In this document: piece by piece, positions 1 through 64,000 of the stretch | How the letters are laid out: the number at the start of each line of letters is the position of its first letter | Position numbering within the stretch: position 1 is the stretch's first letter | DNA from: Cellulomonas sp. URHD0024 | Lineage (GTDB): Bacteria; Actinomycetota; Actinomycetes; Actinomycetales; Cellulomonadaceae | NCBI RefSeq assembly: GCF_000426185.1 | Contig: NZ_AUEW01000009.1 | Coordinates: 1-64,000, forward strand | DNA: 64,000 nt | Reading direction: 5' to 3' | The notes under the pieces: model-generated | Told to the model about the DNA's origin: nothing | Databases searched by the model: none | The model's input: the letters and a program-made list of their open reading frames with translations, nothing else | Position numbers and translations under genes: made by a program

Positions 1-1
1 G

Positions 2-184
2 GTGACGGTGACGCTGACCACGACCTGGTCGGGGCGCTACCGGGTCGACGGGGACGACCAGTGGCACGACGTCGTCGGCACCGCCGAGACCACCAGCGCC
101 GCCGCACCGTTCGACGTCGAGGAACGCCGCGCACACCTCGTCGCCAAGGACTGCAACCAGGACCCCCACCAACCCGGCTGCTGA
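2..184 (+). CDS. C-terminal fragment of an unrecognised protein
   Basis: This reading frame is open from the left edge of the window and stops at TGA 182-184, so only the last 60 residues of a longer protein are seen. The fragment is rich in Thr and Val in a beta-strand-like pattern (TVTLTTTWSGRYRV) and ends in CNQDPHQPGC with two cysteines, which would fit the end of an exported or membrane-attached protein. It faces the LacI gene that ends at 195, only 10 bases away, so the two converge. I do not recognise the family, and the function cannot be inferred from this piece. Confidence 0.5.
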   Translation: MTVTLTTTWSGRYRVDGDDQWHDVVGTAETTSAAAPFDVEERRAHLVAKDCNQDPHQPGC

Positions 185-194
185 GCGCCGGCGC

Positions 195-1214
195 CTACCG
201 GAGGTGCGGGGTGGTGTCTCGGACGACGACCTCCGTGACGACGGCGCGGATCTCCGGCTCCTCGGAGGGCTCGGCCAGGGCGAGCTGGGTGGCCATCAGG
301 CCGAGCTGGTGGAGCGGGACGCGCACCGTCGTCAGGGCCGGGGTGACGTCGCGCAGTGTCGGGATGTCGCCGAACCCGGCGATGGCGACATCGTGCGGCA
401 CCCGGATCCCGGCTTCGCGCATCACCGCCATCGCGCCGAGCGCCATCACGTCGGCGACGGCGAAGATCATCTCGGGCAGCTGACCCCGGGACATCAGGGT
501 CCGCATGCCGTCCTCGCCGCCGGCGTGGGTGAACGGGCTGAAGACCACGGCGTCGTCGGCCACCTCGGTGCCGCGCTCGCCGAGGGCGAAGATGAACGCC
601 TCGCGGCGTTCGCGGGCCGAGAAGTGCTGCTCGGGGCCGCCGAGGATGGCGAACCGTCGGTAGCCGCGGTCGTGCACTGCCCTGGCGAGCGACGTGGCGC
701 CCTGGGCGTTGTTCACCACGATGGTGTTCACGCCCAGGATCGGCTGGCCGATGAGCGCCGCGGAGCCGCCGGTGGCGCGGTAGTCGGCGAGCGCGAGCCG
801 GAGCTGGTCGTTGATCTCCACGTCGTTGCTGCGCCCGCCCGCCACGATGATCGCCCGGGCGCGCTGTCGGCGGAGGAGGTGGACGAGGTCGACCTCACGG
901 CCGGAGTCGTGCTGGCTGCTCGCGAGCGTCATCTGCAAGCCGTGAGCGTCGGCGGCCTCGGCGACACCTGCGGCGATCGTCGAGAAGTACGGGTCCGCGA
1001 TGTCGTGCACGAGCAGGCCGAGAGACGTCGTCCGACCACGCGCCATCGCCTGGGCGTTGGCGTCAGGCGTGTACCGCAGACGAACGGCCGTGGCCAGGAC
1101 GCGTTCGCGGAGCTCGGTGCCGACGGTTCGACTGGCGGAGCCGTTGATCGCCCGCGACGCGGTGGCGAGCGAGACGCCGGCCTCGCGCGCCACGTCGCTG
1201 AGCGTCACAGTCAT
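195..1214 (-). CDS. LacI-family transcriptional regulator (first of two)
   Basis: This is a sugar-responsive DNA-binding repressor of about 339 residues. The start is taken at the ATG that gives MTVTLSDVAREAGVSLATAS, which places the LacI helix-turn-helix at residues 3-25 as is usual. An upstream in-frame start at 1271 would add 19 acidic residues unlike the family. The hinge helix region is followed by a periplasmic-binding-protein-like sensor domain with LGLLVHDIADPYFS and a C-terminal GFGDIPTLRDVTPALTTV segment typical of the family. It lies downstream of, and in the same direction as, the GH3 lipoprotein gene, which suggests control of glycan use. A possible operator (TTGTG-N5-CACAA) lies about 70 bases upstream. 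The inducer is unknown. Confidence 0.9.
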   Translation of the reverse strand: MTVTLSDVAREAGVSLATASRAINGSASRTVGTELRERVLATAVRLRYTPDANAQAMARGRTTSLGLLVHDIADPYFSTIAAGVAEAADAHGLQMTLASSQHDSGREVDLVHLLRRQRARAIIVAGGRSNDVEINDQLRLALADYRATGGSAALIGQPILGVNTIVVNNAQGATSLARAVHDRGYRRFAILGGPEQHFSARERREAFIFALGERGTEVADDAVVFSPFTHAGGEDGMRTLMSRGQLPEMIFAVADVMALGAMAVMREAGIRVPHDVAIAGFGDIPTLRDVTPALTTVRVPLHQLGLMATQLALAEPSEEPEIRAVVTEVVVRDTTPHLR

Positions 1215-1280
1215 GATCGGAGGGTAGGGGTCCGCGGCGTCCGCGTCTGCTCGTCCGTCGGATTCGTCCACGTCCGTGCA

Positions 1281-1295
1281 TTGTGGCGTTCACAA
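1281..1295. promoter_or_regulatory. Candidate LacI-type operator
   Basis: The sequence TTGTG-gcgtt-CACAA is an inverted repeat with 5-base arms, and read on the minus strand it carries a central CG, as LacI/GalR operators do. It lies 67-81 bases upstream of the LacI start at 1214 and 37 bases downstream of the GH3 stop. It could mediate autoregulation; it is too short to be certain. Confidence 0.35.
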
Positions 1296-1331
1296 CACCA
1301 CCCGACCGCCGGTCGTCAGCCGTGCACGAGG

Positions 1332-2510
1332 TCACGGCCGACCGGACCTGGCCGCCAGGACTCGCAGGACGGCCGCGTCGACGAGGGCCGCGAAGGCGGG
1401 GTCGGACTCGGCCTTCGTCGTCAGCGCCCCGACCATCTCCGGCAGGACGGTCGGGTCCTTCGAGGCGAGCACGATGTCGCAGCCGGCGCTGATCGCGTCG
1501 ACCGCTCGATCACCGGGGCTCCAGGCGGCCACCTGCGCGGCGGCAGACAGGTCGTCGGTGATCACCACCCCGTCGAAGCCGAGGGTCTTGCGCAGGAGCT
1601 GGTCGACGACGACGGGCGAGAACGCCGCCGGCGCCGAGGCGTCGATCTGCGTGTAGATCGCCGTGGAGACCATGATCATCCGGGTGCCGCGCAGGATGGC
1701 GTGGGTGAACGACTCGATCTGCACGGAGCCGGGGCCCGTGGTCGTGTCGGTCACGTTCGCGGCGGTGTCGGGGTTCGCGGTCACCGCACCAAGACCCGGG
1801 AAGTGCTTCACGGCGGTCTCGACACCGGACGCCGCCATCCCCTCAGCGAACGCGTCGGCGTGCGGGCCGACCGTGTCGAGCGAGTACCCGAACGCGCGCT
1901 CGTAGTGCCCGATGGGAGCGTTCTGGGCCGCCGCGGCCTCGGACGGCACATCGGCCACGGGGGCGAGGTTCAGGTTGACCCCGGCCGCCGCCAGCTCGGC
2001 ACCCCACGTGGTCGCCGACCTGCTGAGGTCCGCCGGCGACATCGCGCCCTGGTCGAGCGCGGACGGGATGGTGCTGAACCCGGGACCGGTCAGGCTCTGC
2101 ACCTGACCGCCCTCCTGGTCCACGCCGACGAACAGGGGCGTGCCGTGCGACGTCGGCTGGTCGGTGAGCTGGTGCACCAGGTCGAGCACGGACTGGGTGC
2201 CGGCGGACGAGCGGTTCTGCAGGAAGACGTTCCCGACGTGCTGGTCGGTCACGGAGCTGATGCTCGCCGGCTGCGGGTGCGCGAGGTTCACACCGACCAT
2301 GACGATCTGGCCGACCTTCTCCTCGATCGTCCAGCCCGCGAGCGGATCCGGCTCGGCGGTCGTCGTCGGACCGGGGGCACTGGTCGTCGTCGCCGGATCT
2401 GGGGAACCCGTCGTGGGAGCAGGAGCACTCGTGGTCGTCGTCGGACCAGGCGAAGCCGTGCAGCCCGCGAGGAGGCAGAGGAGGAGGACAGGGACCACGC
2501 GACGACGCAT
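1332..2510 (-). CDS. Secreted glycoside hydrolase family 3 lipoprotein (NagZ-like)
   Basis: A 392-residue exported lipoprotein. The N-terminus has a short basic region, a hydrophobic core and the lipobox LAGC at about residues 14-17, followed by a Thr/Pro/Ser-rich spacer to about residue 53. The catalytic domain has GVDQEGGQV near residue 129, KHFPGLG near 234 and VVITDDLSAAAQ near 316, the last holding the likely nucleophile Asp of GH3 beta-N-acetylhexosaminidases. The segment after KHFPGLG reads VTANPDTA rather than the canonical Asp-Ser-His loop of NagZ, so specificity for N-acetylglucosamine is likely but not certain. It is divergent from the ABC exporter starting 38 bases away and precedes the LacI gene on the same strand. 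Confidence 0.85.
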   Translation of the reverse strand: MRRRVVPVLLLCLLAGCTASPGPTTTTSAPAPTTGSPDPATTTSAPGPTTTAEPDPLAGWTIEEKVGQIVMVGVNLAHPQPASISSVTDQHVGNVFLQNRSSAGTQSVLDLVHQLTDQPTSHGTPLFVGVDQEGGQVQSLTGPGFSTIPSALDQGAMSPADLSRSATTWGAELAAAGVNLNLAPVADVPSEAAAAQNAPIGHYERAFGYSLDTVGPHADAFAEGMAASGVETAVKHFPGLGAVTANPDTAANVTDTTTGPGSVQIESFTHAILRGTRMIMVSTAIYTQIDASAPAAFSPVVVDQLLRKTLGFDGVVITDDLSAAAQVAAWSPGDRAVDAISAGCDIVLASKDPTVLPEMVGALTTKAESDPAFAALVDAAVLRVLAARSGRP

Positions 2511-2548
2511 AGGCGCATCCTGCCGTCTCCACCTGTCGACGGAGGCAC

Positions 2549-3511
2549 ATGTCCGAGTCGTCTGATTCGATGGAATCCATGAGCGCGCTGACCATGACCG
2601 CCCTCAACAAGACCTACGGCGACGTCCGGGCGCTTCGTGACCTCTCCCTGGAGGTGCGCGCCGGCGAGATCGTCGGCTTCGTCGGCTCCAACGGGGCGGG
2701 CAAGTCCACAGCCATGCGGATCACGCTCGGCGTGCTCGAGGCCGACTCGGGAGAGGTGCGCTGGGACGGCCGGCTGATCGACCTCGACGTCCGACGACGC
2801 ATCGGGTACATGCCGGAGGAGCGCGGGCTCTACCCGCGCATGCGCGTGGGCGAACAGCTGACGTACATCGCACGGCTGCACGGGCTCGACGCCTCGTCGG
2901 CGACCGAGGCGATGGAGCACTGGACCGAGGTGCTGGGGATCGCGGAGCGACGCGGCGACGAGGTGCTCAAGCTGTCGCTGGGCAACCAGCAGCGCGTGCA
3001 GCTGGCCGCGGCCCTGGTCCACCACCCGGAGATCCTCGTCCTCGACGAACCCTTCTCCGGTCTCGACCCGGTGGCGGTCGACGTCATGAGCGGCGTGCTG
3101 CGCGAGCAGGCCGCGGCCGGCGTGCCGGTGCTCTTCTCGTCGCACCAGCTCGAGCTCGTCGAGGCGTTGTGCGACCGCGTCGGCATCATCAAGGCCGGGT
3201 CGCTCGTGGCGTTCGGGGACATCGACGACCTGCGCCAGACGGACACGCGTCGCTGGGTGGTCGCCGGGCCGCCGCACCAGTCGTGGCTGCCGTCGGTGCC
3301 ATCGGCCGAGCTCGTGTCCTCGGAGGGGTCCCGGACGGTCGTCGAGGTCGCGGACCCGTGGCTGACCGAGGTGGACCAGGAGCTGCTGACCGCCGCGATG
3401 GCCGCCGGACCGGTGCACGAGTTCACGCGCCAGAGACCGTCCCTGACCGAGCTCTACCGGCACGTGGTGAGCACCCCCACCGCGACCGTCGCGCAGGAGG
3501 TGAACGCATGA
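2549..3511 (+). CDS. ABC transporter ATP-binding protein (NatA/ABC-2 type)
   Basis: The ATPase half of an ABC-2 type exporter, about 320 residues. Visible motifs are Walker A GSNGAGKST near residue 46, a signature region SLGNQQR near 142 in place of canonical LSGGQ, Walker B ILVLDEPFSGLDP near 162 and the switch histidine in SSHQ. A GGAGG sequence lies three bases before this ATG; internal ATGs at 2573 and 2579 are also possible starts. The C-terminal third resembles the domain that follows the nucleotide-binding domain in NatA-like proteins. Its stop overlaps the permease start in ATGA, so the two are translationally coupled. The substrate is unknown; sodium or drug export is known for the family. 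Confidence 0.93.
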   Translation: MSESSDSMESMSALTMTALNKTYGDVRALRDLSLEVRAGEIVGFVGSNGAGKSTAMRITLGVLEADSGEVRWDGRLIDLDVRRRIGYMPEERGLYPRMRVGEQLTYIARLHGLDASSATEAMEHWTEVLGIAERRGDEVLKLSLGNQQRVQLAAALVHHPEILVLDEPFSGLDPVAVDVMSGVLREQAAAGVPVLFSSHQLELVEALCDRVGIIKAGSLVAFGDIDDLRQTDTRRWVVAGPPHQSWLPSVPSAELVSSEGSRTVVEVADPWLTEVDQELLTAAMAAGPVHEFTRQRPSLTELYRHVVSTPTATVAQEVNA

Positions 3512-4716
3512 CCGCCACGTTGCACCCGGTCAGCTCCTCGCAGGCGGTCCGCATGATCGCGGGCCGCGAGATCACCACCCGGATTCGGTCCAAGGCGTTC
3601 ATCTGGACCACGATCGCCCTCGTCGCCGGCGTGGTGCTCGGCGGCGTCGTTCTCCACCTGGCGACGGCCAACGGCGACGAGGGCAAGACGGTCGGGCTGA
3701 CGTCAGCCGCGGCCGACGTCTCCGACATCCTCGTCGGCACGGCGAAGGTCACCGGTGTCACCGTCACCACCCAGGAGGTCCCGGACCGGGCGGCCGGCGA
3801 GAAGCTGCTTCGCGACGGGACGATCGACGCCCTGATCACCTCGGTCGACCCGTTCACGGTCGTCGTCAAGGAGACCGAGCCCGAGTCGCTGACGCCCGTG
3901 CTCGACTCCGTAGCGCAGCAGGCCGCGCTCTCGTCGGCGATCACCGACCTCGGTGGGAACCCGGCGACGGTGAGCGAGAAGATCGCGGCCGCCGCGCCGA
4001 CCGTCACCGCCCTCGAACCGCCGCCGGAGCGCGACTCCGGGCAGATCGTGGCGGGTTTCATCGCGGGGATCCTGCTGTTCGTCACGCTGATCTCCGCGGG
4101 TCAGCTCGTTGCGCAGGGCGTGGTCGAGGAGAAGTCGAGCCGCGTCGTCGAGCTGCTGCTGGCCACTGTCCGGCCGTGGCAGCTCATGGCCGGCAAGGTG
4201 CTCGGCATCGGCTTCATCGGACTCACGCAGATCGTGCTGGTCGTCGGCGCGGGCGCCGGTACCGCGGCCGCACTGGGCCTCGTCGACGCCTCGAAGCTCG
4301 ACGTCGGGACCGCCGCGCTGTGGGTGGTGATCTGGTTCGTCATCGGGTTCACGACGTACGCACTCGCCCTGGGCGCCCTGGCGGCGCTCGTGTCCCGGCA
4401 GGAGGACGTCGGCTCGGTCACCGCACCGGTGATCACGGTGATGATGATCCCGTACATCATCGGCGTGAGCATCGCACCGTGGGACCCGACGAACCCGCTC
4501 GTCGTCGCGCTCTCCTTCATCCCGTTCTGCGCACCGCTGATCATGCCGATCAGGATCGCCATGGGCGAGGTCGCCCCGTGGGAGGTCGCCCTGTCCCTGG
4601 GCCTCTCCCTCGCGGTGATCCCGGTGCTGATCTGGCTCGCCGGGCGCATCTACTCCAACGCCGTGCTGCGCAGCGGCGGCCGTATCAGACTGCGAGATGC
4701 CCTTTCGGCGGGGTGA
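3508..4716 (+). CDS. ABC-2 type transporter permease (NatB-like)
   Basis: The membrane half of the exporter, about 402 residues from the ATG at 3508 that overlaps the ATPase stop. It shows the NatB-like layout: one membrane segment near residues 30-52 (FIWTTIALVAGVVLGGVV), a large extracytoplasmic region to about residue 175, then a cluster of five or so membrane segments. VVEEKSSRVVELLLATVRPWQ is the typical loop of this family. It pairs with the upstream ATPase in a two-gene operon. The cargo cannot be read from the sequence. Confidence 0.92.
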   Translation: MTATLHPVSSSQAVRMIAGREITTRIRSKAFIWTTIALVAGVVLGGVVLHLATANGDEGKTVGLTSAAADVSDILVGTAKVTGVTVTTQEVPDRAAGEKLLRDGTIDALITSVDPFTVVVKETEPESLTPVLDSVAQQAALSSAITDLGGNPATVSEKIAAAAPTVTALEPPPERDSGQIVAGFIAGILLFVTLISAGQLVAQGVVEEKSSRVVELLLATVRPWQLMAGKVLGIGFIGLTQIVLVVGAGAGTAAALGLVDASKLDVGTAALWVVIWFVIGFTTYALALGALAALVSRQEDVGSVTAPVITVMMIPYIIGVSIAPWDPTNPLVVALSFIPFCAPLIMPIRIAMGEVAPWEVALSLGLSLAVIPVLIWLAGRIYSNAVLRSGGRIRLRDALSAG

Positions 4717-4780
4717 TTCGGCTGGTCAAAAGGGTTGTCACGGTTGCATCTGGACGCTTGTCACAGAGAGACTGCCGGAC

Positions 4781-5446
4781 ATGTCGGCACCCCTGGGCGC
4801 AGTCCCCCTTCGCCAGCTTCCCGACGAGACCGTCCCCCTGCGTCCCGCCGACATCGACTCGGCCGCCCGGGTCCTTGCCGCCGCACTCGCCGACGACCCC
4901 GGATTCGTCCACCTGTTCCCTGTCCGCGGCCGCCGCGAGCAGGAGCTGCGCGCCCTCTACCGGATGACGCTGTCGGACGCGCTGCTGCACGGCCACGCGT
5001 TCGCCACCCGGCTCAACGGGGCTGTGACCGGCGCAATCGCGATCTACCCACCGGGCACGTACCCGATGACGCCCCGCCGTTGGTGGTCCCAGAGCCTGCG
5101 CATCGCCCGCATCGCGATGCACACGCGCGAGCACTCGATGGGCCTGATCAAGTTCGGCGACGTCACCGCATCCGGCGTCCAGACCGACTGCTGGTACGTC
5201 GAAGCGCTCGGTGTGCACCCCTCGTTGCAGCGCGCCGGACGCGGGAAGCGGCTCATGGCGGAGGTCTTCACGCTCATCGACACGAGCGGCGACCCGTCGT
5301 ACCTGGAGACGACGAAGCCCGAGAACGTCGCCTACTACGAGGCTCTGGGCTATGACTCAGTGCGATCGCCGGTCGCCCTCGGCACCCCCTCTGCGGGTCC
5401 GTGGGTGTTCCCCATGCGGCGTCCGCCCGTCGGTGGTAGTGGCTAG
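4781..5446 (+). CDS. GNAT-family N-acetyltransferase
   Basis: A protein of about 221 residues with the GNAT acetyl-CoA fold. The start is taken at MSAPLGAVPLRQL because upstream in-frame residues overlap the permease gene and look non-native. The core motif is ALGVHPSLQRAGRGKRLM, the acetyl-CoA pyrophosphate-binding loop (Q-x-x-G-x-G/A), followed by LETTKPENVAYYEALGY, the usual C-terminal strand-helix. The acceptor substrate is unknown. The next gene starts 9 bases downstream, so co-transcription is likely. Confidence 0.85.
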   Translation: MSAPLGAVPLRQLPDETVPLRPADIDSAARVLAAALADDPGFVHLFPVRGRREQELRALYRMTLSDALLHGHAFATRLNGAVTGAIAIYPPGTYPMTPRRWWSQSLRIARIAMHTREHSMGLIKFGDVTASGVQTDCWYVEALGVHPSLQRAGRGKRLMAEVFTLIDTSGDPSYLETTKPENVAYYEALGYDSVRSPVALGTPSAGPWVFPMRRPPVGGSG

Positions 5447-5455
5447 AGTTTTGTC

Positions 5456-5899
5456 ATGGAGCTCGTGGACTACGTCTCGACATTCATCTGCGTCGCGCCG
5501 GACTCGGCCGCGATCGCCGGTGTCGCGCCCGCGTCGGACGGAGAGAAGCCGACCGTGGCGTCGGCGATGTTCGACATGCTCATGTCCGCCCCGCCGTACA
5601 CCTATCGCAGCTCGGACGTGATCTTCACCGTCTGGGCCGACCGGAACGACGTCCCGGCCGAGACACGGCCCGAGGTCTGGCCGACGTTCTTCCAGGGGCC
5701 CCACGTCTGCCTGCGATCGTCGGAGCTCGGCAAGAAGTTCGGCTGGGGGATCCACGCCGACGCCGACGGCCGACTGGCCGTCTACGCCGTGGGGACGCCG
5801 GAGTACGCGGCGCTGGCGGCGGGGTTCTCGCGTGACGGGTCGCCGGTGAAGGTGACGCGGGCGCTGCGCTCCGGGCGGGCGTTGACGGCTCGGCTGTGA
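5456..5899 (+). CDS. DUF6157 family protein
   Basis: A 147-residue protein that I match to the DUF6157 family by its overall pattern: an N-terminal DYVSTFICVAPD strand, a middle YTYRSSDVIFTVWADRN segment and a late KKFGWGIHADADGRLAVYAVGTPEY segment. No enzymatic function is known for this family. There is no signal peptide, so it is probably cytoplasmic. Its stop TGA overlaps the GTG start of the next small gene. Confidence 0.8.
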   Translation: MELVDYVSTFICVAPDSAAIAGVAPASDGEKPTVASAMFDMLMSAPPYTYRSSDVIFTVWADRNDVPAETRPEVWPTFFQGPHVCLRSSELGKKFGWGIHADADGRLAVYAVGTPEYAALAAGFSRDGSPVKVTRALRSGRALTARL

Positions 5900-6081
5900 A
5901 CGCGTCGGAGCCCGAGGACTTCACACCTCGCCCGCACCCGATGTCGCGGCGGATCGTCGCGGCCGTCGCCATCGCCGCCCTCGTGCTCTCGGCCATCGGC
6001 GTCGGCCTGGCGATCGCGAACGCGCAGTTCGGACCGCCGCCCGGCCCGGCCGAGCAGCAGCAGCACGGGGTACCCGCCTGA
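5896..6081 (+). CDS. Small single-pass membrane protein
   Basis: A 61-residue protein starting at GTG 5896 that overlaps the previous stop (GTGA), which supports translational coupling. A cytoplasmic N-terminal stretch of about 18 residues precedes one membrane helix (IVAAVAIAALVLSAIGVGLAI) and a short tail rich in Pro, Gln and Gly. There is no recognisable domain. The coupling and the clean membrane segment are the reasons to believe it is a gene. Confidence 0.6.
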   Translation: MNASEPEDFTPRPHPMSRRIVAAVAIAALVLSAIGVGLAIANAQFGPPPGPAEQQQHGVPA

Positions 6082-6189
6082 CCGTAGCGACGGAGCGCGG
6101 ACGACCGTCGGGTGGACGCGCGGTCTGAGCCCACGTCTCGCCCTCGGGCCACCAGCCGGCATGTCGGTCCGTACAGCGAGAATGACGCC

Positions 6190-7833
6190 GTGACCCTGCT
6201 GCTCCTGCTCGACGACGACGCTCGCGCGGACCACGTCGTCCTTCAGGAGCTGACGGACGAGGGCGATCGTGTCCGCACGGAGAAGGTCCTCGTCGCCCAC
6301 CTGCCCGAGAAGGTCCGCGAGCGCGAGGCCGACAAGCCCCGCTGGGTCTGGGACGACACGTCACGTCGCTACCCGCCGCTCCTGGCCGCCGGGGTCCGGG
6401 TGGACCGATGCCACGACCTGCGGCTCTGCCACGCGATCCTGCGCCGCAGCATCTACGCACGAGGTTCCGCGATCGCCACCGGACCCCCGACCCCCTGGGA
6501 CGGGCCACGGCCCGGCGCGCCGGAGCCGGTCGAGGTCAGCCTGTTCGACGAGGACCGGGCCGAGACGCTCGACGTCGTCGACGAGCTCCAGCGGCAGCTC
6601 GACGCGATGCGAGAGTCGGACGAGCCCGGCAAGCTCCGCCTGCTGCTCGCCGCCGAGTCGACGGGTGCGCTCATCGCCGCCGAGATGAACCACGTCGGCG
6701 TGCCGTGGAGCGTCGAGGCCCACGACCGGATCCTGACCGGGATGCTCGGTCCTCGTCCGCGCAGCGGCCGACCGGCCAAGCTCGAGGCCCTGGCCGACGA
6801 GGTCCGCGAGGCGCTCGCGCAACCGAACCTCAACCTCGACTCCCAGCAGGACCTGCTGCGCGGCCTGCGCGCGGCCGGGTACGACGTCGAGTCGACCAGC
6901 AGGTGGGAGATCAAGGAGATCGACCTGCCGGCCACCGAGCCGCTCCTCGCGTACAAGAAGCTGGCCCGCCTGCTCAGCGCCAACGGCTGGACGTGGATGG
7001 ACACGTGGATCCACGACGGCCGGTTCCGCCCGGACTACGTGCCCGGCGGGGTCGTGACCGGGCGTTGGGCGACGAGTGGCGGCGGTGCGTTGCAGCTGCC
7101 CGCGAGCATCCGGGGCGCGGTGCGCGCCGACGAGGGCTGGAAGCTGGTGGTCGCCGACGCGGCCCAGCTGGAGCCTCGCGTCCTGGCGGCCATGTCCGGG
7201 GACGCGGCCATGGCGGCGGCTGGACGGCACGCCGACCTCTACCAGGGCGTGGTCGACGCCGGGATCGTCGAGAACCGGGCACAGGCCAAGGTCGCGATGC
7301 TCGGCGCGATCTACGGCGCCACCACCGGGCCCAGCGCCGTCCTCATGCCCCGGCTCACGCAAGGGTTCCCGCGGGCCGTCGCGCTCGTCGAGGCCGCAGC
7401 ACGGGCGGGCGAGCGCGGTGACGTCGTCGCGACCTGGCTGGGCCGCACCTCCCCCGCGCCCGACGCCGCCTGGCAGGACGCCCTGGCGGCCGCGTCGGCG
7501 GAGGGAGCGGGCGCCGACGACGTCCGCGCAGCACGCCGCCGAGGACGCGACTGGGGTCGGTTCACGCGCAACTTCGTGGTCCAGGGCACCGCCGCCGAGT
7601 GGGCACTGTGCTGGATGGCGTCGCTGCGCAGGCGGCTGCGCGACCGCGAGGCCCACCTCGTCTTCTTCCTGCACGACGAGGTGATGGTGCACTCGCCCGC
7701 GAGCGAGGCTGACGGCGTCGCGGAGGCGGTCCGGGAGTCCGCGCTCGAGGCCGGGCACCTGCTGTTCGGCGACACCGCTGTGGACTTCGCGCTCAACGTG
7801 GCGGTCGTCGACAGCTACGACGAGGCCAAGTGA
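6190..7833 (+). CDS. Bifunctional 3'-5' exonuclease/DNA polymerase, family A, stand-alone
   Basis: About 547 residues, much shorter than DNA polymerase I because the 5' nuclease domain is absent. I take the GTG at 6190 (VTLLLLLDDDARADHVVLQ) as start; the ORF can be extended to 6112 with unlikely residues. The N-terminal 200 residues correspond to the exonuclease-like part. Polymerase motif A appears as VVADAAQLEPRVLAAM near residue 319, motif B as AKVAMLGAIYGAT near 362 and motif C as HDEV near 494, so the polymerase active site looks intact. This family is known in actinobacteria as an accessory to PolA; its role in repair or RNA/DNA gap filling is not settled. Confidence 0.87.
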   Translation: MTLLLLLDDDARADHVVLQELTDEGDRVRTEKVLVAHLPEKVREREADKPRWVWDDTSRRYPPLLAAGVRVDRCHDLRLCHAILRRSIYARGSAIATGPPTPWDGPRPGAPEPVEVSLFDEDRAETLDVVDELQRQLDAMRESDEPGKLRLLLAAESTGALIAAEMNHVGVPWSVEAHDRILTGMLGPRPRSGRPAKLEALADEVREALAQPNLNLDSQQDLLRGLRAAGYDVESTSRWEIKEIDLPATEPLLAYKKLARLLSANGWTWMDTWIHDGRFRPDYVPGGVVTGRWATSGGGALQLPASIRGAVRADEGWKLVVADAAQLEPRVLAAMSGDAAMAAAGRHADLYQGVVDAGIVENRAQAKVAMLGAIYGATTGPSAVLMPRLTQGFPRAVALVEAAARAGERGDVVATWLGRTSPAPDAAWQDALAAASAEGAGADDVRAARRRGRDWGRFTRNFVVQGTAAEWALCWMASLRRRLRDREAHLVFFLHDEVMVHSPASEADGVAEAVRESALEAGHLLFGDTAVDFALNVAVVDSYDEAK

Positions 7834-7834
7834 C

Positions 7835-8353
7835 TCAGTGCAGGATGATCTTCAACAAGATCACGGCCATCCCGAACCCGAGCGCGATCGCGGTCTCCCC
7901 GATCAGGGGCCACCGGCGGGCGCCCGCCCTGTGGGCCGCCAGACCCCCGGCATAGCCGAGCAGGGCCACGGTGAACCACAGGGTTGTCCAGGCCGCCGTC
8001 GCCACGTCCAGGCCGAACAGCCTGCAGGCCGAGAAGAGGACCATCGACGGCACGCTGCCGAGCAGCACACCCGTGCTGCTCTGCAGTGCATGCCTGAACC
8101 GGTGGCCGGTCGAGCGCTCATGGTCGTGGAACCGGCCGCCGACCAGGTCGACGTAGACGTGCGCGAGCCAGTAGGTGATGTTGACCAGGCCGGTCGCGAG
8201 CAGGACGGACCCGCCGTCCTCCGACTTGGCGCTCGAGACCGCGAAGACCGACCCGGACACGAGAGCGCCGTAGAGGAACTCGTCGATCTGCCGCTCGCGC
8301 GCGAGCCACCGCCCGGCCCGACGGAGCGGATGCTGGTCTACGTCGTCCGTCAC
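7835..8353 (-). CDS. Hypothetical integral membrane protein
   Basis: About 172 residues if translation begins at GTG 8353; a GTG at 8401 would extend it but would leave almost no room for the divergent hydrolase gene starting at 8405. Four hydrophobic segments are visible, beginning with EFLYGALVSGSVFAV and ending with IALGFGMAVILLKIIL. An aromatic-rich ITYWLAHVYVDLVGGRF sits after the second. I do not recognise the family. It converges on the polymerase gene, which stops two bases away. Confidence 0.65.
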   Translation of the reverse strand: MTDDVDQHPLRRAGRWLARERQIDEFLYGALVSGSVFAVSSAKSEDGGSVLLATGLVNITYWLAHVYVDLVGGRFHDHERSTGHRFRHALQSSTGVLLGSVPSMVLFSACRLFGLDVATAAWTTLWFTVALLGYAGGLAAHRAGARRWPLIGETAIALGFGMAVILLKIILH

Positions 8354-8404
8354 GTCGTCCAGTTTGGACCCCCGCGGGACGTCCGCCAGTGCGACGATCA
8401 CCAG

Positions 8405-9385
8405 ATGAAGCGAATCGGAGCGGCCGCACTCGCCCTCGCGGCACTGCTCGCTCTGCTCCTGCGCGTGAGCCCGCGGCCTACGGCGCTCTTCTACCGCCGC
8501 CGCTTCGACGCCAACGGCCTGCGCCGCTCACTCGTCGCCGCCGCGTTCGTGCCCGACGGAGTCACGACGGAGCGCGACGTCCCCTACAGACCCGGCGACC
8601 GCGACGCGCTGCTCGACATCCACCGCCCCTCGGCCGGCGGCGAGGTCGGCCCGACGATCGTCTGGGTGCACGGCGGAGCCTGGCTGTCCGGCGACAAGGC
8701 CCACATCGCCAACTTCCTGCGCGTGCTCGCGGCCGGCGGCTACACGGTGGTCGGCGTCGGCTACTCGATCGCCCCCGAGGCGCGCTACCCGACGCCCGTC
8801 CGGCAGGTGCTCGACGCGCTCGGCTACCTCACGTCCCACGCGCAGGAGCTCGGCATCGACCCGACGCGGCTGATCCTGGCCGGCGACTCGGCCGGCGCGC
8901 AGATCGCCGCGCAGGTGACCGGCATGATCACCAACCGTGACTATGCGTCCTCCATGCAGATGCGCCCGCCCGTGACGGCGGCACAGGTCGTCGGCACCGT
9001 GTTCTTCTGCGGTGCCTACGACATGTCCCTGATCCGGCCGCTGCGCGGCCGCACCCGGTGGTTCGTCGACTCGATCATGTGGGCCTTCACCGGCACCACC
9101 GGCTACCTCGACGACCCGCGGTTCGCCGGCTTGTCCGTGGTCGCGCACGTCACTGCCGACTTCCCGACGACGTTCCTGGCGTGCGGTGGGGACGACCCGA
9201 TGATGGCCCACCAGTACGTCATGGCCGACACCCTCGACGCCGTCGGCGTCCCGCACGAGACCCACGTCGCCCCCAGGGCAGGGCACCAGTTCCAGTTCGA
9301 CCTGGAGACGCCGGCCGCGCAGGACGCGATGGTCGCCGTCCACGCGTTCGTCGCGACGCTCGACCCGTCGCGCCGGACGCCCTGA
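8405..9385 (+). CDS. Alpha/beta hydrolase (esterase/lipase family)
   Basis: About 326 residues from ATG 8405. An N-terminal hydrophobic helix (AAALALAALLALLL) suggests membrane anchoring or export. The oxyanion motif HGGAW lies near residue 89, the nucleophile elbow GDSAG places Ser at about 162, and AGHQFQF near the end supplies the likely catalytic His. An acidic residue for the triad is probably in CGGDDPMM. These features match the BD-FAE/hormone-sensitive-lipase-like esterases that act on short acyl esters, sometimes on acetylated glycans. It lies next to the second LacI regulator but runs toward it, so shared control is not evident. Confidence 0.87.
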   Translation: MKRIGAAALALAALLALLLRVSPRPTALFYRRRFDANGLRRSLVAAAFVPDGVTTERDVPYRPGDRDALLDIHRPSAGGEVGPTIVWVHGGAWLSGDKAHIANFLRVLAAGGYTVVGVGYSIAPEARYPTPVRQVLDALGYLTSHAQELGIDPTRLILAGDSAGAQIAAQVTGMITNRDYASSMQMRPPVTAAQVVGTVFFCGAYDMSLIRPLRGRTRWFVDSIMWAFTGTTGYLDDPRFAGLSVVAHVTADFPTTFLACGGDDPMMAHQYVMADTLDAVGVPHETHVAPRAGHQFQFDLETPAAQDAMVAVHAFVATLDPSRRTP

Positions 9386-9439
9386 CGAAGGGATGCGCCG
9401 CGGGCACTCCCCCTGCGAGTGCCCGCTACCTGCGACGCG

Positions 9440-10570
9440 TCAGGCGGAGTCGCGGATGTGAAGGGTCGGCTCGAAGATCACCGACGTCACGCGACGGTCC
9501 GGCTCGGCGATCGTGTCGAGCAGGATCTTGGCCATCTCGATCGCCATCTCCTCGATCGGCTGGCGCACCGACGTCAGGGACGGCCGGGTCAGGGCGCCGA
9601 CGGAGCTGTCGTCGAAGCCGATCACCCGGACGTCCTCCGGCACGCCCCGTCCGGAGGCGTTCAGCGCCTCGATCGCGCCGAGCGCCATGAGGTCGTTCGC
9701 GGCGAACACCCCGTCGAGGTCGTCGTGCCGCGACAGCAACGACGTCATCGCCTTGACGCCGCTCTCGAACGTGAAGTTGCCGAACTCGGTCGGCACGAAG
9801 GCCTGGCCGTGGCGGGCCATCGCGTCCTGGAAGCCGGAGAGCCGGTCGGCAGCAGACGCGACGTCGATCGGTCCGGAGATCGCGGCGACGTGCCGGCAGC
9901 CCCGGGACACCAGGTGCTCGGCGGCCAGGCGTGCGCCGTCACGGTTGGCGACGTCGACGAAGCTCAGCGGGATCGGGTGGGCTGGGCGTGCGAACATCAC
10001 GGCCGGCAGCCCGGCCTCGACCAGCAGACCGGGCATCGGGTCGTCTCCGCGGGTGGACACGACGAGCGCACCGTCCGCGTTCCCGTTGCGCAGCGAGCTC
10101 AGCACGCGGGCGCGGTCGTTGTCCGTCTCGGCGAGCATCAGGATGGGGTCGACGTCGTGCGGGCGAAGAGCCCGGAGCATGCCGCCGACGATGCGCCCGA
10201 AGAACGGGTCCGCGAACTCGATGGTGGACAGAGCGCCGTCGACGCCCTGGTCCTCGACGCCCGACACCACGACGATCACGGCCCCGGTGCGGCGCGTCAC
10301 CAGGGAGCGGGCGGCTAGGTTGGGCACGTACCCGGTGGTCGCGATCGCAGCCTTGACCACGCTCTGGATCTCCGGGGTGACCCTTCGCTTGCCGTTGACC
10401 ACCCGCGAGACCGTGGCCCGTGAGACACCCGCCACGCGCGCGACGTCCTCCAGGGTCGGAGCGCCGCGACCCAGCCCGGGCACGAGGGGTACACCGTCCG
10501 GCGGCGTCGCCTCCAGCGTCGTGACAGGACCCCCACGAGACGGGGTGCCCCTCCTGTCGTCGTCTTCCAT
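9440..10570 (-). CDS. LacI-family regulator of the adjacent secreted glycan-attack genes
   Basis: About 376 residues from ATG 10570 (MEDDDRRGTPS). The helix-turn-helix PTLEDVARVAGVSRATVSRV is at about residues 37-56, preceded by a longer than usual N-terminal arm. The ligand-binding domain follows, with FADPFFGRIVGGMLRAL, HVAAISGPIDVASAADRL and GVFAANDLMALGA. It is divergent from the discoidin gene cluster starting at 10971, and the intergenic region holds two copies of an AGAGCGCTCT palindrome, one 24 bases upstream of this start. Autoregulation together with control of the cluster is a strong inference; the inducer is unknown but is likely an oligosaccharide. Confidence 0.92.
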   Translation of the reverse strand: MEDDDRRGTPSRGGPVTTLEATPPDGVPLVPGLGRGAPTLEDVARVAGVSRATVSRVVNGKRRVTPEIQSVVKAAIATTGYVPNLAARSLVTRRTGAVIVVVSGVEDQGVDGALSTIEFADPFFGRIVGGMLRALRPHDVDPILMLAETDNDRARVLSSLRNGNADGALVVSTRGDDPMPGLLVEAGLPAVMFARPAHPIPLSFVDVANRDGARLAAEHLVSRGCRHVAAISGPIDVASAADRLSGFQDAMARHGQAFVPTEFGNFTFESGVKAMTSLLSRHDDLDGVFAANDLMALGAIEALNASGRGVPEDVRVIGFDDSSVGALTRPSLTSVRQPIEEMAIEMAKILLDTIAEPDRRVTSVIFEPTLHIRDSA

Positions 10571-10593
10571 GGTGGGAAATGTACCAGCGCGGG

Positions 10594-10603
10594 AGAGCGC
10601 TCT
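10594..10603. promoter_or_regulatory. LacI operator candidate 1 (AGAGCGCTCT)
   Basis: A perfect 10-base palindrome with the central CG typical of LacI-family sites, inside GGGAGAGCGCTCTACCC. It is 24 bases upstream of the LacI ATG at 10570, a position suited to autorepression. The same 14 bases recur in inverted orientation at the second site. Confidence 0.7.
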
Positions 10604-10818
10604 ACCCCGATCCAAGGCGGGTCAAGGCGCTCCAGACCCGCCCAAGGCCCCGATTTCGCACTCTAACGGCCCATCTGGGCCCAAACAGTCACTCTTCCGA
10701 TGCGATCCCAGGCTATGCGGGCGGGTGAATCCGGGTATAACGTCCCTCCCGGAGTCAGTCAGGGCGTCACCCCCTCCCGCATCGCACGCGTTCCCGCCCT
10801 GAATCAGGCTTCATCGAT

Positions 10819-10828
10819 AGAGCGCTCT
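10819..10828. promoter_or_regulatory. LacI operator candidate 2 (AGAGCGCTCT)
   Basis: A second identical palindrome, within TAGAGCGCTCTCCC, which is the reverse complement of the flanks of site 1. Centre-to-centre distance is 225 bases. It lies about 142 bases upstream of the GTG of the secreted glycosidase gene, where it could repress that promoter, alone or by looping with site 1. Confidence 0.7.
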
Positions 10829-10970
10829 CCCAGCAGGGAGAGCGAAGGGCAGTACAGGCACCAGCTCAACGAAGAACTGCAACGCCCGGCGCACCGGATC
10901 GACAACGACGTCGACTGCGGAGCTCGACATCGACGTCCGTGCCGCGGGCCAAGCCTTGAGGAGAGAACCT

Positions 10971-13667
10971 GTGTCAACGACCACCTACCCCTCCCACGGG
11001 TCGCGCAACGCGCGCCCGTCCCGACCCCCGACCCGCAGCCGTCGCATGCTGGGCGTGCTGATCTCCGGTGCGCTCGTCGCCACCGCGATCGCGATCCCGG
11101 CCCTGGCCGCGCAGGCCGCCGACCCGGTCCTGCTCTCGCAGGGCAAGACGGTCACGGCGTCGTCGGTCGAGAACGCCGACTACACCCCGGCCTCCGCCGC
11201 GGTCGACGGCAGCACGACGACCCGCTGGTCGAGCCTCGCGACCGACGCGCAGTGGCTCCGCATCGACCTCGGCTCGACCTCCACGATCAACAAGGTCGTC
11301 CTGAACTGGGAGGCCGCCTACGGGTCCGGCTACCAGATCCAGACCTCCCCCACCGGTACCGGTGACTGGACCACGATCTACACGACGACCACCGGCAAGG
11401 GCGGCGTCGAGACGATCCCGGTCAGCGGCACCGGCCGCTTCGTCCAGCTGCTCGGCACCAAGCGCGCCACCGGCTACGGCTACTCCCTCTGGGAGTTCCA
11501 GGTCTTCGGCACCGCCGGCGGCACCACGACGACGCCTCCGACCTCCCCCGCCGGCACCTGCAACGCCGACAACGTCGCGCAGGGCAAGACGGCCACCGCC
11601 TCGTCGGTCGAGGGCGGCAACACGGCCGGTTCCGCGGTCGACGGCAACCTGGGCACCCGCTTCGCGAGCAGCTTCGCGGACAACCAGACGTGGCAGGTGG
11701 ACCTCGGCAGCAGCCAGAACCTCTGCAACGTGACCATCAACTGGGAAGCCGCATACGGCAAGGTCTTCAACGTCCTCGGTTCCGACACCGGCACCGGCAC
11801 GTACAACACGCTGGCCACGGTCACCAACGGCACCGGCGGCAACCAGTCGATCGCCGTCTCGGGCAAGGCGCGCTACCTCAAGCTCGACCTGAAGACGCGC
11901 GCTACCGGCTACGGCTTCTCGTTCTGGGAGGTCAAGGTCTCGACCCCCAGCGGCACCGTCACGACGCCGCCCCCGACAGACCCCCCCGTCACGGGCGGCG
12001 ACCCGGGCGAGGGCACGACCGGTCCCGCCGACGGCAAGGTGCGCGTGGCCGGCTCGCAGGGCAACTGGGCCCTCCTGGTGAACGGCAAGAACTGGCCGAT
12101 CAAGGGCGTCACGTGGGGCCCGGCTCCCGCTGACTTCCCGCAGCACGTCGCGAACCTCAAGGCGCTCGGCGTCAACACGATCCGGACGTGGGGCACCGAC
12201 GCGGGCTCGAAGGTCCTGTTCGACGCTGCTGCCGCCAACGGCATGCGCACGGTCGCCGGCTTCTGGCTGGCACCTGGTGGCGGCCCCGGCTCGGGCGGCT
12301 GCCCGAACTACGTCACCGACGCGACCTACAAGGCCAACTCGATGAACGACATCGTGACCTGGGTGACGGCCTACAAGGACAACCCCGGCGTGCTCATCTG
12401 GGACGTCGGCAACGAGTCCCTGCTCGGCCTCGGCAACTGCTACTCGGGCCAGGAGCTCGAGAACCAGCGCGACGCCTACGCGACGTTCGTCAACGACGCT
12501 GCCAAGCGGATCCACCAGATCGACCCGACGCACCCCGTCACCTCGACGGACGCGTGGACCGGCGCGTGGCCGTACTACAAGAAGAACTCGCCTGACCTCG
12601 ACCTGTACGGCCTGAACAGCTACAAGGCCGTCAACGACGCGAAGGCCACCTGGATCGCCGGCGGCTACACCAAGCCGTACTTCATCACGGAGTCCGGTCC
12701 GGCCGGCGAGTGGGAGGTGCTGAACGACATCAACGGCGTGCCCGACCAGGGCACGGACGCGCAGAACGCTGCGGGTTACACCAACGCCTGGAACGCCGTG
12801 AAGAGCCACCCGGGCGTCGCGCTCGGCGCGACCATGTTCCACTACGGCAACGAGGGCGACTTCGGTGGCATCTGGTTCAACCTGAAGCCGGGCAACAACC
12901 GTCGCCTGTCCTTCTACGCCCTGGCGAAGGCCTACAACGGTCCCGCGGGCGCGGCCGGCACCAACACGCCGCCCACGTTCAGCTCGTTCACGGTCAACAA
13001 CCAGACCGGCGTCGTGGCCGGCTCCACCTTCACGGTCAACGCCCCGGCGACCGACCCGAACGGTGACGCCATCACCTACAACGTGTTGATGAACAGCAAC
13101 TACATCAACAAGTCGGGTGGCCTCGCGACGGTGCCGTTCACGCGCAACGGCAGCACCTTCTCGGTCACGGCTCCCCAGACGCTCGGTGTCTGGAAGGTCT
13201 ACGTGTTCGCCGAGGACGGCAAGGGCAACGTCGGTGTCGAGACCAAGTCGGTCCGGGTCATCCCGCCGACCGTCGCGGGAACCAACATCGCCAAGGGCCA
13301 CACTGCCACGGCGTCGTCGTTCGACCAGTACAACGGCAACTGGACCCCGGGCCAGGCCGTCGACGGCGACTACGCGACCCGGTGGTCGAGCGCCTGGACC
13401 GACAACGAGTGGATCCAGGTCGACCTGGGTGCACAGAAGGCCTTCTCGACGATCCAGCTCACCTGGGAGGCCGCATTCGCCAAGGGATACAAGATCCAGG
13501 CCTCCAACGACGGAACCACCTGGACCACCCTGACGGAGATCACCAACGGCGACGGCAACGTCGACACGGTGAACGTCAACGGCAACGCGCGGTACGTCCG
13601 AGTCCAGGGCGTGACCCGCGGCACCGCGTACGGCTACTCGCTGTACGAGCTCGGGGTCTACGCCTGA
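10971..13667 (+). CDS. Secreted GH2/GH5-like glycoside hydrolase with three discoidin domains
   Basis: About 898 residues from GTG 10971, which follows GAGGAG with good spacing. A twin-arginine-poor but basic N-terminus leads to a hydrophobic export segment ending near AAQAA (about residue 46). Domains in order: discoidin 1 (about 52-182), discoidin 2 (197-326), a Pro/Thr/Gly linker, a TIM-barrel catalytic domain (about 354-660), an Ig/cadherin-like domain (664-768) and discoidin 3 (770-898). The barrel shows WDVGNES with candidate acid/base Glu about 482 and FITESGPAGEW with candidate nucleophile Glu about 574, the clan-A pattern of GH2 and GH5. Substrate is unknown; a fungal or plant glycan is plausible from the neighbours. 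Confidence 0.87.
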   Translation: MSTTTYPSHGSRNARPSRPPTRSRRMLGVLISGALVATAIAIPALAAQAADPVLLSQGKTVTASSVENADYTPASAAVDGSTTTRWSSLATDAQWLRIDLGSTSTINKVVLNWEAAYGSGYQIQTSPTGTGDWTTIYTTTTGKGGVETIPVSGTGRFVQLLGTKRATGYGYSLWEFQVFGTAGGTTTTPPTSPAGTCNADNVAQGKTATASSVEGGNTAGSAVDGNLGTRFASSFADNQTWQVDLGSSQNLCNVTINWEAAYGKVFNVLGSDTGTGTYNTLATVTNGTGGNQSIAVSGKARYLKLDLKTRATGYGFSFWEVKVSTPSGTVTTPPPTDPPVTGGDPGEGTTGPADGKVRVAGSQGNWALLVNGKNWPIKGVTWGPAPADFPQHVANLKALGVNTIRTWGTDAGSKVLFDAAAANGMRTVAGFWLAPGGGPGSGGCPNYVTDATYKANSMNDIVTWVTAYKDNPGVLIWDVGNESLLGLGNCYSGQELENQRDAYATFVNDAAKRIHQIDPTHPVTSTDAWTGAWPYYKKNSPDLDLYGLNSYKAVNDAKATWIAGGYTKPYFITESGPAGEWEVLNDINGVPDQGTDAQNAAGYTNAWNAVKSHPGVALGATMFHYGNEGDFGGIWFNLKPGNNRRLSFYALAKAYNGPAGAAGTNTPPTFSSFTVNNQTGVVAGSTFTVNAPATDPNGDAITYNVLMNSNYINKSGGLATVPFTRNGSTFSVTAPQTLGVWKVYVFAEDGKGNVGVETKSVRVIPPTVAGTNIAKGHTATASSFDQYNGNWTPGQAVDGDYATRWSSAWTDNEWIQVDLGAQKAFSTIQLTWEAAFAKGYKIQASNDGTTWTTLTEITNGDGNVDTVNVNGNARYVRVQGVTRGTAYGYSLYELGVYA

Positions 13668-13685
13668 CGGCCTGATCTCGAACGC

Positions 13686-13719
13686 GTGCCGGGGGCGGGC
13701 TGCCACCCGCCCCCGGCAC
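13686..13719. terminator. Stem-loop terminator after the glycosidase gene
   Basis: GTGCCGGGGGCGGG, a six-base loop, then the exact complement CCCGCCCCCGGCAC. The 14-base perfect stem begins 18 bases after the stop at 13667. No T-run follows, as is common in high-GC actinobacteria, so the next gene may have its own promoter or receive read-through. Confidence 0.8.
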
Positions 13720-13893
13720 CACCCCTCGGCCCATGACCCCTGTTCCGAGCCGAAACCGAGGAGCCACAGCATCGTGACACCTCGCTCCCGGCGTCGACGC
13801 ACCGTCCCTGGAACCTCACCCGGTCCGGTGCAGGTCTGACGTCAGCCCGCGCGGCCCGTACGCCGCACAGCGCAGAAAGAAGGAGCACGAAGC

Positions 13894-15282
13894 ATGTCCA
13901 AGCACAAGATCTCCCGGTCGAGCGGCCGAGCCCGCGCCTGGGTCGCGGTCGCTCTCGCGAGCGCCCTCATCGGCGCGGGCGCCGTCGGCATCGCGTCCGG
14001 CGCCTCCGCGGCACCGATCAACCTCTCCCAGGGCAGGATCGCCACGGCGTCCTCGTCCGAGAACGCCGGCCTCAATGCGTCCTTCGCGGTCGACGGCGAC
14101 AACAACACCCGCTGGGCCAGCCAGTTCTCCGACAACCAGTTCATCCAGGTCGACCTCGGCGCCTCGGCGACGCTCTCGAGCGTCCAGCTGCGCTGGGAGG
14201 CCGCCTACGGAAAGAGCTTCCAGGTCCTGACGTCGGCCGACGGCGCGGCCTGGACCACAGCCGCCACCATCACCAACGGCACCGGCGGCAACCAGACCAT
14301 CAACGTCTCGGGCACGGCCCGGTTCGTGAAGCTCAACCTGCAGACCCGTGCCACCGGGTACGGCTTCTCGCTGTGGGAGTTCCAGGTCTTCGGTACGGGC
14401 GGCTCGACGACCCCGCCGTACAGCCCGAAGCCGCTCCCGCCGGCCCCTCCCGGTGCTGACACGACCGTCACGCACCACGAGTTCCAGGCCAACTGCACGC
14501 CGAACAAGACCCTGCCGGACGACCCGATCGTCTTCCCGGGCCAGCCGGGCGCCTCGCACAGCCACACGTTCATGGGCAACAGCACCACCAACGCAGCGAC
14601 CACGGCAGCCTCGCTCCTCGCCGCCAGCGCGTCGACGAGCTGCACCGTCCCGCAGGACAAGTCGGCGTACTGGTTCCCGACGCTGCTCAAGAACGGCACA
14701 CAGGTCGTCTCGCCCTCGGCACAGACCATCTACTACAAGGCCGGCATCCTCGACTACAAGAAGGTCCAGCCGTTCCCGGCCGGCCTGCGGTTCGTCGTCG
14801 GCAGCATGCTCGCCACGCAGTCCGAGTTCCAGAACGCTCCCGGCCACGTCGAGGGCTTCGAGTGCGGCAACCTGTCGTTCCAGTGGGACATCCCGGCGTA
14901 CTGCGCACCGGGCTCCGAGCTCAACGTCCGCTACCAGGCCCCGAGCTGCTGGAACGGTGTCGACCTCGACTCCGCCAACCACAAGAGCCACATGGCGTAC
15001 CCCGTCAACGGTGCGTGCCCGGCCGGCTACCCCATCCCGGTCCCGATGCTCGAGTTCAAGCTGTCGTGGCCCGTCTCGGGTGACATGTCGGGCGTCGCGT
15101 TCTCCAGCGGCCGCGGCTACTCGTTCCACTACGACTTCTTCAACGCGTGGGACCCGGCGGTGCTCTCGGCACTGACCCAGCACTGCATCGACGGTGGCCT
15201 GCAGTGCACTCCCAAGGGCTTCGACATCTACAAGACGTGGGCCGGCGGCGTCCTGGATGCGAACAACAACCTGATTCCCTGA
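13894..15282 (+). CDS. Secreted discoidin-DUF1996 protein
   Basis: A 462-residue secreted protein with a signal peptide of about 40 residues ending SGASA-AP. One discoidin module (about 41-166) closely resembles those of the two neighbouring proteins, with RFVKLNL and GYGFSLWEFQVFG. After a Pro-rich linker comes a DUF1996 domain (about 190-440) with the family marks HHEFQANC, DPIVFPGQPGASHSHTFMGN and HKSHMAYP, rich in His and Cys. DUF1996 is best known from fungal secreted proteins and from actinobacteria; its activity is not established. The clustered His residues could bind metal. The setting between two glycan-directed proteins suggests a cell-wall or polysaccharide target. Confidence 0.87.
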   Translation: MSKHKISRSSGRARAWVAVALASALIGAGAVGIASGASAAPINLSQGRIATASSSENAGLNASFAVDGDNNTRWASQFSDNQFIQVDLGASATLSSVQLRWEAAYGKSFQVLTSADGAAWTTAATITNGTGGNQTINVSGTARFVKLNLQTRATGYGFSLWEFQVFGTGGSTTPPYSPKPLPPAPPGADTTVTHHEFQANCTPNKTLPDDPIVFPGQPGASHSHTFMGNSTTNAATTAASLLAASASTSCTVPQDKSAYWFPTLLKNGTQVVSPSAQTIYYKAGILDYKKVQPFPAGLRFVVGSMLATQSEFQNAPGHVEGFECGNLSFQWDIPAYCAPGSELNVRYQAPSCWNGVDLDSANHKSHMAYPVNGACPAGYPIPVPMLEFKLSWPVSGDMSGVAFSSGRGYSFHYDFFNAWDPAVLSALTQHCIDGGLQCTPKGFDIYKTWAGGVLDANNNLIP

Positions 15283-15309
15283 CAAACCTGTCACACTCCC
15301 CACAAGACG

Positions 15310-15354
15310 GGCCCCCCGCGCGCGGCGACCGCGACTCTCCGCGCGTGGGGGGCC
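15310..15354. terminator. Stem-loop terminator after the DUF1996 gene
   Basis: GGCCCCCCGCGCG and CGCGCGTGGGGGGCC pair with one bulged T around a 17-base loop, starting 28 bases after the stop codon. Confidence 0.7.
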
Positions 15355-15425
15355 TCCCCCTGGGAGGCATCCCCGTCCCAACCCCTCCCTGTTCCACACG
15401 TACTCCCTCATGTGAAAGGCAACTG

Positions 15426-18161
15426 ATGAGTACACGCTTCACAGCGCCTCCGCGGCCTCGCCGCAGTCGCGTGCTCCTCGCCGCCGGACTGGCGGCAACA
15501 CTCGCTGCGACCATCGTGGGCACTGGCGCCCTCATGGCCTCGGCAGCCCCTGCAGTGAACCTGTCCCAGGGCAAGGCCATCACGGCCTCGTCCGTGGAGA
15601 GCCCCGACTACACGCCCGCCTCCGGTGCCAATGACGGCAACCTGGGCACGCGTTGGTCGAGCGCGTTCTCCGACGCCCAGTGGCTCCAGGTCGACCTCGG
15701 CGCGAACGCCTCTCTGGACCACGTCGTCCTCAACTGGGAGTCCGCGTACGGCAAGGCCTTCACCATCCAGACGTCCACCAACGGCACCACGTGGACCAAC
15801 GCCGCCTCCGTCACCAACGGCACGGGCGGCAACCAGAGCATCACCGTGTCGGGCAGCGCCCGGTACGTGAAGCTCAACCTGACGGCGCGTGCGACCGGCT
15901 ACGGCTACTCCCTGTGGGAGTTCCAGGTCTTCGGCGACGCCACCGCGACGACCACCCCTCCCGTCACGGACCCGCCGCCCACCACTCCGGCCGGGTGCAG
16001 CACCACCAACGCTGCGCTGAAGAAGCCGGCAACGTCCTCGTCCGTCCAGACCGGTAGCGGCCTCGTTGCTGCCAACGCGTTCGACGGCGACGGCGGGACC
16101 CGCTGGGCCAGCGCCTCGACCGACGCCGAGTGGCTGCAGGTCGACCTGGGCTCGTCGCAGAGCGTCTGCAAGGTCGAGCTGGACTGGGAGGCTGCCTACG
16201 GCAAGAGCTTCACGATCCAGGCCTCCGACAGCGCGACGTCCGGCTTCGCCACCATCGGTACCGTGACCAACGGCACCGGCGGCAAGCAGTCGGTCGCCAC
16301 GTCCGGGAACGGCCGGTACATCCGGATCGTCGGTACCACTCGTGGCACCGGCTATGGCTACTCGCTCTGGGAGGTGCGCGTGTTCACCGGCTCCGGCAGC
16401 ACGCCCACGCCGACGCCCACCCCGACGCCGACCACCACGCCGACACCCACCCCGACTCCGACGCCGACGCCCACCCCGACGCCGACGCCGACCGGACCGG
16501 CCGTGCCCCACGGCGACCCGGTGAACCCGGACTTCGGCCCGAACACCTTCGTGTTCACGCCGAACACCCCGGCGGCCGACATCCAGAACAAGGTCAACGA
16601 CGTCTTCAAGCGTCAGGAGTCGAACCAGTTCGGCACCGAGCGTGACCAGTTCCTCTTCGAGCCCGGCTCCTACAGCGTGCAGGCCAACATCGGCTTCTAC
16701 ACGTCGATCAACGGCGTCGGGCGCAACCCCGACGACGTCCAGATCAACGGTGGGGTGTGGGTCGACGCCCAGTGGTTCGGTGGCAACGCCACGCAGAACT
16801 TCTGGCGTTCCGCCGAGAACTTCGCCGTGACGCCCAGCACGGGCCAGGCTCGCTGGGCCGTCGCCCAGGCCGCGCCGTTCCGTCGCATCCACGTCAAGGG
16901 CAACATCTCCGTGGACTCCTCGGCCTACGGCTGGGCGTCCGGCGGGTACATCGCCGACTCGAAGATCGACGGCGAGCTCGTGTCCTACACGCAGCAGCAG
17001 TGGTACACCCGCGACTCGACGGTCGGTAAGTGGACCGGCGCGCTGTGGAACCAGGTCTTCTCGGGCGTGCAGGGTGCGCCGGCGACGACCTTCCCGAAGC
17101 CGGCCTCGACCACGGTGAACACGACCGGTGCCATCCGCGAGAAGCCGTACCTCTACAAGGAGAACGGCAAGTGGGCGGTCTTCGTCCCGAGCCTGCGCAA
17201 CGGGACGACGGGCACGACCTGGCCGAACACGGTCGGGACGTCGCTGAGCCTGGACACGTTCTTCCTGGCCAAGCCGTCTGACTCGGCGGCGACGATCAAC
17301 CTCGCGCTCTCGCAGGGCCTGAACGTCATCTTCACGCCGGGCGTCTACCACGTCGACCAGACCATCAACGTCACGCGGCCCAACACCGTCGTGCTGGGCA
17401 TGGGTATGGCGACGATCATCCCGGACAACGGCGTCAACGGTCTGCAGACCGCCGACGTGGACGGCATCAAGATCGCCGGCCTGCTGTTCGACCAGGGCAC
17501 GACGAAGTCCGACACGATCGTCAAGATCGGCAGCTCGGTCACGCACGTCGACCACTCGGCCAACCCGACGACGGTCCAGGACGTGTTCATCCGCGTCGGC
17601 GGCGTCGTCGCCGGCAAGGCCGTCAACGCCATCGTCATCAACGCGGACGACACGATCATCGACCACATCTGGTCCTGGCGTGCCGACCACGGAGCCGGCG
17701 CAGGCTGGAACGACAACGTCGCCGACTACGGCCTGATCGTGAACGGCAACGACGTCAACGCGTACGGCCTGTTCGTCGAGCACTACGAGAAGTACAACGT
17801 GCTCTGGAACGGCAACAACGGGCGCACGATCTTCTTCCAGAACGAGCTCCCGTACGACGTCCCGAACATCGCGGCGTGGACCCACGACGGGATCAAGGGC
17901 TGGGCGGCGTACAAGGTCGCAGCAGGCGTCACGCAGCACGAGGCCTGGGGCCTGGGCTCCTACAGCAACTTCACGGCCGACCCGACGATCCGGGTCGACA
18001 ACGGGTTCGAGGTCCCCTCGGTCCCCGGCGTGAAGATGCACAGCCTGTCCACGGTGTCGCTCGGTGGCATGGGCTCCTACGCCCACGTCATCAACGGCGT
18101 CGGTCCGGCCGCGGAGGGCACCAACACCGTGCCCGCCACCGTGACCAACTACGGCGGCTGA
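15426..18161 (+). CDS. Secreted beta-helix-like protein with two discoidin domains
   Basis: About 911 residues from ATG 15426, chosen because it gives a signal peptide ending in ASA-AP near residue 40; the frame is open further upstream but overlaps the previous gene. Two discoidin modules (about 42-172 and 190-325) are followed by a Thr-Pro repeat linker (325-358) and a 550-residue C-terminal domain. That domain has repeating short strands and turns (GIKIAGLLFDQG, NAIVINADDTIIDHIWSWRADHGAG, YGLIVNGNDVNAYGLFVEHYEKYNVLWNGNNG) consistent with a right-handed parallel beta-helix of the pectate-lyase/GH type. Relatives are often loosely named coagulation factor 5/8 type protein or adenylyl cyclase; I see no cyclase feature. 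The discoidin-TP linker-helix order resembles bacterial alpha-1,3-glucanases, a hypothesis only. Confidence 0.83.
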   Translation: MSTRFTAPPRPRRSRVLLAAGLAATLAATIVGTGALMASAAPAVNLSQGKAITASSVESPDYTPASGANDGNLGTRWSSAFSDAQWLQVDLGANASLDHVVLNWESAYGKAFTIQTSTNGTTWTNAASVTNGTGGNQSITVSGSARYVKLNLTARATGYGYSLWEFQVFGDATATTTPPVTDPPPTTPAGCSTTNAALKKPATSSSVQTGSGLVAANAFDGDGGTRWASASTDAEWLQVDLGSSQSVCKVELDWEAAYGKSFTIQASDSATSGFATIGTVTNGTGGKQSVATSGNGRYIRIVGTTRGTGYGYSLWEVRVFTGSGSTPTPTPTPTPTTTPTPTPTPTPTPTPTPTPTGPAVPHGDPVNPDFGPNTFVFTPNTPAADIQNKVNDVFKRQESNQFGTERDQFLFEPGSYSVQANIGFYTSINGVGRNPDDVQINGGVWVDAQWFGGNATQNFWRSAENFAVTPSTGQARWAVAQAAPFRRIHVKGNISVDSSAYGWASGGYIADSKIDGELVSYTQQQWYTRDSTVGKWTGALWNQVFSGVQGAPATTFPKPASTTVNTTGAIREKPYLYKENGKWAVFVPSLRNGTTGTTWPNTVGTSLSLDTFFLAKPSDSAATINLALSQGLNVIFTPGVYHVDQTINVTRPNTVVLGMGMATIIPDNGVNGLQTADVDGIKIAGLLFDQGTTKSDTIVKIGSSVTHVDHSANPTTVQDVFIRVGGVVAGKAVNAIVINADDTIIDHIWSWRADHGAGAGWNDNVADYGLIVNGNDVNAYGLFVEHYEKYNVLWNGNNGRTIFFQNELPYDVPNIAAWTHDGIKGWAAYKVAAGVTQHEAWGLGSYSNFTADPTIRVDNGFEVPSVPGVKMHSLSTVSLGGMGSYAHVINGVGPAAEGTNTVPATVTNYGG

Positions 18162-18173
18162 CACTCCCTGAAT

Positions 18174-18215
18174 GACAACGGCTCCGATCCCTCGCGGGGG
18201 ATCGGAGCCGTTGTC
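18174..18215. terminator. Bidirectional terminator between convergent genes
   Basis: GACAACGGCTCCGATCCC, a six-base loop, then the exact complement: an 18-base perfect stem. It sits between the plus-strand beta-helix gene (stop 18161) and the minus-strand membrane protein (stop at 18221) and so ends both transcripts. Confidence 0.88.
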
Positions 18216-18220
18216 GTCTC

Positions 18221-18616
18221 TCAGACGGGCTGCGCGACCAACGCCTCGCGGCCGGGGGCCGCCCTCCATAGCGAGATCGCAGCCACCACCGAGACGGGCA
18301 CCCAGACCATCCGCTCGACGGTCGACGGCGACGCCAGGTTCAGCAGCGCACCGGTCCCGATCAGCACGGAGGCACCGCGCAGCACCCGCCGGCGGACGAT
18401 GGGGGAACCGATGCGCCCGAACGCGACGCCCGCGAGCGCGAGGTAGACAGGCACCGCGACGACGCTCGAGATCCGCTCTGCGGCCGGCAGGACGCCCGCG
18501 TTCCCGCCCCCGTATGCCGCCTCCCCCCAAGGGGCCCCGGCGGCGAGAGCAGCCTGGAAGGTGGCGATGCCGACGAGCGTCCAGCCGGCGACGCGTTGCG
18601 CTGTTGTCCGTGTCAT
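18221..18616 (-). CDS. Small integral membrane protein under PadR control
   Basis: About 131 residues starting at ATG 18616 (MTRTTAQRVAGWTLVG). Four hydrophobic segments cover nearly the whole protein: WTLVGIATFQAALAAG, ISSVVAVPVYLALAGVAF, GASVLIGTGALLNL and MVWVPVSVVAAISLW. No enzymatic motif is seen and I do not recognise a named family. It is divergent from the PadR gene and shares a 40-base intergenic region that carries an inverted repeat, so it is the likely PadR target. Confidence 0.7.
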   Translation of the reverse strand: MTRTTAQRVAGWTLVGIATFQAALAAGAPWGEAAYGGGNAGVLPAAERISSVVAVPVYLALAGVAFGRIGSPIVRRRVLRGASVLIGTGALLNLASPSTVERMVWVPVSVVAAISLWRAAPGREALVAQPV

Positions 18617-18630
18617 GGCGCCAGCGAAAC

Positions 18631-18645
18631 ATATCTGGCAGATAT
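18631..18645. promoter_or_regulatory. Candidate PadR operator
   Basis: ATATCT-GGC-AGATAT is a perfect inverted repeat with 6-base arms in an otherwise GC-rich region. It occupies the 40-base gap between the divergent membrane-protein gene and the PadR gene and would overlap both promoters. Confidence 0.65.
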
Positions 18646-18656
18646 AGTCGAGACCG

Positions 18657-19172
18657 ATGCCTAGACGATCACAGACCGAGACGGCCGTGCTCGGCGCCCT
18701 CTCGGTGGAGCCCATGACCGGCTACGCCGTGCGCGCCGCGATCACGAGCACGCTCGGGCACTTCTGGAACGAGAGCTTCGGGCAGATCTACCCGGCGCTC
18801 GAGCGGCTGGCGGCGAACGGGCTGGTGGTCCGCGACGCGGAGAAGAGGTTCGTCCTCACCGACGCCGGCCTGGACCGGCTGCGGGAGCTGCTCAGCGAGC
18901 CGTTCGAGGAAGCGCCCGCGCGCAACGGGTTGCTCCTGCGTCTGTTTTTCGGGCGGATGCTCGGCCGAGAGGTCTGCGTCGAGCTGTTGGAGGAGGCGCG
19001 GTCCTCGTCGCAAAGGACGTTGGAGACGATGGCCGGGATCCGCGCGGTGGTCGAGGCCGAATCCGACTCCCCCGACCAGCTCTACTTCCTGGTCACCATC
19101 GCCGCCGGCGAGGCGAGCGCGCGGGCCCAGGTCCAGTGGGCGACGGAGTCGATCGCCCTGCTCAGCCGCTAG
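18657..19172 (+). CDS. PadR-family transcriptional regulator
   Basis: A 171-residue winged-helix regulator. The N-terminal PadR domain is clear: TAVLGALSVEPMTGYAVRAAI, then WNESFGQIYPALERLAANGLV and the wing RFVLTDAGLDRLRELL (about residues 8-80). The C-terminal half is the helical Vir-like dimerisation region. PadR proteins repress divergent membrane or efflux genes and release DNA on binding small hydrophobic compounds. Here the divergent gene encodes a small membrane protein, and an AT-rich palindrome lies between them. Confidence 0.9.
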   Translation: MPRRSQTETAVLGALSVEPMTGYAVRAAITSTLGHFWNESFGQIYPALERLAANGLVVRDAEKRFVLTDAGLDRLRELLSEPFEEAPARNGLLLRLFFGRMLGREVCVELLEEARSSSQRTLETMAGIRAVVEAESDSPDQLYFLVTIAAGEASARAQVQWATESIALLSR

Positions 19173-19199
19173 GTATCTCGACGCGCATCCCGCGCTCCT

Positions 19200-19220
19200 G
19201 TCTGAGACGCTCACTCAGAC
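19200..19220 (+). promoter_or_regulatory. Small leader hairpin
   Basis: GTCTGAG and CTCAGAC form a 7-base perfect stem with a 7-base loop, ending 12 bases before the ATG at 19233 and next to the GAGAGG ribosome site. It may be a weak terminator after padR or affect translation of the following gene. Confidence 0.4.
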
Positions 19221-19232
19221 GAGAGGCCTTCC

Positions 19233-20417
19233 ATGCTCCTGGCTCAGCGCACCGTGGCGTTCGACCCGGCAACGCACGGGTTCGCGTTCCCCAACGCGTT
19301 CGTGAACGTCGTCCTGACCTTGCCCACCGGCGCACAGATCACGACCGCCGGCCGCTGCGGGGGCATGGCCTACGCCGCGCTCGACTACTTCCTGCCCGGC
19401 CAACCCGTCCCCCGCTGGCGCCCCGACCTCTACGCGCCCGGTCGGGTCCCACCGGACAGCAACTGGCTCGCCAAGTACCTCTACTCCCGCCTGCACGACT
19501 CCTTCTTCACCGGCTCCGCCGCCAAGTTCGTCACCTGGTCCCTGCACTCCGACGACCCCACCTGGGTGTTCAAGGGCGTCTCGCGGTGGACCAAGGAGGA
19601 AGAGCTGCCACGCGTCATCGCCTCGATCGACCGGGGCCGGCCCGTCGTCCTCGGGCTCGTCGTGGCGCGCAGCCTGGGCGCCATCGGCGACAACCACCAG
19701 GTCGTCGCGTACGGGTACGAGCGGTTCGACGACGGTCGCGCCGTGGTGACCGTGTACGACAACAACACGCCCGGGCGTCCCGTCACCCTCACGTCCCAGG
19801 CCGACCAGCACGACTGGACGGCCTCCAACGGGCGCGTGTGGCGCGGGTTCTTCGTGCAGGACTACACGCCGAAGACACCCCGGATCCTGACCCGCGACCC
19901 AGCCGACCCCCACGCGCGCCTGTCCGCCGGCGCCGTGGTCAAGCTCTCGCACGTCTGGACCGGGCTCACCCTGCACTCGCACGCCCTGCCGTACACGCAC
20001 CCCGGAACCGACGGGCTCCAGCAGGTCACGTGCTTCGACGGTTCCGACGACAACGACCGCTGGTCCCTCGTCGGTCCGTCCGCCGGCGTCCCCCTCGCCC
20101 ACGGATCGGTGATCCGACTGCGCCATCAGCGCACGGGCCGCTGGCTGCACAGCCGGTCCGGGGTACCGTCGCCCGTCTCCCACCAGCAGGAGGTCAGCGC
20201 TGCCGACGACGGCTCGCTCGACACCTGGCGCGTCGAGCTCGAGCAGCCAGGTCCGTGGCTGGCCGGGAGCCGTTTCCGGCTCGTCCACGTCCCGACCGGC
20301 ACGTTCCTGCACTCGCACCACGGCTCGAACCCCAGGTTCACCAACGGCCAGCAGGAGGTGTCGGCGCTGGGCACGCGCGACCCCGACACGTGGTGGACGG
20401 TCCTCGAGATCTCCTGA
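19233..20417 (+). CDS. Papain-like domain fused to MIR-type beta-trefoil
   Basis: A 394-residue protein with no signal peptide. The N-terminal half (about 1-215) looks papain/C39-like: Cys42 in GRCGGMAYAALDYF, His155 in IGDNHQVVAYGYE and Asp/Asn176-177 in VYDNNTPG have the order of a Cys-His-Asn catalytic set. The C-terminal part contains three repeats of about 50 residues with the pattern of MIR domains: VKLSHVWTGLTLHSH, IRLRHQRTGRWLHSR and FRLVHVPTGTFLHSH, each followed by Gln-Gln-x-Val-(S/T) and a Trp. That makes a beta-trefoil. MIR domains are best known from eukaryotic mannosyltransferases and SDF2. A peptidase or amidase acting on a glycosylated target is a guess. Confidence 0.72.
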   Translation: MLLAQRTVAFDPATHGFAFPNAFVNVVLTLPTGAQITTAGRCGGMAYAALDYFLPGQPVPRWRPDLYAPGRVPPDSNWLAKYLYSRLHDSFFTGSAAKFVTWSLHSDDPTWVFKGVSRWTKEEELPRVIASIDRGRPVVLGLVVARSLGAIGDNHQVVAYGYERFDDGRAVVTVYDNNTPGRPVTLTSQADQHDWTASNGRVWRGFFVQDYTPKTPRILTRDPADPHARLSAGAVVKLSHVWTGLTLHSHALPYTHPGTDGLQQVTCFDGSDDNDRWSLVGPSAGVPLAHGSVIRLRHQRTGRWLHSRSGVPSPVSHQQEVSAADDGSLDTWRVELEQPGPWLAGSRFRLVHVPTGTFLHSHHGSNPRFTNGQQEVSALGTRDPDTWWTVLEIS

Positions 20418-20430
20418 CTCATGGCCGGAC

Positions 20431-20664
20431 GTCCGCACTCGTCGGCGCTATCGCACCCACGAACGCTGACGCTGCGCCACACTGCTCCCGTTGCGTCCGC
20501 ACTCGTTGGCGCTATGGCACCCACCAACGCGGACGCTGCGCCACACTGCTCCCCTTGCGTCCGCACTCGTTGGCGCTATGGCACCCACGAACGCGGACGT
20601 CCGGCGGGCCACTGCTTCCGTTGTGTCCGCACTCGTCGGGGTTATCACACCCACGAGCGCGGAC
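20431..20664. repeat. Four-copy tandem array of a 40-base imperfect palindrome
   Basis: Copies lie at 20431-20470, 20495-20534, 20559-20598 and 20625-20664. Each starts GTCCGCACTCGT and ends CGCGGAC or a close variant, so each can fold on itself with a GTCCGC/GCGGAC outer stem and an inner TGGCGC/GCACCCA-like part. The gaps of 24, 24 and 26 bases are also alike, giving a period of about 64 bases. The array lies between two convergent genes and may act as a terminator or be a REP-like element. Confidence 0.85.
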
Positions 20665-20686
20665 GCTGGGCGCTGGGCGCTGGGCG

Positions 20687-22171
20687 TTACGTGAGGGTGC
20701 CTCGGAACGGCGGGAGGTTGCGCGGGCCGAAGGAAGCGTTCCAGCTCGTCGTCACGGTGATCGCGTCGCCGTCGACGGTCGCCGTGGCGGTCAGGCAGAA
20801 CGGCGACTCGACGAACCGGGCGGTCAGGACGTAGATGTCGGGTGCCGTCCACGTGCCGCTGAGCAGGACGTCCTCAGGATTGCGACGACGGAACGAGCCC
20901 CGCACGATCGTCGGCGAGCCGTGTCCGACGTCCGCGGTCTCCGCAGCCGGGCTGGACCGTCCGATGTTGCCCTCGATCCGCTGGTCCCCCAGCTCGAGGA
21001 TCAGGCGGTCCTGGTCCGTGCCCACCGCGAACACCACGCTGCGCAGCCCATAGGCGTTCGGGGCGAAGGAGATCGTGCGCCCGCTCAGCCGGTCGCCGGT
21101 CGGGGACGTCGGCTCACCCTGCGGCGGGTCCAGGCGCATCGCGGCGACCGCCTCGGCCAGCTCGTACTGGCCGTGCGCGGCGCCTTCGGGATCTGAGGCG
21201 GCGCTCGGCTCGTCGGAAAGCCCCGGCAGCAGCCGGTCCCACAGGACCTGCAGGTAGTCGTGCATGTCCTGGCGGCCCGCGGTCGTCGCCACGACGACGT
21301 CGTGCTCCGGCAACCCGATCATGTACTGCCCGAAGGCACCGTCACCGCGCCAGCTGTTCGCGGGCCGGCAGCGCCAGAACTGGTAGCCGTAGCCCTGCGC
21401 CCAGTCATCGTCCGGATCGTCGCCGTTCAGCACGTGCAGCCGCGTCGCTTCCGCTGCCCAGCCGTCGGGGAGCAGCTGCCGGCCCTCCCAGACACCGTCC
21501 TGCAGGTACAGCAGCCCGATCGCCGCGATGTCCTCCGTCGTCGCGGACAGGCCGAAGCCTCCCGTGTCGACACCGGTCGGGGACTGCTCCCACGTCACGT
21601 CCTCGATACCGAGCGGCCCGAACAGTCGCGGCTGGAGGTAGTCGAGGAGTCGCTGGCCGGTCACCTGCTGCACGAGCGCCGAGAGCATGTAGGACCCGGC
21701 GGTGTTGTAGAGGAAGTGCGTGCCGGGCTCGTGCTCGACCGGGTGACGCAGGAACTCCGTCACCCAGTCGCCGCCGCTCGGGAAGACGGCCGGCGACGGG
21801 TCCTGGTCGTGGCCGGTCGTCATGGTGAGCAGGTGGCGCACCCGCATCCTGCGCAGGTGCTCGTCAGGATGATCCGGGGCCCGGTCGCGGAACAGGTCGA
21901 GCACCAGGTCGTCGACGCCGAACAGCCCTTCGTCGACCGCGAAACCCACCGCCGTCGACGTCACGCTCTTGCTGAGTGAGTAGACCTCATGCAGCCGGTC
22001 GGCTGCGTACGGCGAAGCCCACCCCTCCGCGACGACATGCCCGTGCCGCAGCACCATGATCGAGTGCAGCTCGGGCAGTGCCGTGAGTGCCCGGACGACG
22101 TCGGCGAGCGCTGCCGCGTCCACCCCCTGCTGTTGCGGTGAGCTCCGTGGCAGGCGTCGGCGTCCAGGCAT
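20687..22171 (-). CDS. Serine hydrolase (beta-lactamase/class C family)
   Basis: About 494 residues from the ATG at 22171; the longer upstream frame is rejected because its residues are Arg-rich and non-native. The active-site SxxK appears as SLSK near residue 64 and the second motif as YNT near residue 155 (FLYNTAGSYML). The fold part runs to about residue 340 and ends around VVVATTAGRQD; the remaining 140 residues form a beta-rich C-terminal domain (FAPNAYGLRSVVFAVG, LSGTWTAPDIYVLTARF) often seen in EstB-like esterases and penicillin-binding-protein homologues. There is no signal peptide, so a cytoplasmic esterase is more likely than a beta-lactamase. Confidence 0.85.
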   Translation of the reverse strand: MPGRRRLPRSSPQQQGVDAAALADVVRALTALPELHSIMVLRHGHVVAEGWASPYAADRLHEVYSLSKSVTSTAVGFAVDEGLFGVDDLVLDLFRDRAPDHPDEHLRRMRVRHLLTMTTGHDQDPSPAVFPSGGDWVTEFLRHPVEHEPGTHFLYNTAGSYMLSALVQQVTGQRLLDYLQPRLFGPLGIEDVTWEQSPTGVDTGGFGLSATTEDIAAIGLLYLQDGVWEGRQLLPDGWAAEATRLHVLNGDDPDDDWAQGYGYQFWRCRPANSWRGDGAFGQYMIGLPEHDVVVATTAGRQDMHDYLQVLWDRLLPGLSDEPSAASDPEGAAHGQYELAEAVAAMRLDPPQGEPTSPTGDRLSGRTISFAPNAYGLRSVVFAVGTDQDRLILELGDQRIEGNIGRSSPAAETADVGHGSPTIVRGSFRRRNPEDVLLSGTWTAPDIYVLTARFVESPFCLTATATVDGDAITVTTSWNASFGPRNLPPFRGTLT

Positions 22172-22295
22172 CCACCCACTGTGCCACGACCGTCGCCACC
22201 CTTCGCGACGCGACTGTCCGACCGCGTGGTGACGAGCCAGTGACGGCGCTGGCTCCTCTCCTCGGCGCTGAGAGGACCTTCGCCGAAGCCCGCCG

Positions 22296-22918
22296 GTGCA
22301 CGCCATGCGCGCCACCTCGTTGACGGTCGCGGGCGGTGAGTACGTCACCGTCATGGGCCCCTCGGGCTCCGGCACGTCGACGATGCTCAACGTGCTCGGC
22401 CTGCTCGACCGGCCGACGGCCGGCCGACGCCGGCGTGGACACCGCCGACCTGAACGAGCGGGACCGCACGGCGCTGCGGGGGCAGTGGATCGGGTTCGTG
22501 TTCCAGTCGTCCCACCTGCTCGGCTACCGCACGGCGGCCGAGAACGTCGCGCTGGCCGGCCTGTACGGCGGCCTACCGGCCTCGGTGCGCGCCGCCCGCG
22601 CGCCGAGCACCTCGAGATCGTCGGCCTCGGTCACCGTCGGGACGCGCTGCCCGTGACGATGTCCGGGGGCGAGCGGCAACGGGTCGCGATCGCACGCGCG
22701 ATCTCGCACGGGCCGCGGCTCCTGCTCTGCGATGAACCAACGGTTCGCTCGACAGCGAGAACAACGCGAACGTCCTGGAGCTGCTCGACCGGCTGAACGC
22801 CCACGGGCTGACGCTGGTCGTCATCACGCACGACCCCGACGTCGCCGCGCGGGGGACGCGTCGGCTCAGCATCAAGGACGGGGTCGTCGTCGAACGAGGG
22901 GTCGGTCGAGTCGCGTAG
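22296..22918 (+). pseudogene. Decayed MacB/LolD-type ABC ATPase
   Basis: The ATPase of an antimicrobial-peptide-type ABC transporter can be followed across three frames: [23 protein letters not shown] in the first, [41 protein letters not shown] in the second, then the first again for [39 protein letters not shown], and a last change for [30 protein letters not shown]. At least three frameshifts are needed. In addition Walker A reads GSGTST, with Thr in place of the invariant Lys, so even a repaired protein would not bind ATP normally. The gene is broken. The permease remnant follows. Confidence 0.85.
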
Positions 22919-22924
22919 CGCTGA

Positions 22925-23305
22925 CGAGCCAGCGCTCCCTAACGTGCCGGTTCGGCGTCCGGGCACTCTTCTCGGAGTCGGTGTCCGGTCTGCTCCAGCG
23001 GCCGATCCGTTCCCTGCTGACCATGCTCGGCACGGTCCTGGGCATCGGCACCTTCGTCGCGCTCCTGGGACTGTCCGCGAGGCGGCCAGATCGGCGGACT
23101 TCTCGGTCACCAAGGCGACCCAGGCCGTCGTGAGCGACGCAGCCTGGCGCTCGCCGTCCTCCTCGTCGTGTCGCTGGCACAGGAGTGGACGCCGGTGATC
23201 GTCTACGCGGCCCCCTTCGCCGACGCGATGCTCGTCATCCTCGCCGGCCTCTACCCGTCCTTGCCCGCGTCCGCCAACCACCCGGTCGAGGCCCTGCAGC
23301 ACTGA
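22925..23305 (+). pseudogene. Remnant of a MacB-type permease with internal deletion
   Basis: The first 45 residues of an FtsX/MacB permease are recognisable (FGVRALFSESVSGLLQRPIRSLLTMLGTVLGIGTFVALLGL), and the last 50 or so as well, in another frame (VVSLAQEWTPVIVYAAPFADAMLVILAGLYPSLPASANHPVEALQ, ending at TGA 23303-23305). The roughly 300 residues that normally lie between them are missing. Together with the broken ATPase this is a dead transporter. Confidence 0.8.
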
Positions 23306-23400
23306 CGGCTGCCGGGTCGTTGTCGACGCCACGAACTTGCGGTTACGCACGGCAACCGGCCCTATGGGGTGCATAAGCACAAGCTCGACACGCGGCGCGC

Positions 23401-23480
23401 AGGCGGCACCGGCCGCGGGGGCTGCGGCACCGGCCGCGGGGGCGGGCGGCCGCGGGGGCTGCGGCACCGGCGGGGCTGGC
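23401..23480. repeat. GC-rich imperfect short repeats
   Basis: GCGGCACCGG occurs at 23403, 23424 and 23461, alternating with GGCCGCGGGGGCTG-like units. The tract lies between the dead permease and the clpC terminator and encodes nothing recognisable. Confidence 0.6.
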
Positions 23481-23517
23481 GCACGACACCGGGACGACAC
23501 ACCGGTCCCGGCACGAC

Positions 23518-23549
23518 GACGCCCCGCTCCCTCAGGGGAACGGGGCGTC
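23518..23549 (-). terminator. clpC terminator
   Basis: GACGCCCCGTTCCC, a four-base loop and GGGAGCGGGGCGTC on the minus strand form a 14-base stem with one wobble pair. It starts 14 bases after the clpC stop. Confidence 0.85.
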
Positions 23550-23562
23550 GCCGAGTCGTGCG

Positions 23563-26145
<2,583 letters not shown>

Positions 26146-26476
26146 GTGCACTCCTCACGAGCTGCGTGCCCACCGAACCCCGGGCTGGCGCACCGGGGGC
26201 CTACGAGCGGCGTTGTTCGATGCTAACGGCGCGGTGGTGCCCAGACTGCCCGTGTTCGCCAGGGGCGTGACGGCGGCCACTCCGACGCACCCGACGCGAC
26301 CGGTATCACGTCGGTATCAGGACGTTCGTCCGGTTGCCCCGGGTCATAGATCGCCGCCGATACCCGGTCTAGCGTCGGCCCGGCCGGCGCAGGCAGTCCC
26401 GAGACGCGCCGAGGCGACGACGCCCGGCGGCCCCGAACTCGTTCGTCCACGCACAGCTGCGGAGGGAGGGATCCCC
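26146..26476. promoter_or_regulatory. Divergent 331-base region between clpC and the ScyD/E-like gene
   Basis: No gene is seen. It must hold the clpC promoter on the minus strand and a promoter for the gene at 26477. Two points stand out: a ClgR-like box near 26253-26270, and a direct repeat of GGTATCACGTC and GGTATCAGGAC near 26300-26322. Confidence 0.5.
26253..26270. promoter_or_regulatory. Possible ClgR box upstream of clpC
   Basis: TGTTCGCCAGGGGCGTGA has the CGCC-N3-GGCG centre and flanking TGTT of the ClgR motif known to control clp genes in actinobacteria, with a few mismatches. It is about 108 bases upstream of the clpC start. Confidence 0.3.
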
Positions 26477-27473
26477 ATGACGGGTCCCCGCAGAGTCTTG
26501 CTCACGCTCGCATCGGTTCTGTTGCTCGTCCTCACACCGTCGGCCGCGTCCGCGCACCATCCGCCCCCGTCGCCAGAGCCGCAGCTGCTCGCCACCGGAC
26601 TCTCGGGCGCCTGGGGGAGCACCGTGGGCCCGGACGGCGCCTTGTACGTAGCGGAGTCGGTCTCCGGGGAGATCGCCCGTATCGACCCGCGCACCGGCGC
26701 GACCACCACGTTCGCCTCCGGCCTCCCGACCGCACCGAACGGCGGCCCCCACGACATCGCGTTCGTGCGGGGCACGGCCTACGTGCTGGTCGGCTTCATC
26801 ACGGAGGAGGCCGGCGGCGCGCCGGGCAACGTGGACGGCCTCTACAAGATGGACGGACCGAGCTCGTTCACTCTGGTTGCGGACATCGGCACGTTCGCCA
26901 AGGAGAACCCGCCGACCACCGACTACTTCATTGCGACAGGCGTCCCGTACGCCCCTCGAGCCGTACCGGGCCGGCTTCCTGGTCACCGACGGCCACCACA
27001 ACCGCGTCTACACGGTGGGGCTCGACGGCTCCGTGTCCGTGCGGATCGCGTTCGACAACATCGTCCCGACGGGTCTGGACGTCGTCGGCTCCCGGGTCTA
27101 TATGGCCGAGGCGGGCCCTCTGCCGCACCTGGCGGCGGACGGAAAGGTCGTGACGTTCGACAAGCGCTCCACGACCGCGACCGAGGTCGCCGCCGGCGGA
27201 CCGCTCATGGTCGACGTCCGGGCCGGGCATGGACACACCCTCTACGCACTCGCGCAGGGCGACTGGCCGCTCGGCGGGCAGGCGGGGTCTCCCGCGGCCC
27301 CGAACACGGGACAGCTGCTGAAGGTCGGCCGGCACGGCTCGCTCGACGTCGTCGCCGACGGCCTGAACCAGCCCGTCTCGTTCCAGATCATCGGCAGCTC
27401 GGCCTACGTCGTCACGCTCGGCGGGGAGGTGTGGACGGTCGACCTCGGCCGGCACGGCCACGGAGGGCACTGA
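26477..27473 (+). pseudogene. ScyD/ScyE-like secreted protein with a one-base frameshift
   Basis: The gene starts at ATG 26477 after a GGAGGGAGGG ribosome site and encodes a signal peptide ending PSAASA. The product is a beta-propeller-like protein (ETGLSGAWGSTVGPDG-type start, YVAESVSGEIARIDP, GGPHDIAFVRG). At 26951-26955 an extra C in GCCCC shifts the frame: before it the protein reads FIATGVPYA, after it, in the next frame, LEPYRAGFLVTDGHHNRVYTVG and on to GGEVWTVDLGRHGHGGH. The span of 997 bases is 3 x 332 + 1, as expected for one insertion. It is either a real recent frameshift or a sequencing error in a C-run. Without the extra base the protein would be about 331 residues. Confidence 0.82.
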
Positions 27474-27606
27474 CGCACACCGGCGGCGCGCACGCCAGGC
27501 CGAGGCCGATCCGCCGGTCAGCCCGTCGGGTGCGTCAGCGGACTGGTTGGACAGCAGGTGGGGCGTCCCGCACGCGTAGGAGATGGTGTCGCCGCGCGCG
27601 CGGTGG

Positions 27607-27622
27607 GAAATGCGGCCGAAAC
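27607..27622. promoter_or_regulatory. Possible GlnR site upstream of allB
   Basis: GAAAT-N6-GAAAC resembles the actinobacterial GlnR pattern (gTnAC-N6-GaAAC) with a good second half and a weaker first half. It lies about 62 bases before the allB start. A glnR gene is present in the same window. Confidence 0.3.
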
Positions 27623-27683
27623 ACCGCTTGAGGCACTGTGGCCGTAGCCTGGCGCGAGCCGGTATCCAGCCGCTGGAGGACAC

Positions 27684-29009
27684 ATGCCTGATCTGGTCGT
27701 GCGCGCACTGCGCGTCTGGCTCGAGGGTGCGTTCCGTCCGGCTCAGGTGCAGGTCAGCGGTGGTGCGGTGACCGGGATCCTGCCGTTCGAGCCGCCTGTG
27801 GCCGGTGCGGTCACGCTGCCCGACGACGAGGTGCTCCTGCCCGGTCTGGTCGACTCGCACGTGCACGTCAACGAGCCAGGACGCACGGCGTGGGAGGGGT
27901 TCACGTCGGCCACCCGGGCGGCGGCCGCGGGCGGCGTGACGACGATCGTCGACATGCCGCTCAACTCGATCCCGCCGACCACGACGGTCGAGGCGCTCGA
28001 GCTCAAGACCGACGCCACCATCGGCAAGCTCACCGCGGACGTGGCCTTCTGGGGCGGTGCCGTCCCCGGCAACCTCGGCTCCTTGAAGGCCCTGCACGAC
28101 GCCGGCGTGCGCGGGTTCAAGGCGTTCCTCGCACCCTCGGGGGTCGACGAGTTCGAGCACCTCCCCGAGGAGCTGCTGGAGCCCGCGCTCGCGGAGATCG
28201 CCGCGATCGGCAGTGTCCTGATCGTGCACGCGGAGGACCCGTCGCACCTGCACGAGGCACACGGCGGCTCCTACGACGACTTCGTCGCCTCCCGGCCGCC
28301 GATCTCCGAACGCAACGCGATCGCTCACGTCATCGACGCCATGCGCGTCACGGGGGCCCGGGCGCACATCCTGCACGTCTCGGCGGCGGACTCCCTCGAC
28401 CTCGTCCGGGAGGCCCGCGCCGAGGGTCTCCCGCTGACCGTCGAGACCTGCCCGCACTACCTGACCCTGCGCGCCGAGGACGTCCCCACCGGTGGGACCC
28501 AGTTCAAGTGCTGCCCGCCCATCCGCGACGGCGCCAACCAGGACCTCCTCTGGGAGGCAGTGCTCGACGGGACGTTCGACGCGATCGTCTCCGACCACTC
28601 GCCGTCCACCGCCGACCTCAAGCGCGGCGACTTCGGCTCCTCGTGGGGCGGGATCGCCGGTCTGCAGCTGGGGTTCACGGTGGTGTGGACGGAGGCGCGG
28701 CGGCGTGGGCTGCCGCTCGACGCGATCCTGCCGCTGTTCACCACCGGCCCGGCGCGCGTCGCGGGTCTGGCGGCGGGCGTCATCGAGGTCGGAGCCCCGG
28801 CCCACCTCGTCGCGTTCGCCCCCGACGACGAGTGGGTGGTCGACGTCCGCGCCCTGGAGCACAAGAACCCCATCTCCCCGTACGACGGAGCACGCGTCAC
28901 GGGGCTCGCCCGGAGCGTGTGGCTGCGCGGGGAGCCGATCGTGGAGCGCGGCCTCGTCAGCAGAGCCGGAACCGGGCGGACGATCCTGCCGGAGGCCGAA
29001 GGTGCGTAG
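27684..29009 (+). CDS. allB: Allantoinase
   Basis: About 441 residues. It hydrolyses the ring of allantoin to allantoate. As a cyclic amidohydrolase it shows metal ligands in DSHVHVNEPGRTAWEGF, the carboxylated Lys in GFKAFLAPSG, HAED, the later His in HILHVSAAD and the Asp in SDHSPS. Its length and order match AllB. It begins the purine-breakdown locus, although the gene after it (29014-29694) is on the other strand and interrupts the set. A weak GlnR-like site and a TAGCCT hexamer lie upstream. Confidence 0.95.
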   Translation: MPDLVVRALRVWLEGAFRPAQVQVSGGAVTGILPFEPPVAGAVTLPDDEVLLPGLVDSHVHVNEPGRTAWEGFTSATRAAAAGGVTTIVDMPLNSIPPTTTVEALELKTDATIGKLTADVAFWGGAVPGNLGSLKALHDAGVRGFKAFLAPSGVDEFEHLPEELLEPALAEIAAIGSVLIVHAEDPSHLHEAHGGSYDDFVASRPPISERNAIAHVIDAMRVTGARAHILHVSAADSLDLVREARAEGLPLTVETCPHYLTLRAEDVPTGGTQFKCCPPIRDGANQDLLWEAVLDGTFDAIVSDHSPSTADLKRGDFGSSWGGIAGLQLGFTVVWTEARRRGLPLDAILPLFTTGPARVAGLAAGVIEVGAPAHLVAFAPDDEWVVDVRALEHKNPISPYDGARVTGLARSVWLRGEPIVERGLVSRAGTGRTILPEAEGA

Positions 29010-29013
29010 GGCG

Positions 29014-29694
29014 TCAGGCCTCGCGGTGCCGGTGGCCCAGCGCGACGGTGACGAGGGCGAGCGCGCCGGCCACGAGCATCCCCACGCCGACGCCACGCTC
29101 ACCGCCCACCTTGAGCAGCAGGGCTCCGAAGGCCGCACCGACCAGGATCAGCGCGACCGCGAGCGAGCGGCGCGCCCAGCCGTCGCCGGTGCCACCGGCC
29201 AGGCGCGAGTCGGCAGCGAGCCCGGTCAGGGTGCTCGTCACGACGACCGTCGTCACGTCCTTCACGGCCAGACGGCGCGCCGCAGCGGCCTGCAGGCCCA
29301 TCGCGACGGCGAGCACCCCGGTCACGACGAGAGCCCAGACCTGGCCCTGCGCCGGCGGTTCGACGACGGCGGCGATGCCGAGGCCGACCGCCAGCACGCC
29401 GGTCGCCAGAAACGTCATGCTCGTCCGGTGCGACCAGCCCGCGGGTGCGGTCCGCAGCACCCGTCCCCCGATCGCGGCACCGCCCAGGAAGGCCGCGAGC
29501 GCGATGGCCGGACCGAGGATCGGCAGGTCGTTCCCACCGACGAGCGCCATGCCGAGGATGACCACGTTGCCCGTCATGTTCGCCGTGAACACGCGGTCCA
29601 GGCCGAGGTAGCCGACGGCGTCGACGATGCCGGTCGTGAACGTCAGCGCCAGCATCAGCACCAGGTGTCGGCGCGTGTCGTCCCAGGTCTTCAC
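29014..29694 (-). CDS. YoaK/DUF1275 family membrane protein
   Basis: About 226 residues from GTG 29694. It begins with LVLMLALTFTTGIVDAVGYLGLDRVFTANMTGNVV, the hallmark of the DUF1275 family, and has six or so membrane helices. The function is unknown; small-molecule transport has been suggested for the family. It converges on allB with four bases between the stops and diverges from the formamidase gene by 26 bases, so it may share control with the purine locus. Confidence 0.87.
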   Translation of the reverse strand: MKTWDDTRRHLVLMLALTFTTGIVDAVGYLGLDRVFTANMTGNVVILGMALVGGNDLPILGPAIALAAFLGGAAIGGRVLRTAPAGWSHRTSMTFLATGVLAVGLGIAAVVEPPAQGQVWALVVTGVLAVAMGLQAAAARRLAVKDVTTVVVTSTLTGLAADSRLAGGTGDGWARRSLAVALILVGAAFGALLLKVGGERGVGVGMLVAGALALVTVALGHRHREA

Positions 29695-29720
29695 GGCGTC
29701 ATCGTGGGGGTCCGGGCCTG

Positions 29721-30791
29721 GTGAGTGCAACGTTGCAGCCCGGCACAGGCCCGGTGCAGGCGCCCACGTACCTGCCCTCGACACCGGGCACGGTCCTCTG
29801 GGGGCGCCTCCCGTGCGGCTCCGACGAGCCGGTCCTGCGGGTCGTCGACGGCGCCGAGGTCACCATCGACACGGTCAGCCACGAGGGCCTGCTCGCCGAC
29901 CAGGGCAGCGATCCGCTCGCGTACTTCACCGGCCACGGGGTGGCGCCGCAGGACGTGCTGACCGACGCGATCGAGATCGTCGCCGCCCTGCGCCGCGGCC
30001 CCGACGACGGCCCGCACCTCGTCACCGGCCCGATCTTCGTCGACGGTGCGATGCCCGGGGACCTGCTCGCCATCACCGTCCTGGAGACCACGCCCCGTGT
30101 CCCGTACGGCGTGATCTCCAACCGGCACGGACGCGGTGCGCTGGCCGGCGAGCTGCCGCGTGCGGCCGACGAGGTCAGCGTGTTCACGCCGGTGGTCGAG
30201 GGCCACGGACGGCTGCCGCTCGTGGAGGGCGGGTCGCGGGACGTGGCGTTCCCGCTCGCGCCGTTCCTCGGGATCATGGGCGTCGCGGTCGCCGGGGACG
30301 AGCGGCCGCACTCCGTCCCGCCCGGCGCGCACGGTGGCAACCTCGACATCAACCTGCTCCAGGTCGGGGCCACGCTCTACCTGCCCGTCCAGGTGCCCGG
30401 TGCACTCGCGTACGTCGGCGACCCGCACTTCGCGCAGGGCGACGGAGAGGTCGCGCTGACGGCGCTGGAGGCGTCGCTCCGGGTGACGCTGCGGTTCGAC
30501 GTCGTGCCGGCCATGGTCGCGAAGGCACAGTTCGGGGAGCTCGACGGGCCGTTGGTGAGGACGGCCGAGTACCTCGTCCCGACGGGGCTGCACAGCGAGC
30601 TGGACGAGGCCGTGCGGCGCTGCGTCCGCGCCGCGATCGCCCTCCTGCGGGCACGCTGGGGCATGGACGAGCACCTGGCCTACGCGTACCTGTCGGCGGC
30701 GACGGACTTCGACATCTCCCAGGTGGTCGACCTGGTGTGCGGTGTGCACGCCCGGATCCGCGTGGCCGACTTCGACGGGGTGAGCGCATGA
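29721..30791 (+). CDS. Acetamidase/formamidase family protein
   Basis: A 356-residue FmdA/AmdA-type amidohydrolase starting at GTG 29721. Typical marks are GPIFVDGAMPGDLLAITVLE, the HSVPPGAHGGNLDINLLQVGATLYLPVQVPGALAYVGDPHFAQGDGEV stretch in pieces and YAYLSAATDFDISQVVD near the end. The family releases ammonia from short amides such as formamide and acetamide using a metal centre. It is the first gene of a four-gene overlapping set with the AtzH-amidase fusion, pucG and allC. Because the set should yield oxalurate, a role on oxamate or another small amide from allantoin is a reasonable inference. Confidence 0.88.
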   Translation: MSATLQPGTGPVQAPTYLPSTPGTVLWGRLPCGSDEPVLRVVDGAEVTIDTVSHEGLLADQGSDPLAYFTGHGVAPQDVLTDAIEIVAALRRGPDDGPHLVTGPIFVDGAMPGDLLAITVLETTPRVPYGVISNRHGRGALAGELPRAADEVSVFTPVVEGHGRLPLVEGGSRDVAFPLAPFLGIMGVAVAGDERPHSVPPGAHGGNLDINLLQVGATLYLPVQVPGALAYVGDPHFAQGDGEVALTALEASLRVTLRFDVVPAMVAKAQFGELDGPLVRTAEYLVPTGLHSELDEAVRRCVRAAIALLRARWGMDEHLAYAYLSAATDFDISQVVDLVCGVHARIRVADFDGVSA

Positions 30792-32320
30792 CCGAACCTC
30801 CGGCCGAGCTCCGGGCCGCCTTCGAGGCGTACGAGACCGCGATCCTCGACGACGACGTCGCGGTCCTCGACGACTCGTTCGCGCCCGGTCCGACGACGTT
30901 GCGTGGCGACACGGACGGACTGCTCGTCGGGCACGACGCGATCAGCGCGTTCCGCAGGGGCCGGGGCGGCGTCGGACCGCGGACCCTGGACCGGGTCGAG
31001 ACGCGGAAGCTGGCCGAGGACTGCTGGCTGATCGTCGCGACGAGCCGCTACGCCGGCGGCGGGACCGGCCTGCAGACCCAGGTCTGGCAGCTGGCAGACG
31101 GTCGCTGGCGGATCACCGCAGCGCACGTGACCGGGCGGACGCAGAGCTTCGACCGGTCGACCTGGCGGACGGTCGGCGACCCGCTCTACCAGGGCGCGTT
31201 CGAGGGTCCGCTGGTGGGGATGCGCGTCGCGGTCAAGGACCTGTTCGCGATCAGCGGCTACCGGATCGGCGCGGGCAACCCGACCTGGCTGCGCGAGGCC
31301 CACCGCGAGCGCCACCACGCCCCCGTGGTGCTGGACCTGCTGCGCGGCGGCGCCTCGATCCGAGGCCTGGCCCGAACGGACGAGCTCGCCTACTCGATCG
31401 CCGGCGACAACGCGCACTACGGCACCCCGGTCAACGGTGCGGTGGTCGGCGCGCTGCCGGGCGGCTCGTCGAGCGGTCCTGCCACCGCCGTCGCCACGGG
31501 CCAGGCGGACGTCGGGCTCGCCAGCGACACGGCCGGCTCCATCCGCGTCCCGGCCAGCTACCAGGGCCTGTGGGGTCTGCGGACCACGCACGGCCTCGTG
31601 CCGCGGCAGGGGATGCTCCCGCTCGCGCCGTCGTTCGACACGGTGGGTTGGCTGACCCGCGACGGCGCGACGCTCGAGGCGGTCGCGTCGTGGTGCCTGG
31701 AGACGGCGGTCGACGAGTCGGTCCCGGACGCACACGCCCTGCCAGACCTCCTGCGGGTCCCGCGCGAGGCTCTCGCGGGCAGCGAGCCGGCGACCCGGGC
31801 GGCGTTCGAGGCGTGGTGCGCGCGGCGGGAGGTCGAGCTCGTCGACGTCGGCCCGCTGGACGGTTGGTACGAGGCGTTCCGTGTGGTCCAGGCCGCCGAG
31901 GCGTGGCGCACGCACGGTCAGTGGATCACCGAGCACCCCGATGCGGTCGGCCCCGGCGTCCGCGCACGGTTCGAGGTCGCCGCGACGGTCACCGCCGACC
32001 AGGAGGCGCAGGGCCGGGAACGGCTGGCGAGGTACGCCGAGGTCGTCCGCTCCCTCGTCGCCGACGCGGTCCTTGCCCTGCCCAGCGCCCCCGGTCCGGC
32101 CCCCGCGCGCGGTCCCATGGCCGACGACGTCCGCGCCGGGACCCTGCGGATGACCGCCCTTGCGGGCATCGGCGGGCTGCCCGCGCTGAGCGTCCCGGCG
32201 CTTCGCGTCGAGGGCCCCCTCGGCCTCGCACCGGTCGGCGTCTGCCTCGTCGGACCCCGCGGGAGCGACCTGTCCCTGGTGCGACACGCACGCCGCCTCA
32301 CGTCTGGAGAGCTCGCATGA
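30788..32320 (+). CDS. AtzH/HpxZ-like domain fused to an amidase
   Basis: About 510 residues; the ATG overlaps the previous stop (ATGA). Residues 1-125 form an NTF2-like AtzH/DUF3225 domain (LRAAFEAYETAILDDDVAVLDDSF, ITAAHVTGRTQ). Residues 130-510 are an amidase-signature enzyme with a complete Ser-Ser-Lys triad: Lys150 in VAVKDLF, a serine around 227-228 in GGSSSGPATAVA and nucleophile Ser251 in SDTAGSIRVPA. In Klebsiella the separate HpxZ (AtzH-like) protein and a neighbouring amidase are linked to oxalurate breakdown, and AtzF cleaves the related compound allophanate. Placed directly before pucG, whose product is oxalurate, this fusion is a good oxalurate hydrolase candidate. The substrate is inference. 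Confidence 0.88.
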   Translation: MTEPPAELRAAFEAYETAILDDDVAVLDDSFAPGPTTLRGDTDGLLVGHDAISAFRRGRGGVGPRTLDRVETRKLAEDCWLIVATSRYAGGGTGLQTQVWQLADGRWRITAAHVTGRTQSFDRSTWRTVGDPLYQGAFEGPLVGMRVAVKDLFAISGYRIGAGNPTWLREAHRERHHAPVVLDLLRGGASIRGLARTDELAYSIAGDNAHYGTPVNGAVVGALPGGSSSGPATAVATGQADVGLASDTAGSIRVPASYQGLWGLRTTHGLVPRQGMLPLAPSFDTVGWLTRDGATLEAVASWCLETAVDESVPDAHALPDLLRVPREALAGSEPATRAAFEAWCARREVELVDVGPLDGWYEAFRVVQAAEAWRTHGQWITEHPDAVGPGVRARFEVAATVTADQEAQGRERLARYAEVVRSLVADAVLALPSAPGPAPARGPMADDVRAGTLRMTALAGIGGLPALSVPALRVEGPLGLAPVGVCLVGPRGSDLSLVRHARRLTSGELA

Positions 32321-33528
32321 CACGCCCGGTGAACCCGCCTCCTCGCCTCCTGATGGGTCCGGGACCGGTCAACGCCGACCCGCGCGTGCTGCGGGCCATG
32401 TCCACGCCGCTGGTCGGCCAGTACGACCCGGTCATGACCGGGTACATGAACGAGACGCAGGCGCTGTACCGGCAGATCTTCTCGACGACGAACGAGGCGA
32501 CGTTGCTCGTGGACGGGACGTCACGCGCGGGGATCGAGGCGGCGATCGTGTCCCTCGTGCGGCCGGGGCAGCGCGTCCTGGTCCCGGTGTTCGGCCGGTT
32601 CGGGCACCTGCTCGCGGAGATCGCGCTGCGCGCCCAGGCCGAGGTGCACACCGTCGAGGTCGAGTGGGGGCAGGTGTTCACGCCGTCGGCGATCGAGGAC
32701 GCCATCACGCGCGTCAAGCCGCACCTGCTCGCGATCGTGCAGGGCGACACGTCCACGACGATGAACCAGCCGCTCGACGAGCTGGGCGCGATCTGCGCCA
32801 AGCACGGCGTGCTGTTCTACACGGACGCGACCGCGTCACTCGGCGGGAACGCGTTCGAGATGGACGCCTGGGGCCTGGACGCCGCCACCGCCGGGCTGCA
32901 GAAGTGCCTGTCGGGCCCGTCGGGGAGCGCGCCGATCAGCCTGTCCGACCGTGCCGTCGCCGAGATCCGCAGCCGCACGCGTATCGAGGCCGGCATCCGT
33001 GAGGAGTCGGACGAGGACACGGGCGAACCTGTGCACTCCAACTACTTCGACCTCGGCATGGTCCTCGACTACTGGGGACCGCGGCGGCTCAACCACCACA
33101 CCGAGGCGACGACCATGCTCTACGGCGCCCACGAGTGCGCGCGCGTGATCCTGGAGGAGGGCCGCTCGGCGGTCATCGACCGGCACGAGCGCGCGGGCCG
33201 GGCGATGCTGGCGGGCGTGCAGGGACTCGGCCTGTCGGTGTTCGGGTCCGTGAGCCACAAGATGAACAACGTCGTGGCCGTGTTCATCCCGTCCGTGGTC
33301 GCCGGCGACGCCGTGCGCGCTGACCTGCTGAACGACTTCAGCATCGAGATCGGGACGTCGTTCGGGCCGCTGCACGGGCGTGTGTGGCGGATCGGCACCA
33401 TGGGCGTCAACGCTCGCCTCGACTCGGTCCTGGTGACGCTCGCCGCGCTGGAGCAGGTGCTCCGCCGGCACGGCGCGTCCGTCCCCGTCGGTGGCGGTGT
33501 GGACGCGGCCTACGAGGCGTGGGGCTGA
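32317..33528 (+). CDS. pucG: (S)-ureidoglycine--glyoxylate aminotransferase
   Basis: About 403 residues, class V PLP enzyme. It moves the amino group of ureidoglycine to glyoxylate, giving oxalurate and glycine. The PLP lysine lies in GLQKCLSGPSG; LLMGPGPVNADPRVL opens the protein. GQYDP and RLNHHT carry the Gln and Asn residues that separate the ureidoglycine enzymes from plain alanine-glyoxylate aminotransferases, by analogy to Bacillus PucG. It overlaps its neighbours at both ends (ATGA with the amidase, TGATG with allC). Genomic context makes this identity firm. Confidence 0.92.
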   Translation: MTRPVNPPPRLLMGPGPVNADPRVLRAMSTPLVGQYDPVMTGYMNETQALYRQIFSTTNEATLLVDGTSRAGIEAAIVSLVRPGQRVLVPVFGRFGHLLAEIALRAQAEVHTVEVEWGQVFTPSAIEDAITRVKPHLLAIVQGDTSTTMNQPLDELGAICAKHGVLFYTDATASLGGNAFEMDAWGLDAATAGLQKCLSGPSGSAPISLSDRAVAEIRSRTRIEAGIREESDEDTGEPVHSNYFDLGMVLDYWGPRRLNHHTEATTMLYGAHECARVILEEGRSAVIDRHERAGRAMLAGVQGLGLSVFGSVSHKMNNVVAVFIPSVVAGDAVRADLLNDFSIEIGTSFGPLHGRVWRIGTMGVNARLDSVLVTLAALEQVLRRHGASVPVGGGVDAAYEAWG

Positions 33529-34766
33529 TGTTCACGGAGGCTGCGCGTCGGATCATGGCGCGGTGCGACGAGCTCGCTCGCTACACCTCGATGGAGGGCG
33601 GGATCGAGCGCGTCTACCTGTCCCCCGAGCACGCGCGCGTCAACCGCCTGGCGTCGCGCTGGATGCGTGAGGTCGGCCTCGACACCTGGCAGGACGAGGC
33701 CGGGAACCTCAACGGGCACCTGGACGGGAAGGATCGCGAGGCGCCGACGCTGCTGCTGGGGTCCCACCTCGACAGCGTCCGCGACGCGGGTCGGTACGAC
33801 GGCATCCTCGGCGTGCTCATGGCGATCGAGGTGGTGCGGGCCCTGAAGCCTCGGGCTGCCTCGTTCAGGTTCGGCCTCGACGTCGTGGCGTTCTGGGACG
33901 AGGAGGGCGCCCGTTTCGGCACCGCCCTGCTCGGCAGCTCCGCGATGGCGGGCACCTGGAACCCCGCCTGGTGGGACCTGACCGACGTGCACGGCACCAC
34001 TTTGAAGACGGCGTTCCGGGAGTTCGGCCTCGACCCGGGGAGGGTGGGGGCGGCGGCACGCCGCCCGGAGAGCCTCGCCGGGTATCTCGAGGCCCACATC
34101 GAGCAGGGTCCGGATCTCGACCGGTCGAACGCACCGCTCGGCGTCGTCACCTCGATCGCGAGCGCCAGGCGGTTCTCCGTCCAGATCCTCGGCGAGGCCC
34201 GGCACGCCGGCGGGACCCGCTACGAGGACCGGCACGACGCACTGCTCGGCGCCTCGGAGGCGACCCTGGCCGTCGAGCGGCTCTGCCGGGCGGAGCACCA
34301 CATCGTCGGAACCGTCGGGCGCCTGGAGACGTTCCCCGGTGCCGTCAACGTGGTGCCGGGCGAGGCGCACCTCACCGTCGACCTGCGCGGCGAGCACGAC
34401 GACGACCGCGACCGCGTCTGGGCGGCCATCTCCCGGGAGATCGACCAGATCACCGGGCGCCGGGGACTCACGTGGTCGTCGCGCCAGATCCACGAGGCAC
34501 CGGCGGTCTGGTGCGACGGGCTGCTGCAGGACGTGGTGCGCGCGGGCATCGAGGACACCGGCGCGGGCGAGGCCCCGACCATGTTCAGCCGCGCCGGGCA
34601 CGACGCCATGGCGATCGGCGCGGTCACCGGCGTCGGCATGCTCTTCCTGCGCAACCCCGACGGGATCAGCCACCACCCGGACGAGTCCGTCAGCCTCGCC
34701 GACGTCGAGACCGGCCTGCGCGCGCTCGCCTCGACGGTCGAGCACCTGGCCCGCGAGGCGTCATGA
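33528..34766 (+). CDS. allC: Allantoate amidohydrolase
   Basis: About 412 residues, M20/hydantoinase-carbamoylase family. It hydrolyses allantoate to (S)-ureidoglycine with release of ammonia and CO2. Metal-binding residues are visible in GSHLDSVRDAGRYDG, DEEGARFG and AHIEQGP, and the dimerisation lid region includes GEARHAGGTRYEDRHDAL. The start ATG overlaps the pucG stop (TGATG). It supplies the substrate of PucG, so the two form consecutive steps. No ureidoglycine aminohydrolase or ureidoglycolate enzyme is seen nearby, consistent with a transaminase route. Confidence 0.93.
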   Translation: MFTEAARRIMARCDELARYTSMEGGIERVYLSPEHARVNRLASRWMREVGLDTWQDEAGNLNGHLDGKDREAPTLLLGSHLDSVRDAGRYDGILGVLMAIEVVRALKPRAASFRFGLDVVAFWDEEGARFGTALLGSSAMAGTWNPAWWDLTDVHGTTLKTAFREFGLDPGRVGAAARRPESLAGYLEAHIEQGPDLDRSNAPLGVVTSIASARRFSVQILGEARHAGGTRYEDRHDALLGASEATLAVERLCRAEHHIVGTVGRLETFPGAVNVVPGEAHLTVDLRGEHDDDRDRVWAAISREIDQITGRRGLTWSSRQIHEAPAVWCDGLLQDVVRAGIEDTGAGEAPTMFSRAGHDAMAIGAVTGVGMLFLRNPDGISHHPDESVSLADVETGLRALASTVEHLAREAS

Positions 34767-34785
34767 TCGCCGCCTCCCGTGGCGG

Positions 34786-35523
34786 TCAGCCGTGCTGGTC
34801 GATGGCCGACTGGACCGAGGCGGCGTAGCCCTCGGACGTGTAGGTAGCGCCCGAGACCGTGTCGATCTGTGCCGACTGAGCCACCATCACCTCCTGCGCC
34901 AGCACGGGCGCGGCGGACTGGTTGATCCTGCGGCTCTCGTTGGCCAGGGTGGGCACCTGCAAGGTCTGGACCTTGGTGATCGCGCTTCCGGTGAAGGTGA
35001 CCGCCACCTGGACGGATCCGTACCGGTTGTGCTCGACCGTGCCGACGATCGTGACCGTGGACTCGGCCGGTGGTGCAGGGGCCGGGGGCGGGACGTGGGT
35101 CGGTGCGGACGGTGCGACGGCGGGTGGCGCGACGGACGGCGTTGCGGGGGCGGCCGGGGCCGCGGCGGGCGGTGGCGCCGCGGGCGGTCCGGCCGGTGGG
35201 TGCGCGGTCGGAGCCGGAGCAGTCGGAGCCGGATCGGTGGGAGTGGGAGCGGTCGGAGCCGGAGCAGGCGGGGCCGGCGCGATCGGTGCGGCGCTCGCCG
35301 TGGGGGAAGCCGCGGCGGACGGAGGCGCTGCCGGGGAAGGGGCCCGCTGGACGTTGCCGGCGGCGCCCGGATCCGCCGCCGCGTCCGCCGTGACGATGCT
35401 CGTGGGACTCGGCGCCGCGAGAGTGTCCGAGGACGGCGGCACGAGCTTCGCGACGCCGGCGGCCGTCATGGCGGCGGTGGTCCCGAGGAACAGCAGGGTT
35501 CCGCGCGCTCGTCGACGTGCCAT
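34786..35523 (-). CDS. Exported FMN-binding domain protein with long Pro/Ala linker
   Basis: A 245-residue protein. The N-terminus (MARRRARGTLLFLGTTAAM) is a signal anchor, followed by about 110 residues of Ala/Pro/Thr repeats that would span the cell wall. The last 80 residues are an FMN_bind domain (VQVAVTFTGSAITKVQTL) ending with DTVSGATYTSEGY. The Ser/Thr of this SGAT-T motif is the site where ApbE-type flavin transferases attach FMN covalently. This suggests an extracellular or membrane-associated electron carrier. I see no ApbE, ferredoxin or NrfD-type partner next to it. A good GGAGGCGAG ribosome site precedes the ATG. Confidence 0.87.
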   Translation of the reverse strand: MARRRARGTLLFLGTTAAMTAAGVAKLVPPSSDTLAAPSPTSIVTADAAADPGAAGNVQRAPSPAAPPSAAASPTASAAPIAPAPPAPAPTAPTPTDPAPTAPAPTAHPPAGPPAAPPPAAAPAAPATPSVAPPAVAPSAPTHVPPPAPAPPAESTVTIVGTVEHNRYGSVQVAVTFTGSAITKVQTLQVPTLANESRRINQSAAPVLAQEVMVAQSAQIDTVSGATYTSEGYAASVQSAIDQHG

Positions 35524-35656
35524 TGCGCTCGCCTCCTCTCAGACAACGGCGAAAACCGCAGGATCATGCGCTCCCCGAGCCGCACGCTCGACGCCGAGCG
35601 ACGGGGTCAGGCCTGCGGCGTTCGACGCCGTCGGCACAGGACCGGAGAATCGTCGC

Positions 35657-36478
35657 GTGACTCTAGTCCTCGATCCGCCCCTCTTCGAGCACGTCCCCGA
35701 CATTCGCCTGATCGCCGTCGACATGGACGGCACGCTGCTCGACGACGACAAGCAGATCCACGACGAGTTCTGGCCGCTGCTCGACGACCTCGCCGACCGC
35801 GGGATCGTGCTGTGCCCGGCGAGTGGTCGCCAGTTCGCGGCGCTGCGCCGGCAGATCGGCCGGCCCGAGCTCGTCTACATCGCGGAGAACGGGGCGTACG
35901 TCGTGCGCGACGACGCGGAGGTCAGCTCGGAGACGCTCGACCTCGAGACGGCGCGGTCGGCGATCCATCTGCTGCGGCGGGCGGTGCACCTCGACACGGG
36001 AACGGTGCTGTGCGGCAAGCGCTCGGCCTACGTCGAACGCACCGACGACGCGTTCCTCGCCGAGGTGCACCCGTACTACGCACGGCTGGAGCTGGTGGAG
36101 GACCTGCTGGGGGTCGACGACGAGATCCTCAAGGTGGCCGTCCACGACTTCGGGCCCGTCGCCGACGGCGCGGGGCCTCTCCTGGCGGACTTCGAGGGTG
36201 CCGTGATCTCGGGCGCGCACTGGGTCGACGTCATGAACCCGGTCGCCGACAAGGGACTCGCCCTGCGCCACGTCCAGGACGCCCTCGGCGTGACCCGCGA
36301 GCAGACGATGGCGTTCGGCGACTACTTCAACGACGTCGGCCTGCTCGACGCGTCGGCGTGGTCGTTCGCGATGGACAACGCCCACCCGACCGTGCGGGCG
36401 CACGCGCGGTTCGTCGCGCCCGCCAACACCGCGAATGGCGTGGTCCGCACGATCAGGTCGGTGCTGGGGCTCGGCTGA
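35657..36478 (+). CDS. HAD-superfamily phosphatase, Cof type
   Basis: About 273 residues from GTG 35657. HAD motif 1 is DMDGTLLDDD, motif 2 the Ser in PASGRQFAAL, motif 3 the Lys in ADKGLALRHVQ and motif 4 is GDYFNDVGLLDAS. The inserted cap between motifs 2 and 3 is of the C2 type. Members dephosphorylate sugar phosphates or cofactors; specificity cannot be told. It is divergent from the FMN-binding gene and converges on the large surface protein, which stops six bases away. Confidence 0.9.
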   Translation: MTLVLDPPLFEHVPDIRLIAVDMDGTLLDDDKQIHDEFWPLLDDLADRGIVLCPASGRQFAALRRQIGRPELVYIAENGAYVVRDDAEVSSETLDLETARSAIHLLRRAVHLDTGTVLCGKRSAYVERTDDAFLAEVHPYYARLELVEDLLGVDDEILKVAVHDFGPVADGAGPLLADFEGAVISGAHWVDVMNPVADKGLALRHVQDALGVTREQTMAFGDYFNDVGLLDASAWSFAMDNAHPTVRAHARFVAPANTANGVVRTIRSVLGLG

Positions 36479-36484
36479 CCCTTC

Positions 36485-39400
36485 TCAGTGCCGACGCCGG
36501 TGCCTGCGGCGAGCCGAGGTCGTGACCAGCAGCGCACCGAGGGACAGTGCCAGCAGCGACGCGACCATCAGCGGATAGACGTCGCCCGCACCCGTCGCCG
36601 ACAGCGCCCCCGACCCGCTGCCTGTCGTCGGCGTCGCGGGTGGCGTGGTCGGCGGTGGCGTGGTCGGCGGGGGTGTCACCGGCGGCTCCGTGACCAGCGG
36701 CTGGACGACGACCACGACGGCGGTCTCGCTGCACAGCGACGTCGACTCCGCACACCTCGTGTACAAGAAGGTGTCTGCGCCGACGAAGCCAGGGTCCGGG
36801 GTGTAGACCAGCGGCGCGACGACGCGCAGATCCACGTTGCCGGTGCCGACGATGGCTCGGACGAGCTCGAGACCGCCGCCGGTCACGGTGCCGTGCGCGG
36901 GCGGGCGCGTGACGACGGGTGTGCCGGCGTCGCCGAAGTCGTTCCCCGCGACGTCGATCGAGATCGCCGTGTCCTGCAGGGTCGCGGTCAGGACCGGGTT
37001 GACGTCCGGGGACACCTCGACGAGCACCTGCGCCTCGGCGCACAGCGGTGGGCCGCTCGGAGCGCAGACGCGGTAGACCAGCTGGTCGTGCCCCGTGAAC
37101 GTGGCGATCGGCGTGTAGGTGAGCAGCCCGCCCCTCAGGTCGACGGTCCCGTCGGCGGGGCCGGAGACGATCGTCGCGACGGGGTCGGGTCCGGTGATGT
37201 CGTTGGCCAGCAGGTCCACGGTGTCCGGTGCGCCGGCCTCGGTGGCCAGCGCGTCACTGGTGGCGAGGGGTTGCACGGACACCCGCACGGTCGCGGTCGC
37301 GCAGACGTCCGCGTCGACGGTCGAGCAGATGGTGTAGCGGAAGGTGTCGGTGCCGACGAAGCCGTTGTCCGGTGTGTAGACGACCGACGCGCCGACCTCG
37401 GTGCTGCCGTTCGCGGGCTGGGTGAGGTCCTGGAGGCCGCCGACGGCGCCGACGTCGTTGGTCTCGACCGGGATGTCGACGGACCCGTTCGCCTCGACGA
37501 CGGCGACGTCGTCCTCCGCGACCGGGAGCACCGTCACCGTGACGAGCGCGGTCCCGCAGTTGGTCGGCTCGGCGATCGCGCACGCCCGCACGGTGAACTC
37601 GTCGCGGCCGGTGAACGGGCCCGTCGGGGTGTACGTGACCCGGCCGGTCCCGTCGACCGTGCCCGTGCCGTCGACGGCGGCACCCGAGACGGTGAACACC
37701 AGGTCGGCTGCGGCGTGGTTGAACGTCAGGTCGGCGACGACGGGCACGGTCGCCGTCGTCGTCAGGTCCTTCCCCTGGACCACGACCGGTGGCAGCGGCT
37801 GCGGGTCGACGTGCACGGTCACCGTCCCGATGGTGCACAGGTTCGCTTCCGCGGTCGCGCACACCTGGTACTGGAAGGTGTCGTCACCGGTGAACCCGGC
37901 GTCCGGCGTGTACGTCGCCCGCCCGTCCGGCTCGACGACTGCCGTCCCGTCCACCGGGCTGACGACGACGACCGGCGAGCCGACACCGCCGAGGTCGTTG
38001 ACGGTGAGCGGGAAGGTCACCGGGATGCCGGCGGTCGTCGCGGCGGCATCCGGCTGCGCGACCGGCGCGATGGTCGCCGTCACGGTCGCCTGGTCGCACA
38101 GCCGGTCGGTGGCGTCGTCACAGACCTGCACCCCGAACGTGAACACGTCCGCGGTGTTCGCCGGCGGGGTGAACGTGAACGAGCCGCTCGTGCTGACCAC
38201 CGCGTTCCCGGCCGCCGGCGGGGTGAGCAGCGTGACGGTCAGCACCTGGCCGACGTCCGGGTCGGACACGAGGACCTGCCCCGACACCGGAGCACCGGCG
38301 GGCCCCGTGACGCTCGCGTCCTGCGCCGTCGGCGCCAGGTTCGGGGGCAGGGTCACGGTGACGTCCACGGTGGCGGTGGCGCACACGTCCGTGTCGACGG
38401 TCGAGCAGATGGTGTAGGTGAAGCTGTCGACGCCGACGAACCCGTCGTCGGGGGTGTACCGGACGGACGTCGTCACCGGCAGCGCGGTGCCGTTGGCCGG
38501 GTCGGACACGTCCTGCGGCGTGCCGACGGTGCCGACGTCGTTCGCCTCGACGGGGATGTCGGCGCTGCTGCCCGCCTCGACGACGGCGGAGTCGTCACCG
38601 GCGACGGGGACGACCGTCACGGTGACGACCGCGGTCCCGCAGTTGGCCGGCTCGGTGACCGCGCACGCCCGCACCGTGAACTCGTCGCGGCCTGTGAACA
38701 GGCCGGCCGGGGTGTAGGTGACCCGGCCGGTCGCGTCGACGACCCCCGTGCCGTCGGTCGCGGCGCTCGACACGGTGAAGGCCAGGTCCGTTGCGGCGTG
38801 GTTGAAGGTCAGGTCGGCCACGACCGGGACGGTCGCCGTCGTCGTCAGGGCCGCGGGCTGCCCCTGCACGGGCGGCAGCGGCTGCGCGCCGACGTGCACC
38901 GTCGCGGACCCGGTGGTGCACAGCGCGGGCTCCGCGGTCGCGCACACCCGATACCCGAAGGTGTCGTCGCCCGTGAACCCGGCATCCGGGGTGTACGTCG
39001 CCTGATCGCCCGGCTCGATCGTCACCGTGCCGTCCACCGGGCTCGTGACGACGACAGGAGCTCCGACTCCCCCGAGGTCGTTGCCGGTCAGGGAGAGCGT
39101 CACCGGGACGCCGGCGGTCGTGGTCGCGAAGTCCGGGTGCGCGACCGGGGTGATCGTCGCGGTCACGTCCGCCTGGTCGCACAGCTGGTCCGGGTGGTCG
39201 TCGCAGACCTGCGCGACGAACGTGAACACGTCCGCAGTGTTCGTCGGCGGGGTGAACGTGAAGGTCCCGTCAGGGTTCACGACCGCGGCCCCGGTGGTGG
39301 GCGGGGTGAGCAGGGTGAAGGAGAGGGCCTGACCGACGTCCGGGTCGGACGCCTCCACCCGCCCGGACACGGCCGCGTCCGCGGGCCCCGTGACGTTCGC

Positions 39401-42400
39401 GTCCTGCGCGGTCGGGGGCTGGTTCGGCGGCTCGCTCACCAGCACCGACACCGTGGCGGTCGCGCACACGTCGACGTCGACCGTCGAGCAGATCGTGTAC
39501 GTGAACGTGTCCGTGCCGACGAAGCCCGCGTCCGGGGTGTACCGGACCAGCCCGGCCGACACGACCGCGGTCCCGCCGGCCGGGTCGGACAGGTCCTGCG
39601 GCGGTCCGACCGTGCCGATGTCGTTCGTCGCGACGGGGATGTCGACGCTGCCGCCCGCCTCGACGGCCGCGGAGTCGTCGCCGGCGACGGGGAGCACGGT
39701 GACCGTGACGAGCGCGGTCCCGCAGTTGGCCGGCTCGCTCACCGCGCACGCCCGCACCGTGAACTCGTCGCGACCCGTGAACAGACCGGTCGGGGTGTAC
39801 GTGACCCGGCCCGTCGCGTCGACGACGCCGGTGCCGTCGGTCGCGGCACCCGAGACCGTGAACACCAGGTCGGGCGCCGCGTGGTTGAACGTCAGGTACG
39901 CCACGACGGGGACGGTCGCCGTCGTCGTCAGGGTCGCCGGCTCGACCTCGACCGGCGGCAGCGGCGCCGGGTCCACGAACACGGTGGCGGTGCCGGTGAC
40001 GCACAGGCTCGGCTCCGCCGTCGCACAGACCGTGTACTGGAACGCGTCCTGACCGGTGAAGCCGGGGTCCGGGGTGTACGACGCCTGACCGTCGGCGGCG
40101 ACCGTCACGTCGCCGTCGGCGGGGCCGGGCGCGACGAGGGCCGGGGCGCCCACCCCGCCGCGGTCGTTCGCGGTCAGGCTGAACGCCACGGGCGTGTCGA
40201 CGACGGTCGTCGCGTTGTCGGGGTGCGCGACCGGCGTGATCGTCGCGGTGACGGTGGCCGGGTCGCACAGCTGGTCGGGATCGTTGTCGCAGACCCGGAC
40301 GACGAACGTGAACACGTCGGCGGTGTCCGCCGGCGGGGTGAACGTGAACGACCTGTCCGGGTTCACGACCGCGGTGCCGGCGGACGGCGGCACGAGCAGG
40401 GTCGCCGTCAGCACCTGGCCGACGTCGGGGTCGCTCGCCGGGACGATGCCCGAGAGGGGCGCGTCCGCGGGACCGGTGACCGCGACGTCCTGTGCCGTCG
40501 GCGGCTCGTTCGGGGGCTCGAGGACGTTGATCGCCACGACTGCCTCGCCGCACACCGTGACCGGGTTCGAGCAGATCCGGTACGTGAGCAGGTCCGGGCC
40601 GACGTAGTCGGGTCCGGGCGTGTACTCGACCTCCGCGCCGACCATGACGGCGGTGCCGTGGGCCGGGGCGTCGACGATCCTCGGGCCGCCGACGCTGTCC
40701 CCGACGTCGTTGGTCAGCACCGGGATCGAGACCGGCACGTTCTGGATGGTCTCCGCTGCGTCGCGCACCGCCAGCGGCGCCACGACCACGGTGACCGTCC
40801 CCGTCGCGCACCCCTGGGGCAGCGCGTTGTCGCAGCCCTGGATGGCGAACCCGTCGATGCCGGTGAACGTGCCGTCGGGCGTGTACTCGAACACGCCGTC
40901 CGGGCCTGCCGTCGCGACGCCGTGCGCCGCCTGGGTCGCCAGCTCGGTGACGACCTCTTGTCCCTCGTCCGGGTCGCTGACCGGGATGGCACCGGCGACG
41001 GTCTGGGTCGCCCGGGTGGACACGACGACGTCGTCCAGGACCGGTGGGAGGTTGCCGGCAGGCAGCGTCCCGTTCACCCGGGTGGTGACCGCCTGCCCGG
41101 GGGTGGACCCGTTGTTGTTCGACGGGTTCGGGTCGCTCGTCGTGCTCGTCGAGCTCACGGTGTTGGTGAGCGTCCCGGACATGGGCGCGAACCCCGTGAC
41201 GGTGAGCTGGACGTCCGCCTGGTTCGCCAGCGACGCCACGGTCCACGTCACGGTCCCCCCGGCGACGACACCGCCGCCGGTCGCGAACACGTTGGTCAGC
41301 TCGGCGGGCAGGGTGTCGGTGACGACGATCCCGGTGGCCGTGTCGGGGCCGGCGTTGTGCACCGTGACGGCGTAGTTGACGGTGCCGCCGGGGGAGACGT
41401 TGGCCGGGCCCGTCTTGGTCAGCAGGACGTCCGCGACCGGCTCGTGCGTGGCGCAGGTGCCGACCGTGGCGTCCGGTGGCGGGTTCTCGACCGTTCCGGC
41501 GACGGTGTTGACCACGGAGCCGCTCTGCTGGTCGAAGACCTTCGGGGCCGCCGGCGGGGTCAGGTCCTGCACGACGATCGGCTGCGCGGGGGTGTCGCCG
41601 GCGAAGACCAGCTCGGAGAGGGTGGTGCCGGCGAACCGGAAGCGGCCGAACCCCGTGACCGTGCCCGAGTTGTCCAGCGTCTCGGAGACGGTGATGCCGT
41701 CCGGCGTCTGGGTGAACACCCCTTCCTGTCCCACACGGAGCACACCGCTGGGCGCGCGGATGATGCCGGCGTTCGTGACGCCGCTGCCGCTGCCGCTGTT
41801 GACGGTGACGTCGTCGCTGGAGTCGATGACGCACTCGTTGCTCATCGTCGCGCCCGCGTTCACGCGGAACGGGCCGCCGAAGACACGGATGTGCCCGGTG
41901 TTGCGCAGGACGCCGTCGACCGCCAGACCGTGGCGGGTGACGAGCTCACCGGAGTTCAGCAGCGTCGACCCGGCGGTCGTGTCGAGGCGCGCCTCCAGCC
42001 GCCCGGCGTTGTCCACCTGCGAGCCCGAGTTCAGGTCGATCGTGCCGGTCGTCGCCGACCCCGTCGGACCGATCGTGAGCTCGCTGGACCCGTCCAGGGT
42101 CAGGTTGCCGAGCGTGGCGGTCCCCTGGACGACCAGGTCGAACTCGGAGACCGACGTCAGGGAGGGCAGGTCCGCGGCACCGAGCACGAACAGGTCGCCG
42201 GCCGGGCTCTTCATCGTCCTGGGCTGCAGCGTGGCGTCCGTGTCGACGCACAGGGTCCCGTCCGCGCCCAGGTCGAGCTTTCCCGTGTAGGTGCCCGCGG
42301 TCAGCAGGAGGACCTGCCCCGCGGTGACGGTCAGGTCGTCGTCGTTGCCGCCGGCCGACGTCGACGTCGGGGTGTCGCACACGCTCACGGGCGGCGGCTC

Positions 42401-42481
42401 CGCCGACGCCGGATCGAGTGGTCCCAGACCGAGCGCGACGAGGAGGATCACGACGCCGAGGGCGGCGGCCTTTCCTCGCAT
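36485..42481 (-). CDS. Giant cell-wall-anchored repeat protein
   Basis: About 1998 residues from ATG 42481, preceded by GGAGG. A signal peptide ends DPASA (residue 27). Residues 28-355 are rich in short beta turns (TATLGNLTLDGSSELTIGPTG, NTGHIRVFGG), possibly a beta-helix stalk. A DUF11 domain follows (about 351-457, ADVLLTKTGPANVSPGGTVNY). Residues 470-1930 are Ig/Big_9-like domains organised in three superrepeats of about 361 residues. A Pro/Thr wall-spanning linker leads to LSATG (about 1959-1963), a membrane helix and the tail RRRHRRRH, a sortase signal close to the LAxTG class used by actinobacterial class E enzymes. Adhesion or a cell-surface layer is the likely role; no catalytic domain is seen. 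Confidence 0.87.
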   Translation of the reverse strand: MRGKAAALGVVILLVALGLGPLDPASAEPPPVSVCDTPTSTSAGGNDDDLTVTAGQVLLLTAGTYTGKLDLGADGTLCVDTDATLQPRTMKSPAGDLFVLGAADLPSLTSVSEFDLVVQGTATLGNLTLDGSSELTIGPTGSATTGTIDLNSGSQVDNAGRLEARLDTTAGSTLLNSGELVTRHGLAVDGVLRNTGHIRVFGGPFRVNAGATMSNECVIDSSDDVTVNSGSGSGVTNAGIIRAPSGVLRVGQEGVFTQTPDGITVSETLDNSGTVTGFGRFRFAGTTLSELVFAGDTPAQPIVVQDLTPPAAPKVFDQQSGSVVNTVAGTVENPPPDATVGTCATHEPVADVLLTKTGPANVSPGGTVNYAVTVHNAGPDTATGIVVTDTLPAELTNVFATGGGVVAGGTVTWTVASLANQADVQLTVTGFAPMSGTLTNTVSSTSTTSDPNPSNNNGSTPGQAVTTRVNGTLPAGNLPPVLDDVVVSTRATQTVAGAIPVSDPDEGQEVVTELATQAAHGVATAGPDGVFEYTPDGTFTGIDGFAIQGCDNALPQGCATGTVTVVVAPLAVRDAAETIQNVPVSIPVLTNDVGDSVGGPRIVDAPAHGTAVMVGAEVEYTPGPDYVGPDLLTYRICSNPVTVCGEAVVAINVLEPPNEPPTAQDVAVTGPADAPLSGIVPASDPDVGQVLTATLLVPPSAGTAVVNPDRSFTFTPPADTADVFTFVVRVCDNDPDQLCDPATVTATITPVAHPDNATTVVDTPVAFSLTANDRGGVGAPALVAPGPADGDVTVAADGQASYTPDPGFTGQDAFQYTVCATAEPSLCVTGTATVFVDPAPLPPVEVEPATLTTTATVPVVAYLTFNHAAPDLVFTVSGAATDGTGVVDATGRVTYTPTGLFTGRDEFTVRACAVSEPANCGTALVTVTVLPVAGDDSAAVEAGGSVDIPVATNDIGTVGPPQDLSDPAGGTAVVSAGLVRYTPDAGFVGTDTFTYTICSTVDVDVCATATVSVLVSEPPNQPPTAQDANVTGPADAAVSGRVEASDPDVGQALSFTLLTPPTTGAAVVNPDGTFTFTPPTNTADVFTFVAQVCDDHPDQLCDQADVTATITPVAHPDFATTTAGVPVTLSLTGNDLGGVGAPVVVTSPVDGTVTIEPGDQATYTPDAGFTGDDTFGYRVCATAEPALCTTGSATVHVGAQPLPPVQGQPAALTTTATVPVVADLTFNHAATDLAFTVSSAATDGTGVVDATGRVTYTPAGLFTGRDEFTVRACAVTEPANCGTAVVTVTVVPVAGDDSAVVEAGSSADIPVEANDVGTVGTPQDVSDPANGTALPVTTSVRYTPDDGFVGVDSFTYTICSTVDTDVCATATVDVTVTLPPNLAPTAQDASVTGPAGAPVSGQVLVSDPDVGQVLTVTLLTPPAAGNAVVSTSGSFTFTPPANTADVFTFGVQVCDDATDRLCDQATVTATIAPVAQPDAAATTAGIPVTFPLTVNDLGGVGSPVVVVSPVDGTAVVEPDGRATYTPDAGFTGDDTFQYQVCATAEANLCTIGTVTVHVDPQPLPPVVVQGKDLTTTATVPVVADLTFNHAAADLVFTVSGAAVDGTGTVDGTGRVTYTPTGPFTGRDEFTVRACAIAEPTNCGTALVTVTVLPVAEDDVAVVEANGSVDIPVETNDVGAVGGLQDLTQPANGSTEVGASVVYTPDNGFVGTDTFRYTICSTVDADVCATATVRVSVQPLATSDALATEAGAPDTVDLLANDITGPDPVATIVSGPADGTVDLRGGLLTYTPIATFTGHDQLVYRVCAPSGPPLCAEAQVLVEVSPDVNPVLTATLQDTAISIDVAGNDFGDAGTPVVTRPPAHGTVTGGGLELVRAIVGTGNVDLRVVAPLVYTPDPGFVGADTFLYTRCAESTSLCSETAVVVVVQPLVTEPPVTPPPTTPPPTTPPATPTTGSGSGALSATGAGDVYPLMVASLLALSLGALLVTTSARRRHRRRH
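37265..40512 (-). repeat. Three tandem superrepeats inside the giant surface protein
   Basis: Anchors such as GTCCTG(T/C)G lie at 40487, 39401 and 38318, spacings of 1086 and 1083 bases. Each unit has four parts: TAQDxxVTGPADAPxSG with SDPDVGQ; an AGVPVTFSLTxNDLGG part; a TTTATVPVVADLTFNHAA part with FTGRDEFTVRACA; and a VEAGGSVDIPVETND part with FVGTDTFTYTICS. Similarity is high at DNA level, so copy number could change by recombination. Confidence 0.85.
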
Positions 42482-42572
42482 GGCGCCTCCGGGCACGCGC
42501 TCGCTCTGAACGTTGCCCCCACTGTGTCCCAGTCTGTGCCAGTTTGCGACCCATCGGCCCAGAATGGTCGCC

Positions 42573-43130
42573 ATGACCGTCGCGGGCCTGCTGCTCACCC
42601 CCGGTGCGAGCGCAGGGCGCGACAGCCCGCCGCTGGTCGCCGTCGAGAAGGCCGTCGACCCGCTGCCCGTGCTGCGGGTGGACTTCCCCAACCGCGCCGC
42701 CGGCAGCCGCGCACCCGAGCGTGCGCCGGTGGCGATCGCCCACGTGCGGTCGACGGCGTCCTCGATGGCCGAGGCTCTGGGGGTGCCGCCGGAGACCCTC
42801 GTCCTCGGCGGCCGGTCGTTCGGTGGCCGGATGTGCTCGATGGCGGTCGCGGAGGGCCAGCCGGCTGCCGGTCTCGTCCTGCTGTCCTATCCCCTGCACC
42901 CGCCCGGCCGACCCGACCGCCTCCGGATCGAGCACCTGCCCGCGATCACCGTCCCGGTCCTCGCCATCTCCGGCGAGCGCGACCCGTTCGGCACGCCCGA
43001 CGAGCTCCGGACGCACCTCGCGGCGATCGCCGGACCGGTCGCGACCGTGTTCGTCGCCGGGACCCACACGCCGTCGAACAACGGCGCGGTCGCGCAGGCG
43101 GTCCGCGACTGGCTCGCCACGATCGGCTGA
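42573..43130 (+). CDS. Alpha/beta hydrolase, TEX30/KANL3-like
   Basis: About 185 residues from ATG 42573 (an ATG at 42564 would add three residues). It opens with VAGLLLTPGASAGRDSP, has the nucleophile elbow GGRSFGGRM, a candidate Asp in SGERDPFG and a His in AGTHTPSN near the end. Small alpha/beta hydrolases of this type (COG3571) are widespread and poorly characterised. It is divergent from the giant surface protein with about 90 bases between starts. Confidence 0.83.
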   Translation: MTVAGLLLTPGASAGRDSPPLVAVEKAVDPLPVLRVDFPNRAAGSRAPERAPVAIAHVRSTASSMAEALGVPPETLVLGGRSFGGRMCSMAVAEGQPAAGLVLLSYPLHPPGRPDRLRIEHLPAITVPVLAISGERDPFGTPDELRTHLAAIAGPVATVFVAGTHTPSNNGAVAQAVRDWLATIG

Positions 43131-43171
43131 ATCGCCCACGCCGTAGGGTCGCGACGCCCTACGCTCCCCCG

Positions 43172-43840
43172 GTGACGACGCGCTGGTGGACCCGACGCCG
43201 CACCCTCTGGGTCGCCCTCGGTGCGCTCGGCGTGGTCGTCGTCGCGCCGCTGCTCTGGGTGCAGGGCCTGGGGCAGTCCAAGGTCCGGTCCGCGGACGCG
43301 ATCCCACCGACCGCCGTCGCGCTGGTCCTGGGCGCGGGCCTGAAGCCGGACGGCACGCCGTCGGTGTACCTCGCGCGCCGGCTCGAGGCAGCCCGCTCGC
43401 TGTACGAGCAGGGCGCGGTGGAGGTCATCCTGGTCAGCGGCGACAACGGCACGGCGAGCCACGACGAGCCGACTGCGATGCAGGACTGGCTGCTCGCGCA
43501 CGGAGTCCCCGGCGACAAGGTGGTCCGCGACCACGCCGGCTTCGACACCCACGACTCCTGCGTCCGCGCGCACGACGTGTTCGGGGTGCGCGACGCGGTC
43601 GTCGTGACCCAGGACTACCACCTGCGGCGCGCGCTGTTCTCCTGCAGCCTGGCCGGGATCGACGTGGTGGGCGTGGGGGTGTCGTCGACGAGCGTCCACC
43701 CGAAGCAGGCCGTGCTCTGGCGGCTGCGCGAGGGGCCCGCATCGTTGCGCGCGGCCTGGGACGCGGTCACCCGACGGCCGGCCATCTACCCCGGGCCGGT
43801 CGAGACATCGGTGCAGGACGCACTCACCGAGGCGCCCTGA
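43172..43840 (+). CDS. YdcF/SanA-like DUF218 membrane protein
   Basis: About 222 residues from GTG 43172. One membrane segment (TLWVALGALGVVVVAPLLWVQ) anchors a DUF218 domain with VALVLGAGLKPDGTPSVYLARRLEAA, VILVSGDNGTASHDEPTAM and AVVVTQDYHLRRALF. SanA in enterobacteria influences envelope permeability and vancomycin sensitivity. The acidic and His residues typical of the family are present. The exact reaction is unknown. Confidence 0.88.
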   Translation: MTTRWWTRRRTLWVALGALGVVVVAPLLWVQGLGQSKVRSADAIPPTAVALVLGAGLKPDGTPSVYLARRLEAARSLYEQGAVEVILVSGDNGTASHDEPTAMQDWLLAHGVPGDKVVRDHAGFDTHDSCVRAHDVFGVRDAVVVTQDYHLRRALFSCSLAGIDVVGVGVSSTSVHPKQAVLWRLREGPASLRAAWDAVTRRPAIYPGPVETSVQDALTEAP

Positions 43841-43841
43841 C

Positions 43842-44012
43842 GTGTCGATGGATGCGGCACGACGGGCGCACGGGCCCGTCGACCTCCTGGCGCCCGCTGC
43901 GCAGATCGCCGGCGTGCGCGTCGCCCTGCCGGCCGACCTCGACGACCTGGCCCACGGGCGGTCGTCCGCGGGTGTCGGGGCGGCGGTCCGTCGGCGTGCC
44001 GGCGTCGTATAG
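43842..44012 (+). CDS. Possible small protein of 56 residues
   Basis: A GTG at 43842, one base after the preceding stop, opens a frame that ends at TAG 44010-44012. The product (MSMDAARRAHGPVDLLAPAA at its start) has no recognisable motif or membrane segment. Close spacing to the YdcF-like gene is the only support; it may not be a gene. Confidence 0.25.
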   Translation: MSMDAARRAHGPVDLLAPAAQIAGVRVALPADLDDLAHGRSSAGVGAAVRRRAGVV

Positions 44013-44053
44013 CGTCAGGCGGTCCGAGGGAGTCAACGTGCGAGGAGTCGACG

Positions 44054-45172
44054 GTGTCAGAGTTCGGCCTCGACGCGCTGCGACGCTGGCCTGACGTCGA
44101 AGGGCCGGAGCTGTACGCCGTCGACGCGACAGACCGCCTCATCCTCGACACGGCGGCAGCAGCCATCGCGTCGGCAGCGCCCGGTGAGGTCGTCACCGTC
44201 GGGGACCGGTACGGCGCTCTGACGCTCGGCGCCGTCGGCCTGCACGGTGCCCAGCACGTGCGCAGCCACCAGGACCTGCGCTCCGCGGAGCTCGCGCTCG
44301 CCGCGAACGCGCAGCGCTTCGAGCTCGCGACGACCTCTGGCCCGCTCGATGCGACGACCCTGCGTGGTGCCCGCGTCGTCCTCCTGCAGCTGCCGCGGTC
44401 GCTCGATGCCCTCGACGAGATCGCCGGCCTGGTGGCAGCACATGCCGCCCCTGAGGTGCGGCTGTTCGCCGGCGGTCGGATCAAGCACATGACCCTCGCG
44501 ATGAACGACGTGCTGGCGCGCTGGTTCACCGTGGTCGAGCCCCAGCTCGCCCGGCAGAAGTCACGCGTCCTCGTCGCGACGCAGCCCGTCGACCGGCCCC
44601 TGTCGGCCTGGCCCGTGTCCCTTCACGACGACGAGCTGGACCTGACGGTGTGCGCGCACGGTGCCGCGTTCGCCGGCGCCCGCGTCGACGTGGGCACCCG
44701 GAGGCTGCTCGGCGTGCTCGACCGTGCTCTCCCCGGCGCAGCGACCGCCGTCGACCTCGGCTGCGGCACCGGGATCCTGGCGACCGCCCTCGCGAGCCGG
44801 CGGCCCGCGCTCCACGTCGTCGCGACCGACGACTCTGCGGCGGCCGTCGGGTCGGCGGCGGCGACCGCCCGGGCGAACGGCGTCTCCCAACGGGTCCGTG
44901 TCCACCAGGACGACGCTGCGGCCTCCGTGCCCGACGCGAGCGTGGACCTCGTCCTCCTCAACCCGCCGTTCCACGTGGGCGCGGGCGTGCACACCGGCGT
45001 CGCCCACAAGCTGTTCGAGGCGGCGGCGCGCATCCTGCGGCCCGGGGGCGAGCTGTGGACGGTCTGGAACTCGCACCTGCAGTACCGGCCCGCGCTGGAA
45101 CGGGCCGTCGGGCCCACCCGCCAGGTGACACGCGACGCCAAGTTCACCGTGACCGCGTCCACCCGCTCCTAG
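44054..45172 (+). CDS. RsmC/RlmG-type class I methyltransferase
   Basis: A 372-residue protein starting at GTG 44054. It has the two-domain layout of RsmC/RlmG: an N-terminal inactive methyltransferase-like half and a C-terminal active half. The SAM-binding motif is VDLGCGTGILATALA near residue 235, with VVATDDSAAAV as the next strand. The catalytic NPPFH near residue 304 is the guanine-N2 methylation motif found in these rRNA enzymes. The product likely methylates a guanosine of 16S or 23S rRNA. Confidence 0.87.
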   Translation: MSEFGLDALRRWPDVEGPELYAVDATDRLILDTAAAAIASAAPGEVVTVGDRYGALTLGAVGLHGAQHVRSHQDLRSAELALAANAQRFELATTSGPLDATTLRGARVVLLQLPRSLDALDEIAGLVAAHAAPEVRLFAGGRIKHMTLAMNDVLARWFTVVEPQLARQKSRVLVATQPVDRPLSAWPVSLHDDELDLTVCAHGAAFAGARVDVGTRRLLGVLDRALPGAATAVDLGCGTGILATALASRRPALHVVATDDSAAAVGSAAATARANGVSQRVRVHQDDAAASVPDASVDLVLLNPPFHVGAGVHTGVAHKLFEAAARILRPGGELWTVWNSHLQYRPALERAVGPTRQVTRDAKFTVTASTRS

Positions 45173-45235
45173 GGACGGCCACGAGCTCCGAAGTGGCTGT
45201 TGTGCGGCGCGCGGTCAGCACGGAGCATCGTCGGC

Positions 45236-46285
45236 ATGGACAGCTCCCTCCAACGCCTGCGCGCCGAGTTCACGTCCGTGCCTGGCTACCTCGACGCGGC
45301 CACGGTCGGGATCCCGTCCCGCGCGACGGTCGACGCGATGCGCGACGCCCTCGACGCCTGGCAGGCGGGCAGGGCCGACCTGGCGTTCTACGACCAGACG
45401 GTCGCGACGAGCCGTGCCGCGTACGCGCGGCTCGTCGGCGTCGATCCGGGTGCCGTCGCGATCGGCGCGCAGGTCAGCGGCCTGGTGGGGACCGTCGCAG
45501 CGAGCCTTCCCGACGGCGCGCAGGTGCTGGCAGTCGAGGGCGACTTCACGTCCGTGACGTACCCGTTCGAGGCGCAGGCAGCCCGCGGCATCGCGGTGCG
45601 GTACGTCCCGCTCGACCGGCTCGCCGACGAGGTCCGGGACACCACCGACGTCGTCGCGTACTCGCTCGTGCAGTCCCGCGACGGCCGCCTCGCCCCGCCG
45701 ACGGTCCCGGAGGCTGCCGCCGCCCACGGCGCGCGAACCGTCTGCGACGTCACGCAGGCCGTCGGATGGCTCCCGGTCGACGCCTCGACGTTCGACGTCA
45801 CCGTGTGCGGGGGCTACAAGTACCTCGCCGCCCCGCGCGGCACCGCCTTCCTCACCGTGCGACCGGACGACTGGAGCGCGGCGCTGCGCCCGGCGAGCGC
45901 CGGCTGGTACGCCGGGGCGGACATCTGGTCGAGCATCTACGGGCCGGCGATGCGGCTCGCCGACGACGCCCGCCGCTTCGACATCTCGCCGGCGTGGCTG
46001 GCGTGGGTCGGCGCGGCGCCCGTGCTCGAGGCGTTCGCGGCGGCCGACCGCGACGAGGTGCACGCCTACGACGTCGGGCTGGCCAACGCGTTCCGCACGG
46101 GGATCGGCCTGGTGCCGTCGAGCAGCGCGATCGTCTCCCTTCCCGACGACGCGGTCGGGAGCGTGCGCAACCGCCTCGCCGAGCACGGCTGCCGCACCGC
46201 CGGCCGAGGCGGGCGCGTGCGTCTGGCCTTCCACGTCTGGAACGACGAGACCGACGTGACCCTGGCCGTGAAGGCCGTTTCCTGA
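45236..46285 (+). CDS. Class V aminotransferase-fold PLP enzyme
   Basis: About 349 residues from ATG 45236. The PLP lysine is in VCGGYKYLAAPRG, preceded by the aspartate in TVCDVTQAVGW. The N-terminus reads VPGYLDAATVGIPSRATVDAM, as in isopenicillin-epimerase/kynureninase-like enzymes. The substrate is not known. Neither neighbour suggests a pathway. A weak stem-loop follows the stop. Confidence 0.87.
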   Translation: MDSSLQRLRAEFTSVPGYLDAATVGIPSRATVDAMRDALDAWQAGRADLAFYDQTVATSRAAYARLVGVDPGAVAIGAQVSGLVGTVAASLPDGAQVLAVEGDFTSVTYPFEAQAARGIAVRYVPLDRLADEVRDTTDVVAYSLVQSRDGRLAPPTVPEAAAAHGARTVCDVTQAVGWLPVDASTFDVTVCGGYKYLAAPRGTAFLTVRPDDWSAALRPASAGWYAGADIWSSIYGPAMRLADDARRFDISPAWLAWVGAAPVLEAFAAADRDEVHAYDVGLANAFRTGIGLVPSSSAIVSLPDDAVGSVRNRLAEHGCRTAGRGGRVRLAFHVWNDETDVTLAVKAVS

Positions 46286-46301
46286 GAGGAACCTGAGGGT
46301 C

Positions 46302-46324
46302 ACCCCCGGGGTTGATTCGGGGGT
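46302..46324 (+). terminator. Short stem-loop after the aminotransferase gene
   Basis: ACCCCCG and CGGGGGT pair with a 9-base loop, starting 17 bases after the stop. The stem is short; it may be a weak terminator. Confidence 0.45.
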
Positions 46325-46361
46325 ATCCCCTATATCCCTGGTCGGGGAACGGGCGGAATTC

Positions 46362-46367
46362 TAGGAT
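46362..46367 (+). promoter_or_regulatory. Possible -10 element for the MMPL gene
   Basis: TAGGAT fits the TANNNT pattern used in actinobacteria and lies about 90 bases before the MMPL start in a relatively AT-rich patch (GGAATTCTAGGATTCGAAC). No good -35 hexamer is seen. Confidence 0.3.
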
Positions 46368-46455
46368 TCGAACAGCACGGCCGAGGGACCAGGTATCACC
46401 TGGCGCGCCGGTCGCACCTCCTAGTCGTCGCCGACTCCCCCCCAAAGGATTTCCC

Positions 46456-48564
46456 ATGGCTCACGTCGCCGGGTGGATCACCCACCGATACGTCAAGTTC
46501 CTGATCATCGCCTTCTGGCTCGCCGTCCTCGCCGTGCTCGGCCCGCTCGCGGGCAAGCTGAGCGACGCGCAGAGCAACGACGCCAAGTCCTGGCTCCCGC
46601 AGAGCGCCGAGTCGACCAAGGTGCTCGACGAGGCCGGCACGTTCGTCTCCTCCAACACGATCCCCGCAGTCATCGTGTACCAGCGCGACGGAGGACTCAC
46701 GAAGGCCGACATGACCGCGGCAACGGCCGACGCGGCGGAGTTCGGCACGCTCGACACGCTGGACGGCAAGGTCGTCGGACCCATCCCGTCCGAAGACGGC
46801 GAGGCCGCACAGATCGTCGTCCCGCTCGACCTCGGCAAGGACGGCTGGAACCTCGCAGCCGACGCCGTCGTCGGGCTGCGCACCACCGCCGAGGACGGCG
46901 CGAACGGGATGAAGGTCTACATCACCGGGCCGGCCGGCCAGGCTGCCGACTCCTCCAAGGCGTTCGAAGGGCTGGACAGCACGCTGCTGTTCTCGGCCGT
47001 CGGCGTCGTCGTCCTCATCCTGCTGCTCACCTACCGCAGCCCGATCCTGTGGCTCCTGCCCGTCATCTCCGCGGGCGTCGCGCTCACCGTCTCGCAGGCC
47101 GTCATCTACCTGCTCGCCGACCACGCCGGCCTGACCGTGAACGCGCAGAGCGCCGGCATCCTCACCGTCCTGGTGTTCGGCGCCGGGACCGACTACGCGC
47201 TGCTCCTGACGGCGAGATATCGAGAAGAGCTCCGCAAGCACGGCGACCGGCACGAGGCGATGGCCCTGGCGCTGCACCGCGCCAGCCCGGCGATCATCGC
47301 GAGCGGCGCCACCGTCGCGATCTCCATGCTGGTCCTGCTGCTCGCCTCGATCGCGTCCACCGCGGGCCTCGGCCCGGTCGCGGCCATCGGCATCGTCGTC
47401 GCCGTGCTCGTCATGCTCACGCTCCTGCCTGCGCTGCTCGTCACCTGCGGCCGGTGGGTCTTCTGGCCGCGCACGCCCAAGCTCGGCGATGCCGAGCCGT
47501 CGGAGCACGGCTTCTGGGCCCGGGTCGGCAGCCGGATCGAGCGCCGCCCGCGTCGCACCTGGGTCGGCACGGTGGCCATCCTGCTCATCGCCGGCTTCGG
47601 GATCGTCGCGCTGAACGCGACGGGGCTGAGCAACGAGGGCTCCTTCACCACCGAGCAGCCGTCGATCGCGGGCGAGAAGATCCTCGCGGCCCACTTCCCC
47701 GGCGGCTCGGGCTCGCCGGTCGCGGTCATCGCGAAGACCGACGAGGCGACGGCGGTGGTCGCGGCGTTCGGGCAGGTCGACGGCATCGACCAGGGCAGCG
47801 TCAAGGCGCTCGGCGACAAGGACGGGATCACCTACATCGAGGGGACCCTGACGTCCGCTCCCGACAGCCAGGCGGCCTACGACACTGTCGACCGGGTCCG
47901 TGACGCGGTCCACGCCGTCCCGGACGCGGACGCGATCGTCGGGGGCACCAGTGCCATCACGCTCGACGTCAACCGGGCTGCCGTCGCCGACAACAAGCTG
48001 GTCATCCCGCTCATCCTGCTGGTGGTCTTCGTGGTCCTGATGGTCCTCCTGCGGGCCGTCACCGGGCCGCTGGTGCTCATCGGAACCGTGGTGCTGTCGT
48101 TCGCGGCTGCCATCGGGATCAGCGCCCTGTTCTTCAAGTACGTGTTCGGGTACGAGGGCGCCGACACAGCCTTCCCGCTGTTCGTCTTCGTCTTCCTCGT
48201 GGCTCTCGGCATCGACTACAACATCTTCCTCATGACGAGAGTCCGGGAGGAGACGATCCGGATCGGGCACCACCGCGGCTCGCTCGTCGCGCTGGCGGCC
48301 ACCGGTGGCGTCATCACGTCGGCGGGCCTGGTTCTCGCGGGGACGTTCGCGGTCCTCGGCACCCTGCCTCTGGTCGGCTTCGCCGAGATCGGGTTCGCCG
48401 TGGCCCTCGGCGTCCTGCTCGACACCCTGGTCGTCCGGTCCGTGCTGGTCACGGCGCTGAACCTCGACATCGGCAAGATGATGTGGTGGCCCAGCGCCTT
48501 GGCTCGCAGGCCCGACCCGACCCCCGCAGTCAGCAGCGAAGAGGCGCCGGTCTCCGTCGCCTGA
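46456..48564 (+). CDS. MMPL-family transporter
   Basis: About 702 residues. It is an RND-superfamily protein of the MMPL type, with a first membrane helix (FLIIAFWLAVLAVLGPLAG), a large extracytoplasmic domain, a block of five to six helices, a second domain and a second block. The family signatures GTDYALLLTARYREELR and GIDYNIFLMTRVREE lie in the two membrane halves and carry the Asp-Tyr pairs linked to proton coupling. Substrates for relatives include lipids and hydrophobic compounds. It is a single gene with its own promoter region and a strong terminator. Confidence 0.93.
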   Translation: MAHVAGWITHRYVKFLIIAFWLAVLAVLGPLAGKLSDAQSNDAKSWLPQSAESTKVLDEAGTFVSSNTIPAVIVYQRDGGLTKADMTAATADAAEFGTLDTLDGKVVGPIPSEDGEAAQIVVPLDLGKDGWNLAADAVVGLRTTAEDGANGMKVYITGPAGQAADSSKAFEGLDSTLLFSAVGVVVLILLLTYRSPILWLLPVISAGVALTVSQAVIYLLADHAGLTVNAQSAGILTVLVFGAGTDYALLLTARYREELRKHGDRHEAMALALHRASPAIIASGATVAISMLVLLLASIASTAGLGPVAAIGIVVAVLVMLTLLPALLVTCGRWVFWPRTPKLGDAEPSEHGFWARVGSRIERRPRRTWVGTVAILLIAGFGIVALNATGLSNEGSFTTEQPSIAGEKILAAHFPGGSGSPVAVIAKTDEATAVVAAFGQVDGIDQGSVKALGDKDGITYIEGTLTSAPDSQAAYDTVDRVRDAVHAVPDADAIVGGTSAITLDVNRAAVADNKLVIPLILLVVFVVLMVLLRAVTGPLVLIGTVVLSFAAAIGISALFFKYVFGYEGADTAFPLFVFVFLVALGIDYNIFLMTRVREETIRIGHHRGSLVALAATGGVITSAGLVLAGTFAVLGTLPLVGFAEIGFAVALGVLLDTLVVRSVLVTALNLDIGKMMWWPSALARRPDPTPAVSSEEAPVSVA

Positions 48565-48570
48565 GCTGGT

Positions 48571-48611
48571 CCGGCGCGGTCCGCATCTGGAGGGGATGCG
48601 GACCGCGCCGG
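48571..48611. terminator. Bidirectional terminator between MMPL and macrodomain genes
   Basis: CCGGCGCGGTCCGCAT and its exact complement form a 16-base stem with a 9-base loop, between the MMPL stop at 48564 and the macrodomain stop at 48620. Confidence 0.88.
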
Positions 48612-48619
48612 TTCCAGGT

Positions 48620-49162
48620 CTACAGCAGGGTGCCCAGCACGCGCTCGAAGGCCTGGTGAGCGCGGTCGGAGAAGAGCACGAACCGGACGAGCTCGACGGT
48701 CCCCGTCGCGACCACGCCCTCCCCCGGGCTCTCCGACGACCTGACGGCGTCGACCGCGATGCGCGCGACCTCGTCGACGTCCCAGCCGTACACGCCCGCG
48801 CTCACGGCGGGGAAGGCGATGCTCGTCGCACCGACCTGCGCCGCGACGTCCATGGACCGCGTGAAGCACGACCTGAGGAGCGCCGGATCCGTCTGACCGG
48901 CGTGCCGGTTGGGCCCGACCGTGTGGATCACCCATCGGGCCGCCAGGCGGAAGCCGGGGGTCGCGACGGCGTCACCGACGGGCAGACCGTCGGGCAGGGT
49001 CGTGCGGCGCAGCTCCCGGCACGCGGCCAGCAGCTCCGGTCCGGCCGCGGCGTGGATCGCCCCGTCGACTCCTCCGCCGCCCAGCAGGCGTGAGTTCGCG
49101 GCGTTGACGATCGCGTCGAGGTCCTGGGTCGTGATGTCGCCGAGGATGGCTTCGATCTGCAT
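48620..49162 (-). CDS. Macrodomain protein, O-acetyl-ADP-ribose deacetylase type
   Basis: About 180 residues from ATG 49162 (MQIEAILGDITTQ); an ATG at 49174 would add four residues. The macrodomain ADP-ribose pocket is shown by AIVNAANSRLLGGGGVDGAIHAAAG and by the later loop FPAVSAGVYGWD. This matches YmdB/MacroD-like enzymes that remove acetyl or ADP-ribosyl groups. No ADP-ribosyltransferase is found nearby. It converges on the MMPL gene. Confidence 0.92.
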   Translation of the reverse strand: MQIEAILGDITTQDLDAIVNAANSRLLGGGGVDGAIHAAAGPELLAACRELRRTTLPDGLPVGDAVATPGFRLAARWVIHTVGPNRHAGQTDPALLRSCFTRSMDVAAQVGATSIAFPAVSAGVYGWDVDEVARIAVDAVRSSESPGEGVVATGTVELVRFVLFSDRAHQAFERVLGTLL

Positions 49163-49178
49163 CAGTCCATTCAAAGGC

Positions 49179-49213
49179 GAAGGCCCCTCGGACGCTTACT
49201 CCGAGGGGCCTTC
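49179..49213. terminator. Hairpin, left twin
   Basis: GAAGGCCCCTCGGA, loop CGCTTAC, TCCGAGGGGCCTTC: a perfect 14-base stem. It lies 17 bases upstream of the macrodomain start, so it is not that gene's terminator. An almost identical hairpin with the same loop lies at 49875-49911. Confidence 0.75.
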
Positions 49214-49874
49214 ACCTGGTGCCCAGGGTACCGGCGCGCACCCGGCGGACGGGTGAACGCCACGCGGCTCATCCACACATTCTGTCCACAGGCCTGTGTT
49301 TCCGGCGCGTTTCCGCAGGTGGGCCTGTGGATGACCCTGTGGGGTCAACGGTGGATAAAGAAACCCTCCAGAAGCCCTTGCGGGGGTGTGAACAGCAGGA
49401 CTAGAAATCACACATCGAGATCGACAGATCGAGATCCGCAGGCGAAGGGCCCCCTCCGGGGAGCAGAAGCCGGCCGGTGACGGAACCCCTCCGGGGGCCC
49501 ACGCAACCGCCGACAGACGCACACCGGACGGACCGGAACCTCAGGCGAAGGAGCCCTCTCGGGGGCACCGGAGCCCGGCGGCGACGGAACCCCCTCGGGG
49601 GCGACGGAACCGGCGGGGACAGGCAGTCGAGATCGGGCCGGCCGGAGAACGGGCGACCACATCGGAGGGGCAACCCGACGACTCGCGGATGACGACGCGA
49701 GGGTCGCTACGGACCGAGCGGTAGATCGTAGTCGTCCCGCCCACGGCGGGTCGCCAGCTGGGGATCCCCCTCCGGGGAGCGCGAGCAGGTGACGCACCGG
49801 GTGCCGGGACGTAGCCGCACCGTCAGCGCGGCGCTGGTCACCGGTTCGCCGGAGGCCACCGGCCTACGATCACG
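49214..49874. other. Gene-less island of about 660 bases
   Basis: I find no convincing gene here; open frames are rich in Pro, Arg and Gly without a domain. The left part is lower in GC and contains DnaA-box-like 9-mers. The right part holds five small stem-loops built on CCCCTC(C)GGGG, near 49449, 49482, 49550, 49586 and 49762, and a repeated GATCGAGATC motif near 49415-49437. It is bounded by twin hairpins. Confidence 0.6.
49269..49358. other. Cluster of DnaA-box-like 9-mers
   Basis: Four sites one mismatch away from a DnaA box (TTATCCACA or TTGTCCACA) lie within 90 bases: TCATCCACA at 49269, CTGTCCACA at 49282, TGTGGATGA at 49326 (minus strand) and GGTGGATAA at 49350 (minus strand). A perfect palindrome CACAGGCCTGTG spans 49287-49298. 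Without dnaA or dnaN beside it, this is more likely a DnaA-binding locus than the origin. Confidence 0.4.
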
Positions 49875-49911
49875 GAAGGGCCCCTCGGACGCTTACTCCG
49901 AGGGGCCCTTC
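49875..49911 (-). terminator. Hairpin, right twin; terminator of the amino-acid ABC operon
   Basis: GAAGGGCCCCTCGGA, loop CGCTTAC, TCCGAGGGGCCCTTC: a perfect 15-base stem. It follows the minus-strand ABC ATPase stop at 49938 by 26 bases, a normal terminator position. Confidence 0.85.
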
Positions 49912-49937
49912 TCCGTGTCGACGGCTGGGGCTGACCG

Positions 49938-50720
49938 CTACAGCACCTTCGCCAGGAAGTCGCGGGTGCGCTGCTCGGCCGGCGCGCCGAGGACCTGCTC
50001 GACCGAACCGTGCTCGACGACGACGCCGTCGGCCATGAACACGACCTGGTCGGCCACCTCGCGGGCGAACCCGATCTCGTGGGTGACCACGATCATCGTC
50101 ATGCCGGAGCTCGCCAGGTCCCGCATGACGCCCAGCACCTCACCGACCAGCTCGGGGTCCAGGGCGGACGTCGGCTCGTCGAAGAGCATGAGCTCGGGGT
50201 CCATGGCCAGGGCGCGCGCGATGGCGACGCGCTGCTGCTGACCGCCCGACAGCTGCGACGGGTAGTGCTCCATCCGGTCGTCCAGACCCACGCGCGTGAG
50301 CACGTCGGCGGCGCGCTCACGGGCCTCGGTCTTGCTGCGCCCCAGCACCTGGACCTGGGCCTCCATGACGTTGCCGAGCGCGGTCATGTGCGGGAACAGG
50401 TTGAACCGCTGGAACACCATGCCGACGCGTGAGCGCTGTCGGGCGATGACCCTGGGGTGCAGGCGGTACAGCGTCGGCTTGCCGCCGCGCGTGCCCTCGC
50501 GGTACCCCATCAGCTCGCCCTCGATGCGGATGCTGCCCGCGCCGATCTCCTCGAGCTGGTTGATGCACCGGAGCGCGGTCGACTTGCCCGACCCGGAGGG
50601 CCCCAGCACGACGGTCACGGTCCCGGCGGGCACGACGAGGTCCACCCCGCGCAGCACGTGCGACTCTCCGTACCACTTGTGCACGCCCGCCATCTCGACC
50701 ATCGGGACGTCGGTGGTCAC
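49938..50720 (-). CDS. Polar amino-acid ABC transporter ATP-binding protein (GlnQ-like)
   Basis: About 260 residues from GTG 50720, which overlaps the permease stop (GTGA) and follows GGAGGGAC. Walker [10 protein letters not shown], signature [15 protein letters not shown], Walker [14 protein letters not shown] and the switch His in [13 protein letters not shown] are all present, with [11 protein letters not shown] as the Q-loop region typical of amino-acid importers. A short insert ([21 protein letters not shown]) precedes the Q-loop. Last gene of a three-gene importer operon. Confidence 0.94.
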
Positions 50721-51688
50721 AGGTGTCCCTCCGTAGGACCGAGGTCGTGCGTGGTGTGGGCGGCGTTGATCGCCACCTGCTTGGGCACCCGCGGCTTGCG
50801 ACCCCGCTTCGTCGGCACCTGTGTGTCGAAGCCCTTGCCGTAGTAGCGCTCGAGGTAGCTCTGGCCGATCATCAGCACGCTCGTGATCGCCAGGTACCAG
50901 AGCGACGCGGCAACGAGCAGCGGCACCGGCAGGAAGATCCGACTGCCGATGTTCTGCTGCGCCGAGTTCAGCTCCAGCGTGAACGGCACGGCGACCACGA
51001 GCGAGGTCGTCTTGAGCATGGAGATCGTCTCGTTGCCGGTGGGCGGCACGATCACGCGCATGGCCTGTGGGAGCACGATCCTCCACAGGATGCGGCCGTC
51101 GGACATGCCGAGCGCGCGGGCCGCCTCCGACTGCCCCGAGTCGACGCTCTGCAGCCCGGCGCGCACGATCTCCGCGAGGTAGGCGGCTTCGTTGAGCGCC
51201 AGACCGAGGATCGCGAGCCGCGACGCGGTGAACGCGGTCGCGGTGGTGAAGTGGAAGAACTCGGGCCCGAACGGCACCCCCACGGAGAGCGACCGGTAGA
51301 GCACCGAGATCAGACCCCAGAAGATGAGCTGCACGTAGATCGGGGTGCCACGGAAGAACCAGATGTAGACCCAGGACACGTACCGCATCACCGGGTTGCT
51401 CGAACGCCGCATGACCGCCAGCAGCACCGCCAGCACGATCGCTATCGCCATCGAGGCGACCGTGAGCCAGATGGTCCAGCGGACGCCACGCAGCATCGGC
51501 TCGCTGAAGATGTACTTGCCGACCGTCGGCCAGTGGAAGGCGTCGTTGGTGATCAGAGCGTTGGCGACCATCGCCGCCAGCACGAGGACCACCACAGCGG
51601 ACACCCAGCGCCCGGGATACCGGACGGGTACCGCGTGGATCCGTTCCGGCACCCGGCTCTGGGTGTCCGCTGTGGTGGGCGTGCTCAT
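50717..51688 (-). CDS. Polar amino-acid ABC transporter permease
   Basis: A 323-residue membrane protein, HisM/GlnP type. Five or six helices are visible, and the cytoplasmic EAA loop reads [23 protein letters not shown]. The N-terminal 30 residues and a basic C-terminal tail ([11 protein letters not shown]) are longer than usual. It is encoded between the binding protein and the ATPase, with a four-base gap and a four-base overlap. Both halves of the membrane channel are probably homodimers of this subunit. Confidence 0.93.
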
Positions 51689-51692
51689 GGCG

Positions 51693-52622
51693 TCAGCTGA
51701 CCGAGGGGTTCACGTTGGCCGTGGTGACGGCGCCGACCTCGTTGCCCCACGCGGTGAGGATCTTGAGGTAGTCGCCGCTGTCGATCAGCTTCTGCACGGC
51801 CTTCTGGATCGCGTCGGTCAGCGCCTGGTCGTCCTTGGAGACGACGACGCCCTGGGGGGCGCTGGCGAACACGTCGCCGAGCTGCTCGAGCTGGCCGCCG
51901 GTCTGCGAGATCGCGTAGGCGATGATCGGCGAGTCCGCGTACATGAGGTCCGCCTTGCCGCCGACGAGCGCCGTGGTCACGTCCGTCTGCTTGGGGTACT
52001 TCAGCGCCGTGATCTCCTTCTTGCCGTCCGTCTTGCACTGGGCGGAGATCGTGTCGAGCTCCTCGTCCTCGACCGTGCCGGTCTGGACGCCGACCGTCAG
52101 GCCGCAGAGGTCGTCGGCCGAGACCTTCTTCGGGTTGCCCTTGGCCACCGCGTAGGCCTCACCGGCATTGAAGTACTCGACCATGTTCGCGGCCTTCTCG
52201 CGGTCGCTGTTGATCGTGAACGACGAGATGCCGACGTCGTACTTGGAGCCGATCGCCGGGATGATGCCGGAGAAGTCGGCCGTCTGCACGTCGGCCGTCA
52301 GACCGAGCACCGAGGCGATGGCCTTGGCGAGGTCGACGTCGTAGCCGATCGGCGTGGTGCCGTCCTCGTCGATGTACTCGGCCGGGGCGTACGTGGTGTC
52401 CGACCCGACGACGAGCTTGCCGCTGCTCGCGATCTTCTCGGGCAGCAGGGCCGCGATGGTGTCGTCCTTCGCGATGCTGGTCGGGTCGAACGTGGCTGCG
52501 CCACCCCCGGCGGGGGCCGTGGTGGAGCTGTCGGAACCGCTGTCGCCGTCGCCACAGGCGGTCAGGAGCAGGGCGGACGCGGCAATCGTTGCGGCCGCGA
52601 GGACGATACGGGGACTACGCAC
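51693..52622 (-). CDS. Amino-acid ABC transporter substrate-binding lipoprotein
   Basis: A 309-residue lipoprotein starting at GTG 52622, nine bases after AGGAGG. The lipobox is LTAC at about residues 19-22. After a Gly/Ser/Ala-rich spacer comes a family 3 binding fold: GKLVVGSDTTYAPAEYIDEDG, IGYDVDLAKAIASVLG, FSGIIPAIGSKYDVGISSFT and YFNAGEAYAVAKGN. The Asp/Arg residues that hold the ligand amino-acid group are in the expected places. The ligand may be glutamine, glutamate or another polar amino acid. Confidence 0.93.
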   Translation of the reverse strand: MRSPRIVLAAATIAASALLLTACGDGDSGSDSSTTAPAGGGAATFDPTSIAKDDTIAALLPEKIASSGKLVVGSDTTYAPAEYIDEDGTTPIGYDVDLAKAIASVLGLTADVQTADFSGIIPAIGSKYDVGISSFTINSDREKAANMVEYFNAGEAYAVAKGNPKKVSADDLCGLTVGVQTGTVEDEELDTISAQCKTDGKKEITALKYPKQTDVTTALVGGKADLMYADSPIIAYAISQTGGQLEQLGDVFASAPQGVVVSKDDQALTDAIQKAVQKLIDSGDYLKILTAWGNEVGAVTTANVNPSVS

Positions 52623-52712
52623 TGGGGAACCTCCTGCGCCGCCGGGGCGGACATCGTCTGATTCGGGCCTTGCACGGGAACGCGCACCTTCCGGTGCCGC
52701 GCCCGCGCGACA

Positions 52713-52730
52713 GTAATGCGGGAATGTTAC
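52713..52730. promoter_or_regulatory. Inverted repeat upstream of the amino-acid ABC operon
   Basis: GTAATGCGGGAATGTTAC carries near-complementary ends (GTAAT and GTTAC) and on the minus strand contains GTAAC and a TAACAT hexamer. It lies about 91-108 bases before the binding-protein start. A regulatory site (GlnR-like half) or a -10 element is possible. Confidence 0.3.
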
Positions 52731-53212
52731 GGCGCAGTATCCCGTCCGGGGGAGTCACCCCCCTGCAGCGCGCCGTCCGCGGTCGGCTGGGACTCCAGCA
52801 GGATCGTCGTCGGGCCGTCGTTGACCAGCTCGACAGCCATGTCCGCGCCGAACACGCCGGTGGCCACCTCGAGCCCCCGGCCGCGCAGCGCATCGACCAC
52901 CGCGTCGACCAACGGCGCCGCGACCGACCCCGGTGCCGCCGCGTTCCAGGTGGGACGGCGGCCCTTGCGGGTGTCGGCGTAGAGCGTGAACTGGCTGACC
53001 ACCAGCACCGGCGCAGCGACGTCGACGGCACACTGCTCGTCGCGCAGGATCCGCAGCTCGGCGATCTTGCGGGCGATGAGCTCCACCTGCGCCGGCCCGT
53101 CGCCGGGCGTCACGCCGACCAGTGCGACCAGCCCGGGACGGTCGATCGCGCCCACGACGATCCCGTCGACGGTCACGGACGCGCGCGTCACCCGCTGGAC
53201 GACAGCTCTCAC
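52727..53212 (-). CDS. dtd: D-aminoacyl-tRNA deacylase
   Basis: About 161 residues from GTG 53212, overlapping the asparaginase stop (GTGA). It begins [17 protein letters not shown] and contains the active-site [17 protein letters not shown] and the late [10 protein letters not shown], the two motifs that form the chirality-checking pocket in DTD. It removes D-amino acids wrongly attached to tRNA. The C-terminal 15 residues after the second motif are a little longer than usual. Confidence 0.95.
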
Positions 53213-54162
53213 GACAGTGCCGCCACGACCTCGCCGACCGGCGATCCGTGCCCGAGGACGGGCGTCAGCCCGACGGCCTCGACGAGCGAGGGGTCGACCC
53301 CCGCGACGGCCAGGGCGGCGGCGAGGACGGCTGAGCGGGGGCGGGCGGACCCGTCGAGAACCTTGAACGCCACCGCGGACCCGTCCGGCAGACCGGCTGC
53401 GTAGACGCCGTCGGCACCGTCCTTGGCGACCAGCCCAGGTACGGCCTCCATGAACCGGGTGGCATCTCGCCCGGTCCCCGCGACGTGCCACGGGTGGCCG
53501 GTCATCGCGCGGGCGACGCGGGCTCGCGGCCCCTCGTCGGCGGAGGAGATCCGCCCGAAGGATCGCGCGAGGCCGACGAGCGTGGTGGAGAACAGCGGCG
53601 CGCCGCACCCGTCGACGGTCTCGTGCTGCACAGCGACCCCCGTCAGGTCCTCGACGGTCGCACGGATCGCGAGCTGCAGAGGGTGCGTCGGATCCAGGTA
53701 CGACCGCGACCAGCCGTTCTCCGCGCACGTCGCCAGCATCCCGGCGTGCTTTCCGGAGCAGTTCTGGGTGATCGGCTCGCTGCCGTGCCCGTCGGACCGC
53801 CACTGGAAGGCCGCGTCGGGGTCGAGCGGCCAGCCGGGGGTGTTGCGCAGGTCGTCGGAACCCATGCCCGCAAGGGACAGCAGCGTGCGGACGACGGCCA
53901 GGTGGCCGCCCTCACCGCTGTGGCTTGCGCACACCAGGGCCAGGAGGGCTCGGTCGACATCGAGGCCCGAACCGAGCATCGCGACGGCCTGCACGGGCTT
54001 GAGCGCCGACCGTGCCCAGATGGTGACGGACGGGTCCCCGAGCGCCAGCCGGACCGAGCCGTCGGGCGCGAGCACGACCAGGTGGCCGAGGTGCACCGAC
54101 TCGACGAGATCGCCCCTCAGCACCCGCGCGAGCGGGACGGCCGCGGTGGCGACGTCGGCCAT
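53209..54162 (-). CDS. L-asparaginase II-type amidohydrolase
   Basis: About 317 residues from ATG 54162. A GTG at 54168 overlaps the preceding stop (GTGA) and would add two residues; both are reasonable. The enzyme belongs to the AnsA type known from Rhizobium, unrelated to the classical bacterial asparaginases. Visible marks are [46 protein letters not shown] and [11 protein letters not shown]. It would release ammonia and aspartate from asparagine, in line with other nitrogen genes in the window. Confidence 0.92.
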
Positions 54163-54164
54163 GG

Positions 54165-54509
54165 TCACCAGCCGCTGGAGGACGGCCGGTTCGGGCCGCC
54201 GCCGCGGCGACGCGAGTAGGGGGCGATCGCGGGCTTCACGTCGACGAGGTAGACGATCGCAGCGACGGCCGCCAGGAGCGCCAGGAAGCGCGGGAACGGC
54301 AGCGGGAGGCCCAGCGGCGGTGGGATCGACAAGAAAGAGACCAGGACGGCGATACCGAGAATTCCGCCCCACTTGCCCTTCGTCAGCTTGCCGCCCTGGG
54401 TGAAGGCCGTCGGCGGGCGCCGCATCAGGTCGATTGCCGCCCAGGCTGACATCACGAAGATCGCCACGTAGAAGGCGAGGAAGAGAAGACCCTGCAGGGT
54501 TCCGATCAC
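54165..54509 (-). CDS. DUF2516 family membrane protein
   Basis: A 114-residue protein with three predicted helices: LFLAFYVAIFVMSAWAAIDLM, GGILGIAVLVSFLSIP and FLALLAAVAAIVYLVDV. The pattern AIDLMRRPPTAFTQGGKLTKGKW followed by VYLVDVKPAI identifies DUF2516, which is confined largely to actinobacteria and has no known function. It appears to be co-transcribed with the asparaginase and dtd genes through overlaps. Confidence 0.9.
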   Translation of the reverse strand: MIGTLQGLLFLAFYVAIFVMSAWAAIDLMRRPPTAFTQGGKLTKGKWGGILGIAVLVSFLSIPPPLGLPLPFPRFLALLAAVAAIVYLVDVKPAIAPYSRRRGGGPNRPSSSGW

Positions 54510-54522
54510 GAGGTGAGCCTAG

Positions 54523-54936
54523 TCACGGGACCACCCGAAGGCCCTCAGCCCGGGCCGCGGCCGCGAGGTGCTCGTCCCAGACGGCGACGACCAGGTCGGG
54601 CGAGCGCAGCTGGAGCGCCGAGGCGAGGTGCAGCGCGTCGGCCGCGCGGAGCGGGTGCCGGTCGACGAGGGTCGCGGCGGCGGCGGTGACGTCCTCCCCG
54701 AGCTCGAGGACGTGCAGCCCGGGCCAGAGCCGGTCCCACTCGGCGGTCGCGTGACCGTGGTCCTCGAGCCGCCCCGCCCGTCGGCCGCCTGCGAGGGCCG
54801 CGCGCACCTCCGCGTCGGACAGCCGCGAGGTCACGACGAGGTCGGCGCCGTCCCACAGCGCGGCAGCGAGCGCGGACCCGGGCTCGTCGACGACGAGCTT
54901 CACGAGCGCGCTCGTGTCGAGGTAGACGATGGCCAT
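54523..54936 (-). CDS. VapC-type PIN-domain toxin
   Basis: About 137 residues from ATG 54936 (MAIVYLDTSALVKLVVDEPG). The PIN-domain acidic residues are Asp in YLDTSAL, Glu in SDAEVRAAL, Asp in RAADALHLASAL and Asp near AVWDEHL, the expected metal-binding set of an RNase. It lies 10 bases downstream of a small Phd-like gene, the usual antitoxin-toxin order. Confidence 0.93.
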   Translation of the reverse strand: MAIVYLDTSALVKLVVDEPGSALAAALWDGADLVVTSRLSDAEVRAALAGGRRAGRLEDHGHATAEWDRLWPGLHVLELGEDVTAAAATLVDRHPLRAADALHLASALQLRSPDLVVAVWDEHLAAAARAEGLRVVP

Positions 54937-54946
54937 CGAGAGCCCG

Positions 54947-55204
54947 TCAGCGCCGCAGCCGGCGGACGAGGTCGGAGACCGAGCCCTTCGACTTCTCACC
55001 TGCGTGGGCGTGGGGCCGGGACGGCGCGGCCGCCGGCGTGAGCAGGCCCTCGCGCTCGAGGCGCGTCAGGAGGTCCGCCGACTCGATGCCGCTGAGCCGG
55101 GCGACGGGGATCCCGCGTTCGGTGATGACCACGTGCTCGCCTGTGCGCGCGGCCTCGATCCATTGCTTGAGCTCTGCGCGCAGGGCGCTGACCGGGACAT
55201 CCAC
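54947..55204 (-). CDS. Phd/YefM-type antitoxin
   Basis: About 85 residues from GTG 55204. The N-terminal DNA-binding part is VDVPVSALRAELKQWIEAARTGEHVVITERGIPVARL, as in Phd/YefM, and the Arg/Lys/Ser-rich C-terminal tail (SVSDLVRRLRR) would wrap the toxin. It pairs with the downstream PIN gene. The frame was extended upstream in the long reading but this start matches the family. Confidence 0.9.
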   Translation of the reverse strand: MDVPVSALRAELKQWIEAARTGEHVVITERGIPVARLSGIESADLLTRLEREGLLTPAAAPSRPHAHAGEKSKGSVSDLVRRLRR

Positions 55205-55251
55205 ACGGCGACCGTACCGAAACACCGAGGCCGGCGGGGGTGGGCGGCGGA

Positions 55252-56355
55252 TCAGATCTCCGGCAGTGCGTCCCGGGCGTCCTGCGGCTCCGCGCCGGCC
55301 GCCTCCAGCAGATCGACGACGAGGGACCGCTGGAGCAGGACCAGGCTCTGCACCTGCCAGTCGTCGATCGTGAACGGGTCGAGCGCGTGCGCGACCGCGA
55401 ACAGGTCGGTGCGGGCGCGGCCGGCGTCGCGTCCGCTGCCCAGTGCCGCGGACAGCTCCGAGGTGGCGCGCGCGGTGGCGTCCACCTGCGTGGCGATCGC
55501 CGAGAGGTCGTGGGTGCCCGCCTCGACGGCAGGGAGCGAGCGCCGGACCAGCACGCGTGCGTTGCGCATGGCCCGGTCGACGAGCACCGCACGAGCCTCG
55601 AGCCCGGCGAGCTCGTCGCGGAACCGCCGGATCGTCGGGGAGATGCGGGCCAGCTCGCCCGCGTTCTTGGCGGTCTCGGACCACTCGTCGATGGCCGGCT
55701 GCGAGGCTCGCGCGCGGACCAGGGCGTCCTCGACGTCGTCGGACGAGCCGGCTCGCAGTCCCCGCGCCGCCACGCGGAGCACCCCGGCGAGCTCCTCGCA
55801 CGCGCTGCGCGCCAGCGCCCTCGAGTGTCTGCGCGGGTCGCGTGGCGTCAGCACCGCGACGACGAGCGCGACCGCACCGCCGATCGCCGCGTCGATCCAC
55901 CGCCCCAGCGGTCCGCCGCTGGCGGTGAGCGCCGGAAGGCCCACGATCACGAGCGCCTGGACGCCGGCCTGCGTGGTGAGCAGTGCACCGCGGTCGATGA
56001 ACCGCGCGATCGTCGCGGCGACGAACAGGACGACGGCGACCTGCCACACACCGTTGCCGATCAGGTGCACGAGCACGTCGCCCAGGGCCACACCGATCGC
56101 GACGCCCACGGCCAGCTCGGCGACCTTGCGCACGGACCGGTCCGCGGTGAACCCGAGCGCGACCCACGCACAGACGGGTGCGAAGAACGGGTACGGGTGG
56201 TGCACGACATAACGAGCCAGCCCGAACGCGATCCCCGCGGCGATCGCGGCCTGCAGGATCGGGAACCACGCGGCGTGCACGCGGGACGCGCCCTGCCGGA
56301 CTCGGGCCTCGAGGAGTACCCGGGTCCGGGTTCCGGCGTCCGCCGTCGCGCTCAC
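55252..56355 (-). CDS. FUSC-family membrane protein
   Basis: About 367 residues from GTG 56355, overlapping the ygfZ stop (GTGA). The N-terminal half has about six helices and the FUSC pattern (FFAPVCAWVALGFTADRSVRKVAELAVGVAIGVALGD). The C-terminal half is cytoplasmic and helical (EDALVRARASQPAIDEW, AMRNARVLVRRSL). FUSC proteins include aromatic-acid efflux components (AaeB) and related exporters. The substrate here is unknown. Confidence 0.87.
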   Translation of the reverse strand: MSATADAGTRTRVLLEARVRQGASRVHAAWFPILQAAIAAGIAFGLARYVVHHPYPFFAPVCAWVALGFTADRSVRKVAELAVGVAIGVALGDVLVHLIGNGVWQVAVVLFVAATIARFIDRGALLTTQAGVQALVIVGLPALTASGGPLGRWIDAAIGGAVALVVAVLTPRDPRRHSRALARSACEELAGVLRVAARGLRAGSSDDVEDALVRARASQPAIDEWSETAKNAGELARISPTIRRFRDELAGLEARAVLVDRAMRNARVLVRRSLPAVEAGTHDLSAIATQVDATARATSELSAALGSGRDAGRARTDLFAVAHALDPFTIDDWQVQSLVLLQRSLVVDLLEAAGAEPQDARDALPEI

Positions 56356-57536
56356 AGCATCGGGTGCTGCCCCAGCCCGCGGGCCACCGGTCCACGGGGT
56401 GCAGGCCGGTCCGTCGAGACACCCTCGCCCGGCACGATCGCCTCCTGGTTGACCGCGACGGCACCGCCGTCGCTGTCCACGACCAGCTCGGCGTCGACGG
56501 GGGTGGACCGCTTCACCACCGCCAGCGCGACCGGCCCGAGCTCGTGGTGCCTCGCGACGGTCGTCACGGACCCGACGACCTTTCCGGGCTCCTGGCTCGT
56601 GTCGCTCCGGACGACGTCGTGCACCTGCGCGCCGACCTCGGGCAGTACGTGCCCGGAGCCGTCGAGGTGGAGCATCACGAGCCGCCGCGGTGGCCGCCCG
56701 AGGTTGTGCACGCGCGCGACCGTCTCCTGCCCGCGGTAGCAGCCCTTGTGCAGGTGGACGGCGGTGCGCAGCCAGTCCAGCTCGTGCGGGATCGTCCGGT
56801 GGTCGACCTCGTGGGACGCCCGCGGTCGCCACGCCTCGACACGCAGGGCCTCGCTGGCCCAGGTGCCGACGAGGGGCCAGCCGGCCGCCTCCCGCGCCTT
56901 GACCTCGTCGACCAGCCGGTCGCGGGGGACCAGGACGAGCCGCCAGTCGCGGTCCTGCCCGGGGTGCTCGTCGTCCGCAGGTCCGTAGCGCGTGCCGCCC
57001 TCGGCGGTCGTCGGCCACGGGTCCCGCCACGTCACCGGCTCCTCGGGCGCGCCCTCGGCGTCCACGGGTTCGCCGATCGCCGCCCAGCCGTCGGTCACGT
57101 CCGCGACCTCGACCCGCAGCATGAACTTCATGCGGTTCAGCCAGGCCGCCAGGGCGATGGGCGTCTCGGTGATCAGCCAGGTCGTCTCGCCGTCGTCGAC
57201 CACGCCGGCCGCGTGCTCGATGTGCCCCTGCGGGCTGAGCACGAGCAGCTCGGTGGAGGTCCGCGGCTCCAGGGCTGCGAGCTCTTGCGACGTGATGGAG
57301 TTGAGCCAGGAGAGCCGGTCCGGGCCGGTCACGGTGACGACGCCCAGGTGCGACTGGTCGACCACCGCGCCGCCGCGGCTCAGGGCTCGCTGCTCCGCGG
57401 TCGGGTCCCCGTAGTGCCAGGCGACGCCGTCGTCGGGACCCGAGCCCCTGACCGCACCCCGGCGGTTCAGCAGCGGGCTGGCGTGCCGCGGGGGCTCGCC
57501 GTGGCGTGCTGTCTCGACGTCGACCGGTGCCGTCAT
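56352..57536 (-). CDS. ygfZ: Folate-binding YgfZ-type protein
   Basis: About 394 residues from ATG 57536, overlapping the nitrobindin stop (ATGA). It resembles the T-protein of glycine cleavage at the fold level, with LSWLNSITSQELAALEP early on and the diagnostic motif KGCYRGQETVARVHNLG, whose cysteine is needed for function of YgfZ. It helps assembly and repair of iron-sulfur enzymes, using folate. An insert with TWRDPWPTTAEGGTRYG makes it longer than the enterobacterial protein, which is common in actinobacteria. Confidence 0.94.
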   Translation of the reverse strand: MTAPVDVETARHGEPPRHASPLLNRRGAVRGSGPDDGVAWHYGDPTAEQRALSRGGAVVDQSHLGVVTVTGPDRLSWLNSITSQELAALEPRTSTELLVLSPQGHIEHAAGVVDDGETTWLITETPIALAAWLNRMKFMLRVEVADVTDGWAAIGEPVDAEGAPEEPVTWRDPWPTTAEGGTRYGPADDEHPGQDRDWRLVLVPRDRLVDEVKAREAAGWPLVGTWASEALRVEAWRPRASHEVDHRTIPHELDWLRTAVHLHKGCYRGQETVARVHNLGRPPRRLVMLHLDGSGHVLPEVGAQVHDVVRSDTSQEPGKVVGSVTTVARHHELGPVALAVVKRSTPVDAELVVDSDGGAVAVNQEAIVPGEGVSTDRPAPRGPVARGLGQHPML

Positions 57537-58123
57537 GAGCCTTCCCCTGCTGCTTCCACGCGGGACAGGCGCCCCGACGCGTACGACTGCATCGGGTGCC
57601 CGAAGGCTGCGATGTCGTGCGCCCACATGAGCTCGCCGTTGACGAGCCCGTAGAGCCGCTTCTCCGCGCTGACGTCCGCGCCGCTCGGCGCCCGCGCGAT
57701 CAGGTCGCTCACCAGGTCGATCCGGCCCTTGCCGACAGCTCCGACGAACAGCCCGACATGACCCGACGGGTCCGCGACGAGGAGCTCGACCGGGAACTGC
57801 TCGGCGGTCAGGCCGTGGTCGGTCGGGCGCTCCGGCGGGACGCGCCAGTAGCCGGACTCGGTCTGCCAGACGGGTCCCAGCGGTTGTTCGGCGTCGGGAT
57901 CCACGAGCGGTGCGGGATCGGCCGGTGCCTCGACGAGCCGGATCGTCGACGAGTACGACAGGTACGGGCCGCCGTCGTGGTCGAAGACGATGTCCTGCGT
58001 GAAGGTCGCCTCGTCGATGCCCGGGTAGTCCACGACACCCTCGCCGCGCCACGTGCCGACCAACCAGGCCAGCGGGTACACCTCGGGGGCCATGCCCTCG
58101 GGGTCGGGCAGCACGAACGGCAT
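57533..58123 (-). CDS. FABP-like/nitrobindin heme-binding protein
   Basis: A 196-residue beta-barrel protein of the DUF1794/nitrobindin family. The start GTWRGEG motif (LAWLVGTWRGEGVVDYPG) is diagnostic, and the distal His lies in HPMQSYASGRLSR near the end. Relatives bind heme and isomerise peroxynitrite. It precedes ygfZ on the same strand with overlapping stop and start, a pairing often kept in actinobacteria. Confidence 0.9.
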   Translation of the reverse strand: MPFVLPDPEGMAPEVYPLAWLVGTWRGEGVVDYPGIDEATFTQDIVFDHDGGPYLSYSSTIRLVEAPADPAPLVDPDAEQPLGPVWQTESGYWRVPPERPTDHGLTAEQFPVELLVADPSGHVGLFVGAVGKGRIDLVSDLIARAPSGADVSAEKRLYGLVNGELMWAHDIAAFGHPMQSYASGRLSRVEAAGEGS

Positions 58124-58162
58124 CGTCAGAGCCTCCTGGTCACGGTCGGACGCAGGACTGCG

Positions 58163-58270
58163 TCAGCTCTGGCCCTTGTAGAGCCGGAAGACGACGAGCG
58201 CAGAGATCGAGCCGATCGCCAGCGTCGCCAGCACCAGCAGGCCGATGAAGAGTCCTTCCAGCGCAGTCAT
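58163..58270 (-). CDS. 35-residue membrane micropeptide
   Basis: An ATG at 58270 opens a frame of 36 codons to TGA at 58163-58165. The peptide begins MTALEGLFIGLLVLATLAIG and ends VVFRLYKGQS: one membrane helix with a basic tail. It lies 39 bases upstream of the nitrobindin gene on the same strand. No family is recognised, but the composition is unlike chance frames, which in this GC range are Arg-rich. Confidence 0.6.
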   Translation of the reverse strand: MTALEGLFIGLLVLATLAIGSISALVVFRLYKGQS

Positions 58271-58309
58271 GCACCGATCCTAACGAGCGCATCCCCCTAA
58301 CCTGTTCCG

Positions 58310-58681
58310 GTGAGCACCCCCGCGCGTCCCCTCGTGATCAAGACCACGTCCGGCACCGACCGCCCGGAAGCCACCAACCAGGCCTTCACCGTGGCCGCAG
58401 CCGCCGTCGCCGCCGGTGCGTCCGTGAGCCTCTGGCTCACCGGCGAGTCCGCGTGGTTCGCCCTGCCCGGACGCGCCGCCGACCTGGTCCTCGAGCACGC
58501 CACTCCCCTCGCCGAGCTGCTGGCCCTCGTCCTCGAGGAGGGCACCGTGACCGTCTGCACCCAGTGCGCCGCCCGCCGCTCCATCGGAGCCGACGACGTC
58601 CTGCCCGGCATCCGCATCGCCGGCGCCGCGGTCTTCGTCGAGGAGTCGCTCGCCGAGCACGCGCAGGCGCTCGTCTACTAG
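58310..58681 (+). CDS. DsrE/DsrF-like family protein
   Basis: A 123-residue protein from GTG 58310. It has the alpha/beta DsrE-like pattern: LVIKTTSGTDRPEATNQAFTVAAAAVAAGASVSLWLTGES, with a short CTQCAARRSIG motif in the middle whose two cysteines could carry sulfur. The C-terminus reads GAAVFVEESLAEHAQALVY. It may take part in persulfide transfer, but there are no other sulfur genes near it. It is divergent from the micropeptide. Confidence 0.85.
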   Translation: MSTPARPLVIKTTSGTDRPEATNQAFTVAAAAVAAGASVSLWLTGESAWFALPGRAADLVLEHATPLAELLALVLEEGTVTVCTQCAARRSIGADDVLPGIRIAGAAVFVEESLAEHAQALVY

Positions 58682-58886
58682 CCGACCTCGACGCTTCGCC
58701 TCCCGACCGCGAAGCCGTTCGGGTAGGCGCGCGATCCGCGGTCGTCGTCCTCCTCGTTCTCCACCCGCGGGCCTCGCGAACGTCGAGCAGTGTTCGCCCG
58801 CTCGTCACCCATGCGTCCCGCGAGTCTGTGACCGTGGGCGGGTTGTCCACATCTCGTGGGCTGCCACGCATTCCACAGGAGAATCG

Positions 58887-59927
58887 ATGAAGCTTCGGCG
58901 CCCCGCACTGACCGCTCTCGCCCTCACGGCCGGCCTCGCCGGTGCCCTCGCGTCGCCCGCTGCCGCCGCGTCGGAGCACGGTCCAGAGCACGACGACGCC
59001 GGTCACTACTCGTTCGCGATCATCGGCGACATCCCCTACGGCGCCGCCCAGATCGCGCTGTTCCCGACGTGGATCGACGAGATCAACGCTGCCGACCCGG
59101 AGCTGACGTTCCACGTCGGGGACATCAAGAACGGCTCGACCACGTGCGACGACCCCTACTACTCGCTCATCAGGTCGGACTTCGACCGCTTCGAGCAGCC
59201 GCTGGTCTACACGCCCGGCGACAACGAGTGGACCGACTGCCACCGTGCCAACAACGGCGCCTACAACCCGCTCGAACGACTCTCGTACGACCGGTCCATC
59301 TTCTTCACGAACCCGGGCTGGTCGCTCGGCCAGCACCCCACCAAGGTCGACTCGCAGGCCCGCAGCGGGTTCCCCGAGAACGTCCAGCTGCGGCGCCAGG
59401 GCGTCGACTTCGCCATGGTGCACGTCGTCGGCAGCAACGACGGCCTGCAGCCGTGGGCCGGCCTCGGCAACACGACCGCCACGCCCGAGCAGGTCGCCGC
59501 GGAGAACGCCCGCATGGCGAACGCGCTCACGGTGGTCCACGAGACCTTCGCGACGGCCCGCCAGAAGCACGACCGGGCCGTCACCGTGCTGCTCCAGGCG
59601 GACATGTTCGACCCGACCTACACAGCCACGCCGAACGACATCTCGGCGTTCCAGCCGCTGGTGCAGGCGCTCGTGACGGAGTCGAGCCGGTTCGACGGCG
59701 AGGTCTACCTCGTCAACGGCGACAGCCATCTCTACAACGCCGACCAGCCGCTGGCGACCGGTTCGCCCTGGCTCACGACCTACGGCGTCACCGGCTCGGC
59801 GGACAACCTCCGCCGGATCACCGTCGACGGCTCCAGCAACAACAAGGACTGGCTCAAGGTCACGATCAACCGCCCCGGCGCGTCCGACGTCCTCAGGTGG
59901 GAGCGCGTCCCGTACGTCGCGCAGTGA
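58887..59927 (+). CDS. Secreted metallophosphoesterase-like protein
   Basis: A 346-residue exported protein; the signal peptide ends ASPAAAASE near residue 29. The metallophosphoesterase pattern is present: IIGDIPYGA for the first metal ligand, HVGDIKNGS for the second and TPGDNEWTDC in place of GNHD. A later motif LVNGDSHLYN supplies another ligand. This is the secreted phosphoesterase type whose substrate is unknown. The His of GNHE is replaced by Glu/Trp, so catalysis may differ. Confidence 0.87.
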   Translation: MKLRRPALTALALTAGLAGALASPAAAASEHGPEHDDAGHYSFAIIGDIPYGAAQIALFPTWIDEINAADPELTFHVGDIKNGSTTCDDPYYSLIRSDFDRFEQPLVYTPGDNEWTDCHRANNGAYNPLERLSYDRSIFFTNPGWSLGQHPTKVDSQARSGFPENVQLRRQGVDFAMVHVVGSNDGLQPWAGLGNTTATPEQVAAENARMANALTVVHETFATARQKHDRAVTVLLQADMFDPTYTATPNDISAFQPLVQALVTESSRFDGEVYLVNGDSHLYNADQPLATGSPWLTTYGVTGSADNLRRITVDGSSNNKDWLKVTINRPGASDVLRWERVPYVAQ

Positions 59928-59954
59928 GGTAGCCGGGCCGCCGCAGGGTTCGGA

Positions 59955-60046
59955 CCTAGCGCCACTTGGGTCGGGAGTTGCTCGTGTTGCGCCCGGAGTG
60001 CCGAATCCGCCCTCCACGCGCCCCACGAGCACCAGGTGGCGCTAGG
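59955..60046. repeat. 92-base nested inverted repeat between convergent genes
   Basis: Outer arms CCTAGCGCCACTTGG (59955) and CCAGGTGGCGCTAGG (ending 60046) match in 14 of 15 positions. Inside them TGCTCGTG and CACGAGCA form a second pair. It lies between the phosphoesterase stop (59927) and the DUF4395 stop (60130). It may be a bidirectional terminator or a small non-autonomous element. Confidence 0.75.
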
Positions 60047-60129
60047 CCCGCCCGCGTCCGGAGGCGGCAGCGGCGCGGTCCGCCCGCATCCTGACGCGGG
60101 GTCGGCGCGTCCGCCCGCGGCCGGAACGG

Positions 60130-60627
60130 TCAGGCGGCGGCGCGGCCCGCGCGGAGGCGGAGGCCCAGCAGGTACATCTCGCGGCCGAGGCACAGGCCGA
60201 AGACCGCGTTGAGGAACGCGGCGACCAGGGCGAAGCCGGCGGCGACCGGGATGGCGTAGGGCACACCCAGCAACCCCAGCAGGAGGCCGGCGCCGGTGAT
60301 GACCAGCCCGACGAGCTGCGCGAAGGTCGGCGGCCGGGGGTCCTCCAGCTCGGTCGGCGGCGCCAGGCGGGGGCGGACGACCGTGCGGAACACCCAGCCC
60401 TGCCAGGTGTGGCCGACCCCGCGGAACGTCCCGATCGCGAAGCTGACGACGATCAGGGCGAGCAGCGCGGCCGCGGCGGCCGGCCAGGCGCCGAGCAACA
60501 GGACACCGGCGAGCAGGACGAGGTTGATCCACGCACCGAAGCGCGGGCCGCGGGGATCGATACCGGCCGGGGAGGCGGGTGCGACGGCCGGGGCAGGTCG
60601 GGAAGGCTCAGGGGCGGACTCGGACAT
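60130..60627 (-). CDS. DUF4395 membrane protein
   Basis: About 165 residues from ATG 60627. After a Pro/Ala-rich N-terminus come four helices with the family marks IDPRGPRFGAWINLVLLAGVLL, FAIGTFRGVGHTWQGWVFRTVVRPRL and AFLNAVFGLCLGREMYLLGLRL. Two cysteine-lacking but conserved loops fit DUF4395, which is often encoded with a thioredoxin-like protein in actinobacteria, as here. Its role may be in extracytoplasmic thiol redox. Confidence 0.88.
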   Translation of the reverse strand: MSESAPEPSRPAPAVAPASPAGIDPRGPRFGAWINLVLLAGVLLLGAWPAAAAALLALIVVSFAIGTFRGVGHTWQGWVFRTVVRPRLAPPTELEDPRPPTFAQLVGLVITGAGLLLGLLGVPYAIPVAAGFALVAAFLNAVFGLCLGREMYLLGLRLRAGRAAA

Positions 60628-60698
60628 CGGGAGCTCCAGGGGACGCAGGTCGGGGGCCGGGGCCGGGGCCGACGCCGCCCGGCCGCCCCTCGCGGGCG

Positions 60699-61166
60699 TC
60701 AGGGAGCGGTGACCCCGCCCGGACACGCCTCGAGCGCGGCCAGCGCGTGCCGACGGTCCGTCGCACCGGACATGCGTCCGACGACGACGCCACGGGCGTC
60801 GAGCAGGAGGATCGTCGGGGTACGCATGATGGAGAAGCGTCGCACGAGGTCCAGGTGCTCCACCACGTCCATCTCGACGTGTGAGAGGTCGTCGTGCTCG
60901 GTCACCAGCTGCCCGAGCACCGCGGCCGTCCGTCGGCAGGGCGTGCACACCTCGCTGGAGAACTGGGCGAAGGTCGCGCGCCGCCCGAGCGGGACACCGA
61001 GCTCGGCGGCGGTCAGCCGCTGGTGGTCACCGACGTCGGGCTCGTCGACCGCCCGCCGCAGGAGCTGGGCGTCGACCGGGGTGTAGCGACCGTTGCGCGC
61101 TCGCCACCAGAGTCCCAGGCCTGTCGAGACGGCCAGGAGCGCCGCGACGAGCAGCACATTGCCCAT
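60699..61166 (-). CDS. Membrane-anchored thioredoxin-like protein
   Basis: About 155 residues from ATG 61166, one base after the upstream stop; an ATG at 61202 would overlap the previous gene by 35 bases. A membrane anchor (VLLVAALLAVSTGLGLWW) leads to a thioredoxin fold with FSSEVCTPCRRTAAVLGQL as active site (CTPC), and the cis-Pro in IMRTPTILLLDA. The domain faces outward. With DUF4395 downstream and a membrane protein upstream it forms a redox-related three-gene set. Confidence 0.9.
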   Translation of the reverse strand: MGNVLLVAALLAVSTGLGLWWRARNGRYTPVDAQLLRRAVDEPDVGDHQRLTAAELGVPLGRRATFAQFSSEVCTPCRRTAAVLGQLVTEHDDLSHVEMDVVEHLDLVRRFSIMRTPTILLLDARGVVVGRMSGATDRRHALAALEACPGGVTAP

Positions 61167-61167
61167 G

Positions 61168-61902
61168 TCACCCCACCAGAACCCGACCAACGACGTAGAC
61201 AAGAGTACCGGTGACCGTCACCGGAAGGGTGACGGCCGCGAGCGAGGGCCACCGCCGTTCGAGTGAAGGGAGCTCGTCGAAGAGCGCGTGCAGTGTGGCG
61301 ACGAGCACACCCACGGCGAGGCCGAGCAGCAGCGCCGGTCCGACGTCGATGTCCTTCAGGAGCGCACCCCCGAGGGCGCCTGCGGCCGCCGCAGCGACGC
61401 TCGTGACAAGTGCGCCGAGCCAGGTCGCCAGCCGGAACGCGACGACGACCGACCCCACGGAGAGGGCCAGTGCGCCGACCACGACGAGCGGTTCGCCGCC
61501 CGGCGTGCGGCCGGTGGCCACCCAGCCGGCCGCGGCGACGGCGACGAGCGTGCCGGTGACGGTGCCCGACACGGACTCGACGAGCCGCTCGCGACCGTCG
61601 CGCCGCAGGAGCTCGTTCAGGAACGCGAGCAGGACCGCCCCCGCGAAGACGAGGGGGAGATACCGCAGGTAGGGCTGGGCGGCGGTCAGGTGCACGACGA
61701 CGACGGCGCCGGTCCCACCGACCCCGACGACGACCGACGACCCCGCGCGGAAGGGCAGTCCGACCAGGGCCGGCCAGCCGAGGGCGAACACGACGACCAG
61801 GAGAACAGCCGCGATGGCCAGCGCGAGACCGCCGAGGTATCCGGCGACCGCGACGGCGGCCGCGAGCGCGGCGGTGACGACCGCGCGATTGGCGAGCTGC
61901 AC
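61168..61902 (-). CDS. Hypothetical multi-pass membrane protein
   Basis: About 244 residues from GTG 61902 with six or seven hydrophobic helices. A basic/acidic loop LNELLRRDGRERLVESVSGTVTGTL and LFDELPSLERRWPSL are the main non-membrane parts. The length and pattern resemble CDP-diglyceride synthase-like or transport proteins, but no motif confirms either. It is upstream of, and probably co-transcribed with, the thioredoxin-like gene. Confidence 0.7.
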   Translation of the reverse strand: MQLANRAVVTAALAAAVAVAGYLGGLALAIAAVLLVVVFALGWPALVGLPFRAGSSVVVGVGGTGAVVVVHLTAAQPYLRYLPLVFAGAVLLAFLNELLRRDGRERLVESVSGTVTGTLVAVAAAGWVATGRTPGGEPLVVVGALALSVGSVVVAFRLATWLGALVTSVAAAAAGALGGALLKDIDVGPALLLGLAVGVLVATLHALFDELPSLERRWPSLAAVTLPVTVTGTLVYVVGRVLVG

Positions 61903-62110
61903 GCCTACCGACCTGCGTCCGGGGTCACCACGGACGGGTACGAGGACGTCAGACGTGGGAGCACGCCGCCGATTGTCGCATCTCGCGCCGATTTCCCCAG
62001 AGTTAACGTCGGTGTCCCCGTTTGCCACCTGGTCAGCCCTCGACAAACGGACGCAACGTCCCCGGAACACGCGATACCGTGTGCCCCACTCGCACGCAGG
62101 GAGGTAGGAC

Positions 62111-62839
62111 GTGGCGGATCTTCTGCTGCTCACTCCAGCGTCCGGAGGTTCCGCCCAGGTCCTCCCGGCTCTCGGACTGCTGTCCCACCGTGTTCGCGTG
62201 CTGCCGGTCGAACCGTCGGCACTCGTGGACGCACCGGACGCCGACATCGTCGTGCTCGATGCCCGCCGCGACCTCGTCACCGCGAGGACCACGTGCAGGC
62301 TGCTGCGCGCCACCGGCCTGACCGTCCCGCTCATCCTGGTCCTGACGGAGGGCGGCCTGACGGTCGTGACCGCCGAGTGGGGCGCCGACGACATCATCCT
62401 GGAGACCGCCAACCCCGCCGAGGTCGAGACGCGCTTCCGTCTCGTGATGGAGCGCGCGGCCACCGCGGGCTACGACGACGCGCCGCAGGAGATCTCGTCC
62501 GGCGAGCTCACCATCGACGCCGGCGGTTACACCGCCCGGCTGCGCGGTCGCCCGCTCGACCTCACGTACAAGGAGTTCGAGCTCCTGAAGTACCTCGTGC
62601 AGCACCCCGGTCGCGTCTTCACCCGGGCGCAGCTGCTGCAGGAGGTCTGGGGCTACGACTACTACGGAGGCACCCGGACGGTCGACGTGCACGTCCGACG
62701 CCTGCGGGCCAAGCTCGGCCCGGAGCACGAGCAGCTCATCGGCACGGTGCGTAACGTGGGCTACCGGTTCGACCCGCCGAAGGACCGCCGCGGAGCGGTG
62801 GACGGACGCACGGAAGTCCCGGAGCCCGCCGACGCCTGA
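62111..62839 (+). CDS. glnR: GlnR-type orphan response regulator of nitrogen metabolism
   Basis: A 242-residue OmpR-family regulator starting at GTG 62111 after GGGAGG. The receiver-like domain (1-115) has [38 protein letters not shown], including the Asp of the phosphorylation site region, and [21 protein letters not shown]. The winged helix (about 130-225) has [55 protein letters not shown] in pieces. Both halves match actinobacterial GlnR. No cognate kinase is adjacent, as is typical. It would control nitrogen assimilation genes, possibly including the allantoin locus and the amino-acid importer in this window. Confidence 0.92.
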
Positions 62840-62862
62840 CGGCACCCCTTCTGAGGAGCACA

Positions 62863-64000
62863 GTGGCCAGCAGGTTGTTCTCGTCCCTGTCCCCCAGCTC
62901 CGAGAGCAACCTCCGGGACACTCTGCGCTCCGAGCGCGTCGGCGGCGTGCTGCTGCTGTTCGGCACCGTCGTGGCGCTGGTCTGGGCCAACGTCTTCCCG
63001 GAGAGCTACGCCTCGGTCTCCTCGTTCGTCCTCGGCCCGGCGGCGCTGCACCTGGATCTCTCGCTGGCGACCTGGGCGACCGACGGCCTCCTGGCGATCT
63101 TCTTCTTCGTCGTCGGCCTGGAGCTCAAACGGGAGATCGTCGCGGGCGAGCTGCACCACCTCCAGACAGCGATCGTGCCGGTCGTCGCCGCGATCGGCGG
63201 CATGCTGGTGCCGGCCGGGTTGTACCTGGCGGTCAACCTGACCGCGGACGGTGGCGTGCCCAAGGGCTGGGCGGTGCCGACGGCGACGGACATCGCGTTC
63301 GCCGTGTCCGTTCTCGCAGTCGTCGGACGCAGCCTGCCGAACGCCTTGCGTGCGTTCCTGCTGACGCTGGCGGTGGTCGACGACCTGCTCGCGATCACCG
63401 TCATCGGCGTGGTCTACACGGAGGAGGTGTCGTTCCTGTGGCTGGGCGCGGCGGCGGCGGCCGTGGCGCTGTTCGCCGTCCTGATCCGGTTCGGCCGGGT
63501 CAACGGCTTCCTGCTCGTACCGCTCGGGCTGGTCGCGTGGGCGTGCGTCCACGCGTCCGGGGTCCACGCGACGATCGCGGGTGTCGCCCTGGGCCTCGTC
63601 GTGCCGGGGACGGCCGCCGCGACACAACGGGCCCTGAGGCTTTCCGACGAGCCCGAGAGCTCCCTGGCGGAGCGCTGGGAACATGCGTGGCGACCGCTGT
63701 CCGCGGGCGTCGCCGTCCCGGTGTTCGCCGTCTTCGCGGCTGGCGTCACCCTGACCTGGGGCGCGCTGTCCACCGCCTTCTCCGACCCGGTGGCGCAAGG
63801 TGTCGCCCTCGGCTTGGTGGTCGGCAAGCCGCTCGGCATCGTCGGTGCCACCTACCTCGTCGCACGCTTCACGAAGGCGCGCCTGGCGCCGGGCCTGGGC
63901 TGGGGCGACGTCTGCGCGGTCGGCGTGCTCGGGGGCATCGGGTTCACCGTCTCGCTGCTCGTGAGCAGCCTCGCGTTCGGCGCGGGCAGCGACCACGACG
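62863..64000 (+). CDS. nhaA: NhaA-type Na+/H+ antiporter, truncated by the window edge
   Basis: The gene starts at GTG 62863 after GAGGAG and runs off the right edge with about 379 residues visible. Membrane helices and the NhaA marks are clear: FFFVVGLELKREIVAGEL, VPTATDIAFAVSVLAVVG and LLTLAVVDDLLAITVIGVVY, which hold the paired Asp residues that bind sodium and protons. GVLGGIGFTVSLLVSSLAF is the last conserved part. It lies 23 bases after glnR on the same strand. Confidence 0.94.
   Translation, partial: MASRLFSSLSPSSESNLRDTLRSERVGGVLLLFGTVVALVWANVFPESYASVSSFVLGPAALHLDLSLATWATDGLLAIFFFVVGLELKREIVAGELHHLQTAIVPVVAAIGGMLVPAGLYLAVNLTADGGVPKGWAVPTATDIAFAVSVLAVVGRSLPNALRAFLLTLAVVDDLLAITVIGVVYTEEVSFLWLGAAAAAVALFAVLIRFGRVNGFLLVPLGLVAWACVHASGVHATIAGVALGLVVPGTAAATQRALRLSDEPESSLAERWEHAWRPLSAGVAVPVFAVFAAGVTLTWGALSTAFSDPVAQGVALGLVVGKPLGIVGATYLVARFTKARLAPGLGWGDVCAVGVLGGIGFTVSLLVSSLAFGAGSDHD

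Follow-up and report, generated by a model that had tools for sequence, protein, structure and literature searches.

A predicted hydrolytic route from oxalurate to oxalate at an allantoin locus of Cellulomonas sp. URHD0024 and its relatives

Oxalurate is a hub in purine nitrogen recovery. What is known of its hydrolytic use comes mainly from Klebsiella hpxWXYZ, and the genes for its phosphorolytic use were not assigned until 2024 (PMC11326118). A locus of Cellulomonas sp. URHD0024, contained in a stretch of 64,000 nucleotides (the window), raises a related question: by which enzymes would the oxalurate likely made by PucG be processed, given that an AtzH-amidase fusion and an acetamidase/formamidase-like protein are encoded beside pucG?

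The locus begins with allB (allantoinase, 27684–29009, plus strand), which passes the equivalog model TIGR03178 with 509 bits against a cut-off of 358. The preliminary description placed allB just upstream of four overlapping genes; it does lie on their 5' side and on the same strand, but a gene for a DUF1275 membrane protein on the minus strand (29014–29694; PF06912, 121 bits; start uncertain, 29694 or 29784), missed earlier, separates it from fmdA. DUF1275 genes adjoin 18 of 79 fmdA genes in gene-called loci, in 16 cases on the opposite strand, and the product is possibly an exporter. The four genes, all on the plus strand and overlapping by 4, 4 and 1 bases, are an fmdA-like gene of the acetamidase/formamidase family (29721–30791; PF03069, 113.5 bits; predicted oxamate amidohydrolase), the AtzH/HpxZ-amidase fusion gene (30788–32320; 510 aa; predicted oxalurate amidohydrolase), pucG/hpxJ (32317–33528; ureidoglycine-glyoxylate aminotransferase) and allC/hpxK (33528–34766; allantoate amidohydrolase). 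The aminotransferase of the hpx route (HpxJ/PucG) is present, scoring 573 bits against PDB 3nnk, which is labelled ureidoglycine-glyoxylate aminotransferase, and 416 against 3isl; AllC passes NF006775 (494.4 vs 479) and fails TIGR03176 (196 vs 598). A scan for promoters and terminators found none, and the composition profile showed no clear break. With gene overlaps, domain fusion and catalytic triad all present, the operon described earlier is confirmed as genuine.

How could these enzymes act together? The end of the pathway is probably all-hydrolytic, the fusion turning PucG's oxalurate into oxamate and the FmdA-like protein turning oxamate into oxalate. AllB would open allantoin and AllC would yield ureidoglycine (both assigned by family), whose amino group PucG, identified by its strong similarity to enzymes of known structure, would transfer to glyoxylate, giving oxalurate. 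The Ser-cisSer-Lys amidase domain would hydrolyse oxalurate at its terminal ureido amide, setting ammonia free and leaving N-carboxyoxamate; this carbamate would be akin to 1,3-dicarboxyurea, the putative substrate for decarboxylation by AtzH. The fused AtzH domain may then accelerate the loss of CO2 to leave oxamate, which the FmdA-like enzyme would convert to oxalate and ammonia, filling the role of Klebsiella HpxW from an unrelated family. These substrates are predicted; the order of the genes, their domain composition, residue conservation, co-occurrence, neighbouring genes and natural fusions are observed.

Both parts of the fusion lie within one open frame, as previously described: an AtzH/HpxZ domain of the NTF2 fold (residues 6–115, 30803–31132; PF11533, 65.8 bits with a cut-off of 27; HpxZ equivalog, 58.5 vs 135) and an amidase-signature domain (residues 138–510, 31199–32317; PF01425, 154.5 bits). 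The Lys-cisSer-Ser triad corresponds to K150, cis-Ser227 and S251; these residues, reported earlier as intact, are invariant in all 53 proteins of alignment A1, two of which are unfused, and Ser228 is nearly so. The best Foldseek match of the amidase domain is malonamidase E2 (E 7e-28), which favours the proposed route. Predicted structures of the fusion (pLDDT 81.8) and of the FmdA-like protein (pLDDT 75.4) are informative on domains only. In the AtzH part, Tyr15 and Arg39 align with Tyr22 and Arg46 of AtzH, and the AtzH residues Y22, R46, R63, R66, R73 and Q108 are conserved in 20 of 20 fusions compared, in support of the proposed route, with Q106 conserved in 18. Against it, F94 is conserved in none of the 20, and the R96 site is a gap in 19 and Asn in one.

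A second question is whether the FmdA-like protein could stand in for HpxW, which is described as an oxamate amidohydrolase (PMC5270733). It belongs to the PF03069 family and fails the formamidase equivalog NF045496 (71.8 vs 500). Its Arg135-His136 pair is invariant across 40 FmdA-like proteins of the clade and absent at the aligned site in four solved relatives, which is suggestive of an acidic substrate. In three gammaproteobacterial loci (L042, L151 and L159), an unfused orthologous amidase is encoded with HpxW, pucG and allC; the HpxW of L042 scores 281 and 220 bits against the chains of PDB 5hft, and those of L151 and L159 match it at 55 and 70%. The partner gene of the orthologous amidase is HpxW in these loci and FmdA-like in actinobacteria, and this favours the predicted oxalurate and oxamate roles. 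In the genome of Cellulomonas sp. URHD0024 itself, an HpxW query retrieved nothing at E 1e-20, and the single GGT found (595 bits to 6j3a, 92 to 5hft chain A) is not HpxW-like, in agreement with the same roles. A less favourable observation is an HpxW match in one other genome (G162; 34%, 245 bits), with weaker ones in six more.

The pairing of the two enzymes is also seen in single polypeptides, FmdA being joined to the amidase in several lineages, which likewise favours the predicted roles. Twelve full-length FmdA-amidase or FmdA-AtzH-amidase proteins were found; K150, S227 and S251 are kept in 12 of 12, as are nearly all of the FmdA sites checked. A one-chain FmdA-amidase occurs in Microbacterium. 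Four further proteins are in the fusion tree and outside this set: three of them (P0250, P0263 and P0277) match in part or sit on a long branch, and the FmdA portion of P0303 lacks its C-terminus. In L039, an in-frame start is missing at the FmdA/amidase junction. Two features of the fusions count against the proposed route: the three-domain proteins carry Asn at the Q106 site and Thr in place of Ser228 in 5 of 6, and AtzH, which is missing from L039, L123 and L132 and was not found in the gammaproteobacterial pathway loci, is thus dispensable.

Such observations bear on an unlikely alternative, in which the fusion makes oxamate, the latter is exported as an end product, and the FmdA-like protein has some other target, such as ureidoglycine, formamide or the carbamate intermediate. 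The breadth of the FmdA family and the failed formamidase equivalog would fit, as would locus L160, which holds amidase, pucG, allC and a membrane transport protein, with neither HpxW nor fmdA within the fetched stretch, and which also speaks against the main proposal. Moreover, AtzH is absent from six FmdA-amidase fusions, as though FmdA replaced it. However, FmdA occupies the place next to the amidase that HpxW holds in the three gammaproteobacterial loci, several lineages have the two fused, FmdA with amidase, and the clade-invariant Arg135-His136 pair suggests an acidic substrate. A bolder extension of the all-hydrolytic route is that FmdA, AtzH and amidase form one oxalurate-to-oxalate machine, repeatedly joined into one polypeptide, in which the amidase would strip ammonia from oxalurate and the unstable N-carboxyoxamate would be handed to AtzH, or straight to FmdA where AtzH was lost, FmdA being a new oxamate amidohydrolase unrelated to HpxW. 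We consider this tentative, with the balance tilted somewhat against it; if true, the DUF3225/HpxZ family would gain a general role as carbamate decarboxylase. With the natural one-chain versions, the order of steps and what HpxZ does can be tested directly.

The genome also encodes a urease, which counts against the all-hydrolytic route through oxamate, since a urea-releasing cleavage of oxalurate would be possible: the amidase would cut the inner bond to give oxalate and urea, and urease would free the ammonia. This is quite improbable, as it leaves the AtzH domain without a carbamate and FmdA without a substrate, and HpxW, the neighbour of the orthologous amidase, is described as acting on oxamate (PMC5270733).

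Is the association with pucG specific to this genome? The gene order singled out in the preliminary description was sought in related genomes, and allB, fmdA, fusion, pucG and allC share a strand and keep their order in 36 of the 38 close loci, the other two (L015 and L032) being cut by contig ends; such recurrence indicates that the order is not due to chance. The predicted hydrolytic route is found in Cellulomonas and Microbacterium as well as in further genera of the same order. Of 396 genomes sampled from this order, 63 have pucG, and the amidase is present in 62 of these, which favours the predicted oxalurate and oxamate roles; 17 have the amidase without pucG, and 316 have neither (by genus, both in 14, pucG alone in 0, amidase alone in 7, neither in 88). 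G170, G301 and G347, with no more than 36% identity, are not counted among the 79 amidase genomes. The four genes fmdA, amidase, pucG and allC occur together, in several orders, in 38 of 60 fetched loci. Of the 44 loci with fmdA, 42 have it immediately upstream of the amidase, and in six genomes of genus g25 it adjoins pucG in the opposite direction; all three observations strengthen the case. It is weakened by G092 (pucG and fmdA present, amidase not found), by four genomes whose best fmdA is distant from both pucG and amidase (G365, G014, G048, G148), by three in which none was found at E 1e-20 (G103, G393, G032), and by G195, where fmdA is interrupted by a stop.

The 17 of 79 amidase genomes lacking pucG at the threshold used, as well as an isochorismatase-like gene accompanying the amidase in some loci, count against the oxalurate assignment and allow for other or broader substrates. 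The fmdA-fusion pair might accordingly work more generally, as a module handling ureido acids or other amides for which the PucG link is only one of several uses; a Rhodococcus plasmid pair with no allantoin genes within 7 kb points the same way, and the isochorismatase-linked loci fall mostly on separate branches. We give this little credence: the link is tight in the window's own supported tree group, where pucG is in the locus for 52 of 53 rows and the exception, L015, is cut by a contig end. The amidase tree lacks L001_own and L002_own as well as L033, L039, L096 and L133, for which gene calling yielded no row for the fusion, and the L161 row has guessed bounds with two stops written as X. 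The fusion architecture is widespread and not specific to Cellulomonas sp. URHD0024. A function is here predicted for a large family whose members have so far no names beyond AtzH-like domain-containing protein, amidase or acetamidase/formamidase; there were 4463 matches at E 1e-40, the best 120 of which were inspected.

Which amidase is this? By family cut-offs, the fusion is an orthologue neither of HpxY/AtzE (TIGR02715, 132.7 vs 425.75; NF006631, 140.6 vs 461) nor of AtzF (TIGR02713, 126.8 vs 511), the nearest NCBIfam model is PRK08310 (373.8 vs 391), and AtzE rows form their own branch, apart from the window's amidase. Although the fusion is distantly related to AtzF and AtzE (29 to 43% identity over parts of the sequences), these scores and a separate AtzF-like protein encoded in the genome (40% identical to AtzF), which also supports the oxalurate assignment, make an allophanate or biuret hydrolase very improbable.

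Among known systems, AllFGH oxamate carbamoyltransferase of E. coli likewise consumes oxalurate and produces oxamate (PMC11326118), but phosphorolytically, keeping energy as carbamoyl phosphate. Such a set, named earlier as what would speak against the proposal, was sought in the genome through AllG and AllH (PF06545, PF11392); neither was found, with a positive E. coli control, which favours a transcarbamoylase-free reading. The AtzG-AtzE-AtzH system of cyanuric acid breakdown in Pseudomonas ADP shares the combination of amidase and AtzH, the latter being proposed to decarboxylate the carbamate product of the amidase (PMC6219798); there, however, the genes are separate, AtzG is required, the substrate is 1-carboxybiuret, and the amidase is only distantly related. 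Malonamidase E2 of Bradyrhizobium, the closest solved fold, is likewise small and acts on an acidic amide, but shares 27% identity, lacks an AtzH domain and has another substrate. The FmdA/AmdA acetamidase-formamidases share the PF03069 fold and sequence, whereas the window's protein scores far under their formamidase equivalog and carries the Arg135-His136 pair unseen in the four solved relatives aligned.

The closest parallel is the Klebsiella hpx route (HpxJ, HpxK, HpxWXYZ), with which the locus shares an allantoate amidohydrolase, a ureidoglycine-glyoxylate aminotransferase, an amidase together with a candidate HpxZ-type protein, a predicted amide-releasing last enzyme and, reportedly, the absence of a transcarbamoylase. 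Here, the amidase is of another subfamily and fused to the HpxZ-like part, the FmdA family replaces HpxW, and the overlapping genes leave no room between them for an HpxX/AtzG-type small subunit (in the tblastn search for AtzG, the cross-species AtzG control failed). The preliminary description knew of no fused, transcarbamoylase-free route in actinobacteria; a transcarbamoylase-free one is said to have been proposed already for Klebsiella, while the different amidase, FmdA instead of HpxW and the fusions are new. The comparative evidence, namely pucG co-occurrence, HpxW neighbours and fusions, favours its prediction that the fusion acts on oxalurate and the formamidase-like enzyme on oxamate. 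The locus points to a second hydrolytic solution, in which both the amidase and the last enzyme differ from those of Klebsiella.

In the window, four overlapping genes on the forward strand encode an FmdA-like protein (a predicted oxamate amidohydrolase), an AtzH-amidase fusion (a predicted oxalurate amidohydrolase), PucG and AllC, the last ending at 34766; the overlap claimed in the preliminary description was borne out by the gene coordinates. The allB gene (27684-29009), which passes its curated family cut-off, had been placed directly upstream; it does lie upstream, but a DUF1275 membrane gene on the opposite strand (29014 to about 29694) separates it from the fmdA-like gene. DUF1275 genes adjoin 18 of 79 fmdA genes, 16 of them on the other strand. 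A TauE gene occurs near two gammaproteobacterial loci (L042 and L159) and a Mem_trans protein near a third (L160), and all these membrane proteins are possibly exporters of oxalate or oxamate. Shortly downstream of the operon, the reverse strand carries, at 36485-42574, a very long open frame in which stretches are repeated. AllC scored over one curated family cut-off and under the separate TIGR03176 model, and PucG reached 573 bits against a solved ureidoglycine-glyoxylate aminotransferase. Thus, the enzyme steps up to oxalurate can be assigned by the families of AllB, AllC and PucG, with oxalurate as the expected PucG product.

The fusion carries PF11533 (residues 6-115) and PF01425 (from residue 138) in a single open frame, and its predicted structure comprises two domains with a low-confidence linker at 116-133; the best solved matches of this model include malonamidase E2, GatA, allophanate hydrolase and AtzE. 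The Lys150, Ser227 and Ser251 triad, previously described as intact, is indeed so and does not vary across an alignment of 53 amidase proteins. The predicted FmdA structure resembles the acetamidase/formamidase family. Its Arg135 and His136 are invariant among 40 FmdA-like proteins, and the four solved relatives that align there carry other residues (two others were unaligned at the site), which hints at an acidic substrate.

The fusion search of the order matched 82 of 396 sampled genomes at E 1e-30, and 79 were retained after the exclusion of three weak ones. With pucG presence set at E 1e-120, the amidase was found in 62 of the 63 pucG genomes; it occurred without pucG in 17, and neither gene was present in 316. 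By genus, the counts were 14 for both, 0 for pucG alone, 7 for the amidase alone and 88 for neither; we rely on these raw counts because relatedness inflates the Fisher value. Scanning genome contigs identified 40 loci, 38 of them close, and the same gene order, for which the preliminary description had suggested searching in related genomes, recurred with all five genes on the same strand in 36 of these 38, the remaining two being interrupted by contig ends. Among loci fetched from 60 of the 79 amidase genomes, gene order was variable, fmdA was present in 44, pucG in 40 and both in 38, the AtzH part was detectable in 55, and no HpxW match of at least 100 bits was found. Many of them also contain uricase, HIU hydrolase, OHCU decarboxylase, allantoin-type permease and hydantoin racemase genes, neighbors that mark a urate-to-oxalurate pathway. 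One locus from a record titled Planococcus (L007) groups within Microbacterium in the tree, which probably reflects a wrong label or contamination in that record; in G366 (C1:1811888-1813367), the fusion is split into two adjacent pieces.

FmdA was searched for in 20 genomes, chiefly those in which fmdA does not adjoin the amidase. It adjoins the amidase in G000 (the genome of the window) and G348, lies about 9 to 12 kb or less from it in G031, G063, G105 and G186, and is located elsewhere in G014, G048, G148 and G365; in G195, it is interrupted by a stop (C2:109150-110325), and it was not found in G032 (a fragmented assembly), G103 or G393. The amidase adjoins pucG or lies within about 3 kb of it in G014, G032, G048 and G148. 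In six genomes of a single genus (G078, G092, G106, G120, G162 and G176), fmdA adjoins pucG in the opposite direction; the amidase shares this locus in G078 and was not found by the fusion search in G092. FmdA tracks the pathway genes.

Natural FmdA-amidase fusions also exist. The L039 locus of Microbacterium kunmingense joins FmdA to the amidase in a single 793-residue open frame that lacks AtzH and has no in-frame start in the 150-base junction region. Among the best 120 of 431 protein matches, 16 possess both domains, and 12 were accepted as full length: six FmdA-amidase proteins (P0245-P0249, P0251) and six FmdA-AtzH-amidase proteins (P0254-P0259, four named Mycetocola). All 12 retain Lys150, Ser227 and Ser251, and at 18 FmdA sites the only changes are at D96 in P0254 and Y321 in P0251; five of the six three-domain proteins have Asn at the position of AtzH Q106 and Thr at Ser228. 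A tree whose rows include four doubtful ones requires six changes for one label and three for the other (judged by the starred branches, at least four and two), so the joining arose several times. The fmdA gene and the fusion commonly share four bases (median gap -4 across 76 pairs), so that one indel can be enough to unite the two; what counts is the persistence of joined forms with these residues kept.

In PMC6219798, AtzH is inferred to decarboxylate 1,3-dicarboxyurea via Tyr22 and Arg46. Six of the nine residues in its pocket are conserved in 20/20 fusions, Q106 in 18/20 and F94 in 0/20, and R96 aligns to a gap in 19/20. The domain is absent from L123, L132 and six of the 12 full-length fused proteins, and none was found in the gammaproteobacterial loci that carry the pathway; unfused hpxZ-amidase pairs occur on Caballeronia, Azospirillum and Roseomonas plasmids. 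AtzH may be an accessory that speeds a step able to run alone. The Caballeronia and Azospirillum pairs (L145, L146) lie near DUF1116/AllG-like and xanthine-dehydrogenase-type hydroxylase genes.

The fmdA-fusion pair can also serve outside the oxalurate pathway, as pucG-free loci show; in some of these, an isochorismatase-like gene accompanies the fusion in L106, L109, L120, L121, L122, L130, L093, L097 and L098, the last three also containing fmdA. On a Rhodococcus plasmid (L147), the pair sits amid ABC transporter and LLM flavin oxidoreductase genes, with no allantoin genes within 7 kb. It is also possible that amidase cleavage of oxalurate releases urea; the genome of the window encodes a urease (C3:169372-169722), but the position of HpxW beside the amidase orthologue in other bacteria argues against such a cut. 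Allophanate is unlikely to be the main substrate of the fusion, since a separate AtzF-like allophanate hydrolase is encoded in the same genome (C2:237898-239136). As for a separate oxamate carbamoyltransferase set (AllFGH), raised earlier as a competing route, neither AllG nor AllH was found in that genome by a search covering these two.

In the gammaproteobacteria, where 8 of 369 sampled genomes have the amidase, an unfused orthologue adjoins HpxW, followed by pucG and allC, in Paraglaciecola (L042), Photobacterium (L151) and G745 (L159). The Paraglaciecola protein scored 281 and 220 bits against the two chains of PDB 5hft, which we take to be Klebsiella HpxW, and those of L151 and L159 match it at 55 and 70%. 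HpxW is described in PMC5270733 as converting oxamate to oxalate and ammonium. L160 has the amidase, pucG and allC, with neither HpxW nor fmdA within the fetched stretch, and none of these neighbors is seen in five more distant loci (L161-L165). On a Paracoccus plasmid (L149), the amidase, RidA and an HpxW-like gene (39%) stand side by side with no pucG. In 20 actinobacterial genomes, the HpxW query gave GGT-like matches (29 to 34% identity) in 7 and no match at E 1e-20 in 13. No report of a fused AtzH-amidase, or of FmdA acting on oxamate, was found in the open literature searched. The operon is a predicted, apparently new variant of the hpx-type oxalurate route; this reading has strong genomic support, and the variant is widespread in parts of the order. 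Across the two sets of loci, close amidase orthologues accompany PucG, with HpxW as the second partner in one set and FmdA in the other.
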